Shown: in pieces, positions 1 to 64,000 of the stretch | Position numbering within the stretch: position 1 is the stretch's first letter | Layout: each line of letters starts with the position of its first letter | Source of the DNA: Bacteroidota bacterium | GTDB taxonomy: Bacteria > Bacteroidota > Bacteroidia > UKL13-3 | Direction of reading: 5' to 3' | DNA length: 64,000 bases | NCBI GenBank assembly: GCA_027487835.1 | Contig: JAIYCU010000009.1 | Location: 1-64,000, forward strand | Program-made: the position numbers and the translations under genes | Notes under the pieces: model-generated | What the model was told of the DNA's origin: nothing | What the model saw: the letters and a program-made list of their open reading frames with translations, nothing else | Database searches by the model: none

Positions 1-1551
1 AATGTTTTGGATTCTTTAACCAATGAACCAATTGCTTATGCCTCTATCACCATTGGAAAAAGCGGCGGCCTAACAGATGATTATGGTCAAGCTTACATAA
101 AATTAGAGTCCATTAAAATCTCTGACACGCTATACATTTCAAGGGTTGGCTATAAATCAAATAAAGTATTTGTAACAAATCAAATTACAAGTTATACCAT
201 TAAACTTGTTCAAGCAGATGTAAAACTTAAAGAGGTTTCAATAATTGGTTTTACAGATGCAGAGCTTATTGATCGGTTGTTAACTGCTTACAAAAATACA
301 ATGCAAAGCAATAAATCATTTGCTGCTTTTTTAAATACCTACACCATAAAGGAAAACAATGAACCGGTGGAACATATATCTGGTGCTTATAATTTCATTT
401 TTTCTGGACCTAAACTAAATACCATCGAACTAAAACATGGTGATGTGGTTTTTCCTAAGGAAGAATTGAATAAAAACTTTCTTTCTATTGGCATTACAAA
501 ATTGTATATTTTATTAAATCCTTTTGGGTTGAATACTAGTAAACAGTTTGAGTCGCCTTACCGAATGCCCAAAAGTAAAACTTTAGACGGCTATAAGCTT
601 GGTTATGAAAGATTAGAAGAAGACAGAATTAGCATAAACTTTATATCAAAAAATAAGCTAAACAATGGGTACGCTGTTATTCGTTTAGATTCCTTAAAAT
701 TAGAGGAAGTAAGCATGACTTGGCGGTTTCTTGAAAATTACCCCATAGTATCTATTAATGAAAATGCCTCTATTTCAGATACCATGGTAATAAGCTCAAA
801 TACCTACTTTAAGAATGCAAAATTTACAAATCAGTTATTAAGATTTGACTTTGTTTATAATAAGGAAAGCATGAAAACGCGGAGTATCGGCAGCTTTGTG
901 GATTCAATTCCTTACGATTTGCCGATAAATTCCATTGAGTACAATAATGACTATTTTAACATTTTATCTCGACCCGCAATTAGCGCCTCTTTAAACCTTT
1001 TTGAAAATGATAAGAAGAACATAGGGAGATTGGATTCTATTTTTAATATTGGAATTGAAGAGACAACCTTATTAAGTTCACCACAACTAAGCAATGAAGT
1101 AAAGTCGGAGTTTACAGAAATCAGTTTTTTCAATGAAGAGTGGACTTTAGATTGGGGCAAAATAATGAATGGCAACCCTGAAAAGCCAATGGATTCAAAA
1201 ATCAAAACGATTATATATGCTGATAAAATTATTTATGAAGATTCAGTAATTTTTATAATTGAACCCATTTTTGATTATGCAAGAACAACCTATAATTATG
1301 AAAGAGATGCCAAAGCAGCTTCTTTTATTTCTAATTACTTTTATCTAACTAAAATACAATGTGATCTTTTGTATAAAGAATTAATTAATAGCAGGGTAAG
1401 CAGTTATGCGTCATTTAAAGAAATTGTGAAACAGCACGAAGAGGTGTTAAGAAAACGACAATGGAAATATAAATTCGATACCAATGGTGGTAATAATGAA
1501 CAGGAAATGAATAGGTGGAATAACCTAATTTACACTGAGCTTAATGAGTAA
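1..1551 (+). CDS. Exported protein with CarboxypepD_reg-like N-domain (5' partial)
   Basis: The 5' end lies outside the window. The frame is open from base 1, and the first start-like codon (TTG at 7) falls inside a domain, so about 516 residues of a longer protein are visible. Residues 1-70 resemble the beta-sandwich of carboxypeptidase-regulatory-like domains: EPIAYASITIG, a glycine turn followed by TDDYGQAYIKL, then LYISRVGYKS. Bacteroidota place this fold just after the signal peptide of many envelope proteins. The remaining ~440 residues show no motif I recognise, no obvious membrane segment and no TonB plug. A secreted or periplasmic location is inferred. It is followed by a 175-base gap before purL, so it probably ends its own transcript. 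Confidence 0.6.
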   Translation, partial: NVLDSLTNEPIAYASITIGKSGGLTDDYGQAYIKLESIKISDTLYISRVGYKSNKVFVTNQITSYTIKLVQADVKLKEVSIIGFTDAELIDRLLTAYKNTMQSNKSFAAFLNTYTIKENNEPVEHISGAYNFIFSGPKLNTIELKHGDVVFPKEELNKNFLSIGITKLYILLNPFGLNTSKQFESPYRMPKSKTLDGYKLGYERLEEDRISINFISKNKLNNGYAVIRLDSLKLEEVSMTWRFLENYPIVSINENASISDTMVISSNTYFKNAKFTNQLLRFDFVYNKESMKTRSIGSFVDSIPYDLPINSIEYNNDYFNILSRPAISASLNLFENDKKNIGRLDSIFNIGIEETTLLSSPQLSNEVKSEFTEISFFNEEWTLDWGKIMNGNPEKPMDSKIKTIIYADKIIYEDSVIFIIEPIFDYARTTYNYERDAKAASFISNYFYLTKIQCDLLYKELINSRVSSYASFKEIVKQHEEVLRKRQWKYKFDTNGGNNEQEMNRWNNLIYTELNE

Positions 1552-1619
1552 AATGGTTCTAACCTATTCAATTAAACTTGGAATAGAAGTAGCAGTAATT
1601 GTTATTCAGTTGGGTTTCG

Positions 1620-1628
1620 GGTTGAACC
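1620..1628. repeat. GGTTGAACC palindrome copy (intergenic)
   Basis: Perfect 4-bp arms GGTT/AACC around one base, in the gap between the partial envelope gene and purL. It is one of three intergenic copies of the short palindrome family spread through the window; the full position list is in the findings. Confidence 0.7.
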
Positions 1629-1674
1629 AAAGCCGTTTTTAGCAAATAAAGGTGACCATTATTTTCCTCACATC

Positions 1675-1706
1675 TTTGGCGATGCTTTAAGAAAAGTGCA
1701 AATTTG
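1675..1706 (+). promoter_or_regulatory. Predicted Bacteroidota promoter of purL
   Basis: TTTG at 1675-1678, a 20-base spacer, then CAAATTTG at 1699-1706. This differs at one position from the Bacteroidota -7 box TAnnTTTG and has the usual -33/-7 spacing. The ATG of purL follows about 20 bases downstream. Predicted from sequence pattern only. Confidence 0.45.
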
Positions 1707-1726
1707 CCCTTTCATTTAACGCAAAC

Positions 1727-3967
1727 ATGAGTCAGATGCAACCCGTAGGAAATCTTGCCACTTTAGAACAAGCCACCCAATTAGGTTTACGCCCCGAAGA
1801 ATTCGAAAAAATTAAAGAAATCTTGGGTCGCACCCCAACTTTCACAGAAATGAGCATTTACTCGGTAATGTGGAGCGAGCATTGTTCTTATAAAAACTCT
1901 ATTGTTTGGCTCAAAACGCTGCCTAAAGAAGGCGAAAAAATGCTGGCAAAGGCAGGCGAAGAAAATGCCGGCCTTATTGATATTGGTGACGGATTGGCCT
2001 GCTGCTTTAAGATTGAAAGTCATAATCACCCAAGTGCCATTGAGCCTTACCAAGGTGCCGCAACGGGTGTGGGTGGCATTAACCGCGATATCTTCTCTAT
2101 GGGCGCACGTCCCATTGCCCAAATGAATTCATTGCGTTTTGGAAATATAGAAAACGAACGCACCAAATGGCTGGTAAAAGGTGTAGTAAAAGGAATTGGA
2201 AACTATGGCAATGCCTTTGGAATTCCAACCGTTGGCGGCGAAGTATATTTTGACGATTGCTATCAAATCAATCCCTTAGTAAATGCCATGAGCGTAGGAA
2301 TTGCGAAAGTGGGTAAAACTGTTTCGGCCATTGCAGAAGGCGTAGGAAATCCAGTATATATTTATGGCTCTGCTACTGGTAAAGATGGTATTCACGGTGC
2401 GGCCTTTGCTTCTAAAGACATCACAGAAGATTCAGCCAAAGACCTTCCTTCTGTGCAAGTGGGCGATCCTTTTTGGGAGAAGCTTATCTTAGAAGCTACC
2501 ATGGAATTGCTAGAAACTACTGATGCGGTAGTTGGGATGCAAGACATGGGTGCAGCGGGTATCACCTGCTCTACCAGCGAAATGAGTGCAAAAAGTGGCA
2601 CAGGCATGAAAGTATGGTTAGATAAAGTTCCCATGCGCCAAGCAGGCATGAAAGATTGGGAAGTATTGCTTTCAGAAAGTCAGGAACGCATGTTGGTAGT
2701 AGTGCACAAAGGCAAAGAAGCAGAAGTAGAGAAAATATTTAAGAAGTGGGATTTAACCTACGCAGTAATTGGCGAGGTTACGGATACAGGTCGTGTACAA
2801 TATTTCATGGATGGAGAACTACGTGCCGATATCCCAGGAGAAAGCTTGGTATTAGGCGGTGGTGCGCCAGTTTACCACAGAGAATACAAAGAACCCCGTT
2901 ACTTTGAAGAAATTAATAAATTTGATTTGAACCAAATTGCCGATATTGATTTGGCTGCAGCTCCTGCGGTGGCTAAAGCATTAATGGCGCATCCAAATAT
3001 TGCAAGCAAACGTTGGGTGTATAACCAATACGATAGCATGGTGGGAACGGTAAACCAAACCACCAATGCACCTAGTGATGCCGCCGTGGTTAAAGTAAAA
3101 GGTAGTAACCGTAGCATTGCCATGACAGTAGATTGCAATAGCCGCTTTGTATATGCCGATCCATTTAAAGGCGCTATGATAGCAGTGGCAGAAGCAGCAA
3201 GAAACTTGGTTTGCAGCGGCGCCGAACCTGCAGGTGTTACCAATTGCTTAAACTTTGGTAATCCATACAATCCAGAAGTTTATTACCAATTTGTATATGC
3301 CATTAAAGGCATGGGCGAGGCCTGCAAGAAATTTGATACGCCCGTAACAGGTGGAAATGTAAGTTTTTACAACCAAAGCTCAGACGACAATGCCGTGTTT
3401 CCAACCCCAACCATTGGCATGGTAGGCTTATTGCCAAAAGGTTCAAAACACATGACTTTAAACTTTAAACAAGCAGGGGATGTGATTGTCATGTTGGGTC
3501 AAACCCAAAACGATTTAGGCTGCTCGCATTACTTGGCACATTACCTTAAAGTAGCACAATCTCCAGCACCTTGGTTTGATTTAGACCAAGAATACAACAT
3601 GCAACAGGCTGTATTAAAATTAATAGGGGCCGGTTTGATCCAAAGCGCCCATGATGTAAGTGAAGGAGGATTATTAACTTGTTTATTGGAATCTGCCTTT
3701 GTTGATAATTTTGGATTTGATATCCAGCAAACTGCAGGAAGTAGATTGGATGCCTTTTTGTTTGGCGAAGCCCAAGGCAGGGTAGTTGTAAGTATAAACC
3801 CAGCAAAATTAGCCGACGTAGAAAGCCTATTGAATAGGCTTAATCTATCCTTTGAAAAATTAGGAACGGTAAGCGCAAATGGTATTAAAGTAAATGGAGT
3901 AGATTTTGGCAGTACAGCAAATTACAGCCAGATTTATAACAACAGTTTGGCTAGCCAGTTGAACTAA
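1727..3967 (+). CDS. purL: Phosphoribosylformylglycinamidine synthase subunit PurL (small type)
   Basis: Catalyses the ATP-dependent conversion of FGAR to FGAM in purine synthesis. At 746 aa it is the small PurL type that works with separate PurQ (glutaminase) and PurS, neither of which is in the window. Visible motifs are [11 protein letters not shown] (48-58), the ATP/Mg-binding stretch [15 protein letters not shown] (96-110) followed by [19 protein letters not shown]-like sequence, [10 protein letters not shown], the second-half [11 protein letters not shown], and HDVSEGGLL near the C-terminus. The start at MSQMQP is followed at once by family-like sequence and has a promoter-like element about 20 bases upstream. 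It is followed by tatC after 50 bases, with a 14-bp palindrome between them. Confidence 0.95.
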
Positions 3968-3970
3968 AAT

Positions 3971-3984
3971 TATGGGTACCCATA
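3971..3984. repeat. Perfect 14-bp palindrome between purL and tatC
   Basis: TATGGGTACCCATA reads identically on both strands and begins three bases after the purL stop codon. It has no spacer and only a short T-rich stretch follows, so it is a poor rho-independent terminator. A protein-binding dyad or a processing hairpin are alternatives. Confidence 0.5.
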
Positions 3985-4017
3985 GATTTTATCCTTAATA
4001 TTGCACCAAAATAAATA

Positions 4018-4842
4018 ATGCCTTTAGACCAAATAGACTTAGACAAAGAGGAGAAAGAAATGGGTTTTTTTGATCATATTGATGATTTAAGAAAGCATCT
4101 ATTTCGTTCTGCAATTGCAGTAATAGCTGCCGCTGTTACCATGTTTTTTAACAAGGCATTTCTATTTGATACCGTACTTTTTGGTCCGGTTCACAAAGAT
4201 TTCTGGACCTATCGTAAGATGTGTGAGTTAAGCCATCAGCTTACGGGAAATGATGAGTATTGCGTTAAAGAAATTGGCTTTGTATTATCCAATATTGATA
4301 TCACGGGGCAATTTACCCAGCACTTGTTTATCTCCTTTATTGCAGGTATTGTCATTGCTTTTCCCTTTGTATTGTGGCAATTTTGGCTATTTATAAAACC
4401 AGCTCTGAGCAAAAAGGAAATTGGGTATGCAAAGGGTTTTGTATTCTTTAGTTCAGGTTTATTTTTTGTAGGAATTCTGTTTGGCTATTTCTTTTTGACC
4501 CCACTCTCAGTTAATTTCTTAGGCTCATATAAAGTTAGCGAATTGGTAAGCAATGAGATTAATTTAGAGTCTTATGTATCCTTTATTTCAACCTTAACCT
4601 TTGCAACGGGTTTGATATTTGAGATGCCAGTTTTGGCCTATTTTCTAGCAAAAATTGGCATTTTGGGAAGCAAGTTTCTACGCAGTTCTAGAAGGTATGC
4701 AGTGGTAATAATCCTAATTTTAGCTGGCATTTTAACCCCCTCACCAGACATTGCCAGCATGGTAATGATGGCTTTGCCTCTATATGCTTTATTTGAAATA
4801 AGCATTTTGGTAGTGGCAAAAGTAGAGGAGCGGAAGGGATAG
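4018..4842 (+). CDS. tatC: Sec-independent protein translocase TatC
   Basis: Core membrane subunit of the twin-arginine pathway, which exports folded proteins. At 274 aa it is near the usual length. The family N-terminal signature is present as MGFFDHIDDLRKHLFRS (about 15-31), followed by hydrophobic segments around 32-48, 104-127, 141-165, 190-212 and 228-265. The conserved periplasmic/TM4 region reads TFATGLIFEMPVLAYFL, keeping the family Phe-Glu. The loop between TM1 and TM2 is long and carries two Cys (around 57 and 76), which could be a periplasmic disulfide. No tatA or tatB lies nearby. The ATG follows an AT-rich leader with a TAATATTG element at 3996-4003. Confidence 0.93.
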   Translation: MPLDQIDLDKEEKEMGFFDHIDDLRKHLFRSAIAVIAAAVTMFFNKAFLFDTVLFGPVHKDFWTYRKMCELSHQLTGNDEYCVKEIGFVLSNIDITGQFTQHLFISFIAGIVIAFPFVLWQFWLFIKPALSKKEIGYAKGFVFFSSGLFFVGILFGYFFLTPLSVNFLGSYKVSELVSNEINLESYVSFISTLTFATGLIFEMPVLAYFLAKIGILGSKFLRSSRRYAVVIILILAGILTPSPDIASMVMMALPLYALFEISILVVAKVEERKG

Positions 4843-4871
4843 GATTAGCCAAACTTCCTTATCTTCGTCCC

Positions 4872-5300
4872 ATGAAAATAGCAATTGGCTGCGATCACGC
4901 AGGTTTTGAATACAAAGAAGCCATTAAATCTCAATTGGCTGAGTTGGGCCATGAGGCAGTAGATTTTGGCACGCATAATACCGAGTCTATGGATTATCCC
5001 GATACCACACACCCAACTGCCAATGCAGTAGAATCTAAATCTTGTGAACTGGGAATCCTCATTTGTGGCAGCGCTAATGGTGTTGCAATGACTGCCAACA
5101 AACACCAAGGAATTCGTGCCGCTATTTGCTGGGAACCAGAACTCAGTAAATTGGCGCGCACCCACAACGATGCAAACATGGTTTGCCTGCCTGCACGTTT
5201 TATTTCTTTAGAAACAGCCAAAGAAATAGTAGCCATTTTCTTGTCGACTCCCTTTGAAGGCGGACGTCATGCCAACCGCGTTAATAAAATTGCCTGCTAA
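4872..5300 (+). CDS. rpiB: Ribose-5-phosphate isomerase B
   Basis: Interconverts ribose 5-phosphate and ribulose 5-phosphate in the pentose phosphate pathway. The 142-aa protein has the full RpiB/LacAB signature: IGCDHAGFEYKEAIK at the N-terminus, the active-site segment GILICGSANGVAMTANK with the catalytic Cys at 65, and THNDAN (97-102) carrying the ring-opening His. The start ATG follows TATCTTCG (4860-4867), a variant of the -7 box, by four bases, suggesting a very short leader. The next gene (MeaB-type GTPase) begins six bases after the stop codon, so the two are probably cotranscribed. Confidence 0.93.
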   Translation: MKIAIGCDHAGFEYKEAIKSQLAELGHEAVDFGTHNTESMDYPDTTHPTANAVESKSCELGILICGSANGVAMTANKHQGIRAAICWEPELSKLARTHNDANMVCLPARFISLETAKEIVAIFLSTPFEGGRHANRVNKIAC

Positions 5301-5306
5301 TAAACG

Positions 5307-6200
5307 ATGAGCGATTTAAAGTCGGCTTTAATTAGCGGCGATAAAAGAGCCTTGGCCCGCGTAATTAGCTTGGTAGAAAACCAACATCCTCAAGCGCTTT
5401 CGTTATTGCAAGATCTTGCTTTTAACCAAGCGCCACTTATTGGAATTACAGGTCCTCCTGGTGCCGGAAAAAGCACCCTTATTAATGCTTTGTGTAGTTT
5501 TTGGCTAGCGCAAGGTTTAAAGGTTGGCATTGTGGCGGTAGACCCAAGTTCGCCTTTTAACCAAGGCGCACTTATGGGCGATAGATTGCGTATGAGCGAA
5601 CATTTTCTGCACCCCAACTTGTTCATCAGAAGCATGGCAAGTAGGGGCAACTTAGGTGGGTTGTCTCCTAAAATTTTTGAAGTATGTGATTTGTTTCGTG
5701 CGGCGGGTTTTGATAAAATTATCATTGAAACTGTAGGCGTAGGACAAAGTGAGGTGGAAATTGCAGGCTTGGCCGACACCACGGTGCTGGTTTTAGTACC
5801 AGAAGCAGGAGATGATATACAGGCCATCAAGAGTGGTATCATGGAAATTGGTGAAGTGTATGTGGTTAATAAATCAGACCGCGAAGGCGCCGATGTATTT
5901 TACAAAAACTTGGTATTGCTTGCTCATACACATGCTAGTCCCGAATGGGAAACCCCTGTAATCAAAACGGTAGCACAAAAAAATATTGGCATCGAAAGTT
6001 TGGTTCAAGCCATAGAAAACCATAGAAAAGCACCGATTAAGCTAGAGCAAAAATCTCAACTATTAGCAGCCAGAGCACTTATGATGATTGCAGGTTTGCG
6101 CACTAAAGACATAAACCCAATTGATTTAAGCAAAGAAATATTGGTTGGTTTGAACCAACCTAACTTTAACCTATATAAACTTGTGGCAGCGTATGCCTAA
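5307..6200 (+). CDS. meaB: MeaB/ArgK-family G-protein chaperone
   Basis: P-loop GTPase of the MeaB family, which protects and reloads adenosylcobalamin in methylmalonyl-CoA mutase. Its Walker A is GPPGAGKST (49-57). The family switch region VDPSSPFNQGALMGDRLRM, the IIETVGVGQSEVEIAGLAD stretch and the NKSD base-recognition motif are all present. At 297 aa it is a little shorter than most members, mainly at the C-terminus, where the dimerisation arm lies. No mutase gene is in the window, so the client is inferred from the family. It contains the longest member of the short palindrome family (6143-6160), read in frame as GLNQ. Confidence 0.88.
   Translation: MSDLKSALISGDKRALARVISLVENQHPQALSLLQDLAFNQAPLIGITGPPGAGKSTLINALCSFWLAQGLKVGIVAVDPSSPFNQGALMGDRLRMSEHFLHPNLFIRSMASRGNLGGLSPKIFEVCDLFRAAGFDKIIIETVGVGQSEVEIAGLADTTVLVLVPEAGDDIQAIKSGIMEIGEVYVVNKSDREGADVFYKNLVLLAHTHASPEWETPVIKTVAQKNIGIESLVQAIENHRKAPIKLEQKSQLLAARALMMIAGLRTKDINPIDLSKEILVGLNQPNFNLYKLVAAYA
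6143..6160. repeat. Extended GGTTTGAACC palindrome inside meaB
   Basis: The arms GGTTGGTT and AACCAACC are exact reverse complements around a TG centre, an 18-bp dyad inside a coding sequence (codons for VGLNQP). It is the longest member I found of the palindrome family in this window. Confidence 0.75.
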
Positions 6201-6222
6201 AAAATAAATAATACTTAGCATC

Positions 6223-7125
6223 ATGAAAGTAAGCGGATTCTCCTACGTTAGAAACGGGTTAACTTACAATTACCCATTTATTCAAGCCATAAAATCTATA
6301 CTCCCTGTTTGCGATGAATTTGTGATTGCAGTTGGAGATTCAAATGATGGCACCCGCGAGGCCATTGAGGCGATTGGAGATAATAAGATTCGTATCATTG
6401 ATACTATTTGGGATGAAAATAACCGCAAAAGCGGCAAAATCTTTGGTCAACAAGCCAATATTGCCTTAAGAGAAACCACAGGAGATTGGGCTTTTCATAT
6501 TCAGGCAGATGAGTGCATCCATGAAAACGATTTGAATAAAATTTATGAATTTATTAAACGTGCCGACAAAGACGAACGCATAGAAGGGTTGTTGTTTAAT
6601 TTCTTGAATTTTTATGGAAGTTATAAATACCTAAATGGTTCAAGATACCAACATACTAGAGAGGTTAGGGTGATTAGAAACAATCGTAATATTTACTCCT
6701 ATAAAGATTCGCAAGGTTTTAGAAGATATCCTTCGTTTGCAGATTATGAGCAGGAGCATAAGGGCTTTAAACTAAAAGTGTTAGATACCGATTTACCAGT
6801 GTTTCATTATAACTATGTAAGAAGGCCAGAAAATATGAGTAAGAAGGCCGAGTTTTTTGAAAAGTTTTGGCACAACGACCAATACCTTGAAAAAAAGTAC
6901 TTGGAGAAAAAATCCTTTGATTATTATAATAGTATTGATAGGGTAAAATTATTTACTGGCACCCACCCAGCCTTGCTTAAAAGTGAGGTAGATGCAGAGG
7001 ATTGGGAGTTTGACCCAGCTAAGATTACCAAAATAATGCCGCTAAAAGACAAGGTAATTTATGCTATTGAGGATTTATTGCAATACCGTTTTGGCGACTA
7101 TAAAAACTATGTGAAGCTTGGGTAG
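6223..7125 (+). CDS. Glycosyltransferase, GT2-like (GT-A fold)
   Basis: The 300-aa protein starts with a GT-A nucleotide-sugar fold: an N-terminal strand (SGFSYVRNG), DEFVIAVGDSNDGTREAIE around 32-50, and an acidic metal-binding motif in HIQADECIHEND (about 91-102). The loop GKIFGQQANIALRETTGDW matches the segment that precedes the DxD-like site in GT2 enzymes. There is no membrane segment, so it is probably cytoplasmic. The donor and acceptor cannot be read from the sequence. It lies 22 bases after meaB and 20 before the reductase, so one transcript is possible, but the functions do not obviously connect. Confidence 0.75.
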   Translation: MKVSGFSYVRNGLTYNYPFIQAIKSILPVCDEFVIAVGDSNDGTREAIEAIGDNKIRIIDTIWDENNRKSGKIFGQQANIALRETTGDWAFHIQADECIHENDLNKIYEFIKRADKDERIEGLLFNFLNFYGSYKYLNGSRYQHTREVRVIRNNRNIYSYKDSQGFRRYPSFADYEQEHKGFKLKVLDTDLPVFHYNYVRRPENMSKKAEFFEKFWHNDQYLEKKYLEKKSFDYYNSIDRVKLFTGTHPALLKSEVDAEDWEFDPAKITKIMPLKDKVIYAIEDLLQYRFGDYKNYVKLG

Positions 7126-7145
7126 TTTATAGTTAAAAGATAATT

Positions 7146-7718
7146 ATGCGCATCTGTGTCATTTCGGGGAGTGCTCGCACCAATAACAATACCATTAGGG
7201 TAGCAAAGGCAATAGCAAGGGTTTTAGGTCAGGCCCATTCAGTTGAGGTGATAGACTTTGTTAATTATGATATCCCGCTGATTGCACAAGGAGGATTAAA
7301 TACAAGCCAGTTAACTACCTTCCAACAATCCTTAGTACGCTCAATGGATGAGGCGCATATCGTTGTTATGATTTCTCCTGAATACAATTGGAGTACTACA
7401 CCAGAAATTTTAAACATGTTGCATTTATTGCCCAACAAACCTTTGGCACATTTATTTAATAACAAAGTGTTTTCGTTTGTAGGGGTATCCACAGGAAAAG
7501 GTGGTAAAGCACCTGCCATACACTTAATGCAAATTGTAAATAAACTAATAAGTTTTGGCGATCATGATTCCATTGTTTCCTCTAGAATATTTGAAGCACA
7601 TTTTACTAAAGAGGTATTAGATGAGCAAGGTAATAGCTTGGGAAATCCTTTATTTGATAAAGGCTTGGAAGATTATTGTGCTTATACCCTTAGGATGGCA
7701 CAACGTTGGTTTAAATAA
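7146..7718 (+). CDS. NADPH-dependent FMN reductase family protein
   Basis: Flavodoxin-like fold oxidoreductase of 190 aa. The phosphate-binding loop reads SGSARTNNNTIRVAKAIA near the N-terminus, and the flavin-contacting motif SPEYNWSTTPEILN corresponds to the SPEYNxSxPxxLKN signature of the family. These enzymes reduce FMN, quinones or azo compounds with NAD(P)H; which is used here is unknown. Its stop codon abuts the stop of the oppositely oriented gldH with no intervening base, so the two transcripts converge without a visible terminator. Confidence 0.85.
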   Translation: MRICVISGSARTNNNTIRVAKAIARVLGQAHSVEVIDFVNYDIPLIAQGGLNTSQLTTFQQSLVRSMDEAHIVVMISPEYNWSTTPEILNMLHLLPNKPLAHLFNNKVFSFVGVSTGKGGKAPAIHLMQIVNKLISFGDHDSIVSSRIFEAHFTKEVLDEQGNSLGNPLFDKGLEDYCAYTLRMAQRWFK

Positions 7719-8198
7719 TTAGTGGGTTAAGGCAACATCTTCTACACGCATGCCTGCAGCCATTATATGTGGCAAAGTATCTAAACGCATGTTTTGTGCT
7801 ACATCAAAATGATATAGGCCTTTTTCCTTGAACCTAACTCTTTCCATTACGGGAATTTGAAAATCAAACAAATCGCCTAAGCCTTTCCCTAACCATTTTC
7901 CATTAGGGTCAATCAAGGTTAACTCCCTTCTAAAAGAAGTATCTTTATTAGAAGGAGTTCTTTGGTGAAGCATAATAAACAAATTACTAAATGGATATTC
8001 ATTATTGGCCCTAACATTTACATAAACAGAGTAGACTCTATTGGTATCTTTAATTTCAAAATCGAAGCCTAAATTATTTTTATAATACCAGCCTGAAGCC
8101 GGTATTTCTTTGTTTTCATCAATAATTCGTGCTTTATCACAACCACTAAAGCATAGCAAACTTATAAAGCATATTAAAGAAAATAATACTATCCTCAT
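7719..8198 (-). CDS. gldH: Gliding motility lipoprotein GldH
   Basis: 159-aa lipoprotein required for gliding in Bacteroidota and tied to the type IX secretion machinery. The signal peptide ends in a lipobox (CFSGC, Cys about residue 20). The mature part matches GldH in its SGWYYKNNLGFDFEIKDT stretch, the strand YSVYVNVRANNEYPFSNLF and the GKGLGDLFDFQIPV segment. The start codon overlaps the ricT stop codon (ATGA at 8195-8198 on the minus strand), so translation is probably coupled. Gliding itself is not proven, since gldH also occurs in non-gliding members that secrete through T9SS. Confidence 0.88.
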   Translation of the reverse strand: MRIVLFSLICFISLLCFSGCDKARIIDENKEIPASGWYYKNNLGFDFEIKDTNRVYSVYVNVRANNEYPFSNLFIMLHQRTPSNKDTSFRRELTLIDPNGKWLGKGLGDLFDFQIPVMERVRFKEKGLYHFDVAQNMRLDTLPHIMAAGMRVEDVALTH

Positions 8199-9544
8199 GC
8201 TGGATTTTCAGGTTTTGGTTTGTTGGGGTTATTTCTATTTGGATTATTATAAGGTCTGTTAGGCCTGTTATTTTTTTGGTTTTGAGGTGGCCTATTTCTA
8301 TTTTCTTGTGGCCTTTCTGCAGTTGGCCTTTCGGTATTAGTAGGTCGGTCTGTTTGCGGCCTATCTTGTGTCATCTTTATCGCTTGTGGACTTCTTGGTC
8401 CAGGCTGCCCTTGTCCTTGAGGTCGGTTATTGCCTTTTCCTTTTCTCCTGCGGTCGCGATCATCTAAACGCGTTAAGCTGCCAGTACCCATGTCATTTTT
8501 AAACTCAAGTTCGCCTTTGTCTGATTTGAGTTGTTTCTTTTCTTGCACCAAGATAGGAGGGAATTCTCCTTTTTTGTTCAGACTTTGAATATTTCTTACT
8601 TCTGCAACTGGAAGATTAATCCATTCTCCTCCAATCTCTGTGTAAGGTGCAAACCACATTACACGTTTTAGAATATCAGTTTTTACTTGCTTGTAAACGC
8701 GGTTATCTTCGAAGGTAAGGCTAATGTTATTTTCATCTGGGAATTCCTTCAATGCCTCTAGGTATGAATCAAGTTCAAAGTTTAAGCAGCATTTTAATTT
8801 ACCACATTGGCCACTTAACTTTAGCGGATTAAGTGATAAATTTTGATAGCGTGCAGCGCTTGTATTTACGAGTTTAAAATCTGTTAGCCATGTGCTGCAG
8901 CAAAGTTCTCTGCCACAAGAGCCAATGCCGCCTAATCTGCCGGCTTCTTGTCTATACCCAATTTGACGCATTTCAATGCGTACTTTAAAAGAATCGGCTA
9001 GTTTTTTTATGAGTTCTCTAAAGTCTACCCGTTCATCAGCCGTATAAAAAAAAGTTGCCTTTCTGCGATCACCTTGATATTCAACATCGCTTAGCTTCAT
9101 GCTTAAGCCAAGTTCCATGGCAATACTTCTTGCCTTATACATGGTGGGCACCTCAAGCTCTTTATTTTCTTTATGTCTTGCAATGTCTGCCTCATTGGCT
9201 TTTCGCAAAATCTTTTTATAGTCGGTGTCGTGTTCGCTTCTATTATACTTTTTAAGTTGCAAACGCACTAGCTCTCCTTTAAGGTTTACTTTGCCTATAT
9301 CGTAGCCGTTTTCAACTTCTATAACTACATACTCATTAATGAAAAATTCGTTTAGGTTCGTTGCTTTAAAAAACTCTTTTCTAGTTCCTTTAAATTGAAC
9401 TTCAACAATATCAAAGGGTTTCATATGCGGAGGTAATTCCATTTCCGCCAACCAATCATAGGTATTTAATTTATTACAGCCACCGCTGCTACATCCTCCA
9501 CTGCAGCCACCGCCGGTGCTGCAACCGCCTGATCCACATCCCAT
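8195..9544 (-). CDS. ricT: PSP1-domain protein, RicT/YaaT-like
   Basis: 449 aa. The PSP1 core (about 35-300) is followed by a disordered tail from about 345 rich in Arg, Asn, Pro and Gln. Cys clusters CGRELCC and SGQCGKLKCCLNF match the iron-sulfur-binding region described for the Bacillus RicT subunit of the RicAFT complex. The N-terminus is striking: five Cys in the first 23 residues within a Gly/Ser run (positions 3, 8, 14, 18, 23). It lies downstream of holB with 65 bases between and overlaps gldH by four bases. In Firmicutes this protein aids RNA maturation by RNase Y; the role in Bacteroidota is inferred. Confidence 0.85.
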   Translation of the reverse strand: MGCGSGGCSTGGGCSGGCSSGGCNKLNTYDWLAEMELPPHMKPFDIVEVQFKGTRKEFFKATNLNEFFINEYVVIEVENGYDIGKVNLKGELVRLQLKKYNRSEHDTDYKKILRKANEADIARHKENKELEVPTMYKARSIAMELGLSMKLSDVEYQGDRRKATFFYTADERVDFRELIKKLADSFKVRIEMRQIGYRQEAGRLGGIGSCGRELCCSTWLTDFKLVNTSAARYQNLSLNPLKLSGQCGKLKCCLNFELDSYLEALKEFPDENNISLTFEDNRVYKQVKTDILKRVMWFAPYTEIGGEWINLPVAEVRNIQSLNKKGEFPPILVQEKKQLKSDKGELEFKNDMGTGSLTRLDDRDRRRKGKGNNRPQGQGQPGPRSPQAIKMTQDRPQTDRPTNTERPTAERPQENRNRPPQNQKNNRPNRPYNNPNRNNPNKPKPENPA

Positions 9545-9609
9545 ACTATTTATATTTTTTTTCTAAGTAAGGTTCAACAATTATACTGTTTACACAGTTT
9601 TTAAAACAC

Positions 9610-10731
9610 TTAAGCCTGCTTTGGAACACGCTTTAACTGAGTGCCAATATACAAAGAAAGATTTAAAAATAGGATTTTAACATTTGCGTTTCGCTCTGCT
9701 TGAATAACAGAATCATCCAGCGTTTTAAGGATTTCGCTTAAATTATCTCCATTAATGAAGGCAGAAAACTTTGAAATAAAGGCTAATTCAGTGGTATTTA
9801 CCCTCAAAAGTTTTTGGTCGCCATACTTATAAATAAATGCTGCACGCATCATTTGTGAGGTATAGCCCATAAAATTTTTTACATATTCTCTTCCAGTATC
9901 AACCATTTCGTCTACCCATTTTTGGAGCTCATCCATTTTACCACTAAAGCAACAACGCATCCAAGTGCTATAACGCTCAAAATAACCATCATGGTCGGTT
10001 TGAAGTAATGACAAAGCAAAATTATAATTGCCATCACTAAGCCTTGCTATGTCACTTGCCTTTTGATAATCGCATTGGTGTAAGACAATTAGGGCTTCAC
10101 TGATTTCTTCATCTTTTAGTTTGGGAACTTTTATAGTTTGCGCTCGGCTCAAAATAGTAGGCAATATTTTTTCTGTGTTTGACCCAACCATAATGATTAA
10201 TGTTCCTACAGGTGGCTCTTCTAATAATTTCAATAAAATATTACCTTCTTTAACCAATAACTCTGGCTGCCAAATAATTTGAGTTTTAAATTTTGCCTCA
10301 TAACTAGTTAGGGCTAAACGATGAATGATGTCCCTGCATTCCTCGGCTGTTATATTACCCTGTTTATTGGCTTTATTATCCAAAGAATTTAACCATTCAA
10401 ATTCATTTAAATAGGGATTTTTTAAAAACTCTTCCCGCCAATCTTCTGCCAGTTCGTTGCTTTTTTTGATAGGAGAGATTGTTGGTATAGTAAAATGTAA
10501 ATCTGGATGAATGAGTTTGTCAAATTTTATACAACTTAAGCATTCTCCACAACTATCATCTACACTTGGGGTTAAACAATTAACATACTGCGCAAAGGCA
10601 ATGGCAAGTGCTAAATTACCAGAACCCTCTGGCCCTACAAATAATTGTGTATGGCTAATTCGCCCACCATTGGCCATGGCAATTAACTTATGAATGAGTT
10701 CTTTCTGTCCTATTATTTCTTTAAAACGCAT
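9610..10731 (-). CDS. holB: DNA polymerase III delta' subunit
   Basis: Clamp-loader subunit, 373 aa. It begins with the AAA+ entry sequence FKEIIGQKELIHKLI, then GPEGSGNLALAIA, where the P-loop Lys is Asn, as expected for delta', which does not hydrolyse ATP. A zinc module follows (C in VNCLTP, then CGECLSC around 60-66). The sensor region reads LLKLLEEPPVGTLIIMVGSN and SRAQTIKVP. It is the first gene of the holB-ricT-gldH operon on the minus strand. Its start faces a small zinc-ribbon gene transcribed the other way. Confidence 0.88.
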   Translation of the reverse strand: MRFKEIIGQKELIHKLIAMANGGRISHTQLFVGPEGSGNLALAIAFAQYVNCLTPSVDDSCGECLSCIKFDKLIHPDLHFTIPTISPIKKSNELAEDWREEFLKNPYLNEFEWLNSLDNKANKQGNITAEECRDIIHRLALTSYEAKFKTQIIWQPELLVKEGNILLKLLEEPPVGTLIIMVGSNTEKILPTILSRAQTIKVPKLKDEEISEALIVLHQCDYQKASDIARLSDGNYNFALSLLQTDHDGYFERYSTWMRCCFSGKMDELQKWVDEMVDTGREYVKNFMGYTSQMMRAAFIYKYGDQKLLRVNTTELAFISKFSAFINGDNLSEILKTLDDSVIQAERNANVKILFLNLSLYIGTQLKRVPKQA

Positions 10732-10834
10732 AAAATTATCTTCCTTAAAACTAACAAAATAAACCTTAAATTACACTTAATTGACTTTTCTCATTAAATA
10801 ATTATTAATTCTATGTTTATCATTGTACAAATAT

Positions 10835-11017
10835 ATGGGAGGTCAGATAATAAAATATAAACTTCATGCACATTGCCCTCATTGTGGTTCGTGGGATTTG
10901 GAGAGAATTAAAAGGCCTTTTTGGGCACATTTCTTTTTTTTCTTTTTGAACCTAAAGACCTTCTGGTGCCGAAAGTGTTTTAGTATTATTACCTGCCTAA
11001 AGAAGGACGAAAACTAA
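10835..11017 (+). CDS. Small zinc-ribbon-like protein
   Basis: A 60-aa ORF starting at ATG 10835 (a TTG at 10823 would add four residues). It has two Cys pairs, CPHC at about 14-17 and CRKC about 27 residues later, flanking a basic stretch (ERIKRP) and a Phe-rich run of five Phe. This is the CxxC-CxxC layout of small zinc ribbons common in Bacteroidota. It lies alone between the divergent holB and the first fucosidase. The codon use is ordinary and the frame ends cleanly at TAA. I do not know a function; nucleic-acid or protein binding is a guess. Confidence 0.55.
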   Translation: MGGQIIKYKLHAHCPHCGSWDLERIKRPFWAHFFFFFLNLKTFWCRKCFSIITCLKKDEN

Positions 11018-11064
11018 ATTGACTTTCTTTTACTAAATTATATATTGCCTTTTCAATTTTTATT

Positions 11065-12540
11065 ATGAAAAGGCTCAATTCGATTATCTTATTTACTCTT
11101 CTTACAATTTCATCTTTTGCCCAACACAGCGAAGAAGAAAAATATGTTCATGAAACAGATTCTTTGGCCCAGCTTCAAATTAAAGCTTGGCAAGGTTTAA
11201 AATTTGGTTTACTCATGCATTGGGGGCCTTATAGTCAATGGGGCATAGTGGAATCTTGGTCTATTTGTCCAGAAGAATATGGCTGGTGCGAGCGTAAAAT
11301 GGGTTCAAACCCCGGTAATTATTTCGCCTATAAAAAGGAATATGAAAACTTAGGAACTACTTTTAATCCTGTTCGGTTCAACCCAGAAAAATGGGCTTTG
11401 GCTGCTAAAAATGCAGGAATGCGATATGTGGTTTTTACCACCAAACATCATGATGGTTTCTCTATGTTTGATTCTAAACTCACCAACTATAAAATTACAG
11501 ATTCAAATTGTGCTTTTTCTAACCATCCTAAAAAGAATATTACCTTAGAAATATTTAATGCTTTTAGAAACCAAGGATTATGGACTGGCGCCTATTTTAG
11601 TAAACCGGATTGGCATCATCCAAACTATTGGGATACCATGTATCCACCCCGAGATAGAAATGTGAACTATGAACCAGAATCAAACCCAGATAAATGGAAT
11701 AAATATGTTGATTTTACCCAGGGGCAAATTTTTGAATTGTTAAGTGATTACGGCAAAGTAAATATCCTTTGGCTGGATGGAGGTTGGGTTTCAAAAAAAT
11801 CCAAATCAGAAATTGAAACTTGGTACGATGAACAATTTAAAGAAAGTAAAAATGGCTATGTTTTTCATAGAAGCATCAACCAGGATATTAGGATGGATGA
11901 ACTTGTTGCCAAGGCAAGGTTGCTGCAACCCGGACTAATTGTAGTGGATAGGGCGGTATATGGTAAAAATCAAAATTACCTTACGCCAGAAAATAGGGTT
12001 CCTGCTAAAGAGTTACCCTATCCATGGGAAAGCTGCATTATCTCTGGTGGCGGATGGGCGCATACCCCTGATGCAAAATATATGAGCGGTAGAGAAGGAA
12101 TTCATTTATTGGTTGATATCGTTTCTAAAGGAGGCAATTTATTATTAAATATTGCCCCAACTCCTCAAGGCGAATGGCAAGAAGGTGCTTATCAATTGCT
12201 CGAAGCCTATGGAGAATGGATGAAAATAAATGAAAGTGCTATTTATAATACACATACGTTAGCACCTTATAAGGAAAATCAAGTTTGCTTTACACAAGAT
12301 TCTCTTGGCAATACGTATTTTATTTATTTACAAGATAAAAATGAAACACAAATTCCAGCTCAAATCAACATAAGCTCGCATTGCCCTAAAGCAAATGCTA
12401 CACTCACGTTATTAGGTTCGAACCAAAACCTTAAATGGAAGAAGGAAGGCAAGGGTTGTGTGATTTATTTACCTAAAGAACTTCGTGCTCAAATGCCTTC
12501 AAAGTATGCATGGGTTTTTAAGGTTGAAGGAATTGAATGA
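11065..12540 (+). CDS. Alpha-L-fucosidase, GH29 (signal peptide)
   Basis: Secreted retaining alpha-L-fucosidase of 491 aa with a cleavable signal peptide (MKRLNSIILFTLLTISSFAQ). GH29 landmarks are FGLLMHWGPYSQWG (47-60), FTTKHHDGFSMFDS (124-137) and the nucleophile segment NILWLDGGW with Asp238. The usual (beta/alpha)8 domain extends to about residue 390, followed by a beta-sandwich end. The acid/base residue varies between GH29 subfamilies and I cannot assign it. It probably releases fucose from glycans in the periplasm or outside the cell, feeding the permease encoded next to it. It ends six bases before the convergent mutarotase gene. A TTG-N19-TATATTG element at 11019-11047 may be its promoter. 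Confidence 0.92.
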   Translation: MKRLNSIILFTLLTISSFAQHSEEEKYVHETDSLAQLQIKAWQGLKFGLLMHWGPYSQWGIVESWSICPEEYGWCERKMGSNPGNYFAYKKEYENLGTTFNPVRFNPEKWALAAKNAGMRYVVFTTKHHDGFSMFDSKLTNYKITDSNCAFSNHPKKNITLEIFNAFRNQGLWTGAYFSKPDWHHPNYWDTMYPPRDRNVNYEPESNPDKWNKYVDFTQGQIFELLSDYGKVNILWLDGGWVSKKSKSEIETWYDEQFKESKNGYVFHRSINQDIRMDELVAKARLLQPGLIVVDRAVYGKNQNYLTPENRVPAKELPYPWESCIISGGGWAHTPDAKYMSGREGIHLLVDIVSKGGNLLLNIAPTPQGEWQEGAYQLLEAYGEWMKINESAIYNTHTLAPYKENQVCFTQDSLGNTYFIYLQDKNETQIPAQINISSHCPKANATLTLLGSNQNLKWKKEGKGCVIYLPKELRAQMPSKYAWVFKVEGIE

Positions 12541-12546
12541 AAAGTA

Positions 12547-12876
12547 TTATAAGCTAAATATGCTCGACATGAGCATCCATTTTTCGCCATCTTTTGCCCC
12601 CGGTAGCGCCTGCTGATAGGTCCACATTAATTCTTCCCAAGCTTGTACTTTAGGGTTGTTTTGGTCTTGTAAGTTCTTTCGCTCAAAACTAAAATCATCG
12701 TTTGTTTCAAGTAACATTACCAAACGATTTTGCACTCGGTAAATATCACATTGAGTTATACCACTAGCTTTAATTTGCGCTAAGACTTCTGGCCAAACCG
12801 CTTTATGGTGGGCTTCATATGCTTCAATCAATTCTTGATTTGGTTTTAGGTCGAGTGCCAATACAAATTTTTTCAT
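12547..12876 (-). CDS. L-rhamnose mutarotase family protein (probable fucose mutarotase)
   Basis: 109-aa protein of the RhaM/YiiL fold (DUF718). The family pattern is clear: LDLKPNQELIEAYEAHHK, VWPEVLAQIKASGITQCDIY and a conserved Trp pair in EELMWTYQQALPGA. Family members interconvert alpha and beta anomers of 6-deoxy-hexoses. Its start overlaps the fucP stop codon (ATGA, 12873-12876), so it is translationally coupled to a fucose permease; L-fucose is therefore the likelier substrate than L-rhamnose, though this rests on context only. It is not related to FucU. Confidence 0.82.
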   Translation of the reverse strand: MKKFVLALDLKPNQELIEAYEAHHKAVWPEVLAQIKASGITQCDIYRVQNRLVMLLETNDDFSFERKNLQDQNNPKVQAWEELMWTYQQALPGAKDGEKWMLMSSIFSL

Positions 12877-14066
12877 GATAGCTTTTCTTTTAACAAATTA
12901 GTGGAAAACCATGCAATTACTCCAAAGCAAACAAGTGGAACCACAAACGCGTTTTGGATATTCGAAATATCTGAAATACTTCCCATCATTAATGGCAAAA
13001 TTGCACCACCCACTATTGTCATAATGAGCAACGGTGAACCAAACCTTGTATCAGCGCCCAAGCCATTTATGCCAGCAGAAAAAATACTTGGGAACATTAT
13101 CGACATAAAAAATTGAGTAGCCATCAAGGCATAAACAGTTAATGCGCCATGGCTAAGAATTACAAACACCAGTAGTAATATATTTACTAGGCTATAAATA
13201 AGCAATAGCTTTGCTGTGCTAATAAATTTAAGTAAAGCAGCGCCCAAAAACCTTCCAATCATAAAGAGAAAAAGGGCAACAGATAAATAGAGCGCTGCTT
13301 CTGCATTTTCCATTTGTAATTGCGCCACACAATAGCGAATAAAGAAACTACCAATTCCCACCTGTGCACCTACATAAAAGAATTGTGCAATTATCGCACG
13401 TTTAAGTTGAGGATAGGCGAGCAATCGTTTCAAAGAAAATCCTTCTTTATTAGAATTCTGGTTATCTGGTGCTTCTGGCAATGGAAGTTTAATAAAAACT
13501 AGCATCACTAAAAAAACCACGAGGCCAATAATTAGGTAAGGAATTCTTACGCTTAAAGCTGTACCACTGTTATCTGATAGTATAAACGTGCTGCCAAACA
13601 AAGCGGCAAGGGTGGCGCCTAATCCATTAAAAGCCTGCGCAAAGTTTAGTCGCTGCGATGCAGATTCCGGTGCACCCAAAATGCTAACATAAGGATTGGC
13701 AGCTGTTTCTAAAAAGGTTATGCCAGTGGCAATGATAAAAAGTGCAAATAGAAAAAGCGGATAAGAAACAAAGCTTGCAGCAGGGTAGAATAGAAATGCC
13801 CCTAAGGAGAAAAGGAATAATCCCATAACAATGGTTTTTTGATATCCTATCTTTTTAATTAAAAAACCTGCTGGCAAAGCCATAAAAAAGTACGCAAGGT
13901 AAAAGCTTGAATCTACCAGTGCAGATTGCATGTCGCTAAGCTTACAAGCATTTTTTAGATGTGGAATTAAGATAGGGTTGAGATTGTGTGCCAGAGCCCA
14001 AAGAAAGAACAAACTCATGATGGCCATTAAAGGCAAATGTGTATTTATTTGTGATTGTTTTACCAT
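12873..14066 (-). CDS. fucP: L-fucose:H+ symporter FucP family
   Basis: MFS permease of 397 aa with about 12 hydrophobic segments. It matches E. coli FucP through SLFFLWALAHNLNPILIPHL, the TM2 region FYLAYFFMALPAGFLIKK, FLETAANPYVSILG and RLNFAQAFNGLGA. Glu120 corresponds to the essential Glu135 of E. coli FucP, but the Asp46 position is Pro31 (NLNPILI in place of NLNDILL), see findings. It is the middle gene of a minus-strand operon, overlapping the upstream kinase fusion by seven bases and the downstream mutarotase by four. The hexose specificity is inferred from flanking fucosidases. Confidence 0.88.
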   Translation of the reverse strand: MVKQSQINTHLPLMAIMSLFFLWALAHNLNPILIPHLKNACKLSDMQSALVDSSFYLAYFFMALPAGFLIKKIGYQKTIVMGLFLFSLGAFLFYPAASFVSYPLFLFALFIIATGITFLETAANPYVSILGAPESASQRLNFAQAFNGLGATLAALFGSTFILSDNSGTALSVRIPYLIIGLVVFLVMLVFIKLPLPEAPDNQNSNKEGFSLKRLLAYPQLKRAIIAQFFYVGAQVGIGSFFIRYCVAQLQMENAEAALYLSVALFLFMIGRFLGAALLKFISTAKLLLIYSLVNILLLVFVILSHGALTVYALMATQFFMSIMFPSIFSAGINGLGADTRFGSPLLIMTIVGGAILPLMMGSISDISNIQNAFVVPLVCFGVIAWFSTNLLKEKLS

Positions 14067-15217
14067 AATGGCAATCTCCTTACTGTAATTTTTATTGCAT
14101 TTTCAATGGGTGTTTCGCTCAATAGAATGAGGTAACCACCCCCTCCAGCGCCGCTAATTTTATAGCCCAATACTTGGTTTTGATATAATTGAATTAATTG
14201 CAAAATAGAATCGTCAACCATGAGTGGAAACATTTTTATTTGAGCTTCAAACGAGTCACGCATGAATTTACCAATTGCCTTAAGGTCTTTTGCCAATAAA
14301 GCATTCCAGCAATCCTCGGCAGCCTTAGCAAGTAGTTGGGCATCGTCTTGGTTTAGGTTGGTTTGACCCAAAACATGATAGTTGTGTTTTCTCGACCCTA
14401 GCGGTAAAAAATACAAATGTTGCTCAAGCAATTGAAGAGTAGATTCGTCTTGTGAATTATCTATTTGCATTGGCCAATATTCTCCTTGATACATACTTTT
14501 GGTTAAGCCACTATAAACTATGCCAATGCTATCTTGCGAGCCTGCTATTTCTTTTGTTCCGGGTGGGTTTTCAAATGCAAAAAGTTGCTTGGCTGTCAAT
14601 TCATCATTGGGCCTTGGTATTTGGGTATGCCACAATTGAGTGGCACATTTTCTTGTGCTGGTTGCCATTCCACTGCGTGTGTCAAATGCTTGATTAGGTT
14701 CAATACAGAGCGTAATTACAGGCCCAGCTGCCAAATTGGATACAAAGGGTTGATCCAACCATCCGCCTGCTAAATCTATGCGGTAAGGAATTTGATTGAC
14801 CTCTCTTAAGGCTGTGGTAGACCGCACTGCCAATGAAGCAAAAGGAATTCTAGGAAGTACGATGTATTGGATGCCTTTTTGTTGGCATAAAGTTTCTTTA
14901 TCTGCTGAATGTCCATCATGGTTTACAATAAAAATATCTGGTTGTATGATATCCATTTCTGGCAAAAAATCTAAATAGCCACTGCCGCTGCTCACATATA
15001 CTTTGTAAACACAAGAAAGGGCTTCAAGCAAATATTTTCTTTCTGCCTCGGGGTTAATGGTTTTTCGTTTTTTTAAATTCAGAACGGTTTGGTCCGAGCC
15101 AAGGCAAACGTGCAGTTTTCCATAGCCTGCAGCACTTTTTAAGAAGGCTACATGCCCGCTGTGCAATAGGTCGAAACAACCACTCACCATTACTTTTTTA
15201 TTTGAGTTATCTGTCAT
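14060..15217 (-). CDS. Nucleotidyltransferase - GHMP kinase fusion (candidate fucose-activating enzyme)
   Basis: 385 aa with two parts. Residues 1-135 are a cytidylyltransferase-like domain: VSGCFDLLHSGHVAFLKSA with HxGH at 19-22, and RSTTALRE (132-139) in the place of the usual ISSTxIR. Residues 141-385 are a GHMP kinase: RIDLAGGWLDQP (146-157), the phosphate-loop equivalent SGMATSTRKCA (182-192), GSQDSIGIVYSGL (226-238) and the C-terminal KISGAGGGGY (353-361). The RIDxAGGWxDxP form is closest to fucokinase and heptose kinases. First gene of the fucP operon and divergent from a fucosidase, it may phosphorylate fucose and activate it to a nucleotide sugar. The specificity is inferred; a heptose or other deoxysugar is possible. 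Confidence 0.7.
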   Translation of the reverse strand: MTDNSNKKVMVSGCFDLLHSGHVAFLKSAAGYGKLHVCLGSDQTVLNLKKRKTINPEAERKYLLEALSCVYKVYVSSGSGYLDFLPEMDIIQPDIFIVNHDGHSADKETLCQQKGIQYIVLPRIPFASLAVRSTTALREVNQIPYRIDLAGGWLDQPFVSNLAAGPVITLCIEPNQAFDTRSGMATSTRKCATQLWHTQIPRPNDELTAKQLFAFENPPGTKEIAGSQDSIGIVYSGLTKSMYQGEYWPMQIDNSQDESTLQLLEQHLYFLPLGSRKHNYHVLGQTNLNQDDAQLLAKAAEDCWNALLAKDLKAIGKFMRDSFEAQIKMFPLMVDDSILQLIQLYQNQVLGYKISGAGGGGYLILLSETPIENAIKITVRRLPLW

Positions 15218-15270
15218 ACTTTGCTTCCTGATAAACTTATTATTTCAATTGTAAATAAAAAAATTCAACC

Positions 15271-16575
15271 ATGCGCATACTTTGTTTACTATTTTTATTC
15301 ATTTGGTTCAAACCGAACCTTGCCCAAACAGATAGCACCAAGATGCAATGGTTTAAGGATGCCAAATTAGGGATATTTATTCATTGGGGAATTTATGCTG
15401 TAGAAGGCACTACAGAGTCGTGGGCATTTTATAATAAGCAAGTTCCATATGATAACTATATGCGCCAAATAAAAGGGTTTAAAGCTGAAAATTATCAAGC
15501 TGCCGAGTGGGCGAAATTGATTAAGGAAAGCGGTGCAAAATATTGTGTTATAACTGCCAAACACCATGATGGAGTGGCCTTGTACGACACTAAAATGAAT
15601 GGGTTGAGTATTCCTAAAAAATCGCCTTCAAAAAGAGATGTTTTAAGTCCGTTTGTGCAAGCTTTAAAAAATGAACAATTAAAAGTGGGTATTTACTATT
15701 CTTTGATAGATTGGTCGCATCCAGATTATCCTGGTTTTACAAAAGATTCTAGTAGGTATATTATTTCAAATGAACCCTTGCGGTGGCAAAAATTTACAAA
15801 GTTTCTTCACGGTCAGATTCAAGAATTAAGTGTGGCTTATCAGCCAGATTTATGGTGGTTTGATGGGGATTGGGAGCATAGTGCCCAAGAGTGGCAGGCC
15901 AAAGAAATTAGGGAGGGGATTTTAAAAGCCAAACCTAGTGCCATTATCAATGGACGTTTGCAGGGCTATGGAGATTACGCCACACCAGAGCAAAATTTCC
16001 CAGTGAGCAAACCTACTGAAGAGGCTTGGGAATTATGCATGACCATTAACGACAATTGGGGCTACCGTTCAATTGATACCAATTATAAAACTGCCTATGA
16101 GTTGATTAGTATTTTTTCTGATTGTATTGGCTTTGGCGGAAACTTATTATTGGATATTGCGCCCAAGGCAGATGGAACTTTTCCAGACACGCAAAAGTTT
16201 TTAATTAAGGAATTGGGTAAATGGACTCATAAACATGCAGAAGCTGTTTATGCAACCACTGCTGGTTTGCCACAAGGGCACTATTATGGTGCCAGTACCT
16301 TATCTAAAGACTCTATGAGTTTGTACTTATTTGTGAATAATAGCCATGCAAAAAGCGTTTATGTAAAGGGCTTGAAAAATAAAATTGTAAAGGCAGAAAT
16401 TGTAGGAACAACAGAAGAAATTAAACCTAAAATAGTAGGTAAGATTTATTGGAGTTCAGTACCTGGATTAGTGTATTTAGATATTCCTCAAACTGCCCAA
16501 GATGAATACATTACAGTAGTGAAACTAAGTTTAGATAAACCCTTACAGTTGTATAGTGGCAAAGGTGGGTTGTAA
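15271..16575 (+). CDS. Alpha-L-fucosidase, GH29 (second copy)
   Basis: 434-aa GH29 enzyme with a short signal peptide ending about LAQ (17-19). Landmarks are LGIFIHWGIYAVEGTTESW (33-51), CVITAKHHDGVALYDTK (92-108) and the nucleophile segment DLWWFDGDWEH with Asp198. It is 57 residues shorter than the other fucosidase and clearly different in sequence, so the two probably act on different linkages rather than being a recent duplication. It is transcribed divergently from the kinase-fucP-mutarotase operon across 53 bases. The signal-peptide coding stretch contains a GGTTCAAACC palindrome (15305-15314). Confidence 0.92.
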   Translation: MRILCLLFLFIWFKPNLAQTDSTKMQWFKDAKLGIFIHWGIYAVEGTTESWAFYNKQVPYDNYMRQIKGFKAENYQAAEWAKLIKESGAKYCVITAKHHDGVALYDTKMNGLSIPKKSPSKRDVLSPFVQALKNEQLKVGIYYSLIDWSHPDYPGFTKDSSRYIISNEPLRWQKFTKFLHGQIQELSVAYQPDLWWFDGDWEHSAQEWQAKEIREGILKAKPSAIINGRLQGYGDYATPEQNFPVSKPTEEAWELCMTINDNWGYRSIDTNYKTAYELISIFSDCIGFGGNLLLDIAPKADGTFPDTQKFLIKELGKWTHKHAEAVYATTAGLPQGHYYGASTLSKDSMSLYLFVNNSHAKSVYVKGLKNKIVKAEIVGTTEEIKPKIVGKIYWSSVPGLVYLDIPQTAQDEYITVVKLSLDKPLQLYSGKGGL

Positions 16576-16585
16576 TAAGATGGAA

Positions 16586-17521
16586 TTAATTTTGGACTTG
16601 AATATATTGCTCAGTTACAAATTTAAAATAATCAATATCTACTTCGCTTAAATAGTGATGGCAGGGGATAAAAAATGCATCTTCACCATAGAAAACACTG
16701 TTTTGAATACCTTGAGCGTACAAGTAGTTTTTAAAACTTGGTAAATCTTTAATGATTTGGTTGTTGTTTAATAATAGAAGAGAAGGAACAATTCCAGCTT
16801 CACTTGGAAACCTTAGGCTAAAGCCCAATGATTCAAACTTCGCACTTGCATATTGGTGCAACTCACTTCTTTTCCGAAGGATATTGTTTACTTCTCTTAG
16901 TTCAAAACCAACTACCTTTAAAATGTAGTTTATTTCATCCTTATTTAGCGATACTTTGTTTAGTAGGTTTCGGTTTGAACCTACACCTTTGCCAACTAGC
17001 AATCCGCCAATTTGAATGCTAAAAAACTTAGGAAAGCTAAATAAACTGTAATTGCCATATAAGCCAATTTTTTTAGTTTCATTTTGGCTAAAAAATGTGG
17101 TGCAGCAATCTTCAATTACTGGTAAGCCTGTGTTCACCAATCCTACCATATCTTTATACAAATATCCGAACTCATGATTGACAAAATAGGCTGCAGTTTG
17201 CTCGCTTACTTTACGATCCCAGTTGCAGTATTTGGATAGGGAAGAGGTAACGCAGCCGCTGATGTAAAGGTTATGAGAAGGGGTTAGAATACTGATATTT
17301 TGGGCATATTCTAGATTAAGTTCTTCCATTGCAAAGTCAATGGCTTCTCTGCCGTTTTTGGTGATTATCCAATTGTTTTCTCCAAATCGTTCATTAAAAT
17401 ATTGTTGAGCATATTCTGCCCAAACCTCATCAATTTTGGCATTGCGGGCAATTGATGCAGTAACAAAAGCACCAATGCGATAAGTGGGCATTAAAAATGG
17501 ATCTGGGCTTATAACGTACAT
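16586..17521 (-). CDS. DegT/DnrJ/EryC1-like PLP-dependent enzyme
   Basis: 311 aa, short for the family (usually ~370). Fold type I PLP features are visible: the N-terminal half with WIITKNGREAIDFAME, LPVIEDCCTTF where Asp138 would pair with the pyridine nitrogen, and SLFSFPKFFSIQIGGLLVG with the likely Schiff-base Lys165. Sugar aminotransferases of this family install amino groups on nucleotide hexoses. The usual long substrate loop after the Lys is reduced, so the substrate may be unusual, or the protein may be a divergent relative. It ends ten bases from the convergent fucosidase; there is no operon partner. Confidence 0.68.
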   Translation of the reverse strand: MYVISPDPFLMPTYRIGAFVTASIARNAKIDEVWAEYAQQYFNERFGENNWIITKNGREAIDFAMEELNLEYAQNISILTPSHNLYISGCVTSSLSKYCNWDRKVSEQTAAYFVNHEFGYLYKDMVGLVNTGLPVIEDCCTTFFSQNETKKIGLYGNYSLFSFPKFFSIQIGGLLVGKGVGSNRNLLNKVSLNKDEINYILKVVGFELREVNNILRKRSELHQYASAKFESLGFSLRFPSEAGIVPSLLLLNNNQIIKDLPSFKNYLYAQGIQNSVFYGEDAFFIPCHHYLSEVDIDYFKFVTEQYIQVQN

Positions 17522-17592
17522 TTGTTAAGTATTAATTTAATGCGTTTCTTGTGTCAAAACTAATAAAAAGAGAGATAGTCTAAAGCAATTTT

Positions 17593-19143
17593 TCAAATCC
17601 CACCCCAACTCTCTCTATCCAAGCTCCTGTATTGAATGGCTTCTGCAAGGTGTTCTGTTTTGATTTCTTCGCTGCCGGCTAAATCACTAATGGTGCGAGC
17701 AACTTTTAATATTCTATCATAAGCCCTGGCAGATAATTTTAATTTATTCATTGCACTTTTGAGTAAGGTATTAGAGGCCTGACTTAACTCGCAAAACTCT
17801 CTTGCCATGGTAGCGCTCATTTGGGCATTGCTATAAACGCCATCAATGTCTTTAAAGCGCTCACTTTGGATGGCACGAGCAGTAACAACCCTCTCACGTA
17901 CAACTTCACTTTTTTCTGCTTTGCGTCTTTCAGTGAGTTGGTCAAAATCAACAGGTGTTACTTCAATATGAATGTCAATTCTGTCGAGCAGTGGACCACT
18001 TACTTTGCTTAAATATTTTTGCACAACCGCACTGCCACAAATACACTCTTTTTCGGGGTGGTTAAAATAGCCACATGGGCACGGATTCATGCTAGCAATA
18101 AGCATAAAGCTTGCGGGATATTCCATGCTAAACCTAGCCCTTGAAATGGTAATTTTTCTTTCTTCCAATGGCTGACGCATTACTTCTAGCACTTGCCGCT
18201 TAAATTCTGGGAGTTCATCCAAAAATAAAACCCCATTGTGTGCTAAAGAAATTTCACCCGGCTGTGGGTGATTACCGCCACCCACTAAGGCTACATCACT
18301 AATGGTATGGTGTGGTGCTCTAAAAGGCCTGCCATAAAGTAGTGAACTGTTTTTGGGAAGTTTGCCAGCTACCGAATGAATTTTAGTAGTTTCAAGGGCC
18401 TCTTGTAAGTTTAAGGGTGGCAAAATCCCAGGCAATCTTTTGGCTAACATTGTTTTACCTGCCCCTGGCGGGCCAATCAGTATAACATTATGGCCCCCTG
18501 CCGCCGCAATTTCCATGGCTCTTTTAATATTCTCTTGGCCTTTCACATCTGCAAAATCATCTATTAGCTGAGCCTGATTTTCTTCAAACTCCCTTCTGGT
18601 GTCCACCACGTGCTGTTGTAAACTGCCTTCAATTCCCTTAAAAAAAGACACAACCTCGGTGAGATTATTCGCGCCATATACTTTTAAATTGTTAACTATC
18701 GCTGCTTCCCTTGCGTTTTCCATGGGAAGAATAAAGCCGTCAAAATTTTCCTTTCTAGCTTGAATAGCTATGGGTAAAGCACCTTTGATAGGTTTTAATG
18801 TGCCATCCAGAGCCAATTCTCCCATCATAATATAACGCTCTACTAGTGGATTTTCAATTTGTCCGGTTGCCGCCATAAAGCCTATGGCCAAAGGTAAATC
18901 ATAGGCGCTGCCCTCCTTTCTAATATCTGCGGGTGCCATGTTTATGACTATTTTCTTGCGAGGCATTAAATAGTTATTAAATAGCAAAGCACTCTCCATT
19001 CTTTGGTGACTCTCCTTTACTGCATTATCTGGTAAGCCTACCAAGAAATAACCGATACCTGCCTCATCACTAGCATTTACCTCCATTGTTATGGTAACTG
19101 CATTAACACCATAAACTGCACTTCCGTAGGTTCTAATTAACAT
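17593..19143 (-). CDS. YifB/ComM family Mg-chelatase-like AAA+ ATPase
   Basis: 516 aa from the ATG at 19143 (MLIRTYGSAVYGVNA, the usual family start); an upstream ATG at 19188 would add 15 residues with no family similarity. Domains are the N-terminal ChlI-like fold (IGYFLVGLPDNAVKESHQRM), an AAA+ core with Walker A GPPGAGKTML and Walker B LFLDELPEF, a Cys cluster in NPCPCGYF and ECICGS (a probable zinc site), and the C-terminal Mg-chelatase helical domain (KLSARAYDRILKVARTISDL). ComM-type proteins are hexameric helicases that promote branch migration during integration of transformed DNA. Upstream it is divergent from the MsbA-like exporter. Confidence 0.9.
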   Translation of the reverse strand: MLIRTYGSAVYGVNAVTITMEVNASDEAGIGYFLVGLPDNAVKESHQRMESALLFNNYLMPRKKIVINMAPADIRKEGSAYDLPLAIGFMAATGQIENPLVERYIMMGELALDGTLKPIKGALPIAIQARKENFDGFILPMENAREAAIVNNLKVYGANNLTEVVSFFKGIEGSLQQHVVDTRREFEENQAQLIDDFADVKGQENIKRAMEIAAAGGHNVILIGPPGAGKTMLAKRLPGILPPLNLQEALETTKIHSVAGKLPKNSSLLYGRPFRAPHHTISDVALVGGGNHPQPGEISLAHNGVLFLDELPEFKRQVLEVMRQPLEERKITISRARFSMEYPASFMLIASMNPCPCGYFNHPEKECICGSAVVQKYLSKVSGPLLDRIDIHIEVTPVDFDQLTERRKAEKSEVVRERVVTARAIQSERFKDIDGVYSNAQMSATMAREFCELSQASNTLLKSAMNKLKLSARAYDRILKVARTISDLAGSEEIKTEHLAEAIQYRSLDRESWGGI

Positions 19144-19302
19144 GTGTAATAAATTATTTCTTTTCTTTTCAGATAGTATATTTGCCATTAATATACCTTC
19201 TTATTTTGTTGCAAGAAACAGCTTAGCCTTTTAATTTAAAACCAAGACAAGCCCAATGCTGCAGAAAAATCTGATAAGTAAGATAATTGACAACCCAACT
19301 GA

Positions 19303-21129
19303 ATGAAAGACATTGCAAGAATTCTAAAATATGTTATTCCCTATAAGTCATTGGCAGCACTTAATGTGATTTTCAATGCTATTTCAATTGTTACTGGTCT
19401 TTTTTCAGTTGCTTTAATTATCCCTTTCTTAAACGTTCTGTTTGATAGAAATGAGCAAGTAACGGTTGAACCAACCTTAACATTGAGCACAGAATCGGTT
19501 ACGAATTATTTTAAATATTTGGTTTCTGATCTCATTAGAACTGAAGGTTCAGAAGCGGCACTTTTATTTATTATCGGCGCTGTTTTAACTAGTATTTTGC
19601 TTAAAAATTTATTTAGATATTTGGGTTTATATGTAATGGTCTCCTTGCGAAATTTTATCATTCGTGATATACGTGCCAGCATGTATAGTCGTATTCTTGT
19701 TCTCCCCTTGTCTTATTTTTCTTCCGAAAAGAAAGGGGACCTTATTAGCAGAATGAGCAACGATATTGCCGATGTTGAAGTTTCCATCATGAGTTCTTTG
19801 GAAGCCTTGTTCAGAGAACCCATGTCAATTCTTTTTTCTATCGCTGTCCTAATTTGGATCAACCCATACCTAACCTTATTGGTTTTTTTGACACTACCTG
19901 TGGCAGTAGTCATAATCGCATTAATTGGCAAAACACTTAAGAAGCAAGCGGCCAAAGGACAATCTCAAATGGGAAGGTTAATTGCATTGTTTGAAGAAAC
20001 TTTAGGGGGTGTAAGGATTATTAAGGCTTTTAGTGCACAGGCATTTTTTGATAAAAAGTTTCATAAGGAAAATGAAAATTACACCCAATTAAGCATCAAA
20101 ATAAATCACTTAAATGATGCCAATTCTCCAATTTCTGAAACATTAAGTGTAGCTATTCTCTCTTTGATTTTATGGGTTGGCGGCAGAATGGCATTGGCCA
20201 ATAATGGAAGTCTTTCGGCAGGTGAATTTATCGGTTTTATTGCTATTTTCTCACAGATAATTTCGCCCGCTAAGCAATTTTCAACTGCTTTTAATCGCAT
20301 GCAGAAAGGCCTAGCCTCCTTAAACCGAATAAACGAAGTGGTGTCTAGCGAAGAGGTGATTACAGAAGCATCCAATGCTCAAGCCATTGATACCCTAAAA
20401 GGAACGATTGAATTAAGGAATGTTAGCTTCCATTACAATGGTGAATATGTTTTAAAGGATGTGAATCTTACCATCCAAAAAGGAAAAACGATTGCCTTAG
20501 TTGGCCCTAGTGGTGGAGGAAAATCCACTTTGGCAGATTTAATTCCCCGATTCTACGATCCCGTAGAAGGAGAAGTGCTTATTGATGGCATTAATATTAA
20601 GGAGTATAAAATTCTTGAATTACGACGATTAATGGGCATTGTTACCCAAGAAAGTATCTTATTTAATGATTCTATTGCCAATAATATTGCCTTTGGAAAG
20701 AGTGGTGTATCTAAAGATTTGATTGAACAAGCTGCGCAAGTTGCACATGCGCACGATTTTATTCTCAATACAGAAAACGCCTATCAAACCAATATTGGTG
20801 ATAGAGGGAATAAGTTAAGTGGCGGGCAACGTCAACGTATTAGTATCGCAAGAGCAGTTTTGGCCAACCCATCAATTATGATTTTAGATGAGGCTACCTC
20901 TGCCCTCGATACCACAAGCGAACGCTTGGTTCAAGCCGCTTTATTTGATGCTATGAAGGGGAGAACCACTATTGTTATTGCTCATCGCTTAAGTACCATT
21001 CAAAATGCTGATTTAATTGTAGTATTAGACCGTGGTAGAATTGTGCAAACGGGTACCCATCTTGAGTTGATTAACGAGGAGGGTATGTACAGAGATTTAC
21101 ACCATTTGCAGAAACTTGCCGAATCTTAG
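19303..21129 (+). CDS. ABC exporter, MsbA/lipid-flippase type
   Basis: 608-aa half-transporter with TMD and NBD in one chain, acting as a homodimer in the inner membrane. The N-terminal ~320 residues carry six membrane segments. The NBD has Walker A GPSGGGKST (about 401-409), a Q-loop in GIVTQESILFND, the signature LSGGQRQRISIARA, Walker B IMILDEATSALD and the H-loop IVIAHRLSTIQ. The overall pattern resembles MsbA-like lipid/LPS flippases of Bacteroidota; the substrate is inferred only. It is followed after 57 bases by feoA in the same direction. Confidence 0.85.
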   Translation: MKDIARILKYVIPYKSLAALNVIFNAISIVTGLFSVALIIPFLNVLFDRNEQVTVEPTLTLSTESVTNYFKYLVSDLIRTEGSEAALLFIIGAVLTSILLKNLFRYLGLYVMVSLRNFIIRDIRASMYSRILVLPLSYFSSEKKGDLISRMSNDIADVEVSIMSSLEALFREPMSILFSIAVLIWINPYLTLLVFLTLPVAVVIIALIGKTLKKQAAKGQSQMGRLIALFEETLGGVRIIKAFSAQAFFDKKFHKENENYTQLSIKINHLNDANSPISETLSVAILSLILWVGGRMALANNGSLSAGEFIGFIAIFSQIISPAKQFSTAFNRMQKGLASLNRINEVVSSEEVITEASNAQAIDTLKGTIELRNVSFHYNGEYVLKDVNLTIQKGKTIALVGPSGGGKSTLADLIPRFYDPVEGEVLIDGINIKEYKILELRRLMGIVTQESILFNDSIANNIAFGKSGVSKDLIEQAAQVAHAHDFILNTENAYQTNIGDRGNKLSGGQRQRISIARAVLANPSIMILDEATSALDTTSERLVQAALFDAMKGRTTIVIAHRLSTIQNADLIVVLDRGRIVQTGTHLELINEEGMYRDLHHLQKLAES

Positions 21130-21186
21130 CAAATCCTGACAACAATCATTTGGCAGCTATTTAGAAAAGGTCTAAATTGCCCGCCA

Positions 21187-21411
21187 ATGAATTTATCGCA
21201 AATCAAATTTGGTGAAGTAGCTACCATAACAAAAGTGCGTGGCGACCTGCTTGCCTTAAAGCTTTTTGAAATGGGTGTTTTGCCCGGAGAAGAAGTGGCT
21301 TTAGAAAATGTGGCGCCATTTGGCGACCCCATTGCAGTGAGGGTTGGGGAGTACAAATTGTGTTTGCGCTTACAAGATGCTGCGCATATTGAAATTAAAA
21401 TTAACGAATGA
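21187..21411 (+). CDS. feoA: Ferrous iron transport protein A
   Basis: 74-aa SH3-like FeoA protein with the expected sequence flow: GEVATITKVRG, LLALKLFEMGVLPGEEVALE and a closing IAVRVGEYKLCLRLQDA. It acts with FeoB in cytoplasmic-membrane Fe2+ uptake. Its stop codon overlaps the feoB start (ATGA at 21408-21411), so the two are translationally coupled. No feoC is present. I see no clear Fur box in the 57-base upstream gap. Confidence 0.9.
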   Translation: MNLSQIKFGEVATITKVRGDLLALKLFEMGVLPGEEVALENVAPFGDPIAVRVGEYKLCLRLQDAAHIEIKINE

Positions 21412-23528
21412 GGCGTAAAGTAACGATTGCATTGGTGGGGAATCCCAATTGCGGTAAAACATCATTATTTAATGCCTTAACTGGGTTGAACCAAAAGGTG
21501 AGTAATTTCCCAGGAACCACCGTCGAGAAAAAAACAGGGGATGTAAAGCTAAGCAATGAAATTGGGCTTCAAATCATTGATTTACCCGGCACTTATAGTT
21601 TATATCCTAAGTCGGCAGATGAATTAGTTACCTATGAGTTGCTGCGAAATAAAGCAGAAACTAATTTTCCGGATGTGGTTATATTCATTGCTGATGCCTC
21701 AAACCTCAAAAGAAACTTACTTTTATTTACACAAGTTTGCGATTTAGGTTGCCCGGCAATATTGGCCTTGAATATGGTAGATGTGGCTGAGCGTAGGGGG
21801 ATTTATTATGATGTTGAAGTATTGGCCAAAGAATTAGGCGTACCTGTAGTTCCCATAAATGCTAGAAAAAAAACCGGAATTGAACCTTTGAAAGAGGTTT
21901 TAATTAACAACTTACCTAAAGAGTATAATACGTATTTTAGTTTAGATAAGGTAGACCCAGATTTTCTAAACATGGTAAGTAAGGTTACAGATAAAAGAAA
22001 TCCTTATGCAGCATTGCAATATGCTATCAATGCAGCTGAATTGATAAGCGAGAAATCAGCCAGGATTAAGGAGATTTTTGAAAACTATAAGTTTGACGCA
22101 AGACAGTTTCAAGAAGATGAAGTTTTTGCCCGCTATCACATCATAGATGCAGCCGTAAAGAAAGCTAGGGTGTATTCCGACCTTAGTTTAAAAAAGTCAT
22201 TAACCAGAAAAGTAGATGCAATCCTCACACATCGGGTTTTTGGAATCTTGATTTTTCTCTCCCTAATGTTTTTAATTTTTCAAGCTGTTTTTAGTTGGAC
22301 CACATACCCCATGGACTGGGTAGAAGCTGGATTTGCCCAACTTAGCAATTATGTTCAGAGTAGCTTGCCTGCAGGGGTGCTGAATGATTTATTGGTTCAA
22401 GGTATTCTAGCTGGACTCAGTGGTGTGATTGTGTTTTTGCCTCAAATTATTGTGCTCTTTTTGTTCATTGCTATCTTGGAAGACATTGGCTACATGGCAC
22501 GTGTAGGCTTTATCATGGATAGAATTATGCGACCATTTGGGATGAATGGGAAATCCATAGTACCACTTATTAGCGGCATGGCTTGCGCTGTGCCAAGTAT
22601 TATGGCTAGCAGAAGCATCGAAAATAAAAAAGAACGGCTTATAACTATGCTAGTGATTCCGCTTATGAGTTGCTCCGCTAGGCTGCCTGTTTATACCTTA
22701 CTAATATCCTTATTTATACCTGATAATGCAGTTTGGGGGCCATTTAACATTCATGGACTAGTGCTTATGCTTATGTATTTTATTGGCTTTGCAGCAGCAC
22801 TAGTGAGCGCATGGATTTTTAAGTTTTTCATTAAAAGTACCCAAATAAATTATTTTTTAATGGAATTGCCTGGCTATAAAATGCCAATTGCTTCCAATAT
22901 TTTAATAACACTTTACGAAAAGGCAGGTGCATTTGTTTTTGGGGCAGGTAAAATTATTATCGCTGTATCAATAGTCCTGTGGGTGTTGGCCTCAACTGGT
23001 CCAACCAAACAAATGAATGCCGTGGCAGAAAAATATACTGCTATCACCGTAAACATGACAGAGGCAGAAAAGAATGAAGCTATTATTAATGGTTTGAACC
23101 TACAGAAAGACGCTGCATTATTAGAAGCAAGCTATGCTGGGCAATTTGGAAAGTTCATAGAGCCTGCCATTAGGCCATTAGGTTTTGATTGGAAAATTGG
23201 CATTTGTTTACTCACTTCTTTGGCTGCCAGAGAAGTTTTTGTAGGCACCATGAGCACTATTTATAGTGTAAGTGGAACCGATGATAACCTAGATTCTATA
23301 AGAGAAGCCATGCTAAAAGAAACCAATATCAGTACCGGAAAACCTAGCTACTCATTGGCAACCGTATTTTCATTGTTGTTATTTTATGCTTTTGCCCTGC
23401 AATGTATGAGCACGGTGGCAATTGTAAAGAAGGAAACTGGCAAAACTAAATGGGCTGTCATTCAATTTATATACATGACAGTTTTGGCATATGGCAGTAG
23501 TTTGCTGGTTTATCAAATTTTTGGCTGA
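21408..23528 (+). CDS. feoB: Ferrous iron transporter FeoB
   Basis: 706-aa GTP-dependent Fe2+ permease. The G domain has GNPNCGKTSLFNALTG (G1), FPGTTVEKKTG (G2), DLPGTYSLYP (G3) and LNMVD (G4). The membrane part holds the two Gate repeats with GMACAVPSIMASR and PLMSCSARLPVYTLL. The cytosolic spacer between G domain and first membrane segment is somewhat long (roughly 170-270). Two short palindromes lie in the coding sequence (21484 GGTTGAACC, 23091 GGTTTGAACC), in different codon phases. Confidence 0.95.
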   Translation: MRRKVTIALVGNPNCGKTSLFNALTGLNQKVSNFPGTTVEKKTGDVKLSNEIGLQIIDLPGTYSLYPKSADELVTYELLRNKAETNFPDVVIFIADASNLKRNLLLFTQVCDLGCPAILALNMVDVAERRGIYYDVEVLAKELGVPVVPINARKKTGIEPLKEVLINNLPKEYNTYFSLDKVDPDFLNMVSKVTDKRNPYAALQYAINAAELISEKSARIKEIFENYKFDARQFQEDEVFARYHIIDAAVKKARVYSDLSLKKSLTRKVDAILTHRVFGILIFLSLMFLIFQAVFSWTTYPMDWVEAGFAQLSNYVQSSLPAGVLNDLLVQGILAGLSGVIVFLPQIIVLFLFIAILEDIGYMARVGFIMDRIMRPFGMNGKSIVPLISGMACAVPSIMASRSIENKKERLITMLVIPLMSCSARLPVYTLLISLFIPDNAVWGPFNIHGLVLMLMYFIGFAAALVSAWIFKFFIKSTQINYFLMELPGYKMPIASNILITLYEKAGAFVFGAGKIIIAVSIVLWVLASTGPTKQMNAVAEKYTAITVNMTEAEKNEAIINGLNLQKDAALLEASYAGQFGKFIEPAIRPLGFDWKIGICLLTSLAAREVFVGTMSTIYSVSGTDDNLDSIREAMLKETNISTGKPSYSLATVFSLLLFYAFALQCMSTVAIVKKETGKTKWAVIQFIYMTVLAYGSSLLVYQIFG

Positions 23529-23666
23529 CAGTGACAAAAAAGGCTATAAATAACTAAACATTTGTTTGTTAGTTGTTTACGATTTTTAACTTGATTTTTT
23601 TACAGATAAACATATCTTTTCACGAAATTTGCAGATTCTTAATTTTACTAGTAGGACCAATTTGAT

Positions 23667-24530
23667 ATGAGGCAGCTTAAAATAAGCAAACAGTTTACAA
23701 ACCGCGAGAGTAAATCGCTGGATAAATACCTGAACGAAATAAGTAAGGTACCAATGATTGACGCGCAAGAAGAGGTGGAGTTGGCAAGAAGAATCAGGGA
23801 GGGCGATCAGGTGGCACTAGAGCGATTGGTAAATGCCAACCTAAGATTTGTGGTTTCCGTTTCTAAACAATACCAAAACCAAGGATTAACATTAGGTGAC
23901 CTTATCAATGAGGGAAATTTAGGTTTAATCAAGGCAGCAAAACGATTTGATGAAACCAGGGGTTTCAAATTTATCTCCTACGCAGTGTGGTGGATTCGTC
24001 AATCTATTCTTCAAGCTTTGGCCGACCAAAGTCGTATTGTGCGTTTACCTCTTAATAAAGTAGGTTCAATTGGTAGAATTGGAAATACTTCTGCAAGGTT
24101 AGAGCAAGAATTAGAGCGCGAACCAACCGTAGAAGAAATTGCAGAAGCCATGGATATTCCATTACAAGAGGTTGAAAATGCTTTGCGTTCTACAGGTCGT
24201 CATTTGAGTATTGACGCACCTTTAACAGATGGAGAAGACAATACTTTATTGGGTATTTTAGATACCAATGATGAGCCTCGTCCGGATGTGCAATTAATTA
24301 ATGAGTCGTTACAAAAGGAAATTAACCGCGTAATCTCTACATTAAGTGAGAAAGAGCGTGATGTTTTAAAATATTATTATGGCTTAGATGGTGGTCCTGC
24401 GCATACCTTAGAAGACATTTCAGAAAAAATTGGGTTGACCCGCGAGCGTGTGCGCCAAATTAAAGAGAAGGCACTTCGCAGATTGCGTAAATCTAGTAAG
24501 AGCAAAATTTTAAAAGCCTATTTAGGATAG
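23667..24530 (+). CDS. rpoD: Primary sigma factor RpoD/SigA, Bacteroidota type
   Basis: 287-aa sigma-70 with the short N-terminus typical of Bacteroidota: it begins directly with region 1.2 ([20 protein letters not shown]) and lacks region 1.1. Region 2 is intact ([53 protein letters not shown]). Region 3 follows, and region 4 ends with [20 protein letters not shown]. The 138-base upstream gap contains GAAATTTG at 23624-23631 as a possible -7 box, with only a weak -33. A strong terminator hairpin follows the stop codon. Confidence 0.96.
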
Positions 24531-24546
24531 ATTTTCATGGTCGATA

Positions 24547-24556
24547 GACTATAGTC
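24547..24556. repeat. Dyad and direct repeat downstream of rpoD
   Basis: A GACTATAGTC palindrome sits between two copies of GTCGATAG just after the rpoD stop codon and just before the terminator hairpin. The short arrangement resembles remnants of an intergenic repeat, but only one copy is seen in this window. Confidence 0.4.
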
Positions 24557-24566
24557 GATAGCATTT

Positions 24567-24600
24567 AAATGGTTCAGGGTTTTCTCTGAACCATTTTTTT
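24567..24600 (+). terminator. Rho-independent terminator of rpoD
   Basis: Stem AAATGGTTCAG (24567-24577) pairs with CTGAACCATTT (24586-24596) around an eight-base loop, followed by a T tract running past 24600. The distance to the rpoD stop codon is about 37 bases. The stem is built from the same GGTTCA/TGAACC sequence as the interspersed palindrome. Confidence 0.85.
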
Positions 24601-24679
24601 TGATTCAAGTAGCCAAGTTAATCCAACTATTTTTTTAACTCCCTCAAATTTCATACAATTGAATTTACAAAAATAAATA

Positions 24680-26113
24680 ATGGCATTAAGTAGATTTTGG
24701 AGCTGGATGATTGTGCTTAGCAGTTTGTTTGTATTTTATATGCTGGCAAGTGGCAAACTATACTCTTTAAATGGTTTGGTAAATGGCAAACAAAACGATC
24801 CAGTTTTGGCCAAAGAATTAAGTATTAAAGAAGCTAATTTTGATACCACTTTTTTGGCAAGCTTAAAAGCAAAGCAAGGCGAGTTCATTGCTGATGACAA
24901 AGGCAATTTGTTTAAACTTCAAGCCTCTGGTATGATAGAAGTAGCAGTTGGTAAACAAGCAGCTGATGGTATTTTTCCAACTTGTAAAAATACCATCATG
25001 GACATTTGGTTGCCTCTCATTGGTTATTTAACTTTTTTCTGTGGCCTGCTCAATTTATTAAGTGATTCTAATGCCACTGATAAATTGGCTAAATTAATGG
25101 CGCCATTTTTTGCAAAAATTTTCCCCGAACTACCCAAAGAACATCCAGCCTACGGATTTATGACCATGAATTTTGCGGCAAATTTCTTAGGCTTAGATAA
25201 TGCCGCTACCCCATTTGGACTCAAAGCCATGGAAAGCATGCAGGAGCTAAATAAAGAAAAGGAAAAGGCTAGCAATAGCCAAATTATGTTTTTGTGCTTG
25301 CATGCAGCTGGTTTAACCCTTATTCCTACTTCTATCATAGGTTATAGGGCTGCCCAAAATGCAGCAAATCCAGCAGACATTATGCTGCCAACCATCATAA
25401 CTTCTTTTGTAGGAACCATTGCAGCTTTGATTTTTGTGAGTTTCAAGCAAAAAATTAATTTACTAAACCTAGTAATAGTCGGATTTGTAGGAGGCATTAC
25501 TGCCATTATTGCGCTGTTGTTGGTCTATATCCAAACTCTTTCAGGCATTGCCAAATTACATTTTACCGGAAATTTAAGCAACGCCGTTTTGTTGTTCATC
25601 ATCCTCGCTATTGTGGCCTACAGCATTTACAAGGAGAAAATATTTAAAGCCAATCAAACCAATATTTTTGAGTCGTTTGTGCATGGTGCCAAAGATGGAT
25701 TTACAACAGGCTTGCGCGTTATGCCTTACATGATTGCCATGCTAGTTGCTCTAAGTATTTTTAGAAATAGCGGACTCATGCAGTTGGCACTTGGTGGCAT
25801 CACAGCAGTGATGGAGATTTTTGGGGTAGACGCACAAATTATCAATGCCATACCGGTTGCCATTATGCGGCCATTTAGTGCTGGCGGCTCCCGTGGATTT
25901 ATGCTAGATGCTATGAAAACTTATGGGGCAGATAGCCTAACTGGGCAATTAGCTTGCTTATTTCAAGGTGCTGCCGAAACTACTTTTTACGTGGTTGCCT
26001 TGTATTTTGGTTCTGTAAATGTGAAGAATGCAAGGTATACTTTGAGCATTATGTTATTGGTCGACTTAGTGTGTGTATTAGCAGGAATTGCAGTGGTTAA
26101 ATTGTATTTTTAA
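24680..26113 (+). CDS. Fused SpmA-SpmB nucleoside-recognition membrane protein
   Basis: 477 aa with about ten membrane segments and two Gate/nucleoside-recognition domains, one per half. The first half has GFMTMNFAANFLGLDNAATP and KAMESMQELN, the SpmA signature. The second half has AKDGFTTGLRVMPYMIAML and RPFSAGGSRGFM, the SpmB signature. In Bacillus the two are separate spore-maturation proteins; here they are one chain in a non-sporulating lineage, so a general transport role is more likely. It overlaps the 3' end of the convergent LD-carboxypeptidase gene by 17 bases. Confidence 0.82.
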   Translation: MALSRFWSWMIVLSSLFVFYMLASGKLYSLNGLVNGKQNDPVLAKELSIKEANFDTTFLASLKAKQGEFIADDKGNLFKLQASGMIEVAVGKQAADGIFPTCKNTIMDIWLPLIGYLTFFCGLLNLLSDSNATDKLAKLMAPFFAKIFPELPKEHPAYGFMTMNFAANFLGLDNAATPFGLKAMESMQELNKEKEKASNSQIMFLCLHAAGLTLIPTSIIGYRAAQNAANPADIMLPTIITSFVGTIAALIFVSFKQKINLLNLVIVGFVGGITAIIALLLVYIQTLSGIAKLHFTGNLSNAVLLFIILAIVAYSIYKEKIFKANQTNIFESFVHGAKDGFTTGLRVMPYMIAMLVALSIFRNSGLMQLALGGITAVMEIFGVDAQIINAIPVAIMRPFSAGGSRGFMLDAMKTYGADSLTGQLACLFQGAAETTFYVVALYFGSVNVKNARYTLSIMLLVDLVCVLAGIAVVKLYF

Positions 26114-27023
26114 AAGGAAGCAAACCAAGCTTTCCATTTTCTGGTAATATTTGGTAAGGATAACCCATTATAATGCTTTCATTATGCGGTTCGTGTCCAG
26201 CAGGTATGCCAAAAAGCACTGGAATTTGAAGGCTAAGTGCGGTTTCTAAAATTATTTCGAAAGCATTTTTCCCAAATGGAATAGAATTATCTTTCATGTC
26301 ACTCATGTCTCCAACTAAAATGCCTTTGAGGTCCTTTAAAACGCCTGCACGTTTTAAACCTTGCATCATTCTATCTATATGGTATAAATATTCGTCAAGG
26401 TCTTCTAAAAATAAATAACTGTTTTTAAGAATAGGGAAACTGTTTGAACCAAGCATGGAATAAAGTACAGAGAGATTTCCACCAATAATTGGATAGGCAC
26501 TATTTGATTTTAAATTAAACGAATTGTATGGGTTTTGGTCAAACCAAATGCTTTGCGGGCCTTCAAAAAGAGTTTGTTTTAAGTGTTGTAAACTCTGCGC
26601 ATGTTGCTTGCTTTCTTGCATATTTAAAGGCATTGGGCCATGCAGCGAACAAAGTTTCTGTGTTTGAAAAAGGTGGCCAATTAAAACGGTGATATCACTA
26701 TAGCCAATAATCCATTTGGGTTGTTTTTGCAGAGGGCTAAAGTCTATTAAATCTACCATTCTTACGGTTCCATATCCGCCTCTTGCACAAAAAATTGCCT
26801 TTACCTTGGGATTTGCCAAAAGCTTAGAAAAGACCATGGCCCGGTGAGTGTCTGTTCCTGCAAATTGGTTTTCGGCTTCAAATAATTCGGGTTGAACCAA
26901 AACGTTTAAGTCCCAATTTTGCAGCAAAGCAATGGCATCCTTCATTTCTTCCATCAAAACTTTTCTGGCTGTAGCTGCAATGGCAACTGTATCGCCTTTT
27001 TGCAAGTAAGGTGGAATAATCAT
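26097..27023 (-). CDS. LD-carboxypeptidase (MccF/LdcA-like)
   Basis: Peptidase S66 family, 308 aa from the ATG at 27023 (MIIPPYLQKGDTVAI). Motifs are FCARGGYGTVR, IIGYSDIT with the likely nucleophilic Ser, LFLEDLDEYLYHIDRM with the catalytic Glu, and IPAGHEPHNES with the His. LdcA removes the terminal D-Ala from recycled tetrapeptide muropeptides in the cytoplasm. An in-frame ATG 66 bases upstream adds residues without similarity and would place the start upstream of the TATATTTG promoter box, so the shorter start is preferred. There is no signal peptide. Confidence 0.87.
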   Translation of the reverse strand: MIIPPYLQKGDTVAIAATARKVLMEEMKDAIALLQNWDLNVLVQPELFEAENQFAGTDTHRAMVFSKLLANPKVKAIFCARGGYGTVRMVDLIDFSPLQKQPKWIIGYSDITVLIGHLFQTQKLCSLHGPMPLNMQESKQHAQSLQHLKQTLFEGPQSIWFDQNPYNSFNLKSNSAYPIIGGNLSVLYSMLGSNSFPILKNSYLFLEDLDEYLYHIDRMMQGLKRAGVLKDLKGILVGDMSDMKDNSIPFGKNAFEIILETALSLQIPVLFGIPAGHEPHNESIIMGYPYQILPENGKLGLLPFKNTI

Positions 27024-27027
27024 TGGG

Positions 27028-27035
27028 CAAATATA
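27028..27035 (-). promoter_or_regulatory. TATATTTG -7 box of the LD-carboxypeptidase gene
   Basis: Minus-strand TATATTTG matches the Bacteroidota -7 consensus exactly and lies four bases from the ATG at 27023, giving a near-leaderless mRNA. No good -33 TTTG is at the standard spacing. It supports the shorter start. Confidence 0.4.
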
Positions 27036-27118
27036 TTTAAATCGATGATTCAAAATAAGTTGGATTTGAATTGATTTTACTATTATCAATCTTAAATTTG
27101 AAGCATTTACTTGTATCT

Positions 27119-28072
27119 ATGAAAACCGTTGAAGAATACATCAAAACTTTCCCAGCTTCGGTTCAAACCGAATTAAAAAAAATAAGAAGCTTAATTTTAG
27201 CAGAAGTGCCTGAGGCAGATGAGAGCCTTAATTATGGCATGCCCGCATATAAATACAAAGTTAAACCCTTGGTTTATTTTGCAGGATATAAAAATCATAT
27301 TGGCTTTTATGCAACGCCACAAGGCCATGAAGCTTTTGCAAAAGAGCTTGCAAAATACAAGCAAGGCAAAGGTTCTGTTCAATTTCCTTTGGATCAACCC
27401 ATACCTTATGAATTAATTACCCAAATGGTGCAGTTTAAAAGGGCTTTGGCTGATACTGCTCCTACAAAGAAAACTAACGCAAAGAAAGTAGCTAAAAAAG
27501 CAGCGCCGGAGAATAAACCTACTTTAGCCCCAAACAATTATTGCGAGTTTTCTGCTACTTTAGAAAAAACCCATGTGCACCGTGTTTATCACGATACGGC
27601 CTATGGGTTTCCTATTCATAATGATGATGAACTTTTTTGTAGATTAGTTTTAGAAATTAACCAGGCGGGCCTTAGTTGGACCACCATTCTCAACAAACAA
27701 GAGAATTTTAGATCTGCTTACCATCAGTTTAATATTAAAAAGGTGGCGGCTTACAAAGAAAAAGACCTTGCAAGGTTAATGGCAGATGCAGGTATTATTA
27801 GAAACCGACTAAAAATTGAGGCTGCCGTTCACAATGCCAATATAATTCTTGTTCTACAAAAGGAACATGGTTCTTTTGAAAATTGGTTGAACCTACATCA
27901 TCCAAAAAGCAAGTTAGAATGGATGAAGTTGTTTAAGAAAACGTTTAAGTTTACAGGAGGCGAAATTGTAAATGAGTTTTTAATGAGTACTGGATATCTT
28001 CCAGGTGCCCATCAAAAAGATTGCCCCATTTATAAAAAGTTAGTGAAAGCCAAACCTGCTTTTTTAAAGTAG
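27119..28072 (+). CDS. DUF1801 domain - 3-methyladenine DNA glycosylase I (Tag) fusion
   Basis: 317 aa from the ATG at 27119 (MKTVEEYIKTFP); a longer reading adds 16 hydrophobic residues with no family match. Residues 1-110 are a DUF1801/YdhG-like domain (ADESLNYGMPAYKYK, GFYATPQGHEAF). A Lys/Ala-rich linker leads to a Tag-type glycosylase. The catalytic Glu segment is LEINQAGLSWTTILNKQENF. The Tag zinc-snap residues can be traced: Cys in NYCEFS, His in VYHDTAYG, and HQKDC near the C-terminus. Tag excises 3-methyladenine from DNA. The EWG of E. coli Tag reads AYG here. Confidence 0.82.
   Translation: MKTVEEYIKTFPASVQTELKKIRSLILAEVPEADESLNYGMPAYKYKVKPLVYFAGYKNHIGFYATPQGHEAFAKELAKYKQGKGSVQFPLDQPIPYELITQMVQFKRALADTAPTKKTNAKKVAKKAAPENKPTLAPNNYCEFSATLEKTHVHRVYHDTAYGFPIHNDDELFCRLVLEINQAGLSWTTILNKQENFRSAYHQFNIKKVAAYKEKDLARLMADAGIIRNRLKIEAAVHNANIILVLQKEHGSFENWLNLHHPKSKLEWMKLFKKTFKFTGGEIVNEFLMSTGYLPGAHQKDCPIYKKLVKAKPAFLK
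27157..27172. repeat. Extended GGTTCAAACC palindrome in the DUF1801-Tag gene
   Basis: TTCGGTT and AACCGAA are exact reverse complements around CA, a 16-bp dyad in the coding sequence for SVQTE. Member of the interspersed palindrome family. Confidence 0.75.
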
Positions 28073-28082
28073 TAGGGTTTAT

Positions 28083-29015
28083 TTACTTTATATTCTCAAG
28101 CATTACTGCTGTCATTTTATCCAAATCATATTTTGGCTGCCATCCCCAGTCTTCCCGAGCGCGGGTATCGTCAATGGATTGCGGCCAGCTATCAGCAATG
28201 GCTTGTCTGAAGTCGGGTTGGTAAGAAATGCTGAAGTTTGGAATATGTTTGCGAATGCTTGCAGCAATCTCTTCAGGGTTAAAACTTATTCCTGCTACAT
28301 TGTACGCACTCCTAATTTTTACCTTTTCTGCTGGAGCTTCCATTAAATCAATGGTAGCGCGAATGGCATCCTCCATGTACATCATTGGCAAAGTGGTTTC
28401 AGCACTTAAAAAGCACTCATATTTTTGGTGTTTTAATGCTTCATGATAGATATGAACGGCATAATCTGTGGTGCCGCCACCAGGTGCACTTTTCCAACCA
28501 ATGAGTCCTGGATATCTGATGCTACGCACATCTACACCATATTTTTGATGGTAATATTCACTGTATCTTTCACCTGCTTGTTTGCTAATGCCATAAATGG
28601 TATTAGGTTCCATTATTGTGTATTGCGGCGTATGAACACGCGGCGTGGTAGGGCCAAATACGGCAATCGAACTTGGCCAATAGATTTTTTTAATAATTCC
28701 TTCTTTTGCCATGTCTAACACATGGAAAAGTCCGTTCATGTTAAGTTCCCACGCAAATTTTGGATTCTTTTCTGCAGTAGCACTCAGTAGCGCAGCCAAA
28801 AGATAAACTTGGGTAATTTGATGTTTTTTTACAATCTCATGTAATCTTTGAACATCCAAAATATCTAAAAGTTCAAAGGGGGCAATTTGATTTTCGAGCA
28901 TTCTAACATCACTGCAAACCACATTGTTTTCGCCGTAAACTTTTCTAAGGTTTTCCGCCAACTCTAGCCCTATTTGGCCGTTTGAACCAATGATGAGAAC
29001 TTTATCTGCTGCCAT
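28083..29015 (-). CDS. tdh: L-threonine 3-dehydrogenase, SDR type
   Basis: 310-aa extended SDR. The Rossmann motif is IIGSNGQIG (8-16), with the catalytic triad Ser115/116, Tyr141 and Lys145 (NTIYGISKQAG). The family-specific segments RYPGLIGWKSAPGGGTTDYA and TTLPMMYMEDAIRATIDLM identify the short-chain threonine dehydrogenases, which oxidise L-threonine with NAD+ to 2-amino-3-ketobutyrate. It is not a zinc-dependent Tdh. It lies convergent to the Tag fusion, 10 bases apart, and divergent from the glycan cluster. Confidence 0.88.
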   Translation of the reverse strand: MAADKVLIIGSNGQIGLELAENLRKVYGENNVVCSDVRMLENQIAPFELLDILDVQRLHEIVKKHQITQVYLLAALLSATAEKNPKFAWELNMNGLFHVLDMAKEGIIKKIYWPSSIAVFGPTTPRVHTPQYTIMEPNTIYGISKQAGERYSEYYHQKYGVDVRSIRYPGLIGWKSAPGGGTTDYAVHIYHEALKHQKYECFLSAETTLPMMYMEDAIRATIDLMEAPAEKVKIRSAYNVAGISFNPEEIAASIRKHIPNFSISYQPDFRQAIADSWPQSIDDTRAREDWGWQPKYDLDKMTAVMLENIK

Positions 29016-29166
29016 TTATACTTTTATTAGTGGGTCGAAATTAGAAAAATAAACCATATTTTACTTTTTTGATTGGATTTAGGGATGAAAAATTGCTACG
29101 CTTTAAATTGGTTTAGGGATTCGGAATTCGCAATTTATTGTTAAACTTGCGCTTCTATTTTTTTGA

Positions 29167-30240
29167 ATGGCAATTAAGGTCCTTATTACGGGTGGTGCAG
29201 GTTTTGTGGGTTCAACACTTGCAATTGGCTTAAAGCAATTTAATCCTTCTTGGGAGATTATTGCCTTCGACAATTTGCGCAGGCGAGGGTCGGAGCTAAA
29301 TTTGCCACGCCTAAAAGCCTATGAAATTAGTTTTGTACATGGCGATATCCGCAATCCAGAAGATTTCGATGGTTTAACAGGCATTAATATAATGATTGAT
29401 GCCTCAGCCGATCCAAGTGTATTGTCTGGGATTGATTCTCCTGTGACGCCTTTGGTTCAAACCAACTTATTGGGAACCGCCAATTGTTTAGAATTTGCCG
29501 CACAACAAAAAGCGGCTTTTATTTTTCTATCTACCAGCAGAATTTATCCTATCCGTAATTTAGAAAATGCCCTTTTTACCGAAGCTGAAACCCGTTTTGA
29601 ATGGCAAGATAATCAACCCATGCGTGGCATTTCTGCCAAAGGAGTTGCAGAAGATTTTCCACTTGAGGGTAGTAGAAGTTTTTATGGCACTACCAAACTC
29701 GCCTCTGAATTACTCATTACAGAGTACAATGAATTAAAGGGGCTAAAAACAATCATTAATCGCTGTGGTGTGCTGAGCGGGCCATGGCAAATGGGAAAAG
29801 TTGACCAAGGTGTATTAGTGCTTTGGCTGGCTAGGCATTATTTTAAAGGAAACTTGTCTTATATTGGTTATGGTGGGACAGGAAAACAGACCAGAGATGT
29901 ATTGCATGTGGATGATTTGCTAGATTTAATAATACACCAAATAGAGAATATTGATACTTATAATAACCAAACCTTAAACGTTGGAGGAGGAAGAGAAATT
30001 AGTTTTAGTTTGCAAGAACTAACTTCTTTATGTCAAGAGGTAACAGGCAATACAATTGATATTGGAAAAGTAGAAGAGAATCGCAGTGCGGATGTGCGGC
30101 TTTATCTTAGCGATTGCGCTAAATTGCAGAACGTTTGCCATGGTGCTTGGACACCTAAACGCAATGTTAAACAATTGGTAGTAGATACTTTTGAGTGGTT
30201 AAAAGCCAATGAAAATCAGTTAAAAAATATTTTGAATTAG
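29167..30240 (+). CDS. NAD-dependent epimerase/dehydratase (extended SDR)
   Basis: 357-aa sugar-nucleotide SDR. GGAGFVG at 9-15 binds NAD, a STSRIYP segment carries the Ser/Thr of the triad, and Tyr173-Lys177 (FYGTTKLAS) complete it. IGYGGTGKQTRDVLHVDDL marks the substrate-binding half. It is paralogous to the next gene (shared GKQ-RD-H motif, matching NVGGGR/NAGGGR segments). Epimerases of this group act on CDP- or dTDP-6-deoxyhexoses; the sugar is unknown. It starts the plus-strand glycan cluster, with three bases to the next start. Confidence 0.8.
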   Translation: MAIKVLITGGAGFVGSTLAIGLKQFNPSWEIIAFDNLRRRGSELNLPRLKAYEISFVHGDIRNPEDFDGLTGINIMIDASADPSVLSGIDSPVTPLVQTNLLGTANCLEFAAQQKAAFIFLSTSRIYPIRNLENALFTEAETRFEWQDNQPMRGISAKGVAEDFPLEGSRSFYGTTKLASELLITEYNELKGLKTIINRCGVLSGPWQMGKVDQGVLVLWLARHYFKGNLSYIGYGGTGKQTRDVLHVDDLLDLIIHQIENIDTYNNQTLNVGGGREISFSLQELTSLCQEVTGNTIDIGKVEENRSADVRLYLSDCAKLQNVCHGAWTPKRNVKQLVVDTFEWLKANENQLKNILN

Positions 30241-30243
30241 TAC

Positions 30244-31323
30244 ATGAAAATTGCATTAGTAACTGGAAGTAGCGGATTAATAGGGGGGGAATCGGTAGAG
30301 TTCTTTAGCGGTAAATTTGACCTTGTGGTTGGCATAGACAACAACATGCGTTCTTATTTTTTTGGCGCAGATGGTTCAACCATTTGGAATAAAAACAGGT
30401 TAGAGGAAAAGTTTAGCAATTTTAAGTCGGAAGATGCCGATATACGCGATTATGCTGCCTTGGAGAAAATATTCAATCAGTATGGAAAAGACATTGCACT
30501 TATTGTACATACCGCAGCACAACCTAGCCATGATTGGGCTGCCAAAGAGCCATTAACAGATTTTGGTGTTAACGCAACTGGTACTTTAAACATGCTTGAA
30601 TTAACAAGGTTATATTGTCCTGAGGCTGTTTTTATTTTTACCTCCACCAATAAAGTTTATGGAGATACCCCTAACTATTTGCCTTTGGTAGAACTAGAAA
30701 AGCGTTGGGAAATTTCCGAGGATCATGCATTCTATAAATACGGAATTGACGAAAGCATGAGTGTGGATCAAACCAAACACAGTGTATTTGGTGCCAGCAA
30801 GGTAGCTGCCGATATTATGGTACAGGAGTATGGCAGGTATTTTGGAATTAAAACAGGTATTTTTAGAGGTGGCTGCTTAACAGGGCCAAACCATAGTGGT
30901 GCGCAACTGCACGGATTTTTAGCCTATCTCATGAAATGTGCGATTAGTGGAAACCACTATACTATTTTTGGTTACCAAGGCAAGCAAGTAAGAGATAATA
31001 TTCATAGCTATGATTTGGTAAATATGTTTTGGCATTTTTATCAAAATCCTAAAGCGGGAGAGGTCTACAATGCAGGTGGTGGCAGGCATGCAAACTGTTC
31101 TATGTTAGAAGCTATTGACTGGTGCGAAAAAATTGCAGGCAATAAAATGAGCTACAGTTACACTGAAACCAACCGCATTGGCGACCATATTTGGTATATA
31201 AGTGATGTTTCTAAATTTAAAAACCATTATCCAACTTGGGATTGGAAATTTAATTTGGAAGATACATTAGTAGAAATGCACGACCGCATGGATGAAAGAA
31301 TGAAGGTAAGCGATTGCAATTAA
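30244..31323 (+). CDS. CDP-paratose 2-epimerase-like SDR
   Basis: 359 aa. The NAD motif is GSSGLIGG (8-15), and the segments [47 protein letters not shown] and [19 protein letters not shown] match CDP-paratose/tyvelose epimerase-like proteins. The YxxxK position reads FGASK (Phe182, Lys186), so the usual catalytic Tyr is absent; I recall the Phe form from related sequences of this subfamily. It may produce a C2-epimerised 6-deoxyhexose. It follows the paralogous SDR by three bases and precedes the methyltransferase by one, indicating a single operon. Confidence 0.78.
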
Positions 31324-31324
31324 A

Positions 31325-31978
31325 ATGATGAATTACGAGAGAATTTACGAATACAGATTTCAAGGGGTGGATAGAAACAAAAAACTGTCTACTTGGAAAA
31401 TCATTGCCGAATTTATTGCCAATAAACTTGGTAATCCTAAATCGGTTATAGACCCAGCCGCTGGCGATTGCGAATTTATTAATCAAGTACCCGTAACAGA
31501 ACGTTGGGCTGTTGATATGGGCGAGCATACCCGTAAAATGGCCGCAGAGGGCGTTAAGGTGGTAATTGGTAATAACCTAAATGCAGAGCTTCCACTTAAT
31601 TATTTTGAAGGGGTTTATGTTTCTAATTTCTTAGAGCATTTGTACAGCCAAGATGAAGTAGCAACTTTTCTTTCTCGCATGTTTGCCATTTTAAAACCTG
31701 GAGGCAAAATTGCCATCATGGGACCTAATTTTAAATATTGCGCCCAGAATTATTTCGATTTTGCAGATCACACTGTTATTCTTACAGAATTAGGCGTTGC
31801 AGAGCATTTATATGGAGCAGGTTTTCATATTGAAGAAATACATGGCAGGTTTTTGCCATTGTCTTTTAGAGGCAAAATTCCAGTAACAGATTTTCTTGTT
31901 AAAACCTATTTTAAAATGCCATTTGCTTGGAAAATTATGGGTAAACAGTTTTTACTTATTGCACAAAAGCCACTGTAA
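31325..31978 (+). CDS. Class I SAM-dependent methyltransferase
   Basis: 217 aa. A degenerate motif I appears at VIDPAAGDCEFIN (42-54), followed by WAVDMGEHTRKMA, VYVSNFLEHLYSQDEV as the post-IV region and ILKPGGKIAIMGPN. This is the methyltransferase-11/23 pattern. The start is read as the first of two consecutive ATGs. With SDRs upstream and a DPM1-type transferase downstream, O-methylation of a glycan or lipid-linked sugar is inferred. Soluble, no membrane segment. Confidence 0.75.
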   Translation: MMNYERIYEYRFQGVDRNKKLSTWKIIAEFIANKLGNPKSVIDPAAGDCEFINQVPVTERWAVDMGEHTRKMAAEGVKVVIGNNLNAELPLNYFEGVYVSNFLEHLYSQDEVATFLSRMFAILKPGGKIAIMGPNFKYCAQNYFDFADHTVILTELGVAEHLYGAGFHIEEIHGRFLPLSFRGKIPVTDFLVKTYFKMPFAWKIMGKQFLLIAQKPL

Positions 31979-31983
31979 ACCTC

Positions 31984-32718
31984 GTGAAATTAAGTGTTGT
32001 TATACCTGCCTACAATGAAGCTGAAAGTATTAGCGAAACGCTTTTACAATTATTTGAAAAACTGCATACCGCAAATATCCCTCATGAGATACTTGTAGTA
32101 AATGATAATTCAAAGGACACTACTTTAGAAGTTTTATCGCAACTTCAAATTCAAATTCCAAGTTTAGTGGTATATACCAATTCTGGGCCTAATGGATTTG
32201 GTTATGCAGTACGCTATGGATTAGAGCGTTTTTCGGGGGAATGTGTAGCTATAATGATGGCCGATTTAAGCGACGCCCCAGATGATTTACTTCGCTTTTA
32301 CAAACAAATGTTGCAAGATGGAAGTGATTGCGTATTTGGCACACGGTGGAGCAAAGGAGGCAAAGTAGTAGATTATCCGCCACATAAATTATGGTTGAAT
32401 CGATTGTTTAATAATTTAGTCCGAATGCTGTTTGGTATCAAATACAATGATGTTACTAATGCATTTAAACTATATAAACGAGAAACCATCGAGGGCATTA
32501 AACCCTTTTTATCACCGCACTTTAACTTAACAGTAGAGATACCTTTGAAGGCAATAATTCGAGGCTATACTTATTCTGTTTTGCCAAACATTTGGGTTAA
32601 TAGGAAGCATGGGGTTTCCAATTTAAAAATTAAAGAAATGGGCAGCAGGTACTTCTTTATTTTACTGTATTGTTTAATTGAGAAGTCGTTTTCTCAAGGC
32701 GATTTTAAGAAAAAGTAA
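31984..32718 (+). CDS. Glycosyltransferase family 2, dolichyl-phosphate-mannose synthase-like
   Basis: 244 aa starting at GTG 31984. GT-A features are SVVIPAYNEAESISETL, VVNDNSKDTT, the acidic motif MMADLSDAP (DxSD) and FGTRWSKGG. Bacterial members transfer a sugar to polyprenyl phosphate, making a lipid-linked donor used by integral membrane glycosyltransferases. It sits five bases after the methyltransferase and converges directly with the polytopic membrane protein gene, which would be a natural acceptor-side partner. Confidence 0.82.
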   Translation: MKLSVVIPAYNEAESISETLLQLFEKLHTANIPHEILVVNDNSKDTTLEVLSQLQIQIPSLVVYTNSGPNGFGYAVRYGLERFSGECVAIMMADLSDAPDDLLRFYKQMLQDGSDCVFGTRWSKGGKVVDYPPHKLWLNRLFNNLVRMLFGIKYNDVTNAFKLYKRETIEGIKPFLSPHFNLTVEIPLKAIIRGYTYSVLPNIWVNRKHGVSNLKIKEMGSRYFFILLYCLIEKSFSQGDFKKK

Positions 32719-34341
32719 CTAAGGATTTGAAGACTTTATTTTAAAGCCATCCTTCACATTGTTTGTTCTAAGTGTTACAGAATCTATCATGTAATAAGAA
32801 GCCGGAAATTGATCCCAAAGGGTATTATTTAAGGGAGAATACAAGAATTTAAAACCATTTATTTCTCTTTCCTCTAAATTGTTTTTTGGATAAGGTTTAG
32901 CCTCTAGTAAAAAACTTGAAGGGGATTGTGTTTGAAAAAGTTTAAAACTTTGAAGGGTGCCAATTCCAAGAAGTAAAAGCCAAAGTATTTGTTTTACTTT
33001 TTTTGGGTTGAACCGAATCGGAAAAGTATAAATAGCTAAAGCGATTATCCCCACCATATATGAAAATAGAAATCGAGGATGTGGGCCATTTAAAAATATT
33101 GTAAAATAGCCAAGTAATAGAAAAGCAAATATCCATCTGATTTCTTTTGTGCTAATGCTATTTATGAGCACAAGTGGCGCAGCTGCTATGAAACTAGTAA
33201 AAAGTGCTTTATTGATAAAATCAAGGTTGTTTAGCCAAATTGGAAACCATTGCACAAAACCTAATTTGGCAGTTTCATAAACATCTTGTCCGGGAATTTT
33301 AGCCCAATTGCTTAAAATAATTTTGTCTAGTTCAAAATAGTAACCTGGCACTTCCCAATCGAAAGAGAAAAAATCGAGTTGATTAAATGGATATAGTAAG
33401 TACCCACTAAGCAATACATTTCCTATTAAGTATGGCACAAAAAATAGCAAAGCAATTCCAATGAGTTTAAAAAGAAATTGAAACTTTCTTTCTTTTAACA
33501 AATTTAAAAGCCATGGCAAAGGGAGCATGAAAAAGGTGAGGGCTGTGGCTTTAACTGTTACCATAAAACAAACTAAAATAAACATATAGAGTTGGGTCCA
33601 ATGTTTCTGATTAGGATTTATACTACCAATTAAAAAAAGGTCAATCAGGACATATAAACTTAACGTAACAATAAAATCGGAGGTTACCGCGCCAACAAAT
33701 GCTGTTTTAAGGGATAATATGATAAAAGCAATAAATACTATTCTAAACCATTGATGCTGTTTATTTTGGCAAGGTGATATAACAAACCAGCAAAGGGTTG
33801 AAATAAAAATTAGGGCATTGCCAACATAAATTGAAGCTTTTGTAATTTGGTTCAAACCGAATGCTGCTTGTAAGTTAAACCACCAATTGTTATTGGCCAA
33901 GGGGCGGTTAAAGTTCCCTAAGCCTTTTACCATTGGATAATGTTCAGCCCATAAAATATCTTGTAAATGATAATCGGCAATATCTCCAACGCCAGGTCTT
34001 AATAAAATGGCAATCCAACTGAAAAGGATGGCAGGAATTAGCCAAATCAGATGAGGTTTTATTTGTTGCCAGCTTTGGCTTAAATACTTTGTTGTTTGTT
34101 GCCTGTCATTTAATGCAATTACCAAAATTGCAAACATCATTATCCACGAAATACTCGAAAAGAAATGTATGATACCTAGCATAAGTCCTAGTGCTGCCAT
34201 GCCTAGGATATTGCTAAGACCTAAAGGTATATATTCCTCCTCTTGGTGAAAATTTAACTGATAAAGTCTATACCAAACGAGGGCGCCAAGGTAATGCGTG
34301 GTAAACCAAGCCAGCATGAAAAGCAGAGCAACTAATAGCAT
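32719..34341 (-). CDS. Polytopic membrane protein, LIC_10190/GT-C-like
   Basis: 540 aa with 11 or more hydrophobic segments. The luminal or periplasmic loop after the fourth segment has GVGDIADYHLQDILWAEHYP and LGNFNRPLANNNWWFN, reminiscent of the acidic and aromatic loop of membrane glycosyltransferases that use lipid-linked sugars. C-terminal residues (~490-540) are hydrophilic. The stop codons of this gene and the DPM1-like gene are adjacent. I place it as a putative glycosyltransferase by topology and context; no catalytic residue can be assigned with certainty. Confidence 0.6.
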   Translation of the reverse strand: MLLVALLFMLAWFTTHYLGALVWYRLYQLNFHQEEEYIPLGLSNILGMAALGLMLGIIHFFSSISWIMMFAILVIALNDRQQTTKYLSQSWQQIKPHLIWLIPAILFSWIAILLRPGVGDIADYHLQDILWAEHYPMVKGLGNFNRPLANNNWWFNLQAAFGLNQITKASIYVGNALIFISTLCWFVISPCQNKQHQWFRIVFIAFIILSLKTAFVGAVTSDFIVTLSLYVLIDLFLIGSINPNQKHWTQLYMFILVCFMVTVKATALTFFMLPLPWLLNLLKERKFQFLFKLIGIALLFFVPYLIGNVLLSGYLLYPFNQLDFFSFDWEVPGYYFELDKIILSNWAKIPGQDVYETAKLGFVQWFPIWLNNLDFINKALFTSFIAAAPLVLINSISTKEIRWIFAFLLLGYFTIFLNGPHPRFLFSYMVGIIALAIYTFPIRFNPKKVKQILWLLLLGIGTLQSFKLFQTQSPSSFLLEAKPYPKNNLEEREINGFKFLYSPLNNTLWDQFPASYYMIDSVTLRTNNVKDGFKIKSSNP

Positions 34342-34363
34342 AAATTGAGGCTAAGCAAGAAAA

Positions 34364-35158
34364 TTATTTAAAAGTAATACCTAGATTTCTCAATTGTCTT
34401 TTGATAAAGTTCTTTGCACCTTCTTTAATTGGTGTCATTGCCTTTTTAATAGGGCTATCAGTGGGTCTAGCTTTAAAAACAGTATCATGGTACTTTGCAG
34501 CATCTTCTCTCAGCGCGGTATAATAATAGGCGTAAAAACTTTTTCTTGTTACACCTTCTGGCACTTTGATGGCAGCATATCCATGGTAACTGATTTCGTT
34601 AGTTTCGAAAATGAGACAGCGATTAAAAGCTGGAAATACTTTTTTATCTAAGTTGGTCATGTCTGCATTCCAAAGTTCTGTGTGACCGCCAAAGGCTTCC
34701 TGCCAATCTTTGTTAAAGAATACGAGCAAATTTACCCTGCGATGGATTCCTCTATCTGCATGGATGTTAAAGTCGATATGAATATCCAAGAAGCTACCAT
34801 TTCCACCTTGATGCAGGCCGCCGCCTAGCGCATCTGGAACGCTAAACAATTCGGGAATACCCGTAATTTTGCTCATTATTTGGCACCATTCGGGGGTATG
34901 AAAAGCCTCTCTAATTTTGGAAAAGAGTTCAGGGAAGTCCTCGAAGTTTGAACCTTCGGCCTTAAACTCATTTACGCCTTTATAGCGTTTATTAAATTCT
35001 TCTTCCTTCGGGAATGAAACAAAAACCTCCTCCGCTATTTCAGGGAGGAGGATATTGTCTATTATAAGATGTTTATAAGGTTTGGCCTCATTAAATTCAT
35101 TGCCCATGCGAATGAGCGAGGCTTCATCAAACAAATTTAAATTTAGAAGGTGATTCAT
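34364..35158 (-). CDS. 2-oxoglutarate/Fe(II)-dependent oxygenase (P4H-like)
   Basis: 264 aa with a jelly-roll oxygenase core. The iron triad reads His127-x-Asp129 (DIHIDFN) and His192 (SYHGY), and Arg205 (TRKSFYAYYYT) is placed to bind 2-oxoglutarate. N-terminal residues 1-60 form a non-catalytic extension. It uses O2 to hydroxylate a protein or small molecule; relatives in glycan clusters modify sugars or their carriers. It lies 23 bases upstream of the membrane glycosyltransferase gene on the same strand, so co-transcription is likely. Confidence 0.8.
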   Translation of the reverse strand: MNHLLNLNLFDEASLIRMGNEFNEAKPYKHLIIDNILLPEIAEEVFVSFPKEEEFNKRYKGVNEFKAEGSNFEDFPELFSKIREAFHTPEWCQIMSKITGIPELFSVPDALGGGLHQGGNGSFLDIHIDFNIHADRGIHRRVNLLVFFNKDWQEAFGGHTELWNADMTNLDKKVFPAFNRCLIFETNEISYHGYAAIKVPEGVTRKSFYAYYYTALREDAAKYHDTVFKARPTDSPIKKAMTPIKEGAKNFIKRQLRNLGITFK

Positions 35159-35180
35159 ATTTGCATTATTAAAGAACGCA

Positions 35181-35199
35181 ATTTAGAATATTTCTAAAT
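35181..35199. repeat. AT-rich inverted repeat between the oxygenase and sucD
   Basis: Arms ATTTAGAA and TTCTAAAT are exact reverse complements around TAT. It lies 22 bases upstream of the oxygenase start and downstream of sucD on the same strand. It lacks a T tract on the sucD side, so an operator-like dyad is as likely as a terminator. Confidence 0.45.
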
Positions 35200-35216
35200 A
35201 TGAAACACGTAAAAAA

Positions 35217-36098
35217 TTATGCTTTGGCTGCAAGGGCCGTTAACATGGCTGAACCGATTTCTGCTGGTGATTCAACTACAAACAAACCACATTCGCGCAT
35301 AATGGCCATTTTTGCTTCAGCGGTATCATCTTTTCCACCAATAATAGCACCTGCATGACCCATTCTGCGTCCTGGAGGGGCAGTTTGGCCTGCAATAAAT
35401 CCAACAACAGGTTTTTTATTCCCATTGGCTTTGATCCAACGAGCAGCATCTGCTTCGTAGCTTCCACCAATTTCACCTATCATAATGATAGCATCAGTTT
35501 CTGGGTCGTTCATTAACAATTCTACTGCATCTTTGGTTGGGGTTCCAATGATAGGATCTCCACCAATACCGATAGCGGTAGAAATTCCTAAACCTGCTTT
35601 TACTACTTGGTCTGCAGCCTCGTAGGTTAAAGTTCCAGATTTAGACACGATACCAATTCTGCCTGTTTTGAATACGAAACCGGGCATTATACCAACCTTG
35701 GCTTGACCTGGAGTTATAACACCTGGGCAATTGGGTCCAATTAGCGTGCAATTTCTAGATTTAATGTATTCCTTAACAGGTATCATGTCTGCAACTGGAA
35801 TGCCTTCCGTGATACAAACAATAACTTTAATCCCTCCATCCGCTGCTTCCATAATTGCATCGGCTGCAAATGCAGGCGGCACAAAAATAATAGAAACGTT
35901 GGCGCCAGTTTGGTCAACTGCATCCTTAACTGTATTAAATACAGGTTTGTCTAAGTGAGACTGACCACCTTTGCCTGGGGTAACTCCACCCACTACATCA
36001 GTGCCGTACTCAATCATTTGTTGTGCATGAAATGAACCTTCACTTCCTGTGAAGCCTTGCACAATTACTTTCGAATTTTTATCTACTAAAACTGCCAT
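35217..36098 (-). CDS. sucD: Succinate-CoA ligase subunit alpha
   Basis: 293-aa TCA-cycle enzyme subunit that binds CoA and carries the phosphohistidine. The CoA domain begins with [19 protein letters not shown]. The ligase domain has [11 protein letters not shown] (121-131) and the active-site His248 in [16 protein letters not shown]. Full length for the family. The beta subunit gene sucC is not adjacent, so the complex is encoded in two places. A good promoter lies directly upstream. Confidence 0.95.
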
Positions 36099-36122
36099 GT
36101 TTCTTAATTATTTAGGGCGGGG

Positions 36123-36155
36123 CAAATATGAGGTATTTTTCTCAATTTATTCAAA
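36123..36155 (-). promoter_or_regulatory. Predicted promoter of sucD
   Basis: On the minus strand TTTG (36152-36155), a 21-base spacer, then CATATTTG (36123-36130), one change from TAnnTTTG. The sucD ATG lies about 25 bases downstream. Confidence 0.45.
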
Positions 36156-36169
36156 AATCAACTTTAATT

Positions 36170-38629
36170 TCAATGTGTTCTTTTTAAAATTTGTTCCTTT
36201 ATCTTTTCAAGCAACAAGTCTTTGTTTATAGGTTTGGTGAGGTAATCATTCATTCCCACTTCAAAGCATTTCTTTTTTTCCTCTGCATCGTCGTGCGCAG
36301 TAACTGCTATAATCGGAATGTCTTGGTCTGTAGAAAAGGTGTCATCTGATCTTAAATGGTAAGTTGTTTCGATACCGTCCATCTCTGGCATTCTTATGTC
36401 CATGAGAATTAGATCAAATGCTTTTTCCTGTATTTTTCTTAAAGCTACAACTCCATTTTCTGCTACTTGACTATTGTATCCAGACTTTTCCAAAATCTTA
36501 ATTAATAGGTGTTGATTTAATAGGTTGTCTTCAACAATAAGTATTAAATATTTGGATGGGTCGAAGTTTTGTGGTGGCGCTGTATGTTTTAATTTTGAAG
36601 CAGCAATGGCATCTACCTCAACTTCTACCTCAAGAATAAAACTGCTGCCTTTGCCTTTTTCGCTAATAACTTCTAAATTACCTTTTAACAATTCAACAAG
36701 TTGCTTTACATTTTTTAATCCAATACCAAACCCTGTATTATTGCTTATTTCGGGTTGCTTTTTAAAGATTTCCTTTATTTCTTTTTCACTTAATCCTGGG
36801 CCTTCATCTGTAACTGTAAATTGAAGCGTTGCAAATTGTTGATTGGCCACCATTTTGCCAGCACTTTGTTTCACTTCAATTTTCACAACCCCTTTTTCGG
36901 TATGCTTTACGGCGTTATTTAATAAGTTTTGAATAATGTTATTTAGCTTTTGCTCGTCAGTTACAATTACCCTAGGTACTGCTGGATAAACCATTTGGTT
37001 AAACATTAGTCCCTTATGTTTACACTTAGATTGGTATGTTTTAAAAATCTCCTCTAAGGACGATATTAAGTCAACAGGGGCAAGACTTGCTGCAACCTCT
37101 TTCCGTTCCAATTGTAAATAGGTAATGAGGTTATTTAATACAAACATTAATTCATCACTCGAGAACTTAATATTAATAAGGTAGTCCTTGAGTTCATTAA
37201 AAGTCTTACTTTCTATTGCTAGTTGGCTCATGCCAACAATTCCATTAAGTGGCGTTCTAATCTCATGATTAATCTGCTGGAGCATATTGCTTTTTGCTTT
37301 ATAACTCATTTCAAAAAGCTTGCTCTTTTTATTAATTGTTACCGTATAAATAAGGAGGCCACTTAGAAGGATTAAAAAGAACAGGGCACTAAAAGCCGCA
37401 ATAAGCATGATGTTTCTTTTCTCTATGCTAAGTTCTTGTTCTCTAAGTTGTAAATCTTTAATTTGATTTTCTTTTTGTAACAATTTTACTTCTTGTTTGC
37501 GTCTGTCATTTTCATAATCAGCAATCAGTTTACCCACCTCTTTTTTGTCGCTACTTTTGTTTGTAGCAAGGTCATTTTTCTCTTTTAATTTTAAATAATA
37601 TGCCGACTTCTCAACATCGCCAGTAAGCTTATAATATTGAGAGGTAAGTAAGAAAATCCCATTAGCTTCATCATAGTTTGGATATTTATTAGCATAGGTT
37701 AGCGCTAAGTTGATATAATAAGCTGCCGAATCTAGTTCTTCTAAAAGCATATAGGCAGAGCCTAAATTATCTAGCACTAACATTATTTCTTTGGGGCCGG
37801 CACGCTGCTGGTCTAATTGATAAGATTCTAGCAAATAAGGCAATGCTTGTTTAGCCTGTTTCTTGGCTAAGTAAACGCTGCCAATATTGTTTAATGCGGA
37901 GGAGATATCCGAAACATTACTTTGTACCCTGAACACTTCAAGCGCTGTTTTATAATAATTTAATGCCTTTAAATGTTGTTGTTTTGCTAAATAGATATTT
38001 GCTAAGTTATTTGATATTTCTGCAATGATAAGTTCATTGGGCCCACCTTGATAGAGCGCTAAAGATCGCAAGTAATATAATTCAGATTTGCCGATGTCTT
38101 TCAAATCGAGGTATAAAGTACCAATATTATTATAGGTTCTTGCCGCTCTTGGATAGTCTTTTAATTGTTCGGATAGTTTAACAGAACCTAGGTAATAGCG
38201 CATAGCTTTTGTAAGCTCCCCATTAAGGTATGCTAAATTTCCTAAACTGTGATAGGCGAATGAGACGGCAAAGGGTTCTTTGCATTTTATGGCTGCTGAT
38301 AAACCAGATAAATAGTGATTTTTGGCGTCTTCTAATTTGCCATGATTTTTATCTAGAATCCCAAGGATGATAAGCGAATTGGCCTTTCCTTTGCAATAAT
38401 TTAATTGGTTAGAAATTCCGTATGCTTGGGTAACATAATTTCTAGCCTTTAAGGTATCGGTAGATTTTAAATAAATGGCTAGTGCATTTAAAATATCAGC
38501 CCTTTGCAAATCATTTGCAAAGGGAAGCAAGCTTTCTAAACTATCTTTTTCGTTTTCGGGTTGAGCCAAGCTAGGTTCAACCCAAAAAAGGGTAGTAAAA
38601 AAAAGTATAAAATAAAATAAATTCCTCAT
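36170..38629 (-). CDS. TPR-containing hybrid sensor histidine kinase
   Basis: 819 aa. A signal peptide (about 1-22) is followed by six to eight TPR-like helical repeats (about 30-350, with units such as RAARTYNNIGTLYLDLKD and SSALNNIGSVYLAKKQA). A short coiled coil precedes one membrane segment around 400-425 (LIAAFSALFFLILLSGLLIY). The cytosolic part has the H-box INHEIRTPLNGIVGMSQL, an HATPase domain (N-box NIIQNLLNNAVKHT, then DEGPGLS and GFGIGLKNV) and a C-terminal REC domain with LILMDIRMPEMDG. The sensed ligand is unknown; periplasmic TPRs suggest a protein or peptide partner. All catalytic residues look intact. Confidence 0.85.
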   Translation of the reverse strand: MRNLFYFILFFTTLFWVEPSLAQPENEKDSLESLLPFANDLQRADILNALAIYLKSTDTLKARNYVTQAYGISNQLNYCKGKANSLIILGILDKNHGKLEDAKNHYLSGLSAAIKCKEPFAVSFAYHSLGNLAYLNGELTKAMRYYLGSVKLSEQLKDYPRAARTYNNIGTLYLDLKDIGKSELYYLRSLALYQGGPNELIIAEISNNLANIYLAKQQHLKALNYYKTALEVFRVQSNVSDISSALNNIGSVYLAKKQAKQALPYLLESYQLDQQRAGPKEIMLVLDNLGSAYMLLEELDSAAYYINLALTYANKYPNYDEANGIFLLTSQYYKLTGDVEKSAYYLKLKEKNDLATNKSSDKKEVGKLIADYENDRRKQEVKLLQKENQIKDLQLREQELSIEKRNIMLIAAFSALFFLILLSGLLIYTVTINKKSKLFEMSYKAKSNMLQQINHEIRTPLNGIVGMSQLAIESKTFNELKDYLINIKFSSDELMFVLNNLITYLQLERKEVAASLAPVDLISSLEEIFKTYQSKCKHKGLMFNQMVYPAVPRVIVTDEQKLNNIIQNLLNNAVKHTEKGVVKIEVKQSAGKMVANQQFATLQFTVTDEGPGLSEKEIKEIFKKQPEISNNTGFGIGLKNVKQLVELLKGNLEVISEKGKGSSFILEVEVEVDAIAASKLKHTAPPQNFDPSKYLILIVEDNLLNQHLLIKILEKSGYNSQVAENGVVALRKIQEKAFDLILMDIRMPEMDGIETTYHLRSDDTFSTDQDIPIIAVTAHDDAEEKKKCFEVGMNDYLTKPINKDLLLEKIKEQILKRTH

Positions 38630-38692
38630 CTTTTCTCTTTCAACGCAGGCACTAAATTATGAATTGTATTGAAAAAGAATACAATAAATATG

Positions 38693-39046
38693 TTAATGGT
38701 CGTTTTGTAGGGATTCCCAGTATTCTACAGCCCTTCTGGTGTGTGGGATGACGATGGTTCCACCAACAATATTTGCCACGGCAAATATTTCAAACATTTG
38801 GGCGGTGCTAACGCCAAGTTCATGGCATTTTCCCAAATGATATTTGATGCAATCATCGCAACGTAAAACCATACTAGCCACTAAACCTAACATTTCTTTG
38901 GTAACAGCCGGCAAAGCGCCGTCTTCATAAGTATTCGTATCTAAATTAAATAAACGTTTTAAAACTAGGTTATCCGCACCTAGTATTTTTTCATTCATTT
39001 TTTCTCTGTAGGTATTGAAGGATTCAACCTGATTTGTATTTTCCAT
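38693..39046 (-). CDS. AhpD-like/carboxymuconolactone decarboxylase family protein
   Basis: 117 aa. The AhpD-type redox motif is present: LRCDDCIKYHLGKCHELG with Cys63, Cys66 and His70, plus Cys74. Proteins of this family are alkylhydroperoxidases using a CxxC thiol pair, while the decarboxylase name is historical. It sits three bases downstream of the MGMT-like gene and is the last gene of a minus-strand operon led by the 1133-aa envelope protein. An oxidative or alkylation-stress role would fit both small partners. Confidence 0.83.
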   Translation of the reverse strand: MENTNQVESFNTYREKMNEKILGADNLVLKRLFNLDTNTYEDGALPAVTKEMLGLVASMVLRCDDCIKYHLGKCHELGVSTAQMFEIFAVANIVGGTIVIPHTRRAVEYWESLQNDH

Positions 39047-39049
39047 TGA

Positions 39050-39382
39050 TTATAAATTTAAAGCTAAGTTAGGATCCCAAAAATGTAATTCGAATTGTTC
39101 AATGCAATCATCTTTTACTCGGATGCCTTCTTTTTCTAGCTGCTCCTGCATTTCTAGTGGATGACCAAAATGATGTTTGCCTGTTAACATTCCCATTCTA
39201 TTTACAACTCTATGTGCTGGCACAAGTGGCAAAACACCATGGGCTGCATTCATGGCATAACCAACTAATCTGGCACTTTTTGCTGCACCCAAATATTTTG
39301 CAATCGCTCCATAGCTAGTTACCTTGCCATAGGGCACAAGCCTTACTACTTCAAAAACATCCTTAAAAAAATCTGATTGCAT
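39050..39382 (-). CDS. Alkyltransferase-like protein (MGMT fold without the catalytic Cys)
   Basis: 110-aa protein of the methylated-DNA-cysteine methyltransferase C-domain fold. The helix-turn-helix region VPYGKVTSYGAIAKYLG and the arginine-finger stretch SARLVGYAMNA are intact. At the active site the PCHR motif reads PAHR (55-58), so the acceptor Cys is Ala56. This defines the alkyltransferase-like group, which bind O6-alkylguanine and hand it to nucleotide excision repair without repairing it. Its ATG overlaps the stop codon of the upstream gene (TAATG), implying translational coupling. Confidence 0.85.
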   Translation of the reverse strand: MQSDFFKDVFEVVRLVPYGKVTSYGAIAKYLGAAKSARLVGYAMNAAHGVLPLVPAHRVVNRMGMLTGKHHFGHPLEMQEQLEKEGIRVKDDCIEQFELHFWDPNLALNL

Positions 39383-42300
39383 TAGAAATCCAAACCTAAA
39401 GATAAATAATATAAAGGCGCTTCTGTAACTTCAAAATCTTGAATACCCCATGCCATATCAAACCTCACAAAATAGCCAAAGAGTTTTGAACGCAAACCCC
39501 CACCAGTGCCAGCAACAATTGGGTCTCTTACATTAATTACTTTGGCTTTTACGGGTCCTTGCTCATAAATCTTTTGATTAAAGGTATTTTCATCACTATA
39601 GGGGTTTGAACCTACCCAAGCGGTCCCAATATCAAAAAAAGGAACGATTTGAAAATTATTAAAAAACTCACTGCGCAAAGGTCGGTTCAAAACGTATTGA
39701 AATATTGGTATTCTTACTTCTGCGCTGGCCAAGGCATAATTATTTCCATTTCGAATATTTTGAGTAAACCCTCTTAAATTACATGCCAAGGCTTGAAAAA
39801 TATAATTCCTATCACTTGCTGTGGCAATTTGATTATTAAAGCTAGGAGTAAGCCAATTTTCTACCCCGCCTAAATAATACACCACTCGGCCGGGGCCAAA
39901 AGAAGTGTTTGCACTTAACCTACCTGCAAATATTATTTGCCTATGTAATTTTTGATAATGTCTAAAGTCTATTCCCAGCACATTTATTTGAAGGTCAGTA
40001 TTGTTTAAGTTGATAAATCGCTCATAGAAAACTTTAAATCGTGTGCCATTCCATAAGTTCAATCCTTTTGGTATGGTATTGTCAAATACATATTCAATTT
40101 TACCGCCAGACCAATTAGTTATTTTATCATTGGAGTCGAGAGTAGGAACATCAGTTGCCCTGGTGATGTCTCTGTCTTGTCTAAAAAAGGTTTCAATTCT
40201 AATGCAACTCACAGGATTAAATGGCATGCGCAATGAATATCTTAGCTCGTGAGATAGATTTTTATAGCTTCTAATTTCTGGCACACCACCACTTCTACTT
40301 TGTCTATAAAAACTAAGTTTATGATCCAGTCGTTTTTTTCTTGTTTCTACGCTGGCAAAATAATCAAAACCGCTTAAGTCGTAAGCTAAGCGAACGCCCC
40401 CATTTATTTTATAGTCCTCAAATAAATCAATCATACCTAGTTTAAACAACCCATTTAAACCTGGGTTAAACATTTGCCCAGCAGCTGGCGTAATAGGTTG
40501 ATAGTAGGTGTTGATGATGCTATTGTCAATAAATTGGGCAATCAGTTTATCCGTAAAAAAAGTAACATCATAAAATTTTGGTGCATTTACTTTAATTGGC
40601 TTGTGGGTTTCTTTATCTATATCCGATTTTTTAAGAATAGTAAAGGCAGGTCTTTTATAGGTTGATTCTGTGTACTCGTTGACAAAAAAATAGGCATTGG
40701 TGTCGTTCGCAATTTTTACAATTTCATCAGGATTTTGATTTACACTTTGCAGCCTTTTTTCTTTGAAAGTTACTGGGCCAGCTGTAAATGGTTCTGTGGC
40801 AAAGCCAGTTTTCAATCTAAACATGGTAGGATAGGTTTCAACTTCCTCTGCTAACTTTGTAACGTCTTTCTCTACAGCCGAGTACCTAATATAATATCTA
40901 CCTTTATCTAATACCAAATCAAATACTTGTTTGGTTTGTACTGCAACATCGTGGGCCAAAATACTTTTCTTGTAATTGGTTAGGGGATAGGTATAAACAA
41001 TGTCTTTTGTGTGCACAATTGTATCCAACCTCTCAATGCTCGCATTTAGGTTAATTTGTTTTCCATTGTATTCAAATGCACTGCCACTCCAAGTTGGGTT
41101 GTTTTCATAAATGAGTGTGTCTGGTTCTTTTTGAACCGAATCTTTATAAAAAATTTGAATCTCTGTATAGTCATAAACTTCTTCAATTCTGCAAGCATAT
41201 CTATTATAAATGCCATTATATTCTGTTAGGTAGGCAAAATAATCTTTGTTATAATCGATTGGCTGAATTTCGTTTAAGTAAGGCGTTTTACTTAGCCTTT
41301 TTAATTTTCTACTATTTGTTTCCAAATCGTACATAAAGATATCAAAGTTGTTTTCTGGCGTTAAACTGTTGCCAAGTACAACGCCTAAAGAATCTCTGAT
41401 TCTGTTTGAACTAAATAATATTTTGGTAGAAAAATCTACAAAACGCGGGTATTGGTCGTCGTAAAAGTCGGAAGTAATTTGAGTTTCCTTGCGTGTTTGA
41501 ATATCATAAGTGTAAATATCGCTTTGCCCTTTTCTGATGGCAGATAAAACAAGGGTGCGTCCGTTTTCGCTAAAATCAATTCCTGTTATTTTATCAAATT
41601 TTAAAAACTTAATGGTTTCTTTTTTCTTATTTACCAAATCAATCATACGTAAATACACCACTCCTTTTTTCTCAAAAACATAGGCAATTTTATCTCCACC
41701 AGCTTGCCATGCTACCAATGGAAATGAGTAATCTATATTGAGTTGATGGTATTTTAATCCACCCTTAAATATTTTCTTGGTTTTGCCGGTTTGTGTATTG
41801 AGTAAGTAAACCTTAAATTTTCCATTTTTATTGGTAGTAAAGGCAACTCCATTTCCCTTCGGACTCACCTTCATTTGGGCTTGGATATATGGCGCAATTC
41901 TTTTCTTGATTTTAAATTCTGAAGGAGGGAAATCTTTAAGTAGGTCTGATTCTTTTTTATATAACTCTTGATAAAATTGAAGGTATTCTACTAAAATTTC
42001 TTTGTAAAGTTTATTAGTTACATATTCAATCGCAGTTTCATAATTTCGGGTGAGTTTAGTAATATAAACTAGGTTGGCAACAGATTCTTTATCATATTTT
42101 TCTGTTAAGAATTTCCAAAAGGCATGTCCAGCAAATTCAGGTTCTTTTTGGTTCAACCTATTAAATTTTGATTTGGTACCTTGTTCTTGGATGTCTTTCA
42201 TTTTATTGTTAAGGGACGCATCCCAAGGTTTTGACAAATAAGCCACTAAACCTCTTATATACCATTCTGGTAAATTTAAAAAGGCGGCGGTTTGCAAACG

Positions 42301-42783
42301 CTCTTGAATATTGCCACCATAAAGCATTTCATTTAATAATACCAAGGCTAATCCTTCCTTTATTTGTCTTGATAAATCCGCATGGTCACCGTTAAAATAA
42401 ACCAGAACCCTGTTGTTAACTACGTTTGTAAATCCACCTGTATTTAAGGTTATTTCCTCTAAACCAAAGTTGCCCTGCTTATAATCCCCTAAGGTGTTAT
42501 AACAAATAATTTCAATTCTTCCATTGAGTCGGTGATCTAGAATTCGCTCCAACTCAGGCATAGTTTCTTCCGCAAATCGAATGCTATAGTTGGCTAATTC
42601 TCTGCCGCCTGAGTAAAAGAAAGCATCATAGTTTTCTGTTCTTAGAAAACTCCACTCAAACCTGCTATATTGAATTCTATTTTGTCCAAAAAGCGTATTT
42701 ATTCCTTGTCCAATTGAACTACCGATAGTGCCAAAATAAATAGCAAATAATAAGCTTATGTATGTAAAGTTTCTCCACTTCAT
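39382..42783 (-). CDS. Envelope protein: peptidase-like N-domain, TolB-type propeller, beta-barrel C-domain
   Basis: 1133 aa. A signal peptide (1-25) is followed by residues ~30-280 resembling peptidase-MA-like domains, but the expected HExxH is not seen (KEGLALVLLNEML at that place). Residues ~290-520 hold repeated PD40/TolB-type blades (QMKVSPKGNGVAFTTNKNGK, GIDFSENGRTLVLSA, QYPRFVDFSTKILFSSNR). From about 800 to the end there is an outer-membrane barrel of BamA/surface-antigen style, ending in a Phe (YYLSLGLDF), the usual C-terminal signal. It leads an operon with an alkyltransferase-like gene (TAATG overlap) and an AhpD-like gene. The function is unknown; surface display or envelope assembly is inferred. 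Confidence 0.7.
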   Translation of the reverse strand: MKWRNFTYISLLFAIYFGTIGSSIGQGINTLFGQNRIQYSRFEWSFLRTENYDAFFYSGGRELANYSIRFAEETMPELERILDHRLNGRIEIICYNTLGDYKQGNFGLEEITLNTGGFTNVVNNRVLVYFNGDHADLSRQIKEGLALVLLNEMLYGGNIQERLQTAAFLNLPEWYIRGLVAYLSKPWDASLNNKMKDIQEQGTKSKFNRLNQKEPEFAGHAFWKFLTEKYDKESVANLVYITKLTRNYETAIEYVTNKLYKEILVEYLQFYQELYKKESDLLKDFPPSEFKIKKRIAPYIQAQMKVSPKGNGVAFTTNKNGKFKVYLLNTQTGKTKKIFKGGLKYHQLNIDYSFPLVAWQAGGDKIAYVFEKKGVVYLRMIDLVNKKKETIKFLKFDKITGIDFSENGRTLVLSAIRKGQSDIYTYDIQTRKETQITSDFYDDQYPRFVDFSTKILFSSNRIRDSLGVVLGNSLTPENNFDIFMYDLETNSRKLKRLSKTPYLNEIQPIDYNKDYFAYLTEYNGIYNRYACRIEEVYDYTEIQIFYKDSVQKEPDTLIYENNPTWSGSAFEYNGKQINLNASIERLDTIVHTKDIVYTYPLTNYKKSILAHDVAVQTKQVFDLVLDKGRYYIRYSAVEKDVTKLAEEVETYPTMFRLKTGFATEPFTAGPVTFKEKRLQSVNQNPDEIVKIANDTNAYFFVNEYTESTYKRPAFTILKKSDIDKETHKPIKVNAPKFYDVTFFTDKLIAQFIDNSIINTYYQPITPAAGQMFNPGLNGLFKLGMIDLFEDYKINGGVRLAYDLSGFDYFASVETRKKRLDHKLSFYRQSRSGGVPEIRSYKNLSHELRYSLRMPFNPVSCIRIETFFRQDRDITRATDVPTLDSNDKITNWSGGKIEYVFDNTIPKGLNLWNGTRFKVFYERFINLNNTDLQINVLGIDFRHYQKLHRQIIFAGRLSANTSFGPGRVVYYLGGVENWLTPSFNNQIATASDRNYIFQALACNLRGFTQNIRNGNNYALASAEVRIPIFQYVLNRPLRSEFFNNFQIVPFFDIGTAWVGSNPYSDENTFNQKIYEQGPVKAKVINVRDPIVAGTGGGLRSKLFGYFVRFDMAWGIQDFEVTEAPLYYLSLGLDF

Positions 42784-42889
42784 GTGCTAACCTCAAAATT
42801 GCAGTAAAAACAGGACTTTTAGAAATTAAATTTCAGATTATTAGCCTTAGCTTAATTCTTTTACTTTCGTGTCATAAAAAAATACGAGA

Positions 42890-43534
42890 ATGTTACAAGT
42901 TCAGCGTTTTGTTTTCAATGATTTTCAGGAAAATACTTATGTAATCTGGGATGAAAGTGGAGAATGTGCCATCATCGACCCAGGCTGTTTTAGAGAAAAT
43001 GAGCGATTGGCACTTAGTAATTTTATTACTGAGAGAGGACTTAAGCCTGTCTTACTTTTAAATACTCATTGCCATATCGACCATGTTTTGGGAAATGAGT
43101 ATGTAATGGGGAAATACGCACTGCCACTTCATCTGCACCAAGACGAAATTCAAACCTATAATGATACGCGCAAGTGGACAGCTATGTTTGGAATTGCCCC
43201 TTTAACTGTGCCAGAACATACAGTTTTCCTAACAGTGGGCGAAACAATTACTTTTGGCAATACTTCTTTAAAAATTTTATTTACTCCCGGACATTCTATT
43301 GCTTCTCTAAGCTTTTTTGAAGCTGAATCTTTACAACTTTTTGCAGGTGATGTTTTATTTAAGCAAAGTATTGGTAGAACAGATTTGCACGGAGGTAACC
43401 TTTCTACCTTATTAAGTAGTATCAAAAATCAGTTATTAGTATTGCCTGATGCTACCAAGGTTTATGCAGGTCATAATGAACCTACCACCATTGGAGAAGA
43501 GCGCATACAAAACCCTTTCTTAAGAAATTTATAA
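42890..43534 (+). CDS. MBL-fold metallohydrolase (glyoxalase II-like)
   Basis: 214 aa with the metallo-beta-lactamase signature THCHIDHVLGNEYV (His60, His62, Asp64, His65), a later metal His in FTPGHSIASLSFF, Asp in LFAGDVLFKQSIGRTDL and a final YAGHNEPTTIGEE. This set is typical of the glyoxalase II/YcbL group, thioester hydrolases. A TACTTTCG box (42862-42869) lies about 20 bases upstream of the ATG. It stands alone, divergent from the large envelope protein and convergent with the SRPBCC-GyrI gene. Confidence 0.87.
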   Translation: MLQVQRFVFNDFQENTYVIWDESGECAIIDPGCFRENERLALSNFITERGLKPVLLLNTHCHIDHVLGNEYVMGKYALPLHLHQDEIQTYNDTRKWTAMFGIAPLTVPEHTVFLTVGETITFGNTSLKILFTPGHSIASLSFFEAESLQLFAGDVLFKQSIGRTDLHGGNLSTLLSSIKNQLLVLPDATKVYAGHNEPTTIGEERIQNPFLRNL

Positions 43535-43535
43535 A

Positions 43536-44561
43536 TTAGTCTTTAAGGGGAAATACTACTTCTGTTAACCATTGATTAGTATCTTTTTCCAACATTGGAT
43601 CTGTAATGTAAAATTCCATAGGTGCACCAGATGCTTTTAGGTTATTTTGGATGATGTATTTAAACCCTTCGCTATAAAGTGGTCCCATTTTATCGTAAGC
43701 GCCTTTATATTTAATGACCAATTGTTTTCCCCCTTCAATTTTACCTGCAAAAACTGGAGTTGTTGTGCTTAATTCTCCTTCAACACCAATACAGGCTGCC
43801 ATATCAAATAAATTGCCTTTTGCTGCATAGTTAATGGTAAATGGTGGACAAGTTTGCTTGGCAGAAAGTTGTTTAATCAAGTCTAATAGAAAGGTATAGT
43901 TTTCATCTAACTTCTTGCTAATTTCAGACTCTTGTATTTGGTTTCTAATGCCAAGATAATTAAGTGGTGAAGCAACTCTTATTTCGGCTTCGAATCCCCC
44001 AATTTCAAGGTCTGTTTTAGATTCTGCTAATATTTTTATAGACTTTAGGCCTGCCTCGTAATCTGGGCCAAGTAAGCCATCCATAAATAACCCAAAGATT
44101 TTACTTATAGGTACCCAATAAAGTGGTAATGATTTAGTATCTGAGTCGAAGTTCCAAGTAAGTTTCACTTTATCGCCTTGTTGAACAATATCAAAATCAG
44201 CCCGGGTGCCCCCAAAATCATTTAGGGTAAGTTCGATGTCTATTTTTTCGTTTGGAATCACATTTACAATTTTCATGTTTCCATTGCCAACATCTGGATT
44301 ATTGCTTTTCCAAGAATAACTAGCGCCCATGCCTTCGTAAATTGTTGCATATTCATAAGTGGCATTGGTATCCTTTTTATGCCAAGGACTCCATTTTGTC
44401 CAAGCTTTAAAATTGTTAATTAGTTCAAATACATGCTTTGGCTTGGCATCAATTACAACACTTCGTTCTATATGGTTGTTTGAAGGTAAAAAAACAGAAA
44501 TAAGTAAAATTAAGCCAATCAATCCTATGATTGTTAATCCAATGTATTTTAATGCTTTCAT
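43536..44561 (-). CDS. SRPBCC - GyrI-like two-domain protein
   Basis: 341 aa. A hydrophobic N-terminal segment (about 5-24, IGLTIIGLIGLILLISVFL) anchors or exports it. Residues ~28-170 are a polyketide-cyclase/START-like SRPBCC fold (HVFELINNFKAWTKWSPWHK, TYEYATIYEGMGASYSWKS). Residues ~185-341 resemble GyrI/effector-binding AraC domains (YKGAYDKMGPLYSEGFKYI, GAPMEFYITDPM, EVVFPLKD). Both folds bind small hydrophobic ligands. No DNA-binding domain is present, so it is not a regulator itself. The arrangement is recurrent in Bacteroidota; the ligand is unknown. Confidence 0.75.
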   Translation of the reverse strand: MKALKYIGLTIIGLIGLILLISVFLPSNNHIERSVVIDAKPKHVFELINNFKAWTKWSPWHKKDTNATYEYATIYEGMGASYSWKSNNPDVGNGNMKIVNVIPNEKIDIELTLNDFGGTRADFDIVQQGDKVKLTWNFDSDTKSLPLYWVPISKIFGLFMDGLLGPDYEAGLKSIKILAESKTDLEIGGFEAEIRVASPLNYLGIRNQIQESEISKKLDENYTFLLDLIKQLSAKQTCPPFTINYAAKGNLFDMAACIGVEGELSTTTPVFAGKIEGGKQLVIKYKGAYDKMGPLYSEGFKYIIQNNLKASGAPMEFYITDPMLEKDTNQWLTEVVFPLKD

Positions 44562-44585
44562 GGTTTAAAAATAAGTTCAAATATA

Positions 44586-45413
44586 TTATCTTAAACTTAA
44601 AACTGCAGCACACCAATTATTTTTGCTAAGGTGGGTTCGAACCAAAAGCCCAGCCTGCTCAATACTATCCTGCAATACATTCAAATCTGATTCATAAAAT
44701 CCACTAATTATTATTTGACCCTCCTTCTTTAAACATGAGGCCATTTGGCCCATAGAAGCTTGTAAGACGTTTCTGTTTATATTGGCTAATATGATGTCAA
44801 AGTCGGTATCAGCTATCGCATTTAAATCTCCATGAATGAAATTTATTCCTGAAACTTGGTTCAACCCTATATTTTCATTGATATTTACTGCTGCCCAGTC
44901 GTCAATATCATTGGCAATCACTTCTCTTGCTCCTAGCTTTTTTGCTAAAATGGCAAGAATGCCTGTTCCACTTCCGTAGTCAAAAACCTTTTTATCTTTA
45001 AAGTCGATGCTTAGCATCATCTCTAAAATGCTTGCAGTGGTTTCGTGATGCCCAGTGCCAAAAGAGGTTTTGGGTTGAATAATTAATTCATGCAAAAAAC
45101 TCGGCTCTGATGTATGAAAAGGAGCGGTGATTCTAAGTTGCTCATTAATGATAACGGGCTCAAAGTTACTTTCCCATTGTGCGTTCCAGTTTTGCTGAGC
45201 AATTTCATCAAATTGGTATTGGTTTTCAGTTAGCTTGTATTTACTTAAAATCTCTAAGGTAGCTCCCTTATCAAAATCCGCCAAAAGCAAGCATGCTTCA
45301 AACCCATTTTCAGTTTCTATAAATGTGTCGAAGTCAGCTGCAGCAAGCTCTGCCATTAAGAATTCTGAAGTTTGGAAATCGCATTTAACTTTGAGAGAAA
45401 GAAATTTTTGCAT
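44586..45413 (-). CDS. prmA: Ribosomal protein L11 methyltransferase
   Basis: 275-aa SAM-dependent enzyme that trimethylates ribosomal protein L11. The family motifs are KTSFGTGHHETTASILEMM, DYGSGTGILAILAKKLGA (SAM motif I), ANDIDDWAAVNINENIGLN and ILANINRNVL. The N-terminal L11-recognition domain is shorter than in E. coli, as usual in Bacteroidota. A TACTTTTA element directly upstream suggests a short leader. Two of the short palindromes fall inside it (44634, 44858). Confidence 0.92.
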   Translation of the reverse strand: MQKFLSLKVKCDFQTSEFLMAELAAADFDTFIETENGFEACLLLADFDKGATLEILSKYKLTENQYQFDEIAQQNWNAQWESNFEPVIINEQLRITAPFHTSEPSFLHELIIQPKTSFGTGHHETTASILEMMLSIDFKDKKVFDYGSGTGILAILAKKLGAREVIANDIDDWAAVNINENIGLNQVSGINFIHGDLNAIADTDFDIILANINRNVLQASMGQMASCLKKEGQIIISGFYESDLNVLQDSIEQAGLLVRTHLSKNNWCAAVLSLR

Positions 45414-45621
45414 GTCGTAAAAGTAGGTATTTTGGGTTTGGTTATTATTATTATTATGAAGTGGAAGGGGGTAAGCCTCAATTAAAAAATCAATTAATCA
45501 CTCAACATATTTTTGATTATGTTTGAAGATAGATTATATGAATATATGTTTTGATTGCGGGTTAGAAAGTAAAATAATATTCATTTTAGGGAAAAGTAAA
45601 AAAAATTAAGAAACTGGAGGG

Positions 45622-46401
45622 ATGGCACAAACCACGTTACGAACAATCATAGTTGAAGATGAAATTGGCGGCAGAAATGCCTTAAAGGCTATTTTGAAAA
45701 ATTATGAGGATATTTTGCTTATTGGTGAGGCTTCAAACGCTGCTGAGGCATTGGGATTAATTGTTGCACTAAAGCCAGATTTATTGCTTTTAGACATCGA
45801 AATGCCATTTAAGAATGGCTTCGATTTATTATCCGATATTCCAGATAGAACTTTCGATGTTATTTTTACCACAGCTTATGATTCATACGCCATCAGAGCC
45901 ATAAAGTTTAGTGCCATCGATTATTTGCTTAAACCTGTAGATCCCGAGGAGCTTGAAGCTGCCATTGCTAGGGTCTTAGAGAAAAAGAACCATAATTCTT
46001 ACCAACCTCAATTGCAAATTGAGAACCTGCTAGAAAATTTAAAAAGTATTAACAAACAGAATTTTAAGTTATCGTTGCCTACCTCAGAAGGTACACTTTT
46101 CATTCCTATAGAAGACATCATGCGCTGTGAATCAGACGCCAATTATACCCGATTCTTTTTTAAAGACGGAACCAAGCCTGTTGTAGTTTCAAAAACCCTT
46201 AAAGAGTTTGAAGAATTACTTGGCGAATACGGATTTTGCCGCATACATAATTCACACATGATAAACCTGAAATTTATTAGAAGATATATTCGTGGTGAGG
46301 GGGGTACTGTGGTAATGTTAGACGGCACAGAAGTGGAAGTTTCTCGTAGAAAAAAGGAAATCTTTCAAAAGGCACTTGAAAAAGAAACCGGATTTATTTA
46401 A
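45622..46401 (+). CDS. LytTR-family response regulator
   Basis: 259 aa. The receiver domain (1-120) has the acidic pocket IVEDE, phospho-acceptor Asp58 (LLLLDIEMP), Thr in FTTAYDSYA and Lys in LLKPVD. A linker of about 30 residues leads to a LytTR DNA-binding domain (~160-255) with IEDIMRCESDANYTRFF and the RIHNSHMINLKFIRRY segment. No LytS-type sensor is adjacent, so the kinase is encoded elsewhere. A 208-base AT-rich upstream region with a short TTA microsatellite (45442-45456) separates it from prmA. Confidence 0.9.
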   Translation: MAQTTLRTIIVEDEIGGRNALKAILKNYEDILLIGEASNAAEALGLIVALKPDLLLLDIEMPFKNGFDLLSDIPDRTFDVIFTTAYDSYAIRAIKFSAIDYLLKPVDPEELEAAIARVLEKKNHNSYQPQLQIENLLENLKSINKQNFKLSLPTSEGTLFIPIEDIMRCESDANYTRFFFKDGTKPVVVSKTLKEFEELLGEYGFCRIHNSHMINLKFIRRYIRGEGGTVVMLDGTEVEVSRRKKEIFQKALEKETGFI

Positions 46402-46587
46402 AATACTACCATTCAAACATTCAATCCAACCATTTAGTTGTTTCGAGGCAAGAATTAATTCTACAGCCTCATATTTGAGTAAGAATTTACCCAATAAAAA
46501 TGTCATTTCTTTATTTGAAATGAACCCGCTGACGCCTGAAACTCCCCTTTTTAAATGAAAGTTGTTTAATCAGCTTCAAAAAAAATT

Positions 46588-46616
46588 AAACCCAGACTAA
46601 AAGACTGGGTTTTTTT

Positions 46617-46618
<2 letters not shown>
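46588..46618 (+). terminator. Bidirectional terminator between the LytTR regulator and ABC-F gene
   Basis: Stem AAACCCAG (46588-46595) pairs with CTGGGTTT (46605-46612) around a nine-base loop, followed on the plus strand by a T tract. On the minus strand the same hairpin is followed by AATTTTTTTT. It lies between converging genes, and the T tract reaches the ABC-F stop codon at 46617-46619. Confidence 0.85.
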
Positions 46619-48254
<1,636 letters not shown>

Positions 48255-48300
48255 TTACTTTTAAAGGGCCGCGAAGATAGTTATTATCAATGGTATGGAC

Positions 48301-48334
48301 AAAAAAAACGGGAATCGGTTTGACCCGACCCCCG
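48301..48334 (-). terminator. Rho-independent terminator of the RND efflux operon
   Basis: On the minus strand a ten-pair stem (48325-48334 with 48309-48318, two G-U pairs) and six-base loop are followed by eight T. It lies 57 bases after the RND stop codon and before the ABC-F start, so it ends the efflux operon. The stem contains a GGTTTGACCC variant of the interspersed palindrome. Confidence 0.8.
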
Positions 48335-48390
48335 CTTTAGCCTATGAAACAAATTGCACATCTACCCCTAGGTGCAATTATCTTGAGCAT

Positions 48391-51300
48391 CTATTCCTTA
48401 TGTTTTTTAACTAAAGGAATATTTAGCTTTATTTTCAAATTGTTTGACAAAAATAACATAACTGGAACTAATATCAAAGTTAAAAATGTTGCAAAACTTA
48501 AACCAAATATCATTGTCCAGCTCAAAGGCCCCCAAAATGCCACATTATCACCCCCAAAATGAATGTGAGGATTAAAATGTGTAAAAAGGGAAACGAAGTC
48601 GATATTTAAACCAACCGCCAATGGAATTAGCCCTAAAATAGTGGCTGAGGCAGTTAATATTACAGGTGTCATACGGGTTTTTCCTGCTTCTATAATTGCC
48701 GCTCTGCTTTCCATCCCTTGTTCCATGAGAAGGTCTGTAAATTCTACCAGTAATATTCCATTTCTAACCACAATACCTGCTAAGGCAATTACCCCAACAC
48801 CTGTCATTACTACAGAAATTGTCATATCAAAGATAGATAAGCCTAGGAGTACGCCTATTATCGAGAAGAAAATTTCAACAAAAATAATAAGTGGCTTTGA
48901 AACTGAATTAAATTGGGTTACCAAAATCAAGAAGATTAAACCAAATGAAACCAACATGGCATTTCCTAAAAATGCGCCAGTTTCTGCTTGCTCTTCTTGT
49001 TCACCTGTCATGGTTGCCATAACGCCGTCTGGCAGTGGGTAGCGGCCTATCGACTTAGTGATTTTACTTACAATTTCATTGGCATTATATCCGCTTAGTA
49101 CGTTAGATGAAATGGTAACCATTCTTTTTTGGTTCTTACGTTTAATTCCACCAAAGGTATTGCCATACTTAATGGTTGCTACAGAAGAAAGTGGAACTTG
49201 TCTTATCACTCCGCCCATATTCATGTCGCGGTAAGTGATTTTTAGGTTCATCAATGCATTGATATTGTTTCTTTGGTCAAAGGCATAACGCAACTGAATT
49301 GGGTAGTCGTCTTTTGCATCCTTAAATTTAGAAACCTCAGTACCAAAAATGGCATCTCTCATTTCTTTACCAATAATAGCGGTAGAAATACCTTCACGGT
49401 TCGCACGCTCGCGATCAATTTCTACTATAATCTCTGGCTTGTTTGCCTGTAAGTCAGATTTTAACTCCTCTATCCCTGGTATGCCTAAAGAATCTAAGTA
49501 GCGTTTGATATCTTTAGAAGCTAAAGTAAGTTCGTTAAAATCATCACCTGTAATTTCTATATTAATTGGCTTTCCTGTTGGCGGGCCGCCTTGCTCTTGT
49601 TCAACTGTAATTTCTGCACCTGGTATGCCTTTAACCGCATCCCTAATTTGATCTAAGTAAGCAACGGTTGATTGTCCATTTCTTTTTCCAAAAGGAACAA
49701 AGGCAACAGTTACTTTTCCTAAATGTGGTGCAGTGCTAAAGTCGAAACTTTGCGGATTACTTGCCCCAACTGCCACATTTGAGATTACAGATTCTACCAT
49801 TGGGTTTGAATCTCCAACTACATCAAATATCCTATCCTCAATAATTTTAGTAATTGAGTCGGTATAGGTTTGATCCGTACCAATTGGTAATGCTATATAG
49901 GTAAACACAAAGTTTGGTTCCCCTTTAGGAAAGAATTCTACCTTTGGTTGTCTCCAAACCGTAAGTGCAATAGAGAGGAAGAACATTACGATTGTAGCAA
50001 CAAGTATATAAATAGGTCTGTTTTTATGTAAGGCCCACTCAATGGTTCTTTTATATCTTTCTTGGAAGTTAGGCCATGTTTTTTCTTGGAAGTTTAAAAT
50101 CAATTTGTAAAGTACAAATCGGTTCAAACAGTAAAGACCGTATAAAGTAAGTGAAAAGGAGCCTAAGCCCACATTGCCAGCAGCAAAAGAAAGAATAGCA
50201 ATCACAGCAAATACCACTGTTGTGATTTTGAAACCTTTGGTGATTTTACTCTTATGTTCGTCTTCTTTAATGTGTGGCTTCATAAAGTCAACCGCAAAAA
50301 CAGGGTTGATAATATACGCTACCACTAAAGAAGCCAACAAGGTTACAATAAGCGTGATGGGTAAATAGAACATAAACTTACCAATAACACCATCCCAAAA
50401 AGCAAGTGGAATAAAAGGCGCAAGCGTGGTTAAAGTTCCTGAAAGTACAGGTAAAAATACTTCACCCGCCGCCATTTTTGCAGCTTTTACAATAGGTACT
50501 TTTCCATTCTCAAAAATTCTATGTGTATTCTCAACTACCACAATGGCGTCATCCACCACAATTCCCAATGCTAGTAAGAATGAAAACAACACAATCATAT
50601 TTAGGGTAAACCCTAAGCTTGGCATAATCAGAAATGCAATAAACATTGAAAGAGGTACTGATAAGGCAACAAAAATTGCATTAGTGGTTCCCATAAAAAA
50701 CATTAGGATAATGGTAACCAAAATAAATCCAATGATAATGGTATTGATAAGGTCATCAAGTGTTACCCTGGTTTTATCACTTTGGTCGCCAGTAATGGTA
50801 ACTTTTAATCCCTCAGGCAATTGATTTTCCTCCATATCCTCAACAATTTCTTTGATTTTATCGGAGGCATCAATTAGGTTTTGGCCGCTCTTTTTAATTA
50901 CGTTTAAGGTTACCACATTTTTGTGGTCTAGGCGCGCATAACTTTCTTTTTCTTTGAACCCATCTGTAATGGTTGCAATATCTTTTAAATAGATAGTAGC
51001 TCCGCTTCCAGAGCGTAAAATTAGGTCTCCAATTTTCTTAGCATCTGTAAATTGACCTACCACATTGATTGAGCGTTTTACCCCATCCATTTTGATTTGG
51101 CCTCCGCTGATGGTCATGTTTTCATACTTAACCGCATTAGAGATGTCACCCATGGTAACATCTGCAGCCTGCATCTTGTACATGTCAACATCAATTTGAA
51201 TTTCGCGTTCCAATGCACCAACGATATCACAACGCGTAATTTCTTTTAGGCCTTCAATTCTATCTTTTAAAAGGTCTGCATAATCTTTTAACTTATCCAA

Positions 51301-51768
51301 TGGATAGTCACCAGAAATATGAACATTCATGATAGGAATTTGCGAAACATCAATGTCAATTACTTCAGGTTCGCGGGTTAAATCATTGGGTAAATCTTTT
51401 TTAGCTTTATCAACTGCATCTTTCACTCTTTGCTTGGCAACTGGCACTTCAACATCGGTATTAAATTCGATGTTAATCATGCTAAAATCTTGGATAGAAG
51501 AGCTGGTTACTTTTTTAACACCATTGATAGACTTTACTTGTTTTTCTATGTGTTTAGTTACCAAGTTTTCTATGTCATTTGGAGAGGTACCTGCATAAAT
51601 CGTATTTACTAAAATTTGCGGGAACACTACTTCTGGAAACTGCTCTTTGGGTAGGTTATTATAGCTCATCAGACCTGCCAAAGTAATAATGATGGTCATG
51701 ATGTATACACTGGTCTTATTATCTATAGACCAGCTAGAGGCAAAAAACTCTTTAAATTTTTCTTTCAT
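48391..51768 (-). CDS. RND efflux transporter, HAE1 type
   Basis: 1125-aa inner-membrane proton/drug antiporter subunit with the standard layout: TM1, a periplasmic porter half with the KQRVKDAVDKAKKDLP segment, TM2-6, TM7, the second porter half and TM8-12. The proton-relay acidic pair is visible in TM4 (LALGIVVDDAIVVVENTHR), and the TM10-11 region has VVRNGILLVEF. An extra hydrophobic hairpin of about 45 residues follows TM6 (around 500-550), longer than in AcrB. It is the last gene of the tetR-tolC-mfp-rnd operon, 34 bases after the adaptor gene. Confidence 0.92.
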   Translation of the reverse strand: MKEKFKEFFASSWSIDNKTSVYIMTIIITLAGLMSYNNLPKEQFPEVVFPQILVNTIYAGTSPNDIENLVTKHIEKQVKSINGVKKVTSSSIQDFSMINIEFNTDVEVPVAKQRVKDAVDKAKKDLPNDLTREPEVIDIDVSQIPIMNVHISGDYPLDKLKDYADLLKDRIEGLKEITRCDIVGALEREIQIDVDMYKMQAADVTMGDISNAVKYENMTISGGQIKMDGVKRSINVVGQFTDAKKIGDLILRSGSGATIYLKDIATITDGFKEKESYARLDHKNVVTLNVIKKSGQNLIDASDKIKEIVEDMEENQLPEGLKVTITGDQSDKTRVTLDDLINTIIIGFILVTIILMFFMGTTNAIFVALSVPLSMFIAFLIMPSLGFTLNMIVLFSFLLALGIVVDDAIVVVENTHRIFENGKVPIVKAAKMAAGEVFLPVLSGTLTTLAPFIPLAFWDGVIGKFMFYLPITLIVTLLASLVVAYIINPVFAVDFMKPHIKEDEHKSKITKGFKITTVVFAVIAILSFAAGNVGLGSFSLTLYGLYCLNRFVLYKLILNFQEKTWPNFQERYKRTIEWALHKNRPIYILVATIVMFFLSIALTVWRQPKVEFFPKGEPNFVFTYIALPIGTDQTYTDSITKIIEDRIFDVVGDSNPMVESVISNVAVGASNPQSFDFSTAPHLGKVTVAFVPFGKRNGQSTVAYLDQIRDAVKGIPGAEITVEQEQGGPPTGKPINIEITGDDFNELTLASKDIKRYLDSLGIPGIEELKSDLQANKPEIIVEIDRERANREGISTAIIGKEMRDAIFGTEVSKFKDAKDDYPIQLRYAFDQRNNINALMNLKITYRDMNMGGVIRQVPLSSVATIKYGNTFGGIKRKNQKRMVTISSNVLSGYNANEIVSKITKSIGRYPLPDGVMATMTGEQEEQAETGAFLGNAMLVSFGLIFLILVTQFNSVSKPLIIFVEIFFSIIGVLLGLSIFDMTISVVMTGVGVIALAGIVVRNGILLVEFTDLLMEQGMESRAAIIEAGKTRMTPVILTASATILGLIPLAVGLNIDFVSLFTHFNPHIHFGGDNVAFWGPLSWTMIFGLSFATFLTLILVPVMLFLSNNLKIKLNIPLVKKHKE

Positions 51769-51802
51769 ACCTTTGTTAATTAGGTTGTTGTTTGGGTTGA
51801 AA

Positions 51803-52942
51803 TTATTCGCGAATCAACTCATTATTGTTTAGGTCCATGTAACCAGAAGTGATGAGTAAATCACCTTCAGTTAAACCTGCTATAATTTCTGCCTTGTCGT
51901 TATAGATTTTACCCAAGGTTACATTCCTTTTTTCTGCCACTGTTTTTCCTTCTTTTTGAACCGAAACCATAACATAGGTTTCTGTTTCATTTTTTTGTAC
52001 TGTATTAACTGGAACTACAATTGCTTTAGCTGATTTGTAATCAATTACTTTAAATACACAAATCATGTTTGGAATTAAATCTGCTTGTGAGGCAACTGGC
52101 GCTTCTATGGTAAAGGTTCTAGTCATTTGGTTAATTACCCTCGATGCAAAATTGATATTTGATTTAACCACTTTATTGTTGAGGTCAGGAAATATTAATT
52201 GCACTTCATTTCCAGCTTTAATTAAGCTTGCATAGCTTTCTGCTACATCTGCTTTCGCCTTAAGGTCGTTAAAATTAACTACCCTAAAACAAGGCACACC
52301 TGGTGCTACATTTCCACCAATTTTGATAAACACTTCATCAATCGTTCCGTTGATAGGCGATTTGATTTTATACATATCTAAATTTTCGTTTAGGGTTGCT
52401 AATTTTTGCTCTAGGCTTTCTTTATTGGTTTTAGCAGTGAGGTATTGAATCTCTGAACCCACTTGTTTTTCCCATAGGGCTTTTTGTTTGTTAAATACAT
52501 CCGTAACAAAGTTCAAATTGGTCTTTAAATCATCAATTTGACGTTGTACAATTTCTGCATCCAATTGTGCAAGTACTTGGTCTTTCTTAACTGTTGCACC
52601 TGGCTTCACAAATACTTTGGTAACGGGTGCCATTGCACGTGCACTTATCATGGTATTTTGATCGCCATCCAATCTACCTTGTACATCTATAAAATGTTGA
52701 AATTCGGTTTTTGCAATGACAGTAGTTTTAACGTATTTAAATTTTTCATTGGCATTCGCGTTGGTATCACCAATGGCAATAATTTCCTCTTCTACCGTTT
52801 TAATTTTGCTCACTAATTCTGCTTGTTCGGCTTTTAGTTTCTCAAGCTCTGCTTTCTTTTTTTCTAGTAGATTGCTATTACCGCAGGCTGTTGCTAGCAA
52901 GCTTAATCCTACTAATACTAGGGTTTTATGATAATTTTTCAT
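51803..52942 (-). CDS. Efflux RND periplasmic adaptor (lipoprotein)
   Basis: 379 aa. A lipobox (LLATAC, Cys20) makes it a lipoprotein. A coiled-coil hairpin starts at KKAELEKLKAEQAELVSK, an unusual place because it precedes the first barrel-sandwich strand, and a second hairpin (~125-195, NFVTDVFNKQKALWEKQV) is the normal one. The lipoyl/barrel parts read VFVKPGATVKKDQVLAQLDAE-like sequence and YKIKSPINGTIDEVFIKIGG. The membrane-proximal domain is at the end. It bridges the RND pump and the TolC-like channel. Confidence 0.9.
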   Translation of the reverse strand: MKNYHKTLVLVGLSLLATACGNSNLLEKKKAELEKLKAEQAELVSKIKTVEEEIIAIGDTNANANEKFKYVKTTVIAKTEFQHFIDVQGRLDGDQNTMISARAMAPVTKVFVKPGATVKKDQVLAQLDAEIVQRQIDDLKTNLNFVTDVFNKQKALWEKQVGSEIQYLTAKTNKESLEQKLATLNENLDMYKIKSPINGTIDEVFIKIGGNVAPGVPCFRVVNFNDLKAKADVAESYASLIKAGNEVQLIFPDLNNKVVKSNINFASRVINQMTRTFTIEAPVASQADLIPNMICVFKVIDYKSAKAIVVPVNTVQKNETETYVMVSVQKEGKTVAEKRNVTLGKIYNDKAEIIAGLTEGDLLITSGYMDLNNNELIRE

Positions 52943-52969
52943 ATAGATATTTTGTTTGTTTTTTATTTA

Positions 52970-54322
52970 TTAATTGATTTGACCCAAGGCTTTTTTAAGT
53001 TCTAGTTCTGCTACAAATAATTCAAATGCAGTACCCAGCATATTGGCTCTTGCATTTTCTAAGTCGGTTTGTGCCACGCTAAGTTCTAGGCTTGAACCTA
53101 CCCCGTTTTTGTATTTTAATTGTGCGGTATTATAAATATCTTCTGCTAGTTTAAAATTAGTTTGTTGCACCACTAATTGCTTTTTAGCGCGGTTAAAATC
53201 TGTTTTTGCTGAGAAGATTTGTTGTTCTATTACATTCTCAAAAAACTTGATATCGTTTTCTGTCTTTTTAATGCTAATGCTAGCCTGTTGGGTTTGTGCA
53301 TGCTTTCTTAATCCATCAAAAATTGGAAGGCTAAAGCTTAAACCAACTGTTGTACCTGGGTACCATACATTGTATAGATCGCCAAATTTACCTTCAGAGG
53401 CAAAGGCATTTTGTTGGTGAGAACCAAATGCGAATAAAGAAGGTGCATAGCCAACTAGGTAACGTTTTCTATCAAGGGCATTTAACTTTAATTGTTGTTG
53501 CAATAATTTATATTCTATTCTATTGCCATAATTAACTGTTTCTTCTACCACGGTTGCCGCTGTCTTAGTGGTTAACTCATCTAGTTTACTTGCTAATACT
53601 AAGCTATCAGAAGGCTTAACACCCATTTGCATTTTTAATACCATTCTAGCTACACGGGTTTGGTCTTCAATTTTTTCTTTTTGAATGCTTAAGTTGGAAA
53701 GTTGAAGACTAATTCTTTCTACATCTATTTTCTCTACAAATCCACCTTTAAATAATTGTTCAAGGTCGTTTTTAGATTTGCTTAGTACCTCTAAATTACT
53801 TTGCATCATTTTTTGGTTCGACTCTAATAAAAGAACCATGTAGTAAGCCTTAGCTACATTTACTTCTGTTTCAATTTTGGTTCTGGTTTTACTTAACCTA
53901 GATAGGTTCACAAATTCTTTAGAGGCTTTTAGGCCTAAAAAGAAGGTTCCATCAAACAGCAATTGATTTACAGAAAGGGTTACATTACTGGTGTAGGTAT
54001 TGCCAAATCTTGCTTCAATAAAATCAGGCCCACTGCCTAGTATCGGCTTTAAAAAGTTGGGTAATACTTGGGTAGGTATTTGGGTATTGTTGATAAAATT
54101 GGCAGAGGCACTTACTTGAGGTAAGCCCATGGCAGTGATTTCGTTCACCTTTTTTTGCGCTGCGATTTCATCTAATTCGGCATTTTTAAGCGCATAATTA
54201 TTGTTCTTGGCAAAATTGATGGCCTCATCTAAGGTAAAGGTGTAAACCGAGGCTTGTTGTGCACTTACACTAAGTGTTAGTAGCAATAGGAGGCAGGTAA
54301 GTAATTTATTTATGGTATACAT
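52970..54322 (-). CDS. TolC-family outer membrane efflux protein
   Basis: 450 aa with signal peptide (about 1-21, ending SVSA). The TolC repeat is present twice: FTLDEAINFAKNNNYALKNAELD and, in the second half, SFSLPIFDGLRKHAQTQQA followed by long amphipathic helices to YNTAQLKYKNGVGSSLELSVAQTDLENAR. It forms a trimeric channel for the RND pump encoded in the same operon; gaps are 12 bases from tetR and 27 bases to the adaptor. Confidence 0.9.
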   Translation of the reverse strand: MYTINKLLTCLLLLLTLSVSAQQASVYTFTLDEAINFAKNNNYALKNAELDEIAAQKKVNEITAMGLPQVSASANFINNTQIPTQVLPNFLKPILGSGPDFIEARFGNTYTSNVTLSVNQLLFDGTFFLGLKASKEFVNLSRLSKTRTKIETEVNVAKAYYMVLLLESNQKMMQSNLEVLSKSKNDLEQLFKGGFVEKIDVERISLQLSNLSIQKEKIEDQTRVARMVLKMQMGVKPSDSLVLASKLDELTTKTAATVVEETVNYGNRIEYKLLQQQLKLNALDRKRYLVGYAPSLFAFGSHQQNAFASEGKFGDLYNVWYPGTTVGLSFSLPIFDGLRKHAQTQQASISIKKTENDIKFFENVIEQQIFSAKTDFNRAKKQLVVQQTNFKLAEDIYNTAQLKYKNGVGSSLELSVAQTDLENARANMLGTAFELFVAELELKKALGQIN

Positions 54323-54334
54323 ATTATATAGGTT

Positions 54335-54958
54335 TTATGCTTGGTATGATTGGAATAAAGAATGTTTTTTTAGGAGTTTTAGTCCTTTTTCAGTACAAAT
54401 GGAGCGCAAATGGTAGCGCATCATTTCATTATGCACCGTTTTAAAATCCTTTTTTTGCTCCATGTAATTGTCTGGATTTAACAAGAAATCTATTAAATGA
54501 ATGTAAAAAATTGCCGTAAGTTCTTCGTTTAATTCGGCATGGTAAAGACCCTCATTTTTACCTGTTCTTAAATTGGTAAGCACTTCATTGTAAATAAATT
54601 CAACCCTAAAGTTGTTTAATTTATCCCAACTGGGTTTAAAGTACTTCTTTAAATCGAACAGAATGGTTTGGTTGATTTGTTTTTTGAGCTCACCAAATGA
54701 ATCGGTAAGGGTTAACATATATTCAATGGGGTTTTTAACCGATTGGCACAAACCCGAACAAAAGTGCATTTCTTGTTGAATATGTCTTGCCACGGTTTCA
54801 TCCACCAATTTGGTTTTATCTTCAAAAAATTGATATAAGGTTTTTTTAGAAAGTCCTAATTCCCGCGCAATATCATCCATGGTGATACTCTTAAAGCCGT
54901 ATCTTAAGAAAAGTGCTTCAGCCCCATTAAGTATCTTTGTTTTAACTTCTTCTGACAT
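54335..54958 (-). CDS. TetR/AcrR-family transcriptional regulator
   Basis: 207 aa with a TetR HTH at 1-50 (ILNGAEALFLRYGFKSITMD, DIARELGLSKKTLYQFFEDK). The ligand-binding helices follow and carry no known signature. It is the first gene of the efflux operon, so it probably represses its own transcript together with the pump. Upstream is the 42-bp tandem array, whose units contain 21-bp dyads; these could be operators, although the link is inference. The -7 box TATCTTTG lies 24 bases from the ATG. Confidence 0.9.
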   Translation of the reverse strand: MSEEVKTKILNGAEALFLRYGFKSITMDDIARELGLSKKTLYQFFEDKTKLVDETVARHIQQEMHFCSGLCQSVKNPIEYMLTLTDSFGELKKQINQTILFDLKKYFKPSWDKLNNFRVEFIYNEVLTNLRTGKNEGLYHAELNEELTAIFYIHLIDFLLNPDNYMEQKKDFKTVHNEMMRYHLRSICTEKGLKLLKKHSLFQSYQA

Positions 54959-54982
54959 AATTATCGTATCCTAAAACGTTTG

Positions 54983-54990
54983 CAAAGATA
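54983..54990 (-). promoter_or_regulatory. TATCTTTG -7 box of the tetR-efflux operon
   Basis: Exact match to the Bacteroidota -7 consensus on the minus strand, 24 bases from the tetR ATG. The -33 region is only GTTT, so this is a weak or regulated promoter. Confidence 0.45.
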
Positions 54991-55120
54991 GAATCGATTT
55001 CAACTTAGGAAACTATTGGCGTACAAAAAGTTTCCAATGTTTCTCAAGTTTATGATTATGAGGTCTCTTATTATTTAGCATAAAGCAAAAACCTGACAAA
55101 ATGCTATGTTTTTAGGTGTT

Positions 55121-55412
55121 ATTAGAAGCAAAATGGTTCTTACACCTCCTAATTTTGTTCTAATTAGAAGCAAAATGGTTCTTACGCCTCCCAATTTTGT
55201 TCTAATTAGAAGCATTTTGGTTCTTACGCCTCCCAATTTTGTTCTAATAAGATGTATTTTGCTTCTTACACCTCCCAATTTGGTTCTAATAAGAAGTATT
55301 TTGCTTCTTATACCTCCCAATTTGGTTCTAATTAGAAGCATCTTGCTTCTTATACCTGACAACTTGGTTCTATAGAGAAGTAAAACGGTTCTTAGTCCTT
55401 GTAATTTGTTAG
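55121..55412. repeat. Tandem array of 42-bp repeats (six units plus a decayed seventh)
   Basis: Units start at 55121, 55163, 55205, 55247, 55289 and 55331, each exactly 42 bp, with a decayed seventh at 55373. Each unit opens with a 21-bp imperfect dyad (TTAGAAGCA, three bases, TGSTTCTTA), continues with a CCTCCCAATTT block and ends GTTCTA; the first three unit junctions make a TTCTAATTAGAA palindrome. Units diverge gradually along the array (A/T and GGTTC to GCTTC changes). This array fills most of the 520-base region between tetR and uridine kinase, in which I find no gene. The remainder holds the two promoter-like boxes. 42 bp is 14 codons, so both strands are accidentally open. Confidence 0.9.
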
Positions 55413-55464
55413 TCTATCAAAAAGTTTCATGGTTCAAAATAAAGACTTGGAATTATATTTTTAG

Positions 55465-55472
55465 TACTTTTG
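55465..55472 (+). promoter_or_regulatory. Possible TACTTTTG -7 box of the uridine kinase gene
   Basis: Matches TAnnTTTG and lies six bases from the ATG at 55479, which would give an almost leaderless mRNA. No -33 TTTG is at the usual distance, so confidence is low. Confidence 0.3.
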
Positions 55473-55478
55473 GTCCCC

Positions 55479-56096
55479 ATGAATAAAAGACCTTATTTGG
55501 TGGGTATTTCAGGTGGCAGTGCCAGCGGCAAAACTAGCTTTCTTAAAGCATTGCGGGAGCAATTCTCTATGCAAGAACTCTGCATGGTTTCGCAAGATAA
55601 TTATTATAAATTGGCCTATGAGCACCAAAAAGATGAGAACGGGCATACCAATTTCGACTTGCCAGATTGTGTAGATTTAGATGCCTTTGCCAAAGACATT
55701 GAGCGTTTGTCTAAAGGTGAAACCGTTTATAGGCACGAATATTTATTTCAGCACGAAAACCAACAAGGTGAGCTGCTTACCTTTACTCCAGCGCCTATTA
55801 TTATTTGTGAAGGCTTATTTATCTTTTACCATGAAAGGATTTTTAGTCAGTTTGATTTAAAGATTTTTATCAAAGCAGAGGAGGAATTGGCCTTACAGCG
55901 TCGCATAGCTAGGGATGTGGCTGAGCGAAATATCTCTGAAAACTTTGTTTTATACCAATGGCAAAATCATGTTAAGCCTTCCTATGAGCGCTATTTACTG
56001 CCTTTTATGGCACAATCTGATATGATTATTAATAACAATACCCATTTTGGCACCAGCTTGACGGTGATTACTTCTTTTTTGAAGGAGAAAATTTGA
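55479..56096 (+). CDS. udk: Uridine kinase
   Basis: 205 aa from the ATG at 55479; an upstream TTG would add three residues only. P-loop kinase of the PRK/Udk family: GISGGSASGKTSFLKAL (9-25), the substrate region QDNYYKLAYEHQ and NFDLPDCVDLDAF, an acceptor Tyr/His stretch VYRHEYLFQHEN, IIICEGLFIFY and a lid with QRRIARDVAERN. It phosphorylates uridine and cytidine in pyrimidine salvage. Transcribed away from the tandem array and the efflux operon; the next gene is convergent. Confidence 0.85.
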   Translation: MNKRPYLVGISGGSASGKTSFLKALREQFSMQELCMVSQDNYYKLAYEHQKDENGHTNFDLPDCVDLDAFAKDIERLSKGETVYRHEYLFQHENQQGELLTFTPAPIIICEGLFIFYHERIFSQFDLKIFIKAEEELALQRRIARDVAERNISENFVLYQWQNHVKPSYERYLLPFMAQSDMIINNNTHFGTSLTVITSFLKEKI

Positions 56097-56109
56097 GTTG
56101 GATGGGTTA

Positions 56110-56118
56110 GGTTCAACC
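56110..56118. repeat. GGTTCAACC palindrome copy (intergenic)
   Basis: Copy in the 45-base gap between the convergent udk and exbD genes, flanked by a second half-site (GGTTAGGTTCAACC). Confidence 0.65.
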
Positions 56119-56141
56119 CGAAACCAAAAAAGGGTGCTAAG

Positions 56142-56546
56142 CTAAGAAATGGCTTGGGTAGCCATTACAATTCTCACTTTTAGTTTGGTGCCAGTGGCCA
56201 AAATATCTACCAAATCCTGAATGGTAAGTTTAGCATCCATTCTAAGTACAATGGTTGGATCTTCTAATTTTTGTTTGCCAATTTCATTCAGAATGGCAGT
56301 TTCTAACTCGGCCGGCACAATGAGTTTATCATTTAGATAATATTGTTTGGCATCATCCACGGTGAGCGAAATTTGCTTCTTATTTAAGGTTTGATTGTTT
56401 TTAGCTTTAGGCAATAGCACCTTAATCACGCTCGGATTGGCAACCGTTGATATAATTAAAAAGAACAAGAGCAGGAAGAACATGATGTCGTTGAGCGAGG
56501 AGGTGGATACCTCTGCTTCGAAACGTTTTTTTCTTCTAAAATTCAT
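56142..56546 (-). CDS. exbD: ExbD/TolR-family biopolymer transport protein
   Basis: 134 aa. A cytosolic basic N-terminus (RRKKRFEAEVSTSSLND), one membrane helix (IMFFLLLFFLIISTV), where the catalytic Asp is at the N-terminal end (LNDIMFF), and a periplasmic domain ending about residue 130 (MDAKLTIQDLVDILATG). It forms the proton-driven motor with the ExbB-like protein encoded 18 bases upstream, powering TonB or Tol complexes; no TonB gene is in the window. Confidence 0.85.
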   Translation of the reverse strand: MNFRRKKRFEAEVSTSSLNDIMFFLLLFFLIISTVANPSVIKVLLPKAKNNQTLNKKQISLTVDDAKQYYLNDKLIVPAELETAILNEIGKQKLEDPTIVLRMDAKLTIQDLVDILATGTKLKVRIVMATQAIS

Positions 56547-56564
56547 GCTTTAATTCCTTTCTGC

Positions 56565-57185
56565 TTAGCTTTCTAAAATATCTATAAATTCAATGGCCGT
56601 ATTTTGCATTTTGTGGCTGAACCTATCAATGCGTGAGTTAAGTAAATGGTAGGCAGTATAGGCAATTACCCCTACAATAAGACCTGCACCAGAGGTAATC
56701 ATTTTTTCGTATAAACCACCTGCAATGATACCAATGCTAATATTATCGCTTACCGAGATATTGTAAAAAATCTTGATGATACCAGAAATGGTTCCAATAA
56801 AACCAAGCATGGGAGCAATACCAGCGGTTAAACCCAAGAAACCTAAATTTTTCTCCAGCTTATCCGTTTCTAAACCTGCTACACTTTCCATGGCACTTTC
56901 AATATCTTTTATAGGTTTACCAATGCGTTGCACTCCTTTTTCTACCACACGGGCAATGGGGGTATTGAGGCGTTGGCAATAAGCCCTTGCCGCTTTAAGG
57001 TCGCCCTTGCTAAGCAAATCTCTAAGGTTTGGAATAAAATTATCTTCAATTTTAAAGGCTTGGTTAATATAAACAATGCGCTCTATGATGAAGTAAATGC
57101 TAAAAAGGGATAAAATTCCAATTGGAATCATAATGACACCACCTTTTAGAATCATATCAAATAAACTCAAACCAGTACTTTCCAT
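56565..57185 (-). CDS. exbB: MotA/TolQ/ExbB proton channel family protein
   Basis: 206 aa with three membrane helices: GGVIMIPIGILSLFSIYFIIE near the N-terminus and two in the second half (NLGFLGLTAGIAPMLGFIGT, and GAGLIVGVIAYTAYHLL). The TolQ/ExbB signature GFIGTISGIIKIF is intact. Cytosolic segments hold RAYCQRLNTPIARVVEKGVQ. First gene of the exbB-exbD pair. A TAGCTTCG box on the minus strand upstream may be the promoter. Confidence 0.87.
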   Translation of the reverse strand: MESTGLSLFDMILKGGVIMIPIGILSLFSIYFIIERIVYINQAFKIEDNFIPNLRDLLSKGDLKAARAYCQRLNTPIARVVEKGVQRIGKPIKDIESAMESVAGLETDKLEKNLGFLGLTAGIAPMLGFIGTISGIIKIFYNISVSDNISIGIIAGGLYEKMITSGAGLIVGVIAYTAYHLLNSRIDRFSHKMQNTAIEFIDILES

Positions 57186-57336
57186 TTTTTTTGTTGATTT
57201 ATCAGTTAACGAAGCTAAGGTCTGAACACATATAAAGGCTTAAGAATTTCCCACATACGGCGAAATGGTGACCAAAAAAATCGAAATTTGGAGCAGAAAA
57301 TGTTTTACAGCTTGATTATCAATATTATTATTCTCT

Positions 57337-57368
57337 TTTGTAATTAGCACTCACTCCCCTTATATTTG
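57337..57368 (+). promoter_or_regulatory. Consensus Bacteroidota promoter of secDF
   Basis: TTTG (57337-57340), a 20-base spacer and TATATTTG (57361-57368). Both boxes and the spacing match the published Bacteroidota consensus exactly. The secDF ATG is 51 bases downstream, so the leader is about 45 bases. It is the clearest promoter in the window. Confidence 0.7.
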
Positions 57369-57419
57369 CCAGCCTTTGAAATAATTATACATATATATAT
57401 TTGAATATTCACAGATACA

Positions 57420-60371
57420 ATGAAAAGTAAAGGAGCAGTTAAGTTTTTTGCAGTGGCCTTGGTGCTGGTAAGTATTTTCCAGCTGTCTTTTACCTGGGTA
57501 ACCAAACAGGTAGAAAGAGACGCCAAAGCGTTTGCCAATGGAAATGAAGCCATGGAGCGCAGTTACCTAGATTCGGTTTCGCGGACGCCGGTTTACAATT
57601 TTTTAGGGTTAAAAAAGTTCACCTACTTACAATGTAAGGAGCGCGAACTCAATTTAGGCCTAGATTTACAAGGTGGGATGAATGTTACCTTAGAGGTTTC
57701 ATTATCCGACTTGTTACGTGGACTGTCGAACAATAGTACCGACGCAAAGTTCAATGAGGCAGTAAATACTGCCCGTGAAAAAATGAAAGGTAGCACAAAG
57801 GATTATGTTACATTATTTGCAGAAACCTACAAGGAGATTGCGCCTGAAGGTCGTTTATCTGCAATTTTTTCTAATCCATCTAACAGAGATAAGGTTAAAA
57901 TTTCTTCTACCAACGAAGAGGTAATAGCTTACATCCGCGAAGAGTCTAACCAAGCCATCGATCGTTCTTTCCAAATTTTGAGAGCACGTATTGATAAGTT
58001 TGGCGTAACCCAACCTAATATCCAAAAATTGGAAGGCAGTGGTCGCATTTTGGTTGAACTTCCAGGTGTAGACAATCCAGTGCGTGTAAGAAAATTATTA
58101 CAAGGTTCGGCTAAATTAGAGTTTTTCGAAACTTTTGATAACCCAGAGGCCTTTAAACATTTGAGTACTGCCAACGAGGTATTAAAGAAAGCTAACACCA
58201 TTAATTCAGTTGCAACAGCAGATAGCACCGTAAAAGATACGGTATCAAGTGCTTTGGCAGGTTTAACAGCAGATGCGAGTAAAGCCGCTGCTGCAGACAC
58301 CAGCAAAACTGATACAAGTGCAGCAAAAGCACAACAAACTTTTGAAGAGTTTGCAAAAGATAATCCTTTGTTTGCTTACTTACGTCCGTATGCAGACGAC
58401 CAAGGGCAATTAATGAAAAAGGGTTCTTCTTGCGGTACAGCCTTAGTTAAGGATACCAGTAAGATTAATGCCATGTTAAATAACCCAGCGGTTAAAATGG
58501 CCCTACCGGGTAATATCCGTTTTGCTTGGGAATACAAAGGTTTTGGTGAAAACGAAGAAGGCGTAATTCTACATGCGTTAAAAGCAGGCAGAGATGGTTC
58601 TGCTTCTCTAACTGGTGATAAAGTAACAGATGCCCGCAGAGATGTGAGCCAAGTAAATGGCCAAGTAGAGGTTTCTATGAACATGAATGCAGAAGGTGCA
58701 AAAATTTGGAAGAACTTAACCCGTAATAATGTTGGACATTGCATTGCCATTGTCTTAGATGATGTGGTTTACTCTTCTCCAAACGTTCAAAATGAAATTC
58801 CAAACGGTAGATCAAACATTACTGGAAGTTATACAAGTGAAGAAGCGGGCGACTTAGCCAATATCTTAAAAAGTGGTAAATTACCTGCCCCAACTAGAAT
58901 TGTAGAAGAAGCAGTGGTAGGACCTACTTTAGGCGCAGAAGCCATTAGCAGCGGTATGTGGAGTATGATTATAGCTACGCTCGTTATCCTTGCTTTCATG
59001 GTAATCTATTACAATAACTCAGGTTGGGTAGCAGATGCTGCGGTTGTATTAAACGTATTCTTTATTATAGGTGTATTGGCCTCTTTAGGCGCAGCACTTA
59101 CTTTACCAGGTATTGCAGGTATCGTATTAACCATTGGTATGGCAGTAGATGCCAACGTACTTATTAATGAGCGTGTGAAAGATGAATTGCAAAATGCAAG
59201 GAGTTTGAAAAACGCAGTTACCGATGGATACCAGCATGCAGCGTCCTCAATTATTGATGGTAACTTAACTACCTTATTAGCAGGTTTTGTGCTTTACATT
59301 TTCGGAACAGGTCCTGTGCAAGGTTTTGCCATTACGCTTATCATCGGTATTATCACTTCAATGTTTACTGCCGTATTGTTAACCCGTGTAATTACTGAAT
59401 GGCAGTTAGACAAAGGCCATACCGTTAAATATAGCCGTTCCTTCTCAGAAAAAGCATTCCAAAGCTTCAACTACGATTTTGTTAAGAATCGTTTCAAATT
59501 CTATATATTCTCAGGGGTAATCATTGCTTTTGGTATTTTCTCTATGTTTACCAAAGGATTCACCTTAGGGGTAGATTTTAAAGGTGGTTGGTCGTACATT
59601 GTACAATTAGACCAAAATAAAGGAAATGATGAAATTCGTAAGGCCTTAGAAAAACCTTTTGGGGGAGCACCTGAAGTTAAAACAGTGGGTGGTGATAATA
59701 AATATAAAATTACCACAACCTATTTAATCGAAGACCAAAGTGAAAATGCATCTGATTTGGTTCAAGCCAAATTAGACGAAGGTTTCAAAGGGATGAACCT
59801 GAAATATGAAGTGTTAAGCTCTTCTAAAGTGGGTCCTACCATTGCAAATGATATCAAGCAATCGTCAATCATTGCAGCCATTATTGCACTTTTAGGCATA
59901 GGTTTATATGTATTGGTAAGGTTTAAGAAATGGCAATATGCACTTGGTGCTACCATTGCCTTGGCACATGACGTATTAATGATGATGAGTTTCTATTCTA
60001 TTTTTGATGGTATTTTGCCATTTACAATGGAAGTAGACCAAAACTTTATTGCGGCCGTATTAACAATTATTGGTTTCTCAATTAATGACACGGTGGTTGT
60101 ATTCGACCGTATTCGTGAGTATTTGGGTACCCATCACCATGATACCAACAAGAAGGGAATCATTAACGATGCCTTGAATAAAACCTTAAACAGAACCATT
60201 ATTACCTCGCTTACCGTATTTATGGTAGCATTGGTATTGTTTATTTTTGGCGGTGAGGTTATCAAAGGATTTACCTTTGCTTTATTGGTAGGTATCTTCT
60301 TTGGTACTTATTCTTCAATTGGAATTGCAACCCCAATTGTAATTGATTTTGACAAAAAGAATAAAGAATAA
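57420..60371 (+). CDS. secDF: Fused protein-export membrane protein SecDF
   Basis: 983 aa. SecD part: first helix (FFAVALVLVSIFQLSFTW), then LNLGLDLQGGMNVTLEV, periplasmic P1 domains (30-510) and DAKFNEAV-type sequence; a Ala/Thr/Asp/Lys-rich insert (~265-310, ADTSKTDTSAAKAQQT) is unusual. TM2-6 contain the SecD signature GIAGIVLTIGMAVDANVLINE. SecF part begins near 690 (KNRFKFYIFSGVII) with TLGVDFKGG and TIIGFSINDTVVVFDRIRE. The fused form is normal in Bacteroidota. It uses the proton gradient to pull secreted proteins across the membrane. Confidence 0.95.
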   Translation: MKSKGAVKFFAVALVLVSIFQLSFTWVTKQVERDAKAFANGNEAMERSYLDSVSRTPVYNFLGLKKFTYLQCKERELNLGLDLQGGMNVTLEVSLSDLLRGLSNNSTDAKFNEAVNTAREKMKGSTKDYVTLFAETYKEIAPEGRLSAIFSNPSNRDKVKISSTNEEVIAYIREESNQAIDRSFQILRARIDKFGVTQPNIQKLEGSGRILVELPGVDNPVRVRKLLQGSAKLEFFETFDNPEAFKHLSTANEVLKKANTINSVATADSTVKDTVSSALAGLTADASKAAAADTSKTDTSAAKAQQTFEEFAKDNPLFAYLRPYADDQGQLMKKGSSCGTALVKDTSKINAMLNNPAVKMALPGNIRFAWEYKGFGENEEGVILHALKAGRDGSASLTGDKVTDARRDVSQVNGQVEVSMNMNAEGAKIWKNLTRNNVGHCIAIVLDDVVYSSPNVQNEIPNGRSNITGSYTSEEAGDLANILKSGKLPAPTRIVEEAVVGPTLGAEAISSGMWSMIIATLVILAFMVIYYNNSGWVADAAVVLNVFFIIGVLASLGAALTLPGIAGIVLTIGMAVDANVLINERVKDELQNARSLKNAVTDGYQHAASSIIDGNLTTLLAGFVLYIFGTGPVQGFAITLIIGIITSMFTAVLLTRVITEWQLDKGHTVKYSRSFSEKAFQSFNYDFVKNRFKFYIFSGVIIAFGIFSMFTKGFTLGVDFKGGWSYIVQLDQNKGNDEIRKALEKPFGGAPEVKTVGGDNKYKITTTYLIEDQSENASDLVQAKLDEGFKGMNLKYEVLSSSKVGPTIANDIKQSSIIAAIIALLGIGLYVLVRFKKWQYALGATIALAHDVLMMMSFYSIFDGILPFTMEVDQNFIAAVLTIIGFSINDTVVVFDRIREYLGTHHHDTNKKGIINDALNKTLNRTIITSLTVFMVALVLFIFGGEVIKGFTFALLVGIFFGTYSSIGIATPIVIDFDKKNKE

Positions 60372-60377
60372 TTTTTC

Positions 60378-60387
60378 GGTTTGAACC
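60378..60387. repeat. GGTTTGAACC palindrome copy after secDF
   Basis: Dyad TCGGTTTGAACCGA (60376-60389) is exact with a TG centre. It begins seven bases after the secDF stop codon and is followed closely by the terminator hairpin. Confidence 0.7.
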
Positions 60388-60393
60388 GAGCAG

Positions 60394-60424
60394 AAAGGCT
60401 ATCCAGCAATGGGTAGCCTTTTTT
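60394..60424 (+). terminator. Rho-independent terminator of secDF
   Basis: An 11-pair stem (60394-60404 with 60411-60421, one G-U pair) with a six-base loop, and seven T from 60418. It lies at the N-terminal end of an open frame that would otherwise lengthen the OmpA-family gene, which is evidence against that extension. Confidence 0.85.
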
Positions 60425-60479
60425 GTTTCTTAAAATGCACAACCCTAAAAATACTTGCGCATAACTTATGGGTGCGAGG

Positions 60480-60511
60480 GTTGCGGGAGTTGTGCGTATG
60501 CTGCAACTTTG
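60480..60511 (+). promoter_or_regulatory. Predicted promoter of the OmpA-family gene
   Basis: GTTG (60480-60483), a 20-base spacer, CAACTTTG (60504-60511), one base off TAnnTTTG. The ATG at 60529 is 17 bases downstream. It supports the shorter start of the next gene. Confidence 0.45.
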
Positions 60512-60528
60512 TACAAAACCATTTTCAA

Positions 60529-61467
60529 ATGAAAAGAATAATTGTTTTATTGGCCATTTTAGGATTGGGATTACTATTGAATGCGCAAGACCTGGAGCCT
60601 AAAGGGAAAATCAAAGAGCCAAAAACCTTTAAAGACAAGGCGCATAATACTTTAATGTCTAAGCGACTTAAAGAGGCGACCCAACAGCGCGATTCGCTTT
60701 ATTTGTTAACCCAGCTTTATCAAAAAGATACCACTGAAAGAGGCATTCAATATAGGGCCTTGGATTCTGCCCATACTCATTGGTTGGCCCAATACGCAGC
60801 CTTAGATAAAAAGTACCTTGGCCTGCAGCAAGATTATACCGAAATGCATAATAAGTACACGCAACTTATACAGAGCAGTCTTAGCAAAACAGAACAATTA
60901 AACCTTGCCTTGAAACAAAAATCGGAGGAGTTGCAAGAGCGTGAGCGTAAATTAGCAGAAATGCAGGCCATGTTGCGTAAGCAAGACAGTTTAACCCAAG
61001 CCTTAAACAGCATTATTAAGAAGGCCTTATTGGGCTTTAATTCTGATGAGATTACGGTTGAAATGAAAAATGGGAAGGTATATGTTTCTATGACCGATAA
61101 ATTATTATTTAGAAGTGGCAGTGCTGATGTAGAAGACAAAGGGAAAGAGGCGATTAAGAAGTTGTCGGATATCCTAAACAAGAATACAGATGTTAGCATA
61201 ACCATTGAGGGACACACTGATAATGTGCCCATTAAAACAGCCATTTTTAAGGATAATTGGGATTTAAGTGTGGCAAGAGCCACTACCATTGTTAGGCTTT
61301 TAGATGAAACTTATAAGGTAGATGCTAAACGTTTAACCTCAGCAGGAAGGGGAGAATATGTGCCTAAGGCTACAAATGAAACTGCCGAAGGCAGGGCAAA
61401 GAACCGTAGGACAGAGATTATTTTATCACCTAAACTGGATGAGCTTTATAAAATAGTAGGCTGGTAA
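60529..61467 (+). CDS. OmpA-family peptidoglycan-binding protein
   Basis: 312 aa from the ATG at 60529 (MKRIIVLLAILGLG, a signal peptide with cleavage near NAQ). A 40-residue longer reading begins inside the secDF terminator and is rejected. Residues ~40-190 form long charged helices, probably a coiled coil (RKLAEMQAMLRKQDSLTQA). From ~200 the OmpA C-terminal domain follows: LLFRSGSADVEDKG, ITIEGHTDNVPIKTA and GRAKNRRTEII. It binds peptidoglycan in the periplasm. The coiled coil may extend the domain from the outer membrane. Its 3' end overlaps the convergent PAS protein gene by 22 bases. Confidence 0.9.
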   Translation: MKRIIVLLAILGLGLLLNAQDLEPKGKIKEPKTFKDKAHNTLMSKRLKEATQQRDSLYLLTQLYQKDTTERGIQYRALDSAHTHWLAQYAALDKKYLGLQQDYTEMHNKYTQLIQSSLSKTEQLNLALKQKSEELQERERKLAEMQAMLRKQDSLTQALNSIIKKALLGFNSDEITVEMKNGKVYVSMTDKLLFRSGSADVEDKGKEAIKKLSDILNKNTDVSITIEGHTDNVPIKTAIFKDNWDLSVARATTIVRLLDETYKVDAKRLTSAGRGEYVPKATNETAEGRAKNRRTEIILSPKLDELYKIVGW

Positions 61468-62489
61468 TTGCTGATTTTTTCCATTTCTATTAATTCTGCT
61501 TTTGAAGTAATTTCTCGGATGATTTGGTCGAATTGGTCGGCAGAATTTTTTAGGTGGTCTAAGAAAAGCTGTAGTTCATCTTCTTGAATATTATTGTCTT
61601 TAAGAAGATTGATAATGCCCATCATTCTGGCAAGTGGTGCGCGCACTACATGCGATTGGGTCCAGGCAATTTCTCTTAATTTTTCATTTTGTGCTTCAAG
61701 TGCCATTTGGCTTTTAACCCTAGCGGTATAATCAGAAGCAAGGATGACAGCCATTTTCCTATTTTCATGGTCAATTCTATTGCTTCTTACCTCAACATAC
61801 ATCATTTCGCCATTCTTTTTTTGATGTCTAACTACCCCTAAGGCCATTGCATCATTGTTTTCAGCCAATACTTTTTGTAAGATGTCGCTTGTATGCAAAT
61901 GATCTTCTACTGGCTGTAGGCCATAATATTTTAAAGATAAAAACTCCTCTTTGGTATAACCATATTGCCTAAGTGCAGCTTTATTTACATCAATAATTTT
62001 GAGCTGCTCAAGGTCTAACACCCACATAGGTTCTGGGCTAAGTTGGAACAAATCAGAATATCGTTGTTCAGACACTTTGAGTCGGGTAATAATTTTATTC
62101 CGCTCCAAATTGTAGACAATACTTTTATACAAAATGGTGCTATTGAGTTCATCTTTAAGAAGGTAATCCGAGATGCCTAAAGCAATAGATTCAGTTGCCA
62201 AGGCAAAATCTGAGTAGCCAGTTAGCACCACAATTGGAATATTTCCAGCCAAGGCAATTACCTCTTTTATAAGGTCTAAAGGTTTTAAATCTGGTAGGGT
62301 GAGGTCTAGAAAAATTATTTCTATTGTATCTTTATGAAAAACAATTTCATTTTTTGTTTCTCTAAAAGATTTGGTATGAATCAGCGTAGGGTCAAGAATA
62401 AAATCGCCTAAATAATCTTGGAAAAGCGTATAGTCGCCTTGGTTGTCTTCGGCCACAAGAATTTTATAATTGTATACATCTTTTTGCAT
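61446..62489 (-). CDS. REC-PAS-DHp protein lacking an ATPase domain
   Basis: 347 aa. The receiver domain (1-125) has ILVAEDNQGD and phospho-acceptor Asp62 (IFLDLTLPD). The PAS domain (~145-255) has SPEPMWVLDL, DVNKAALRQYGYTKEEF and RHQKKNGEMMYVEVRS. A HisKA-like helix with His280 (IAWTQSHVVRAPLARMMG) ends the protein about 67 residues later, with no N-box or G-box, so no ATPase domain. It could receive phosphate on Asp62 or His280 from another kinase. The obvious candidate is the protein encoded 23 bases upstream, which has an ATPase domain but no acceptor His. Confidence 0.8.
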   Translation of the reverse strand: MQKDVYNYKILVAEDNQGDYTLFQDYLGDFILDPTLIHTKSFRETKNEIVFHKDTIEIIFLDLTLPDLKPLDLIKEVIALAGNIPIVVLTGYSDFALATESIALGISDYLLKDELNSTILYKSIVYNLERNKIITRLKVSEQRYSDLFQLSPEPMWVLDLEQLKIIDVNKAALRQYGYTKEEFLSLKYYGLQPVEDHLHTSDILQKVLAENNDAMALGVVRHQKKNGEMMYVEVRSNRIDHENRKMAVILASDYTARVKSQMALEAQNEKLREIAWTQSHVVRAPLARMMGIINLLKDNNIQEDELQLFLDHLKNSADQFDQIIREITSKAELIEMEKISNYQPTIL

Positions 62490-62512
62490 GGATAAATATA
62501 GGTAAAGGTTGG

Positions 62513-64000
62513 TTAAATTACCTTAGGTATTGAAAAATTGAAAGTACTTCCTTTGTCTGGAATTGAAGTTACCCAAACATTTCCGCCGATGGTTTCCACA
62601 AGTTTTTTTACAATTGCAAGGCCCATGCCTGTGCCTGGGTAGGTATCTTTTGAATGTAGTTTTTGGAAGATGATGAATATCTTTTCAAATGATTCCTCCT
62701 CAATGCCAATGCCATTATCATTCACGGCAAATATCCATTTATCCTCGTATTCAACTCCACTAATAGTAATCATTGGAATTTCTGAAGGCTTTTTAAATTT
62801 AATGGCATTATGAATAAGTTCTTGGAGTATTTTTTTAACACAGTCTTTAAATCCATTCACAAGAGGCAGTTTTTCACAAGTTATTTTGGCATGGCTTTCT
62901 TCAATGCCCTTCTTTTCAAATAGTTTAACTTCTTCAATTAATAAATTTGGGTCAAACCAAACAGCACTTTCTACAATACTTCCTACCTTCGAAAATTCAA
63001 GTAAGTCGAGCATAATTTCTCTCATGTCTTTAGCTCCAGCAGCGGCAAAGTCTATGTATTGATTTCCTTTTTCATCTAGGTTCAAACCATATTTCTTTTT
63101 GAGTTGAGATAGAAAACTACTCACCATTCTGAGCGGTTCTTGCAAATCTCTTGAAGCCACAACTGCAAATTGTTCTAAAGAGGTATTAGATAGGGATAAC
63201 TCATGCGCTTGTTTTGTTAAATTTTTGTTAAGTACTTTTAGGTTTTCTTCATTAAATTTTCTTTCAGAGATATCAGTTCTAATGGCCATATAATTAATGA
63301 TATCACCATCTGCATTTTTAAGCGGAACAATAATAGTATCAACCCAATAATAGGAGCCGTCTTTTCGCTTGTTATGAATTTCGCCTCTCCAAATATTTCC
63401 TTTAATGATGGTTTCCCACATTTGGGTATAATAGCTTTGAGGGTGGTGTCCAGAGCGATTTACGCGCGTGTGTGATCCTATTAATTCTGCTCTTGAATAG
63501 CCCGAAAGTTTTGTGGTTGCATCATTTACATCAACAATATACCCTTCTGTATCGGTGAGCACCATATTGAAGCTTTGTTCAAGTGCAGCTTTGTAATCAG
63601 AAAGTGATTGCAGAGATTCCCTTAGTTTTTTATCGGCTTCTTTTTGTTGAGTAATATTTTTAGCTACTCCAAATTGTATTCTTTCCTCAGGAATGGGTGT
63701 GGCGCTCCAAGCCAACCATACTATTTGGCCTGATTTAGTTATGAATCTATTCTCGAAATATTGGGTAGGCTTTCCATTAATTAGGGTATCATTAATCTCT
63801 AAGGTTTTAAACGTATCATCTGGGTGAATAAACTCATGATAAGGTTTACTTAATAGTTCGGCTTCGGAATAACCTAATATTTCTGTGGCTGCTTTATTTA
63901 TTTTCAGAAAATATCCTTCAAAACTTGCCATACAAATAATGTCAGCTGCCGCATCTAAAATTCTATTATTTTCTTCTTCAGTTTTTTTGCGAGAAATTTC
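62513..64000 (-). CDS. PAS-PAS histidine kinase with Arg in place of the H-box His (partial at window end)
   Basis: Visible from the window end; the frame stays open through 64000 (ISRKKTEEENNRILDAAADI precedes the ATG at 63931), so the protein starts outside. After the ATG: first PAS (1-95, GYFLKINKAATEILGYS), second PAS (~110-225, DVNDATTKLSGYS, RKDGSYYWVDTI), coiled coil, then FAVVASRDLQEPLRMV, where the H-box His is Arg261 (codon 63149-63151), then an intact ATPase domain with ELIHNAIKF, NDNGIGIEE and GTGMGLAIVKK. The ATPase keeps all motifs, so it may act on a partner; the neighbouring DHp protein (23 bases downstream on the same strand) is the likely one. Confidence 0.82.
   Translation of the reverse strand, partial: EISRKKTEEENNRILDAAADIICMASFEGYFLKINKAATEILGYSEAELLSKPYHEFIHPDDTFKTLEINDTLINGKPTQYFENRFITKSGQIVWLAWSATPIPEERIQFGVAKNITQQKEADKKLRESLQSLSDYKAALEQSFNMVLTDTEGYIVDVNDATTKLSGYSRAELIGSHTRVNRSGHHPQSYYTQMWETIIKGNIWRGEIHNKRKDGSYYWVDTIIVPLKNADGDIINYMAIRTDISERKFNEENLKVLNKNLTKQAHELSLSNTSLEQFAVVASRDLQEPLRMVSSFLSQLKKKYGLNLDEKGNQYIDFAAAGAKDMREIMLDLLEFSKVGSIVESAVWFDPNLLIEEVKLFEKKGIEESHAKITCEKLPLVNGFKDCVKKILQELIHNAIKFKKPSEIPMITISGVEYEDKWIFAVNDNGIGIEEESFEKIFIIFQKLHSKDTYPGTGMGLAIVKKLVETIGGNVWVTSIPDKGSTFNFSIPKVI

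Follow-up and report, generated by a model that had tools for sequence, protein, structure and literature searches.

Gene organization of the fucose locus

The minus-strand reading frame running from 15217 to 14060 encodes a fusion protein of 385 aa (P0001), in which a nucleotidyltransferase is joined to a kinase; the ORF and its translation were checked, and the plus-strand frame over the same bases (14060..15217) is riddled with stops. Within the window, i.e. the whole stretch of 64,000 nucleotides that was analysed, the fusion gene is the first of a three-gene operon that continues with a FucP permease and a RhaM-family mutarotase, and that is flanked by two GH29 genes (Table 1). The fusion gene and fucP share 7 bases, and fucP in turn shares 4 with the mutarotase gene, while the GH29 gene at 15271..16575 is divergent from the fusion gene, the gap being 53 bases. 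The original prediction had placed the gene in a fucose setting, and this is borne out by a FucP match above its cut-off, by the RhaM match to the mutarotase and by the two GH29 genes. Against the NCBIfam rhamnose mutarotase model, the mutarotase of the window scored below the cut-off. A short DegT/aminotransferase-like protein (311 aa; 16586-17521 in the window) gave only a partial match to PF01041.

Table 1. Genes, domains and motifs at the fusion locus, with their window coordinates and the basis of each assignment.
Feature	Position	Strand	Basis
Nucleotidyltransferase-kinase fusion, 385 aa	14060..15217	-	ORF, domain matches, 84-row alignment, AlphaFold2 model
FucP L-fucose:H+ symporter	12873..14066	-	TIGR00885 338.3 bits, cut-off 280.4 (NCBIfam)
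RhaM-family mutarotase	12547..12876	-	PF05336 97.7 bits
GH29 alpha-L-fucosidase	15271..16575	+	PF01120 286.7 bits
Second GH29 alpha-L-fucosidase	11065..12540	+	PF01120 282.9 bits, Fucosidase_C 34.5 bits
HxGH nucleotidyltransferase domain, residues 1-138	14804..15217	-	PF01467; fold match to GCT
HSGH motif, residues 19-22	15152..15163	-	Family alignment
RSTT motif, residues 132-135	14813..14824	-	Family alignment
Compact GHMP kinase domain, residues 139-385 (247 aa)	14063..14803	-	Fold matches; PF08544
RIDLAGGWLD, residues 146-155	14753..14782	-	Counterparts of FKP R592, W599, D601; 84/84 rows
RSGMATSTR, residues 181-189, phosphate loop and flanking arginines	14651..14677	-	Occupies the place of FKP 712-720
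GSQD, residues 226-229	14531..14542	-	Counterparts of FKP Q761, D762 (general base); 84/84 rows
SGAGGGG, residues 355-361, GHMP motif 3	14135..14155	-	Alignments

The nucleotidyltransferase domain

The N-terminal domain belongs to the HxGH nucleotidyltransferases (CTP_transf_like), as is evident from its PF01467 match (41.6 bits, cut-off 21), its HxGH and STT motifs, and its fold. In the 84-row family alignment, on which all row counts are based, H19 and H22 are kept in each of the 83 rows that cover them. The RSTT motif, which we take to be the counterpart of ISTT, is almost as constant (R132 in 83, S133 in 82, T134 in 80 and T135 in 82 of the 83 covered rows). Superposed on the TagD/GCT glycerol-3-phosphate cytidylyltransferase of B. 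subtilis (VIA-align), the modelled domain gave a Z of 17.2 over 125 of 126 chain residues (rmsd 2.0). GCT has the same fold but a different substrate, and is a free-standing enzyme; its motif RTEGISTT is not present as such in the fusion domain.

The top NCBIfam match of the domain is the model for heptose 1-phosphate adenylyltransferase, pointing to an ATP enzyme, and the PDB profile matches are a mixture of CTP enzymes and LPS-core proteins. HldE and HldC resemble the fusion in having an HxGH nucleotidyltransferase of the same fold that acts on a sugar 1-phosphate, and HldE is a kinase fusion as well. In HldE, however, the kinase, which is of the ribokinase type, lies N-terminal to the transferase, and the fusion scores far below the model cut-offs: HldE/RfaE domain II (TIGR02199) reached 56.2 bits against a cut-off of 181.5, the match spanning profile positions 339-409 of 475.

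The kinase domain and its sugar site

The C-terminal domain is predicted to have the two-lobed GHMP kinase fold. An AlphaFold2 model based on the 84-row alignment has a pLDDT of 89.0 and a pTM of 0.66, the latter value making it unsure how the domains are placed with respect to each other; mean pLDDT is 55 in the linker block (131-140) and 77-79 in the phosphate-loop blocks. A single-sequence structure prediction (pLDDT 31.5) was discarded. At the level of Pfam domains, the match to GHMP_kinases_C (PF08544) is marginal, at 21.6 bits with a cut-off of 21. No GHMP_kinases_N (PF00288) match was obtained for P0001 at E values up to 1, nor for five other relatives at E up to 10, and all three E. 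coli GHMP controls matched strongly.

Structural comparison with FKP and HddA, which had been put forward with the original prediction, was carried out with VIA-align. The best fold score was that to the heptokinase WcbL (Z 22.9; residues 139-382, 239 residues aligned, rmsd 2.9), above the FKP fucokinase (Z 21.1; 237 or 229 residues, rmsd 2.9) and HddA (Z 18.7). The HddA and WcbL heptokinases share the GHMP kinase fold, but their chains have 306-345 residues, compared with 247 here, and lack a fused transferase; the score against the NCBIfam HddA model (NF049969) was 19.3 bits, the cut-off being 600. By sequence profile, the best PDB relative is the FKP kinase (2.1e-14), followed at a distance by heptokinase 3k85 (1.8e-6), which reads AGGGSD at the site of AGGWLD and so has G at the W153 position. 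This profile ranking, and the retention of the fucose residues, uphold the earlier view that the kinase is nearest to fucokinase.

Residues 146-157 of the fusion protein read RIDLAGGWLDQP. Within this stretch R146, W153 and D155 align with R592, W599 and D601 of FKP, and further along Q228 and D229 correspond to FKP Q761 and D762, by motif and by the spacing from phosphate loop to base aspartate (46 here, 47 in FKP). All five are invariant (84/84 rows), as are R181, S187 and R189; for the first motif (R146, W153, D155) this conservation is partly by choice, because rows were found with the pattern D[LI]AGGWLD. The position of FKP T602 is occupied by Q156 in all 84 rows. According to crystal work on FKP, its fucose-binding and catalytic residues include R592, W599, D601, Q761 and D762, and the W599A and D601A changes cause a loss of more than 3000-fold (PMC11982464).

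Comparison with FKP and the missing adenine segment

The bifunctional FKP of Bacteroides fragilis (949 aa) has the same order of functions, nucleotidyltransferase N-terminal and GHMP fucokinase C-terminal, and its kinase has the fucose-binding residues in common with the fusion. In contrast, the N-terminal half of FKP has the fold of a sugar-nucleotide pyrophosphorylase, together with a beta-helix, where the fusion has an HxGH domain of about 138 aa, and the FKP kinase carries an adenine pocket segment that is missing from the fusion, which has only 385 aa in all. Fucose_pyrophosphorylase (PF07959) is absent from P0001, which has PF01467 instead, and the NCBIfam FKP model (NF009948) scored 46.5 bits with a cut-off of 721. 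Because a search for the pyrophosphorylase domain was negative, the fusion is not counted as an FKP; the difference in nucleotidyltransferase fold had been correctly foreseen. It may still function like FKP.

The loss of the adenine-pocket segment is a point that the original prediction missed. Measured from the arginine of motif 1, the phosphate loop begins its glycines at a spacing of 37 residues in 84 of 84 members, against 123 in FKP (5 of 5), 97 in E. coli GalK, 85 in ThrB and 93 in IspE, the last two counted from a residue near the place of the arginine that was chosen by eye. The spacing from the base aspartate to motif 3 is 127-129 in the fusion and 137 in FKP. With the main difference confined to one interval, the shrinkage is for the most part a single clean loss, amounting to about 86 residues when FKP is taken as the reference. 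The adenine of FKP has been modelled on D644, M645, P666, I669 and L722, by the authors of its structure (PMC11982464), and the first four of these five modelled contacts are within the lost stretch. The phosphate loop of FKP reads GSGLGTSSI or GSGMGTSSI; that of the fusion is flanked by R181 and R189 instead. With the pocket segment gone, ATP-driven kinase activity is not to be taken for granted, and the phosphoryl donor is uncertain.

One possibility, which we consider unlikely, is that the donor for the GHMP domain is not ATP but pyrophosphate or some other small polyphosphate, with PPi being recycled from the protein's own nucleotidyltransferase domain. The deletion falls precisely between the sugar strand and the phosphate loop and removes the four modelled adenine contacts, and the sugar site, the Mg serine and the base are all retained; in addition, the two invariant arginines around the loop recur in a diverged stand-alone kinase (P0003, see below), and the fused partner is a domain of a PPi-releasing type. 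On the other hand, no PPi-dependent GHMP kinase was found in the open-licence literature, phage kinases without a fused domain exist, and the adenine might be held by new residues, by another subunit or by the partner domain; N217-P-P-G and W248-P249, invariant in this family only, could bind it. A rebuilt ATP site, or loose binding of ATP by its phosphates only, is at least as likely as a PPi donor. It is rather doubtful that this is a GHMP kinase working without ATP, in which PPi from the protein's own domain phosphorylates fucose, and one NTP with catalytic PPi would both phosphorylate and activate the sugar, perhaps to an NDP-fucose other than the GDP form.

Distribution of the family and its gene neighbourhoods

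Rather than being a peculiarity of this genome, the fusion is one member of a large family. A scan of genome contigs with the patterns D[LI]AGGWLD and LF[AS][FY][ED]NPPG found at least 517 relatives. The best 80 of these are near full length, all with an identity of at least 54%, and according to their record titles come from Bacteroidota, Chloroflexota, Ignavibacteriae, Calditrichaeota and Armatimonadetes. Closer to the window, eight further copies (57-91% identity) occur among 64 genomes of its family, the gene being present in 9 of the 64; within its class it is patchy (5 of 247 genomes). These copies and relatives, together with the two Pfam matches, establish the pairing of HxGH nucleotidyltransferase and GHMP kinase that had been claimed.

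Among the best 80 loci, neighbours include fucP (22), GH29 (15) and rhaM (11) and, by clustering, fucI (7), FGGY kinases (6) and class II aldolases (5). At least one of fucP, GH29, rhaM and fucI is found in 31 of the 80 and at least two in 19, leaving 49 with none in the stretch of DNA covered, some of them on short contigs. Where there is a downstream gene (77 loci), this is fucP on the same strand in 21 cases. When mapped on a quick tree (22 rows with fucP, window included, and 58 without), the fucP label required 11 changes compared with 19.5 in shuffles, and starred branches force at least 9, so that the pairing of fusion and fucP does not go back to one single inheritance.

In two loci, genes for gmd (over cut-off) and an fcl-like protein follow downstream, directly after the fusion gene in L077 and in the order rhaM, fusion, fucP, gmd, fcl in L062. 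Such neighbours are compatible with GDP-fucose as the product. Catabolic settings also exist, as FucI is over its cut-off in L030 and L054. A cluster of the NAD-dependent sugar dehydratase/epimerase type lies near the fusion in 11 of the best 80 loci and follows it immediately in 5 of 77. An NAD-dependent sugar epimerase-type gene stands right behind the fusion in L054 (9140-10189); its family assignment is weak, and its protein might act on the product of the fusion enzyme. For neighbours in Anaerolineae, a by-eye reading as GDP-mannose 3,5-epimerase was rejected, the scan being weak and mixed (best GDPFucSynFcl, 102 of 500 bits).

Two loci of Chloroflexota type (L073:5147-6837 and L086:11693-12475) contain a diverged stand-alone compact kinase a few genes away from the fusion. 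That of L086, from Anaerolineae (P0003), has about 260 aa, a similarly short spacing and both flanking arginines, and a similar protein occurs in L073. There, the stand-alone kinase is followed by a protein of 305 aa that contains two nucleotidyltransferase domains; the HxGH of the first one is broken.

Fucose metabolism in the host genome

The host genome, with a completeness of 99.92%, contains neither FucI nor any aldolase of class II, the class to which fucA belongs, and this closes the isomerase-kinase-aldolase route in the host. The absence of fucI that had been noted for the window thus extends to the whole genome. FKP pyrophosphorylase is likewise absent from the host genome (PF07959, no match). 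The genome does encode gmd over its cut-off, an adjoining fcl-like gene (466.7 bits, below the cut-off of 500) and, on the same contig as these two, a GT10 fucosyltransferase; the presence of gmd is uninformative, as it is nearly universal (over cut-off in 56 of 62 genomes). FucI is over cut-off in 3 of the 247 genomes of the class. None of 12 fusion-bearing genomes has FKP, which says little given a base rate of 5 in 247 genomes over cut-off. An oxidative fucose route is a remote possibility, in view of two MR_MLE proteins that score over cut-off. The gene content of the host fits fucose salvage for glycans. The contention that the enzyme serves salvage, not catabolism, is well supported by what this host has and lacks; some other members lie beside fucI, FGGY and aldolase genes, in what looks like a catabolic setting.

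Proposed role and alternatives

The fusion is probably a fucose salvage enzyme, turning scavenged L-fucose into an NDP-fucose for fucosylation. The GH29 fucosidases would release L-fucose, FucP would bring it into the cell and the mutarotase would accelerate the exchange of anomers. The GHMP domain would then phosphorylate O1 of fucose, with D229 as the base, W153 stacked on the sugar and S187 with Mg2+, and the HxGH domain would couple the fucose 1-phosphate to NMP with release of PPi. The resulting NDP-fucose would be spent on fucosylation and not burnt. Substrate, both reactions and their direction are what we infer for the fusion enzyme; the sugar side of the scheme, with fucose as the likely substrate, is well supported.

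That the true sugar is instead a look-alike taken by FucP and FKP-like kinases (D-arabinose, L-galactose), or a heptose, is quite unlikely. FKP is relaxed at C5 (PMC11982464) and its relative TxFKP has been assayed with L-fucose and D-arabinose (PMC12732313). The highest fold Z is that to WcbL and the N-domain is matched best in NCBIfam by a heptose 1-phosphate adenylyltransferase model, but the GH29 and FucP neighbours, W153 in place of the heptokinase glycine and, at L062 and L077, the nearby genes for gmd and an fcl-like protein argue for fucose. Improbable, too, is a catabolic or regulatory role, in which the product would act as an effector or belong to a side branch of the breakdown of fucose. 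The fucI, FGGY and class II aldolase neighbours of a few of the best 80 loci would agree with it, but the host lacks FucI and class II aldolases, and, to our knowledge, known fucose breakdown routes have no place for a nucleotidyl transfer step. Finally, it is very improbable that the kinase half is dead and serves only to guide the nucleotidyltransferase by holding fucose or fucose 1-phosphate, since in spite of the missing PF00288 match in P0001 and five relatives (3/3 E. coli controls having it), D229, S187, R146 and SGAGGGG are retained across the family, and some phage contigs carry the kinase by itself.

In our preferred reading the folds are of known types, and the general task, salvage of fucose by an enzyme with two domains, is likewise a known one. 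The pairing of HxGH and GHMP domains with a shortened kinase was not found in print among open-licence papers, and the same literature yielded no paper on CDP-fucose or ADP-fucose, including the CDP-L- and ADP-L- forms. A 2025 survey favours the descent of all known FKPs from a single ancestral fusion, names GDP-fucose as the donor used by every known fucosyltransferase, and describes the GDP form of activated fucose as prohibitively expensive (PMC12732313); its main text has no mention of cytidyl, adenylyl, nucleotidyl, domain architecture, Chloroflex or CTP. A second, widespread fusion that draws its transferase from another superfamily and whose kinase lacks the usual adenine segment would mean that fucose activation had been solved independently. 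It might bring to light a further nucleotide form of fucose, and would serve as a test of whether GHMP kinases can dispense with their adenine site. Being a single chain of 385 aa, the enzyme could also be of practical use in the production of activated fucose.

Copies in phage contigs

The fusion had no match in a plasmid collection. In annotated phages, 27 records were matched, the best-listed places being all in the N-domain and none covering more than 80% of the query, and the stand-alone phage kinase had no match there. Two phage contigs carry the full fusion within the head gene module: in L097 (1792-2925) it lies between terminase and portal, and in L095 (7986-9128) it follows the capsid gene, adjoining a sulfotransferase and a methyltransferase-like protein. 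The phage copy L098:7998-9017 (339 aa) ends its frame early, with no GHMP_kinases_C reported, and is truncated or frameshifted. The compact kinase alone (about 243 aa) occurs in the phage contigs L014:5001-5732 (the same contig as L100), where it is accompanied by a methyltransferase gene, and L099:7998-8723, among replication-type genes such as those for a DnaB-like helicase and ThyX.

Follow-up and report, generated by a model that had tools for sequence, protein, structure and literature searches.

A possible HisKA-type split kinase in freshwater Bacteroidota formed by an Arg-bearing sensor kinase and its DHp-only neighbour

The window, the whole 64,000-nucleotide stretch of contig JAIYCU010000009.1 (C39) that was analyzed, ends in two adjacent minus-strand genes separated by 23 nt (62490-62512). 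A sequence-only reading had described the upstream protein as a kinase with an intact ATPase domain and an Arg at the phospho-acceptor position and the downstream one as a REC-PAS-DHp protein with an acceptor His and no ATPase domain, and had suggested that the first phosphorylates the second in trans. Translation confirmed the positions of both genes as well as the N-box, G1, F and G2 motifs and the Arg codon of the kinase; translation and Pfam agreed with the anatomy given for the downstream protein. The 5' part of the kinase gene, which lies beyond the window, was recovered from the same contig. The complete gene spans C39:62513-67870 and encodes 1785 aa with Pfam matches to a CheB methylesterase (31-204), CheR (230-483), several PAS domains, HisKA (1565-1630) and HATPase (1678-1783). 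Between the PAS domains we also read a GAF-like stretch. The following parts of the kinase lie in the window.

62513..64000, minus strand: C-terminal 495 residues of the CheB-CheR-PAS/GAF-DHp-HATPase protein; the gene runs beyond the window to C39:67870
62966..63208, minus strand: kinase DHp domain (residues about 1555-1635) around the HisKA match, with H-box ASRDLQEPLR
63149..63151, minus strand: Arg1574 (codon AGA) in place of the phospho-acceptor; all 42 aligned relatives have His here
63026..63028, minus strand: Asp1615 on the second DHp helix, where all 42 His-bearing relatives carry Arg or Lys and the three Arg kinases carry Asp or Asn
62522..62839, minus strand: HATPase (CA) domain, residues 1678-1783 (PF02518, 3e-23), N, G1, F and G2 motifs intact
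62819..62821, minus strand: Glu1684, at the fourth position ahead of the N-box Asn; 37 of 42 relatives have Asn here, the Arg kinases Glu or His

The H-box of the full-length kinase reads FAVVASRDLQEPLRMV. The CheB and CheR motifs are intact and, apart from the replaced acceptor His, the PAS-DHp-CA core is recognisable. The protein has a functional-looking ATP-binding domain and, with Arg1574, no usable phospho-acceptor. The downstream gene contains the following elements.

61446..62489, minus strand: REC-PAS-DHp protein, 347 aa (Pfam: Response_reg 2.3e-9, PAS 2e-10, HisKA 3.3e-5, no HATPase)
62148..62462, minus strand: receiver domain, residues 10-114 (PF00072)
62304..62306, minus strand: Asp62, predicted from the translation as the receiver phospho-acceptor
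61716..62066, minus strand: PAS domain by Pfam, residues about 142-258
61467..61706, minus strand: DHp helical hairpin, residues about 262-341 (HisKA match 279-327; a low-confidence AlphaFold model places helices at 255-297 and 303-341)
61650..61652, minus strand: His280, candidate phospho-acceptor by translation and alignment, followed by Val281 rather than Asp or Glu
61533..61535, minus strand: Gln319 on the second DHp helix, a position occupied by Glu in 32 of 37 DHp-only proteins

Around His280 the sequence reads TQSHVVRAPLAR, which places the protein in an SHxVRAPLA family of DHp-only proteins, and it stops after the hairpin. It offers an acceptor His without any HATPase match; in other words, it has the histidine kinase-derived, His-bearing DHp hairpin and the lack of a working ATPase domain that characterize a DHp-type phosphotransferase. 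AlphaFold models computed from three sequences reached a mean pLDDT of 40 and 47 and, being this poor, served for helix limits only. Conservation of the C-terminal QPTIL was dismissed as a sign of function since the last codons overlap a convergent OmpA-like gene (61446-61467). Just upstream of the kinase and outside the window lies a third gene (C39:67944-68543) for a 199-aa protein with a PAS domain and a DHp-like tail without His.

The same order of 199-aa gene, Arg kinase and REC-PAS-DHp gene recurs in two other species of the genus (G007 and G009; JAIYAT010000034.1 and CAMDHZ010000004.1), and all three species are related freshwater Bacteroidota. The orthologues share about 67-80% identity; between our genome and G007 the kinases are 68% identical overall and the DHp-only proteins 79%. 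As the Arg and the open frames recur in three assemblies, a sequencing error or pseudogene was rejected. Each of the three Arg kinases has intact N, G1, F and G2 motifs, dN/dS between the two closest species (G007 and G009) is 0.10 and equal for DHp and ATPase domain, and purifying selection has acted on the latter across roughly 35-40% divergence. Because the loss of the His predates the split of the three species, selection has maintained the ATPase domain in the absence of an acceptor of its own. The H-box, the His position aside, is likewise invariant in the three species. The sequence-only reading would have been refuted had His-less homologues occurred as often without the neighbour as with it; all three known ones have it and none was found without it. 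This co-occurrence is, however, a single evolutionary event and therefore of little statistical weight.

Arg at this position is rare. Among 60 relatives we found 39 [ST]xDLQEPL[R] motifs, 36 with His and three with Arg, and the three are these orthologues. Across the class (395 genomes) about 311 HDLQEPL[R] sites, spread over 112 genomes and summed by us from the class table, compare with two RDLQEPL[R] kinases; a third Arg match (G332) was a chance match outside any kinase. In the genome itself 23 of the 24 HisKA kinases with an H-box that was read carry His, a count that leaves out about seven weaker HisKA sites. No independent second change of His to Arg was found in the 395 class genomes, and a contig scan with a narrow pattern that required ...LRMV returned the two sister loci only. 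The two sister genomes contained no further DLQEPLR motif.

The DHp-only protein belongs to a much wider group. A search of 296 genomes of the phylum for QSHxVRAPLA gave 24 sites in 13 genomes, and at all 24 the protein ends 55-85 residues past the His with no ATPase motif, so these are not truncated kinases. The SHxVRAPLA proteins are a phylum-wide DHp-only family, newly recognised here, with two recurring operon layouts. In one (L042, L043, L115, L149, L164 and L165, as well as L166, which has no middle receiver), a His-bearing DLQEPLR PAS kinase is followed by a single-domain receiver (about 141-146 aa), a REC-(PAS)-DHp protein and often a further receiver (about 127-132 aa). In the other (L093-L098), a His-bearing hybrid kinase with a fused receiver is directly followed by a REC-DHp protein (about 240 aa) and often a receiver. 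Many family members stand alone (e.g. in G001 and G006).

Outside the Arg lineage we thus counted 13 kinase-linked loci, all with a His-bearing kinase, and a receiver stands between the kinase and its DHp-only neighbour at 12 of them; in the Arg lineage the receiver is absent. The proposed tie between loss of the acceptor His and a DHp-only neighbour consequently holds in one direction: all three His-less kinases have the neighbour, but so do His-bearing kinases at 13 loci, and it was rejected as a general marker of His-less kinases. Because the DHp-only protein adjoins His-bearing kinases at these loci, a His-Asp-His-Asp phosphorelay is a likelier ancestral partnership than a split kinase. 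The split-kinase interpretation as first proposed has partial support.

In a tree of 45 DHp-ATPase cores the Arg kinases fall, on a long stem branch, within a supported clade (98/89) of 12 sequences, the other members of which are all operon-derived except for a 386-aa kinase of the same genome. The DHp-only proteins form a matching clade of 11 sequences (SH-aLRT 99). In both trees the L165 operon is nearest to the Arg lineage, a step with support of only 83 in the DHp-only tree. As the two trees agree on one operon family, the pair was inherited together from a His-bearing ancestor. A counterpart of the operon receiver was not found in the three Arg genomes, where the best matches reached 31-32% identity or were weaker, compared with 63% between G013 and G034. 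Both the acceptor His of the kinase and the intermediate receiver were lost in the Arg lineage.

We compared the residues at the catalytic interface. The operon kinases share 38 DHp columns in at least 11 of 12 sequences, and at three of these columns all Arg kinases are changed: the acceptor His, the Tyr at -4, now Val, and the helix-2 Arg at +41, now Asp or Asn. The equivalent helix-2 column of the DHp-only proteins holds Glu in 32 of 37 and Gln in these three species only. A covariation of the two (R to D/N in the kinase, E to Q in the neighbour) is attractive, but it concerns one lineage and could well be coincidence, the chance of which we guess to be low but appreciable. Next to the acceptor the 347-aa protein has Val where these kinases have Asp, and the residue is non-acidic in 35 of 37 DHp-only proteins. 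In CpxA the acid next to the His (Glu249) is the proposed general base, and an Asn of the ATPase domain contacts that acid (PMC3904827). ATPase identity between Arg kinases and His-bearing operon relatives is 0.42-0.53, most His-bearing pairs lying at 0.39-0.66, whereas the corresponding DHp identity is lower (0.54-0.65, against up to 0.82). By this comparison, the ATPase domain of the Arg kinases has diverged no more than in His-bearing relatives.

How might a kinase without its own acceptor work beside a protein that has one? The pair derives from a conserved Bacteroidota operon with the layout of a phosphorelay, in which a DLQEPLR PAS kinase is followed by a small single-domain receiver and a REC-PAS-DHp protein. 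On the lineage to the three species the kinase acceptor His became Arg and the intermediate receiver gene was lost while the ATPase domain stayed intact. As to mechanism, we propose that this domain now most likely phosphorylates the neighbouring REC-PAS-DHp protein in trans at His280, within a mixed complex, and that His280 would then hand the phosphate to its own receiver or to another one. The rewired operon would thus be a natural HisKA-type split kinase, a mechanism that we consider possible while somewhat short of probable. We favour it because of the co-inheritance of the pair, the intact catalysis motifs, the normal constraint on the ATPase domain and, for the sister genomes, the lack of any other obvious acceptor. 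In its support, the Arg always occurs with the neighbour (in three species), the ATPase domain is under selection and the operon receiver is gone in the same lineage.

Several residues argue against trans-phosphorylation. Val beside His280 leaves no acidic general base, and the prevalence of non-acidic residues there among DHp-only proteins would fit phosphorylation of the family by a receiver, not by an ATPase domain. The kinase Asn that contacts the general-base acid is replaced by Glu or His, this lineage has Gln for the helix-2 Glu usual in DHp-only relatives, and the single origin means that there is no independent replication. Moreover, the perfectly conserved H-box around the Arg suggests that the kinase DHp keeps a task of its own. 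A base supplied by the changed ATPase residue (Glu or His) is possible but speculative. The fuller version, in which a four-step relay has collapsed so that the ATPase domain acts directly on the former phosphotransferase with the Glu or His before the N-box as replacement general base, strikes us as clearly unlikely.

The same H-box is the reason why a different role is nearly as compatible with the data. The Arg kinase may phosphorylate nothing, its DHp/ATPase core instead binding a receiver, plausibly the REC domain of the neighbour, as a sensor or scaffold for CheB, CheR and PAS signals. DivL of Caulobacter is such a PAS sensor kinase with a recognisable DHp-CA core, in which Tyr replaces the acceptor His and the core has been converted into a sensor of DivK~P (PMC4211667). 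One solved homologue of our kinase core is DivL itself (4q20, 7.6e-9), and both the invariance of the H-box minus its His and the altered interface residues (Y-4 to V, R+41 to D/N, the Asn four before the N-box to Glu or His) would suit this role. However, DivL binds ATP weakly, whereas here Arg is accompanied by a set of nucleotide motifs that is complete by sequence and under purifying selection, and by a DHp-only neighbour; the usual receiver partner is also gone rather than retained. To our knowledge DivL has no DHp-only neighbour. For these three species we rate this pseudokinase role as rather unlikely. The Arg kinase could instead heterodimerise with another His-bearing kinase and phosphorylate its His in trans or damp it, the neighbour being a separate phosphotransferase. 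At least 23 His-bearing HisKA kinases are available in the genome, and just some 3 kb upstream of the Arg kinase lies the gene for the DLQEPLR-type 386-aa kinase, which has its His. The sister genomes lack this 386-aa kinase at the corresponding position and contain no other such motif, so that it cannot explain why the Arg is conserved; it was rejected as an obligate partner there. With no adjacent candidate left, heterodimerisation appears very unlikely. Much the same holds for a dead kinase kept for its CheB, CheR or PAS/GAF parts, in which the ATPase domain would be a relic, while other kinases would supply the neighbour as a conventional phosphotransfer protein. The intact CheB and CheR motifs, the often solitary DHp-only relatives and the long stem branch would agree with such a relic, but a dN/dS of about 0.10 in the DHp and ATPase domains, nucleotide motifs undecayed in three species and an ATPase divergence normal for the family make it improbable.

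Trans-phosphorylation between separated parts has precedents. The HisKA and HATPase domains of EnvZ are active in vitro when separated, and CheA3/CheA4 of Rhodobacter sphaeroides is a natural split kinase in which ATP-using and acceptor parts lie on two proteins of one pathway, neither complete alone (PMC3591291). There the proteins are of the CheA class with a P1 (Hpt-type) acceptor and trans-phosphorylation is proven, whereas our pair is of the HisKA/PAS class, both members keep a DHp domain, and it is known from sequence. The REC-PAS-DHp protein falls into the broad, recognised class of HisKA proteins that lack HATPase (a SMART count lists 1556 among 42417), in which carriers of the phosphatase motif HE/DxxN/T were flagged as possible split bifunctional kinases (PMC3591291); unlike these, it lacks the motif at His280 and reads HVVRA in all three species. 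The inferred ancestral operon resembles the Pak-SdrG-PhyT-PhyR relay of Sphingomonas, which also comprises a kinase, a single-domain receiver, a histidine kinase-derived phosphotransferase and a receiver (PMC5898713), but in that relay, unlike in the Arg pair, the kinase His and the receiver are both present. Spo0B and ChpT are further phosphotransferases of such origin (PMC3433190). PhyT and ChpT retain an ATPase-like domain in degenerate form, whereas in SHxVRAPLA proteins the DHp hairpin is the last element. Split kinases, HisKA proteins without HATPase and His-less pseudokinases have thus been described (PMC3591291, PMC4211667); for their combination, a His-less kinase paired with a DHp-only protein, we found no description in the literature searched, which included few subscription journals.

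If the proposed trans-phosphorylation is true, the locus would show how a relay can be shortened, the kinase's own acceptor becoming dispensable once a phosphotransferase adjoins the kinase. It would also represent the HisKA-class counterpart of the CheA3/CheA4 split, with living relatives in the His- and the Arg-bearing state between which the transition could be tested by single substitutions. Beyond this lineage, the operon layouts of the SHxVRAPLA family suggest a function for many proteins that are probably annotated only as PAS or response-regulator proteins.

Within the orthologues of the gene for the 1785-aa kinase with Arg at its phospho-acceptor position, synonymous divergence between two sister species (G007 and G009; loci L040 and L041) is near saturation across PAS1-PAS2, residues about 761-1005 (pS 0.74 and 0.63), and dS is about 0.2 over most of the remaining gene. 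On these sequences, the PAS1-PAS2 divergence appears to reflect recombination exchanging sensor modules.

Two genes lie upstream of the kinase gene on C39, the window's contig extended (L009, the surrounding locus, in brackets):

C39:67944-68543 (L009:11945-12544), minus strand, beyond the window: 199-aa PAS protein, DHp-like tail without His
C39:70550-71710 (L009:14551-15711): intact 386-aa DLQEPLR kinase, His present

The PAS gene is kept across the genus, adjoining an aminopeptidase-P-like gene and a HAD gene, and in most species (G002, G003, G010, G013, G015) the kinase pair is absent beside it. In G022 the DHp-only tail of a relative, 292 aa long, does carry a His (SHELRRPLAN). The small kinase, encoded about 3 kb upstream of the large one, is missing at the corresponding place in the sister genomes.

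Downstream, the 3' ends of two convergent genes overlap, constraining the final codons of both:

window 61446-61467: 22-nt overlap of the REC-PAS-DHp and OmpA-like genes

Further DHp-only proteins are encoded in the same genome, the second adjoining a single-domain receiver, and in genome G502:

C41:126047-127723: 558 aa, SHMVRAPLAR
C40:120768-122276: 502 aa, SHIIRRPVAN
L158:3883-12010 (G502): 1575-aa PAS-rich DHp-only protein, overlapping a 1145-aa CheB-CheR-PAS protein

The G502 CheB-CheR-PAS protein is without a kinase domain; although the arrangement differs from that of our kinase pair, the association of CheB-CheR with a DHp-only protein is common to both.
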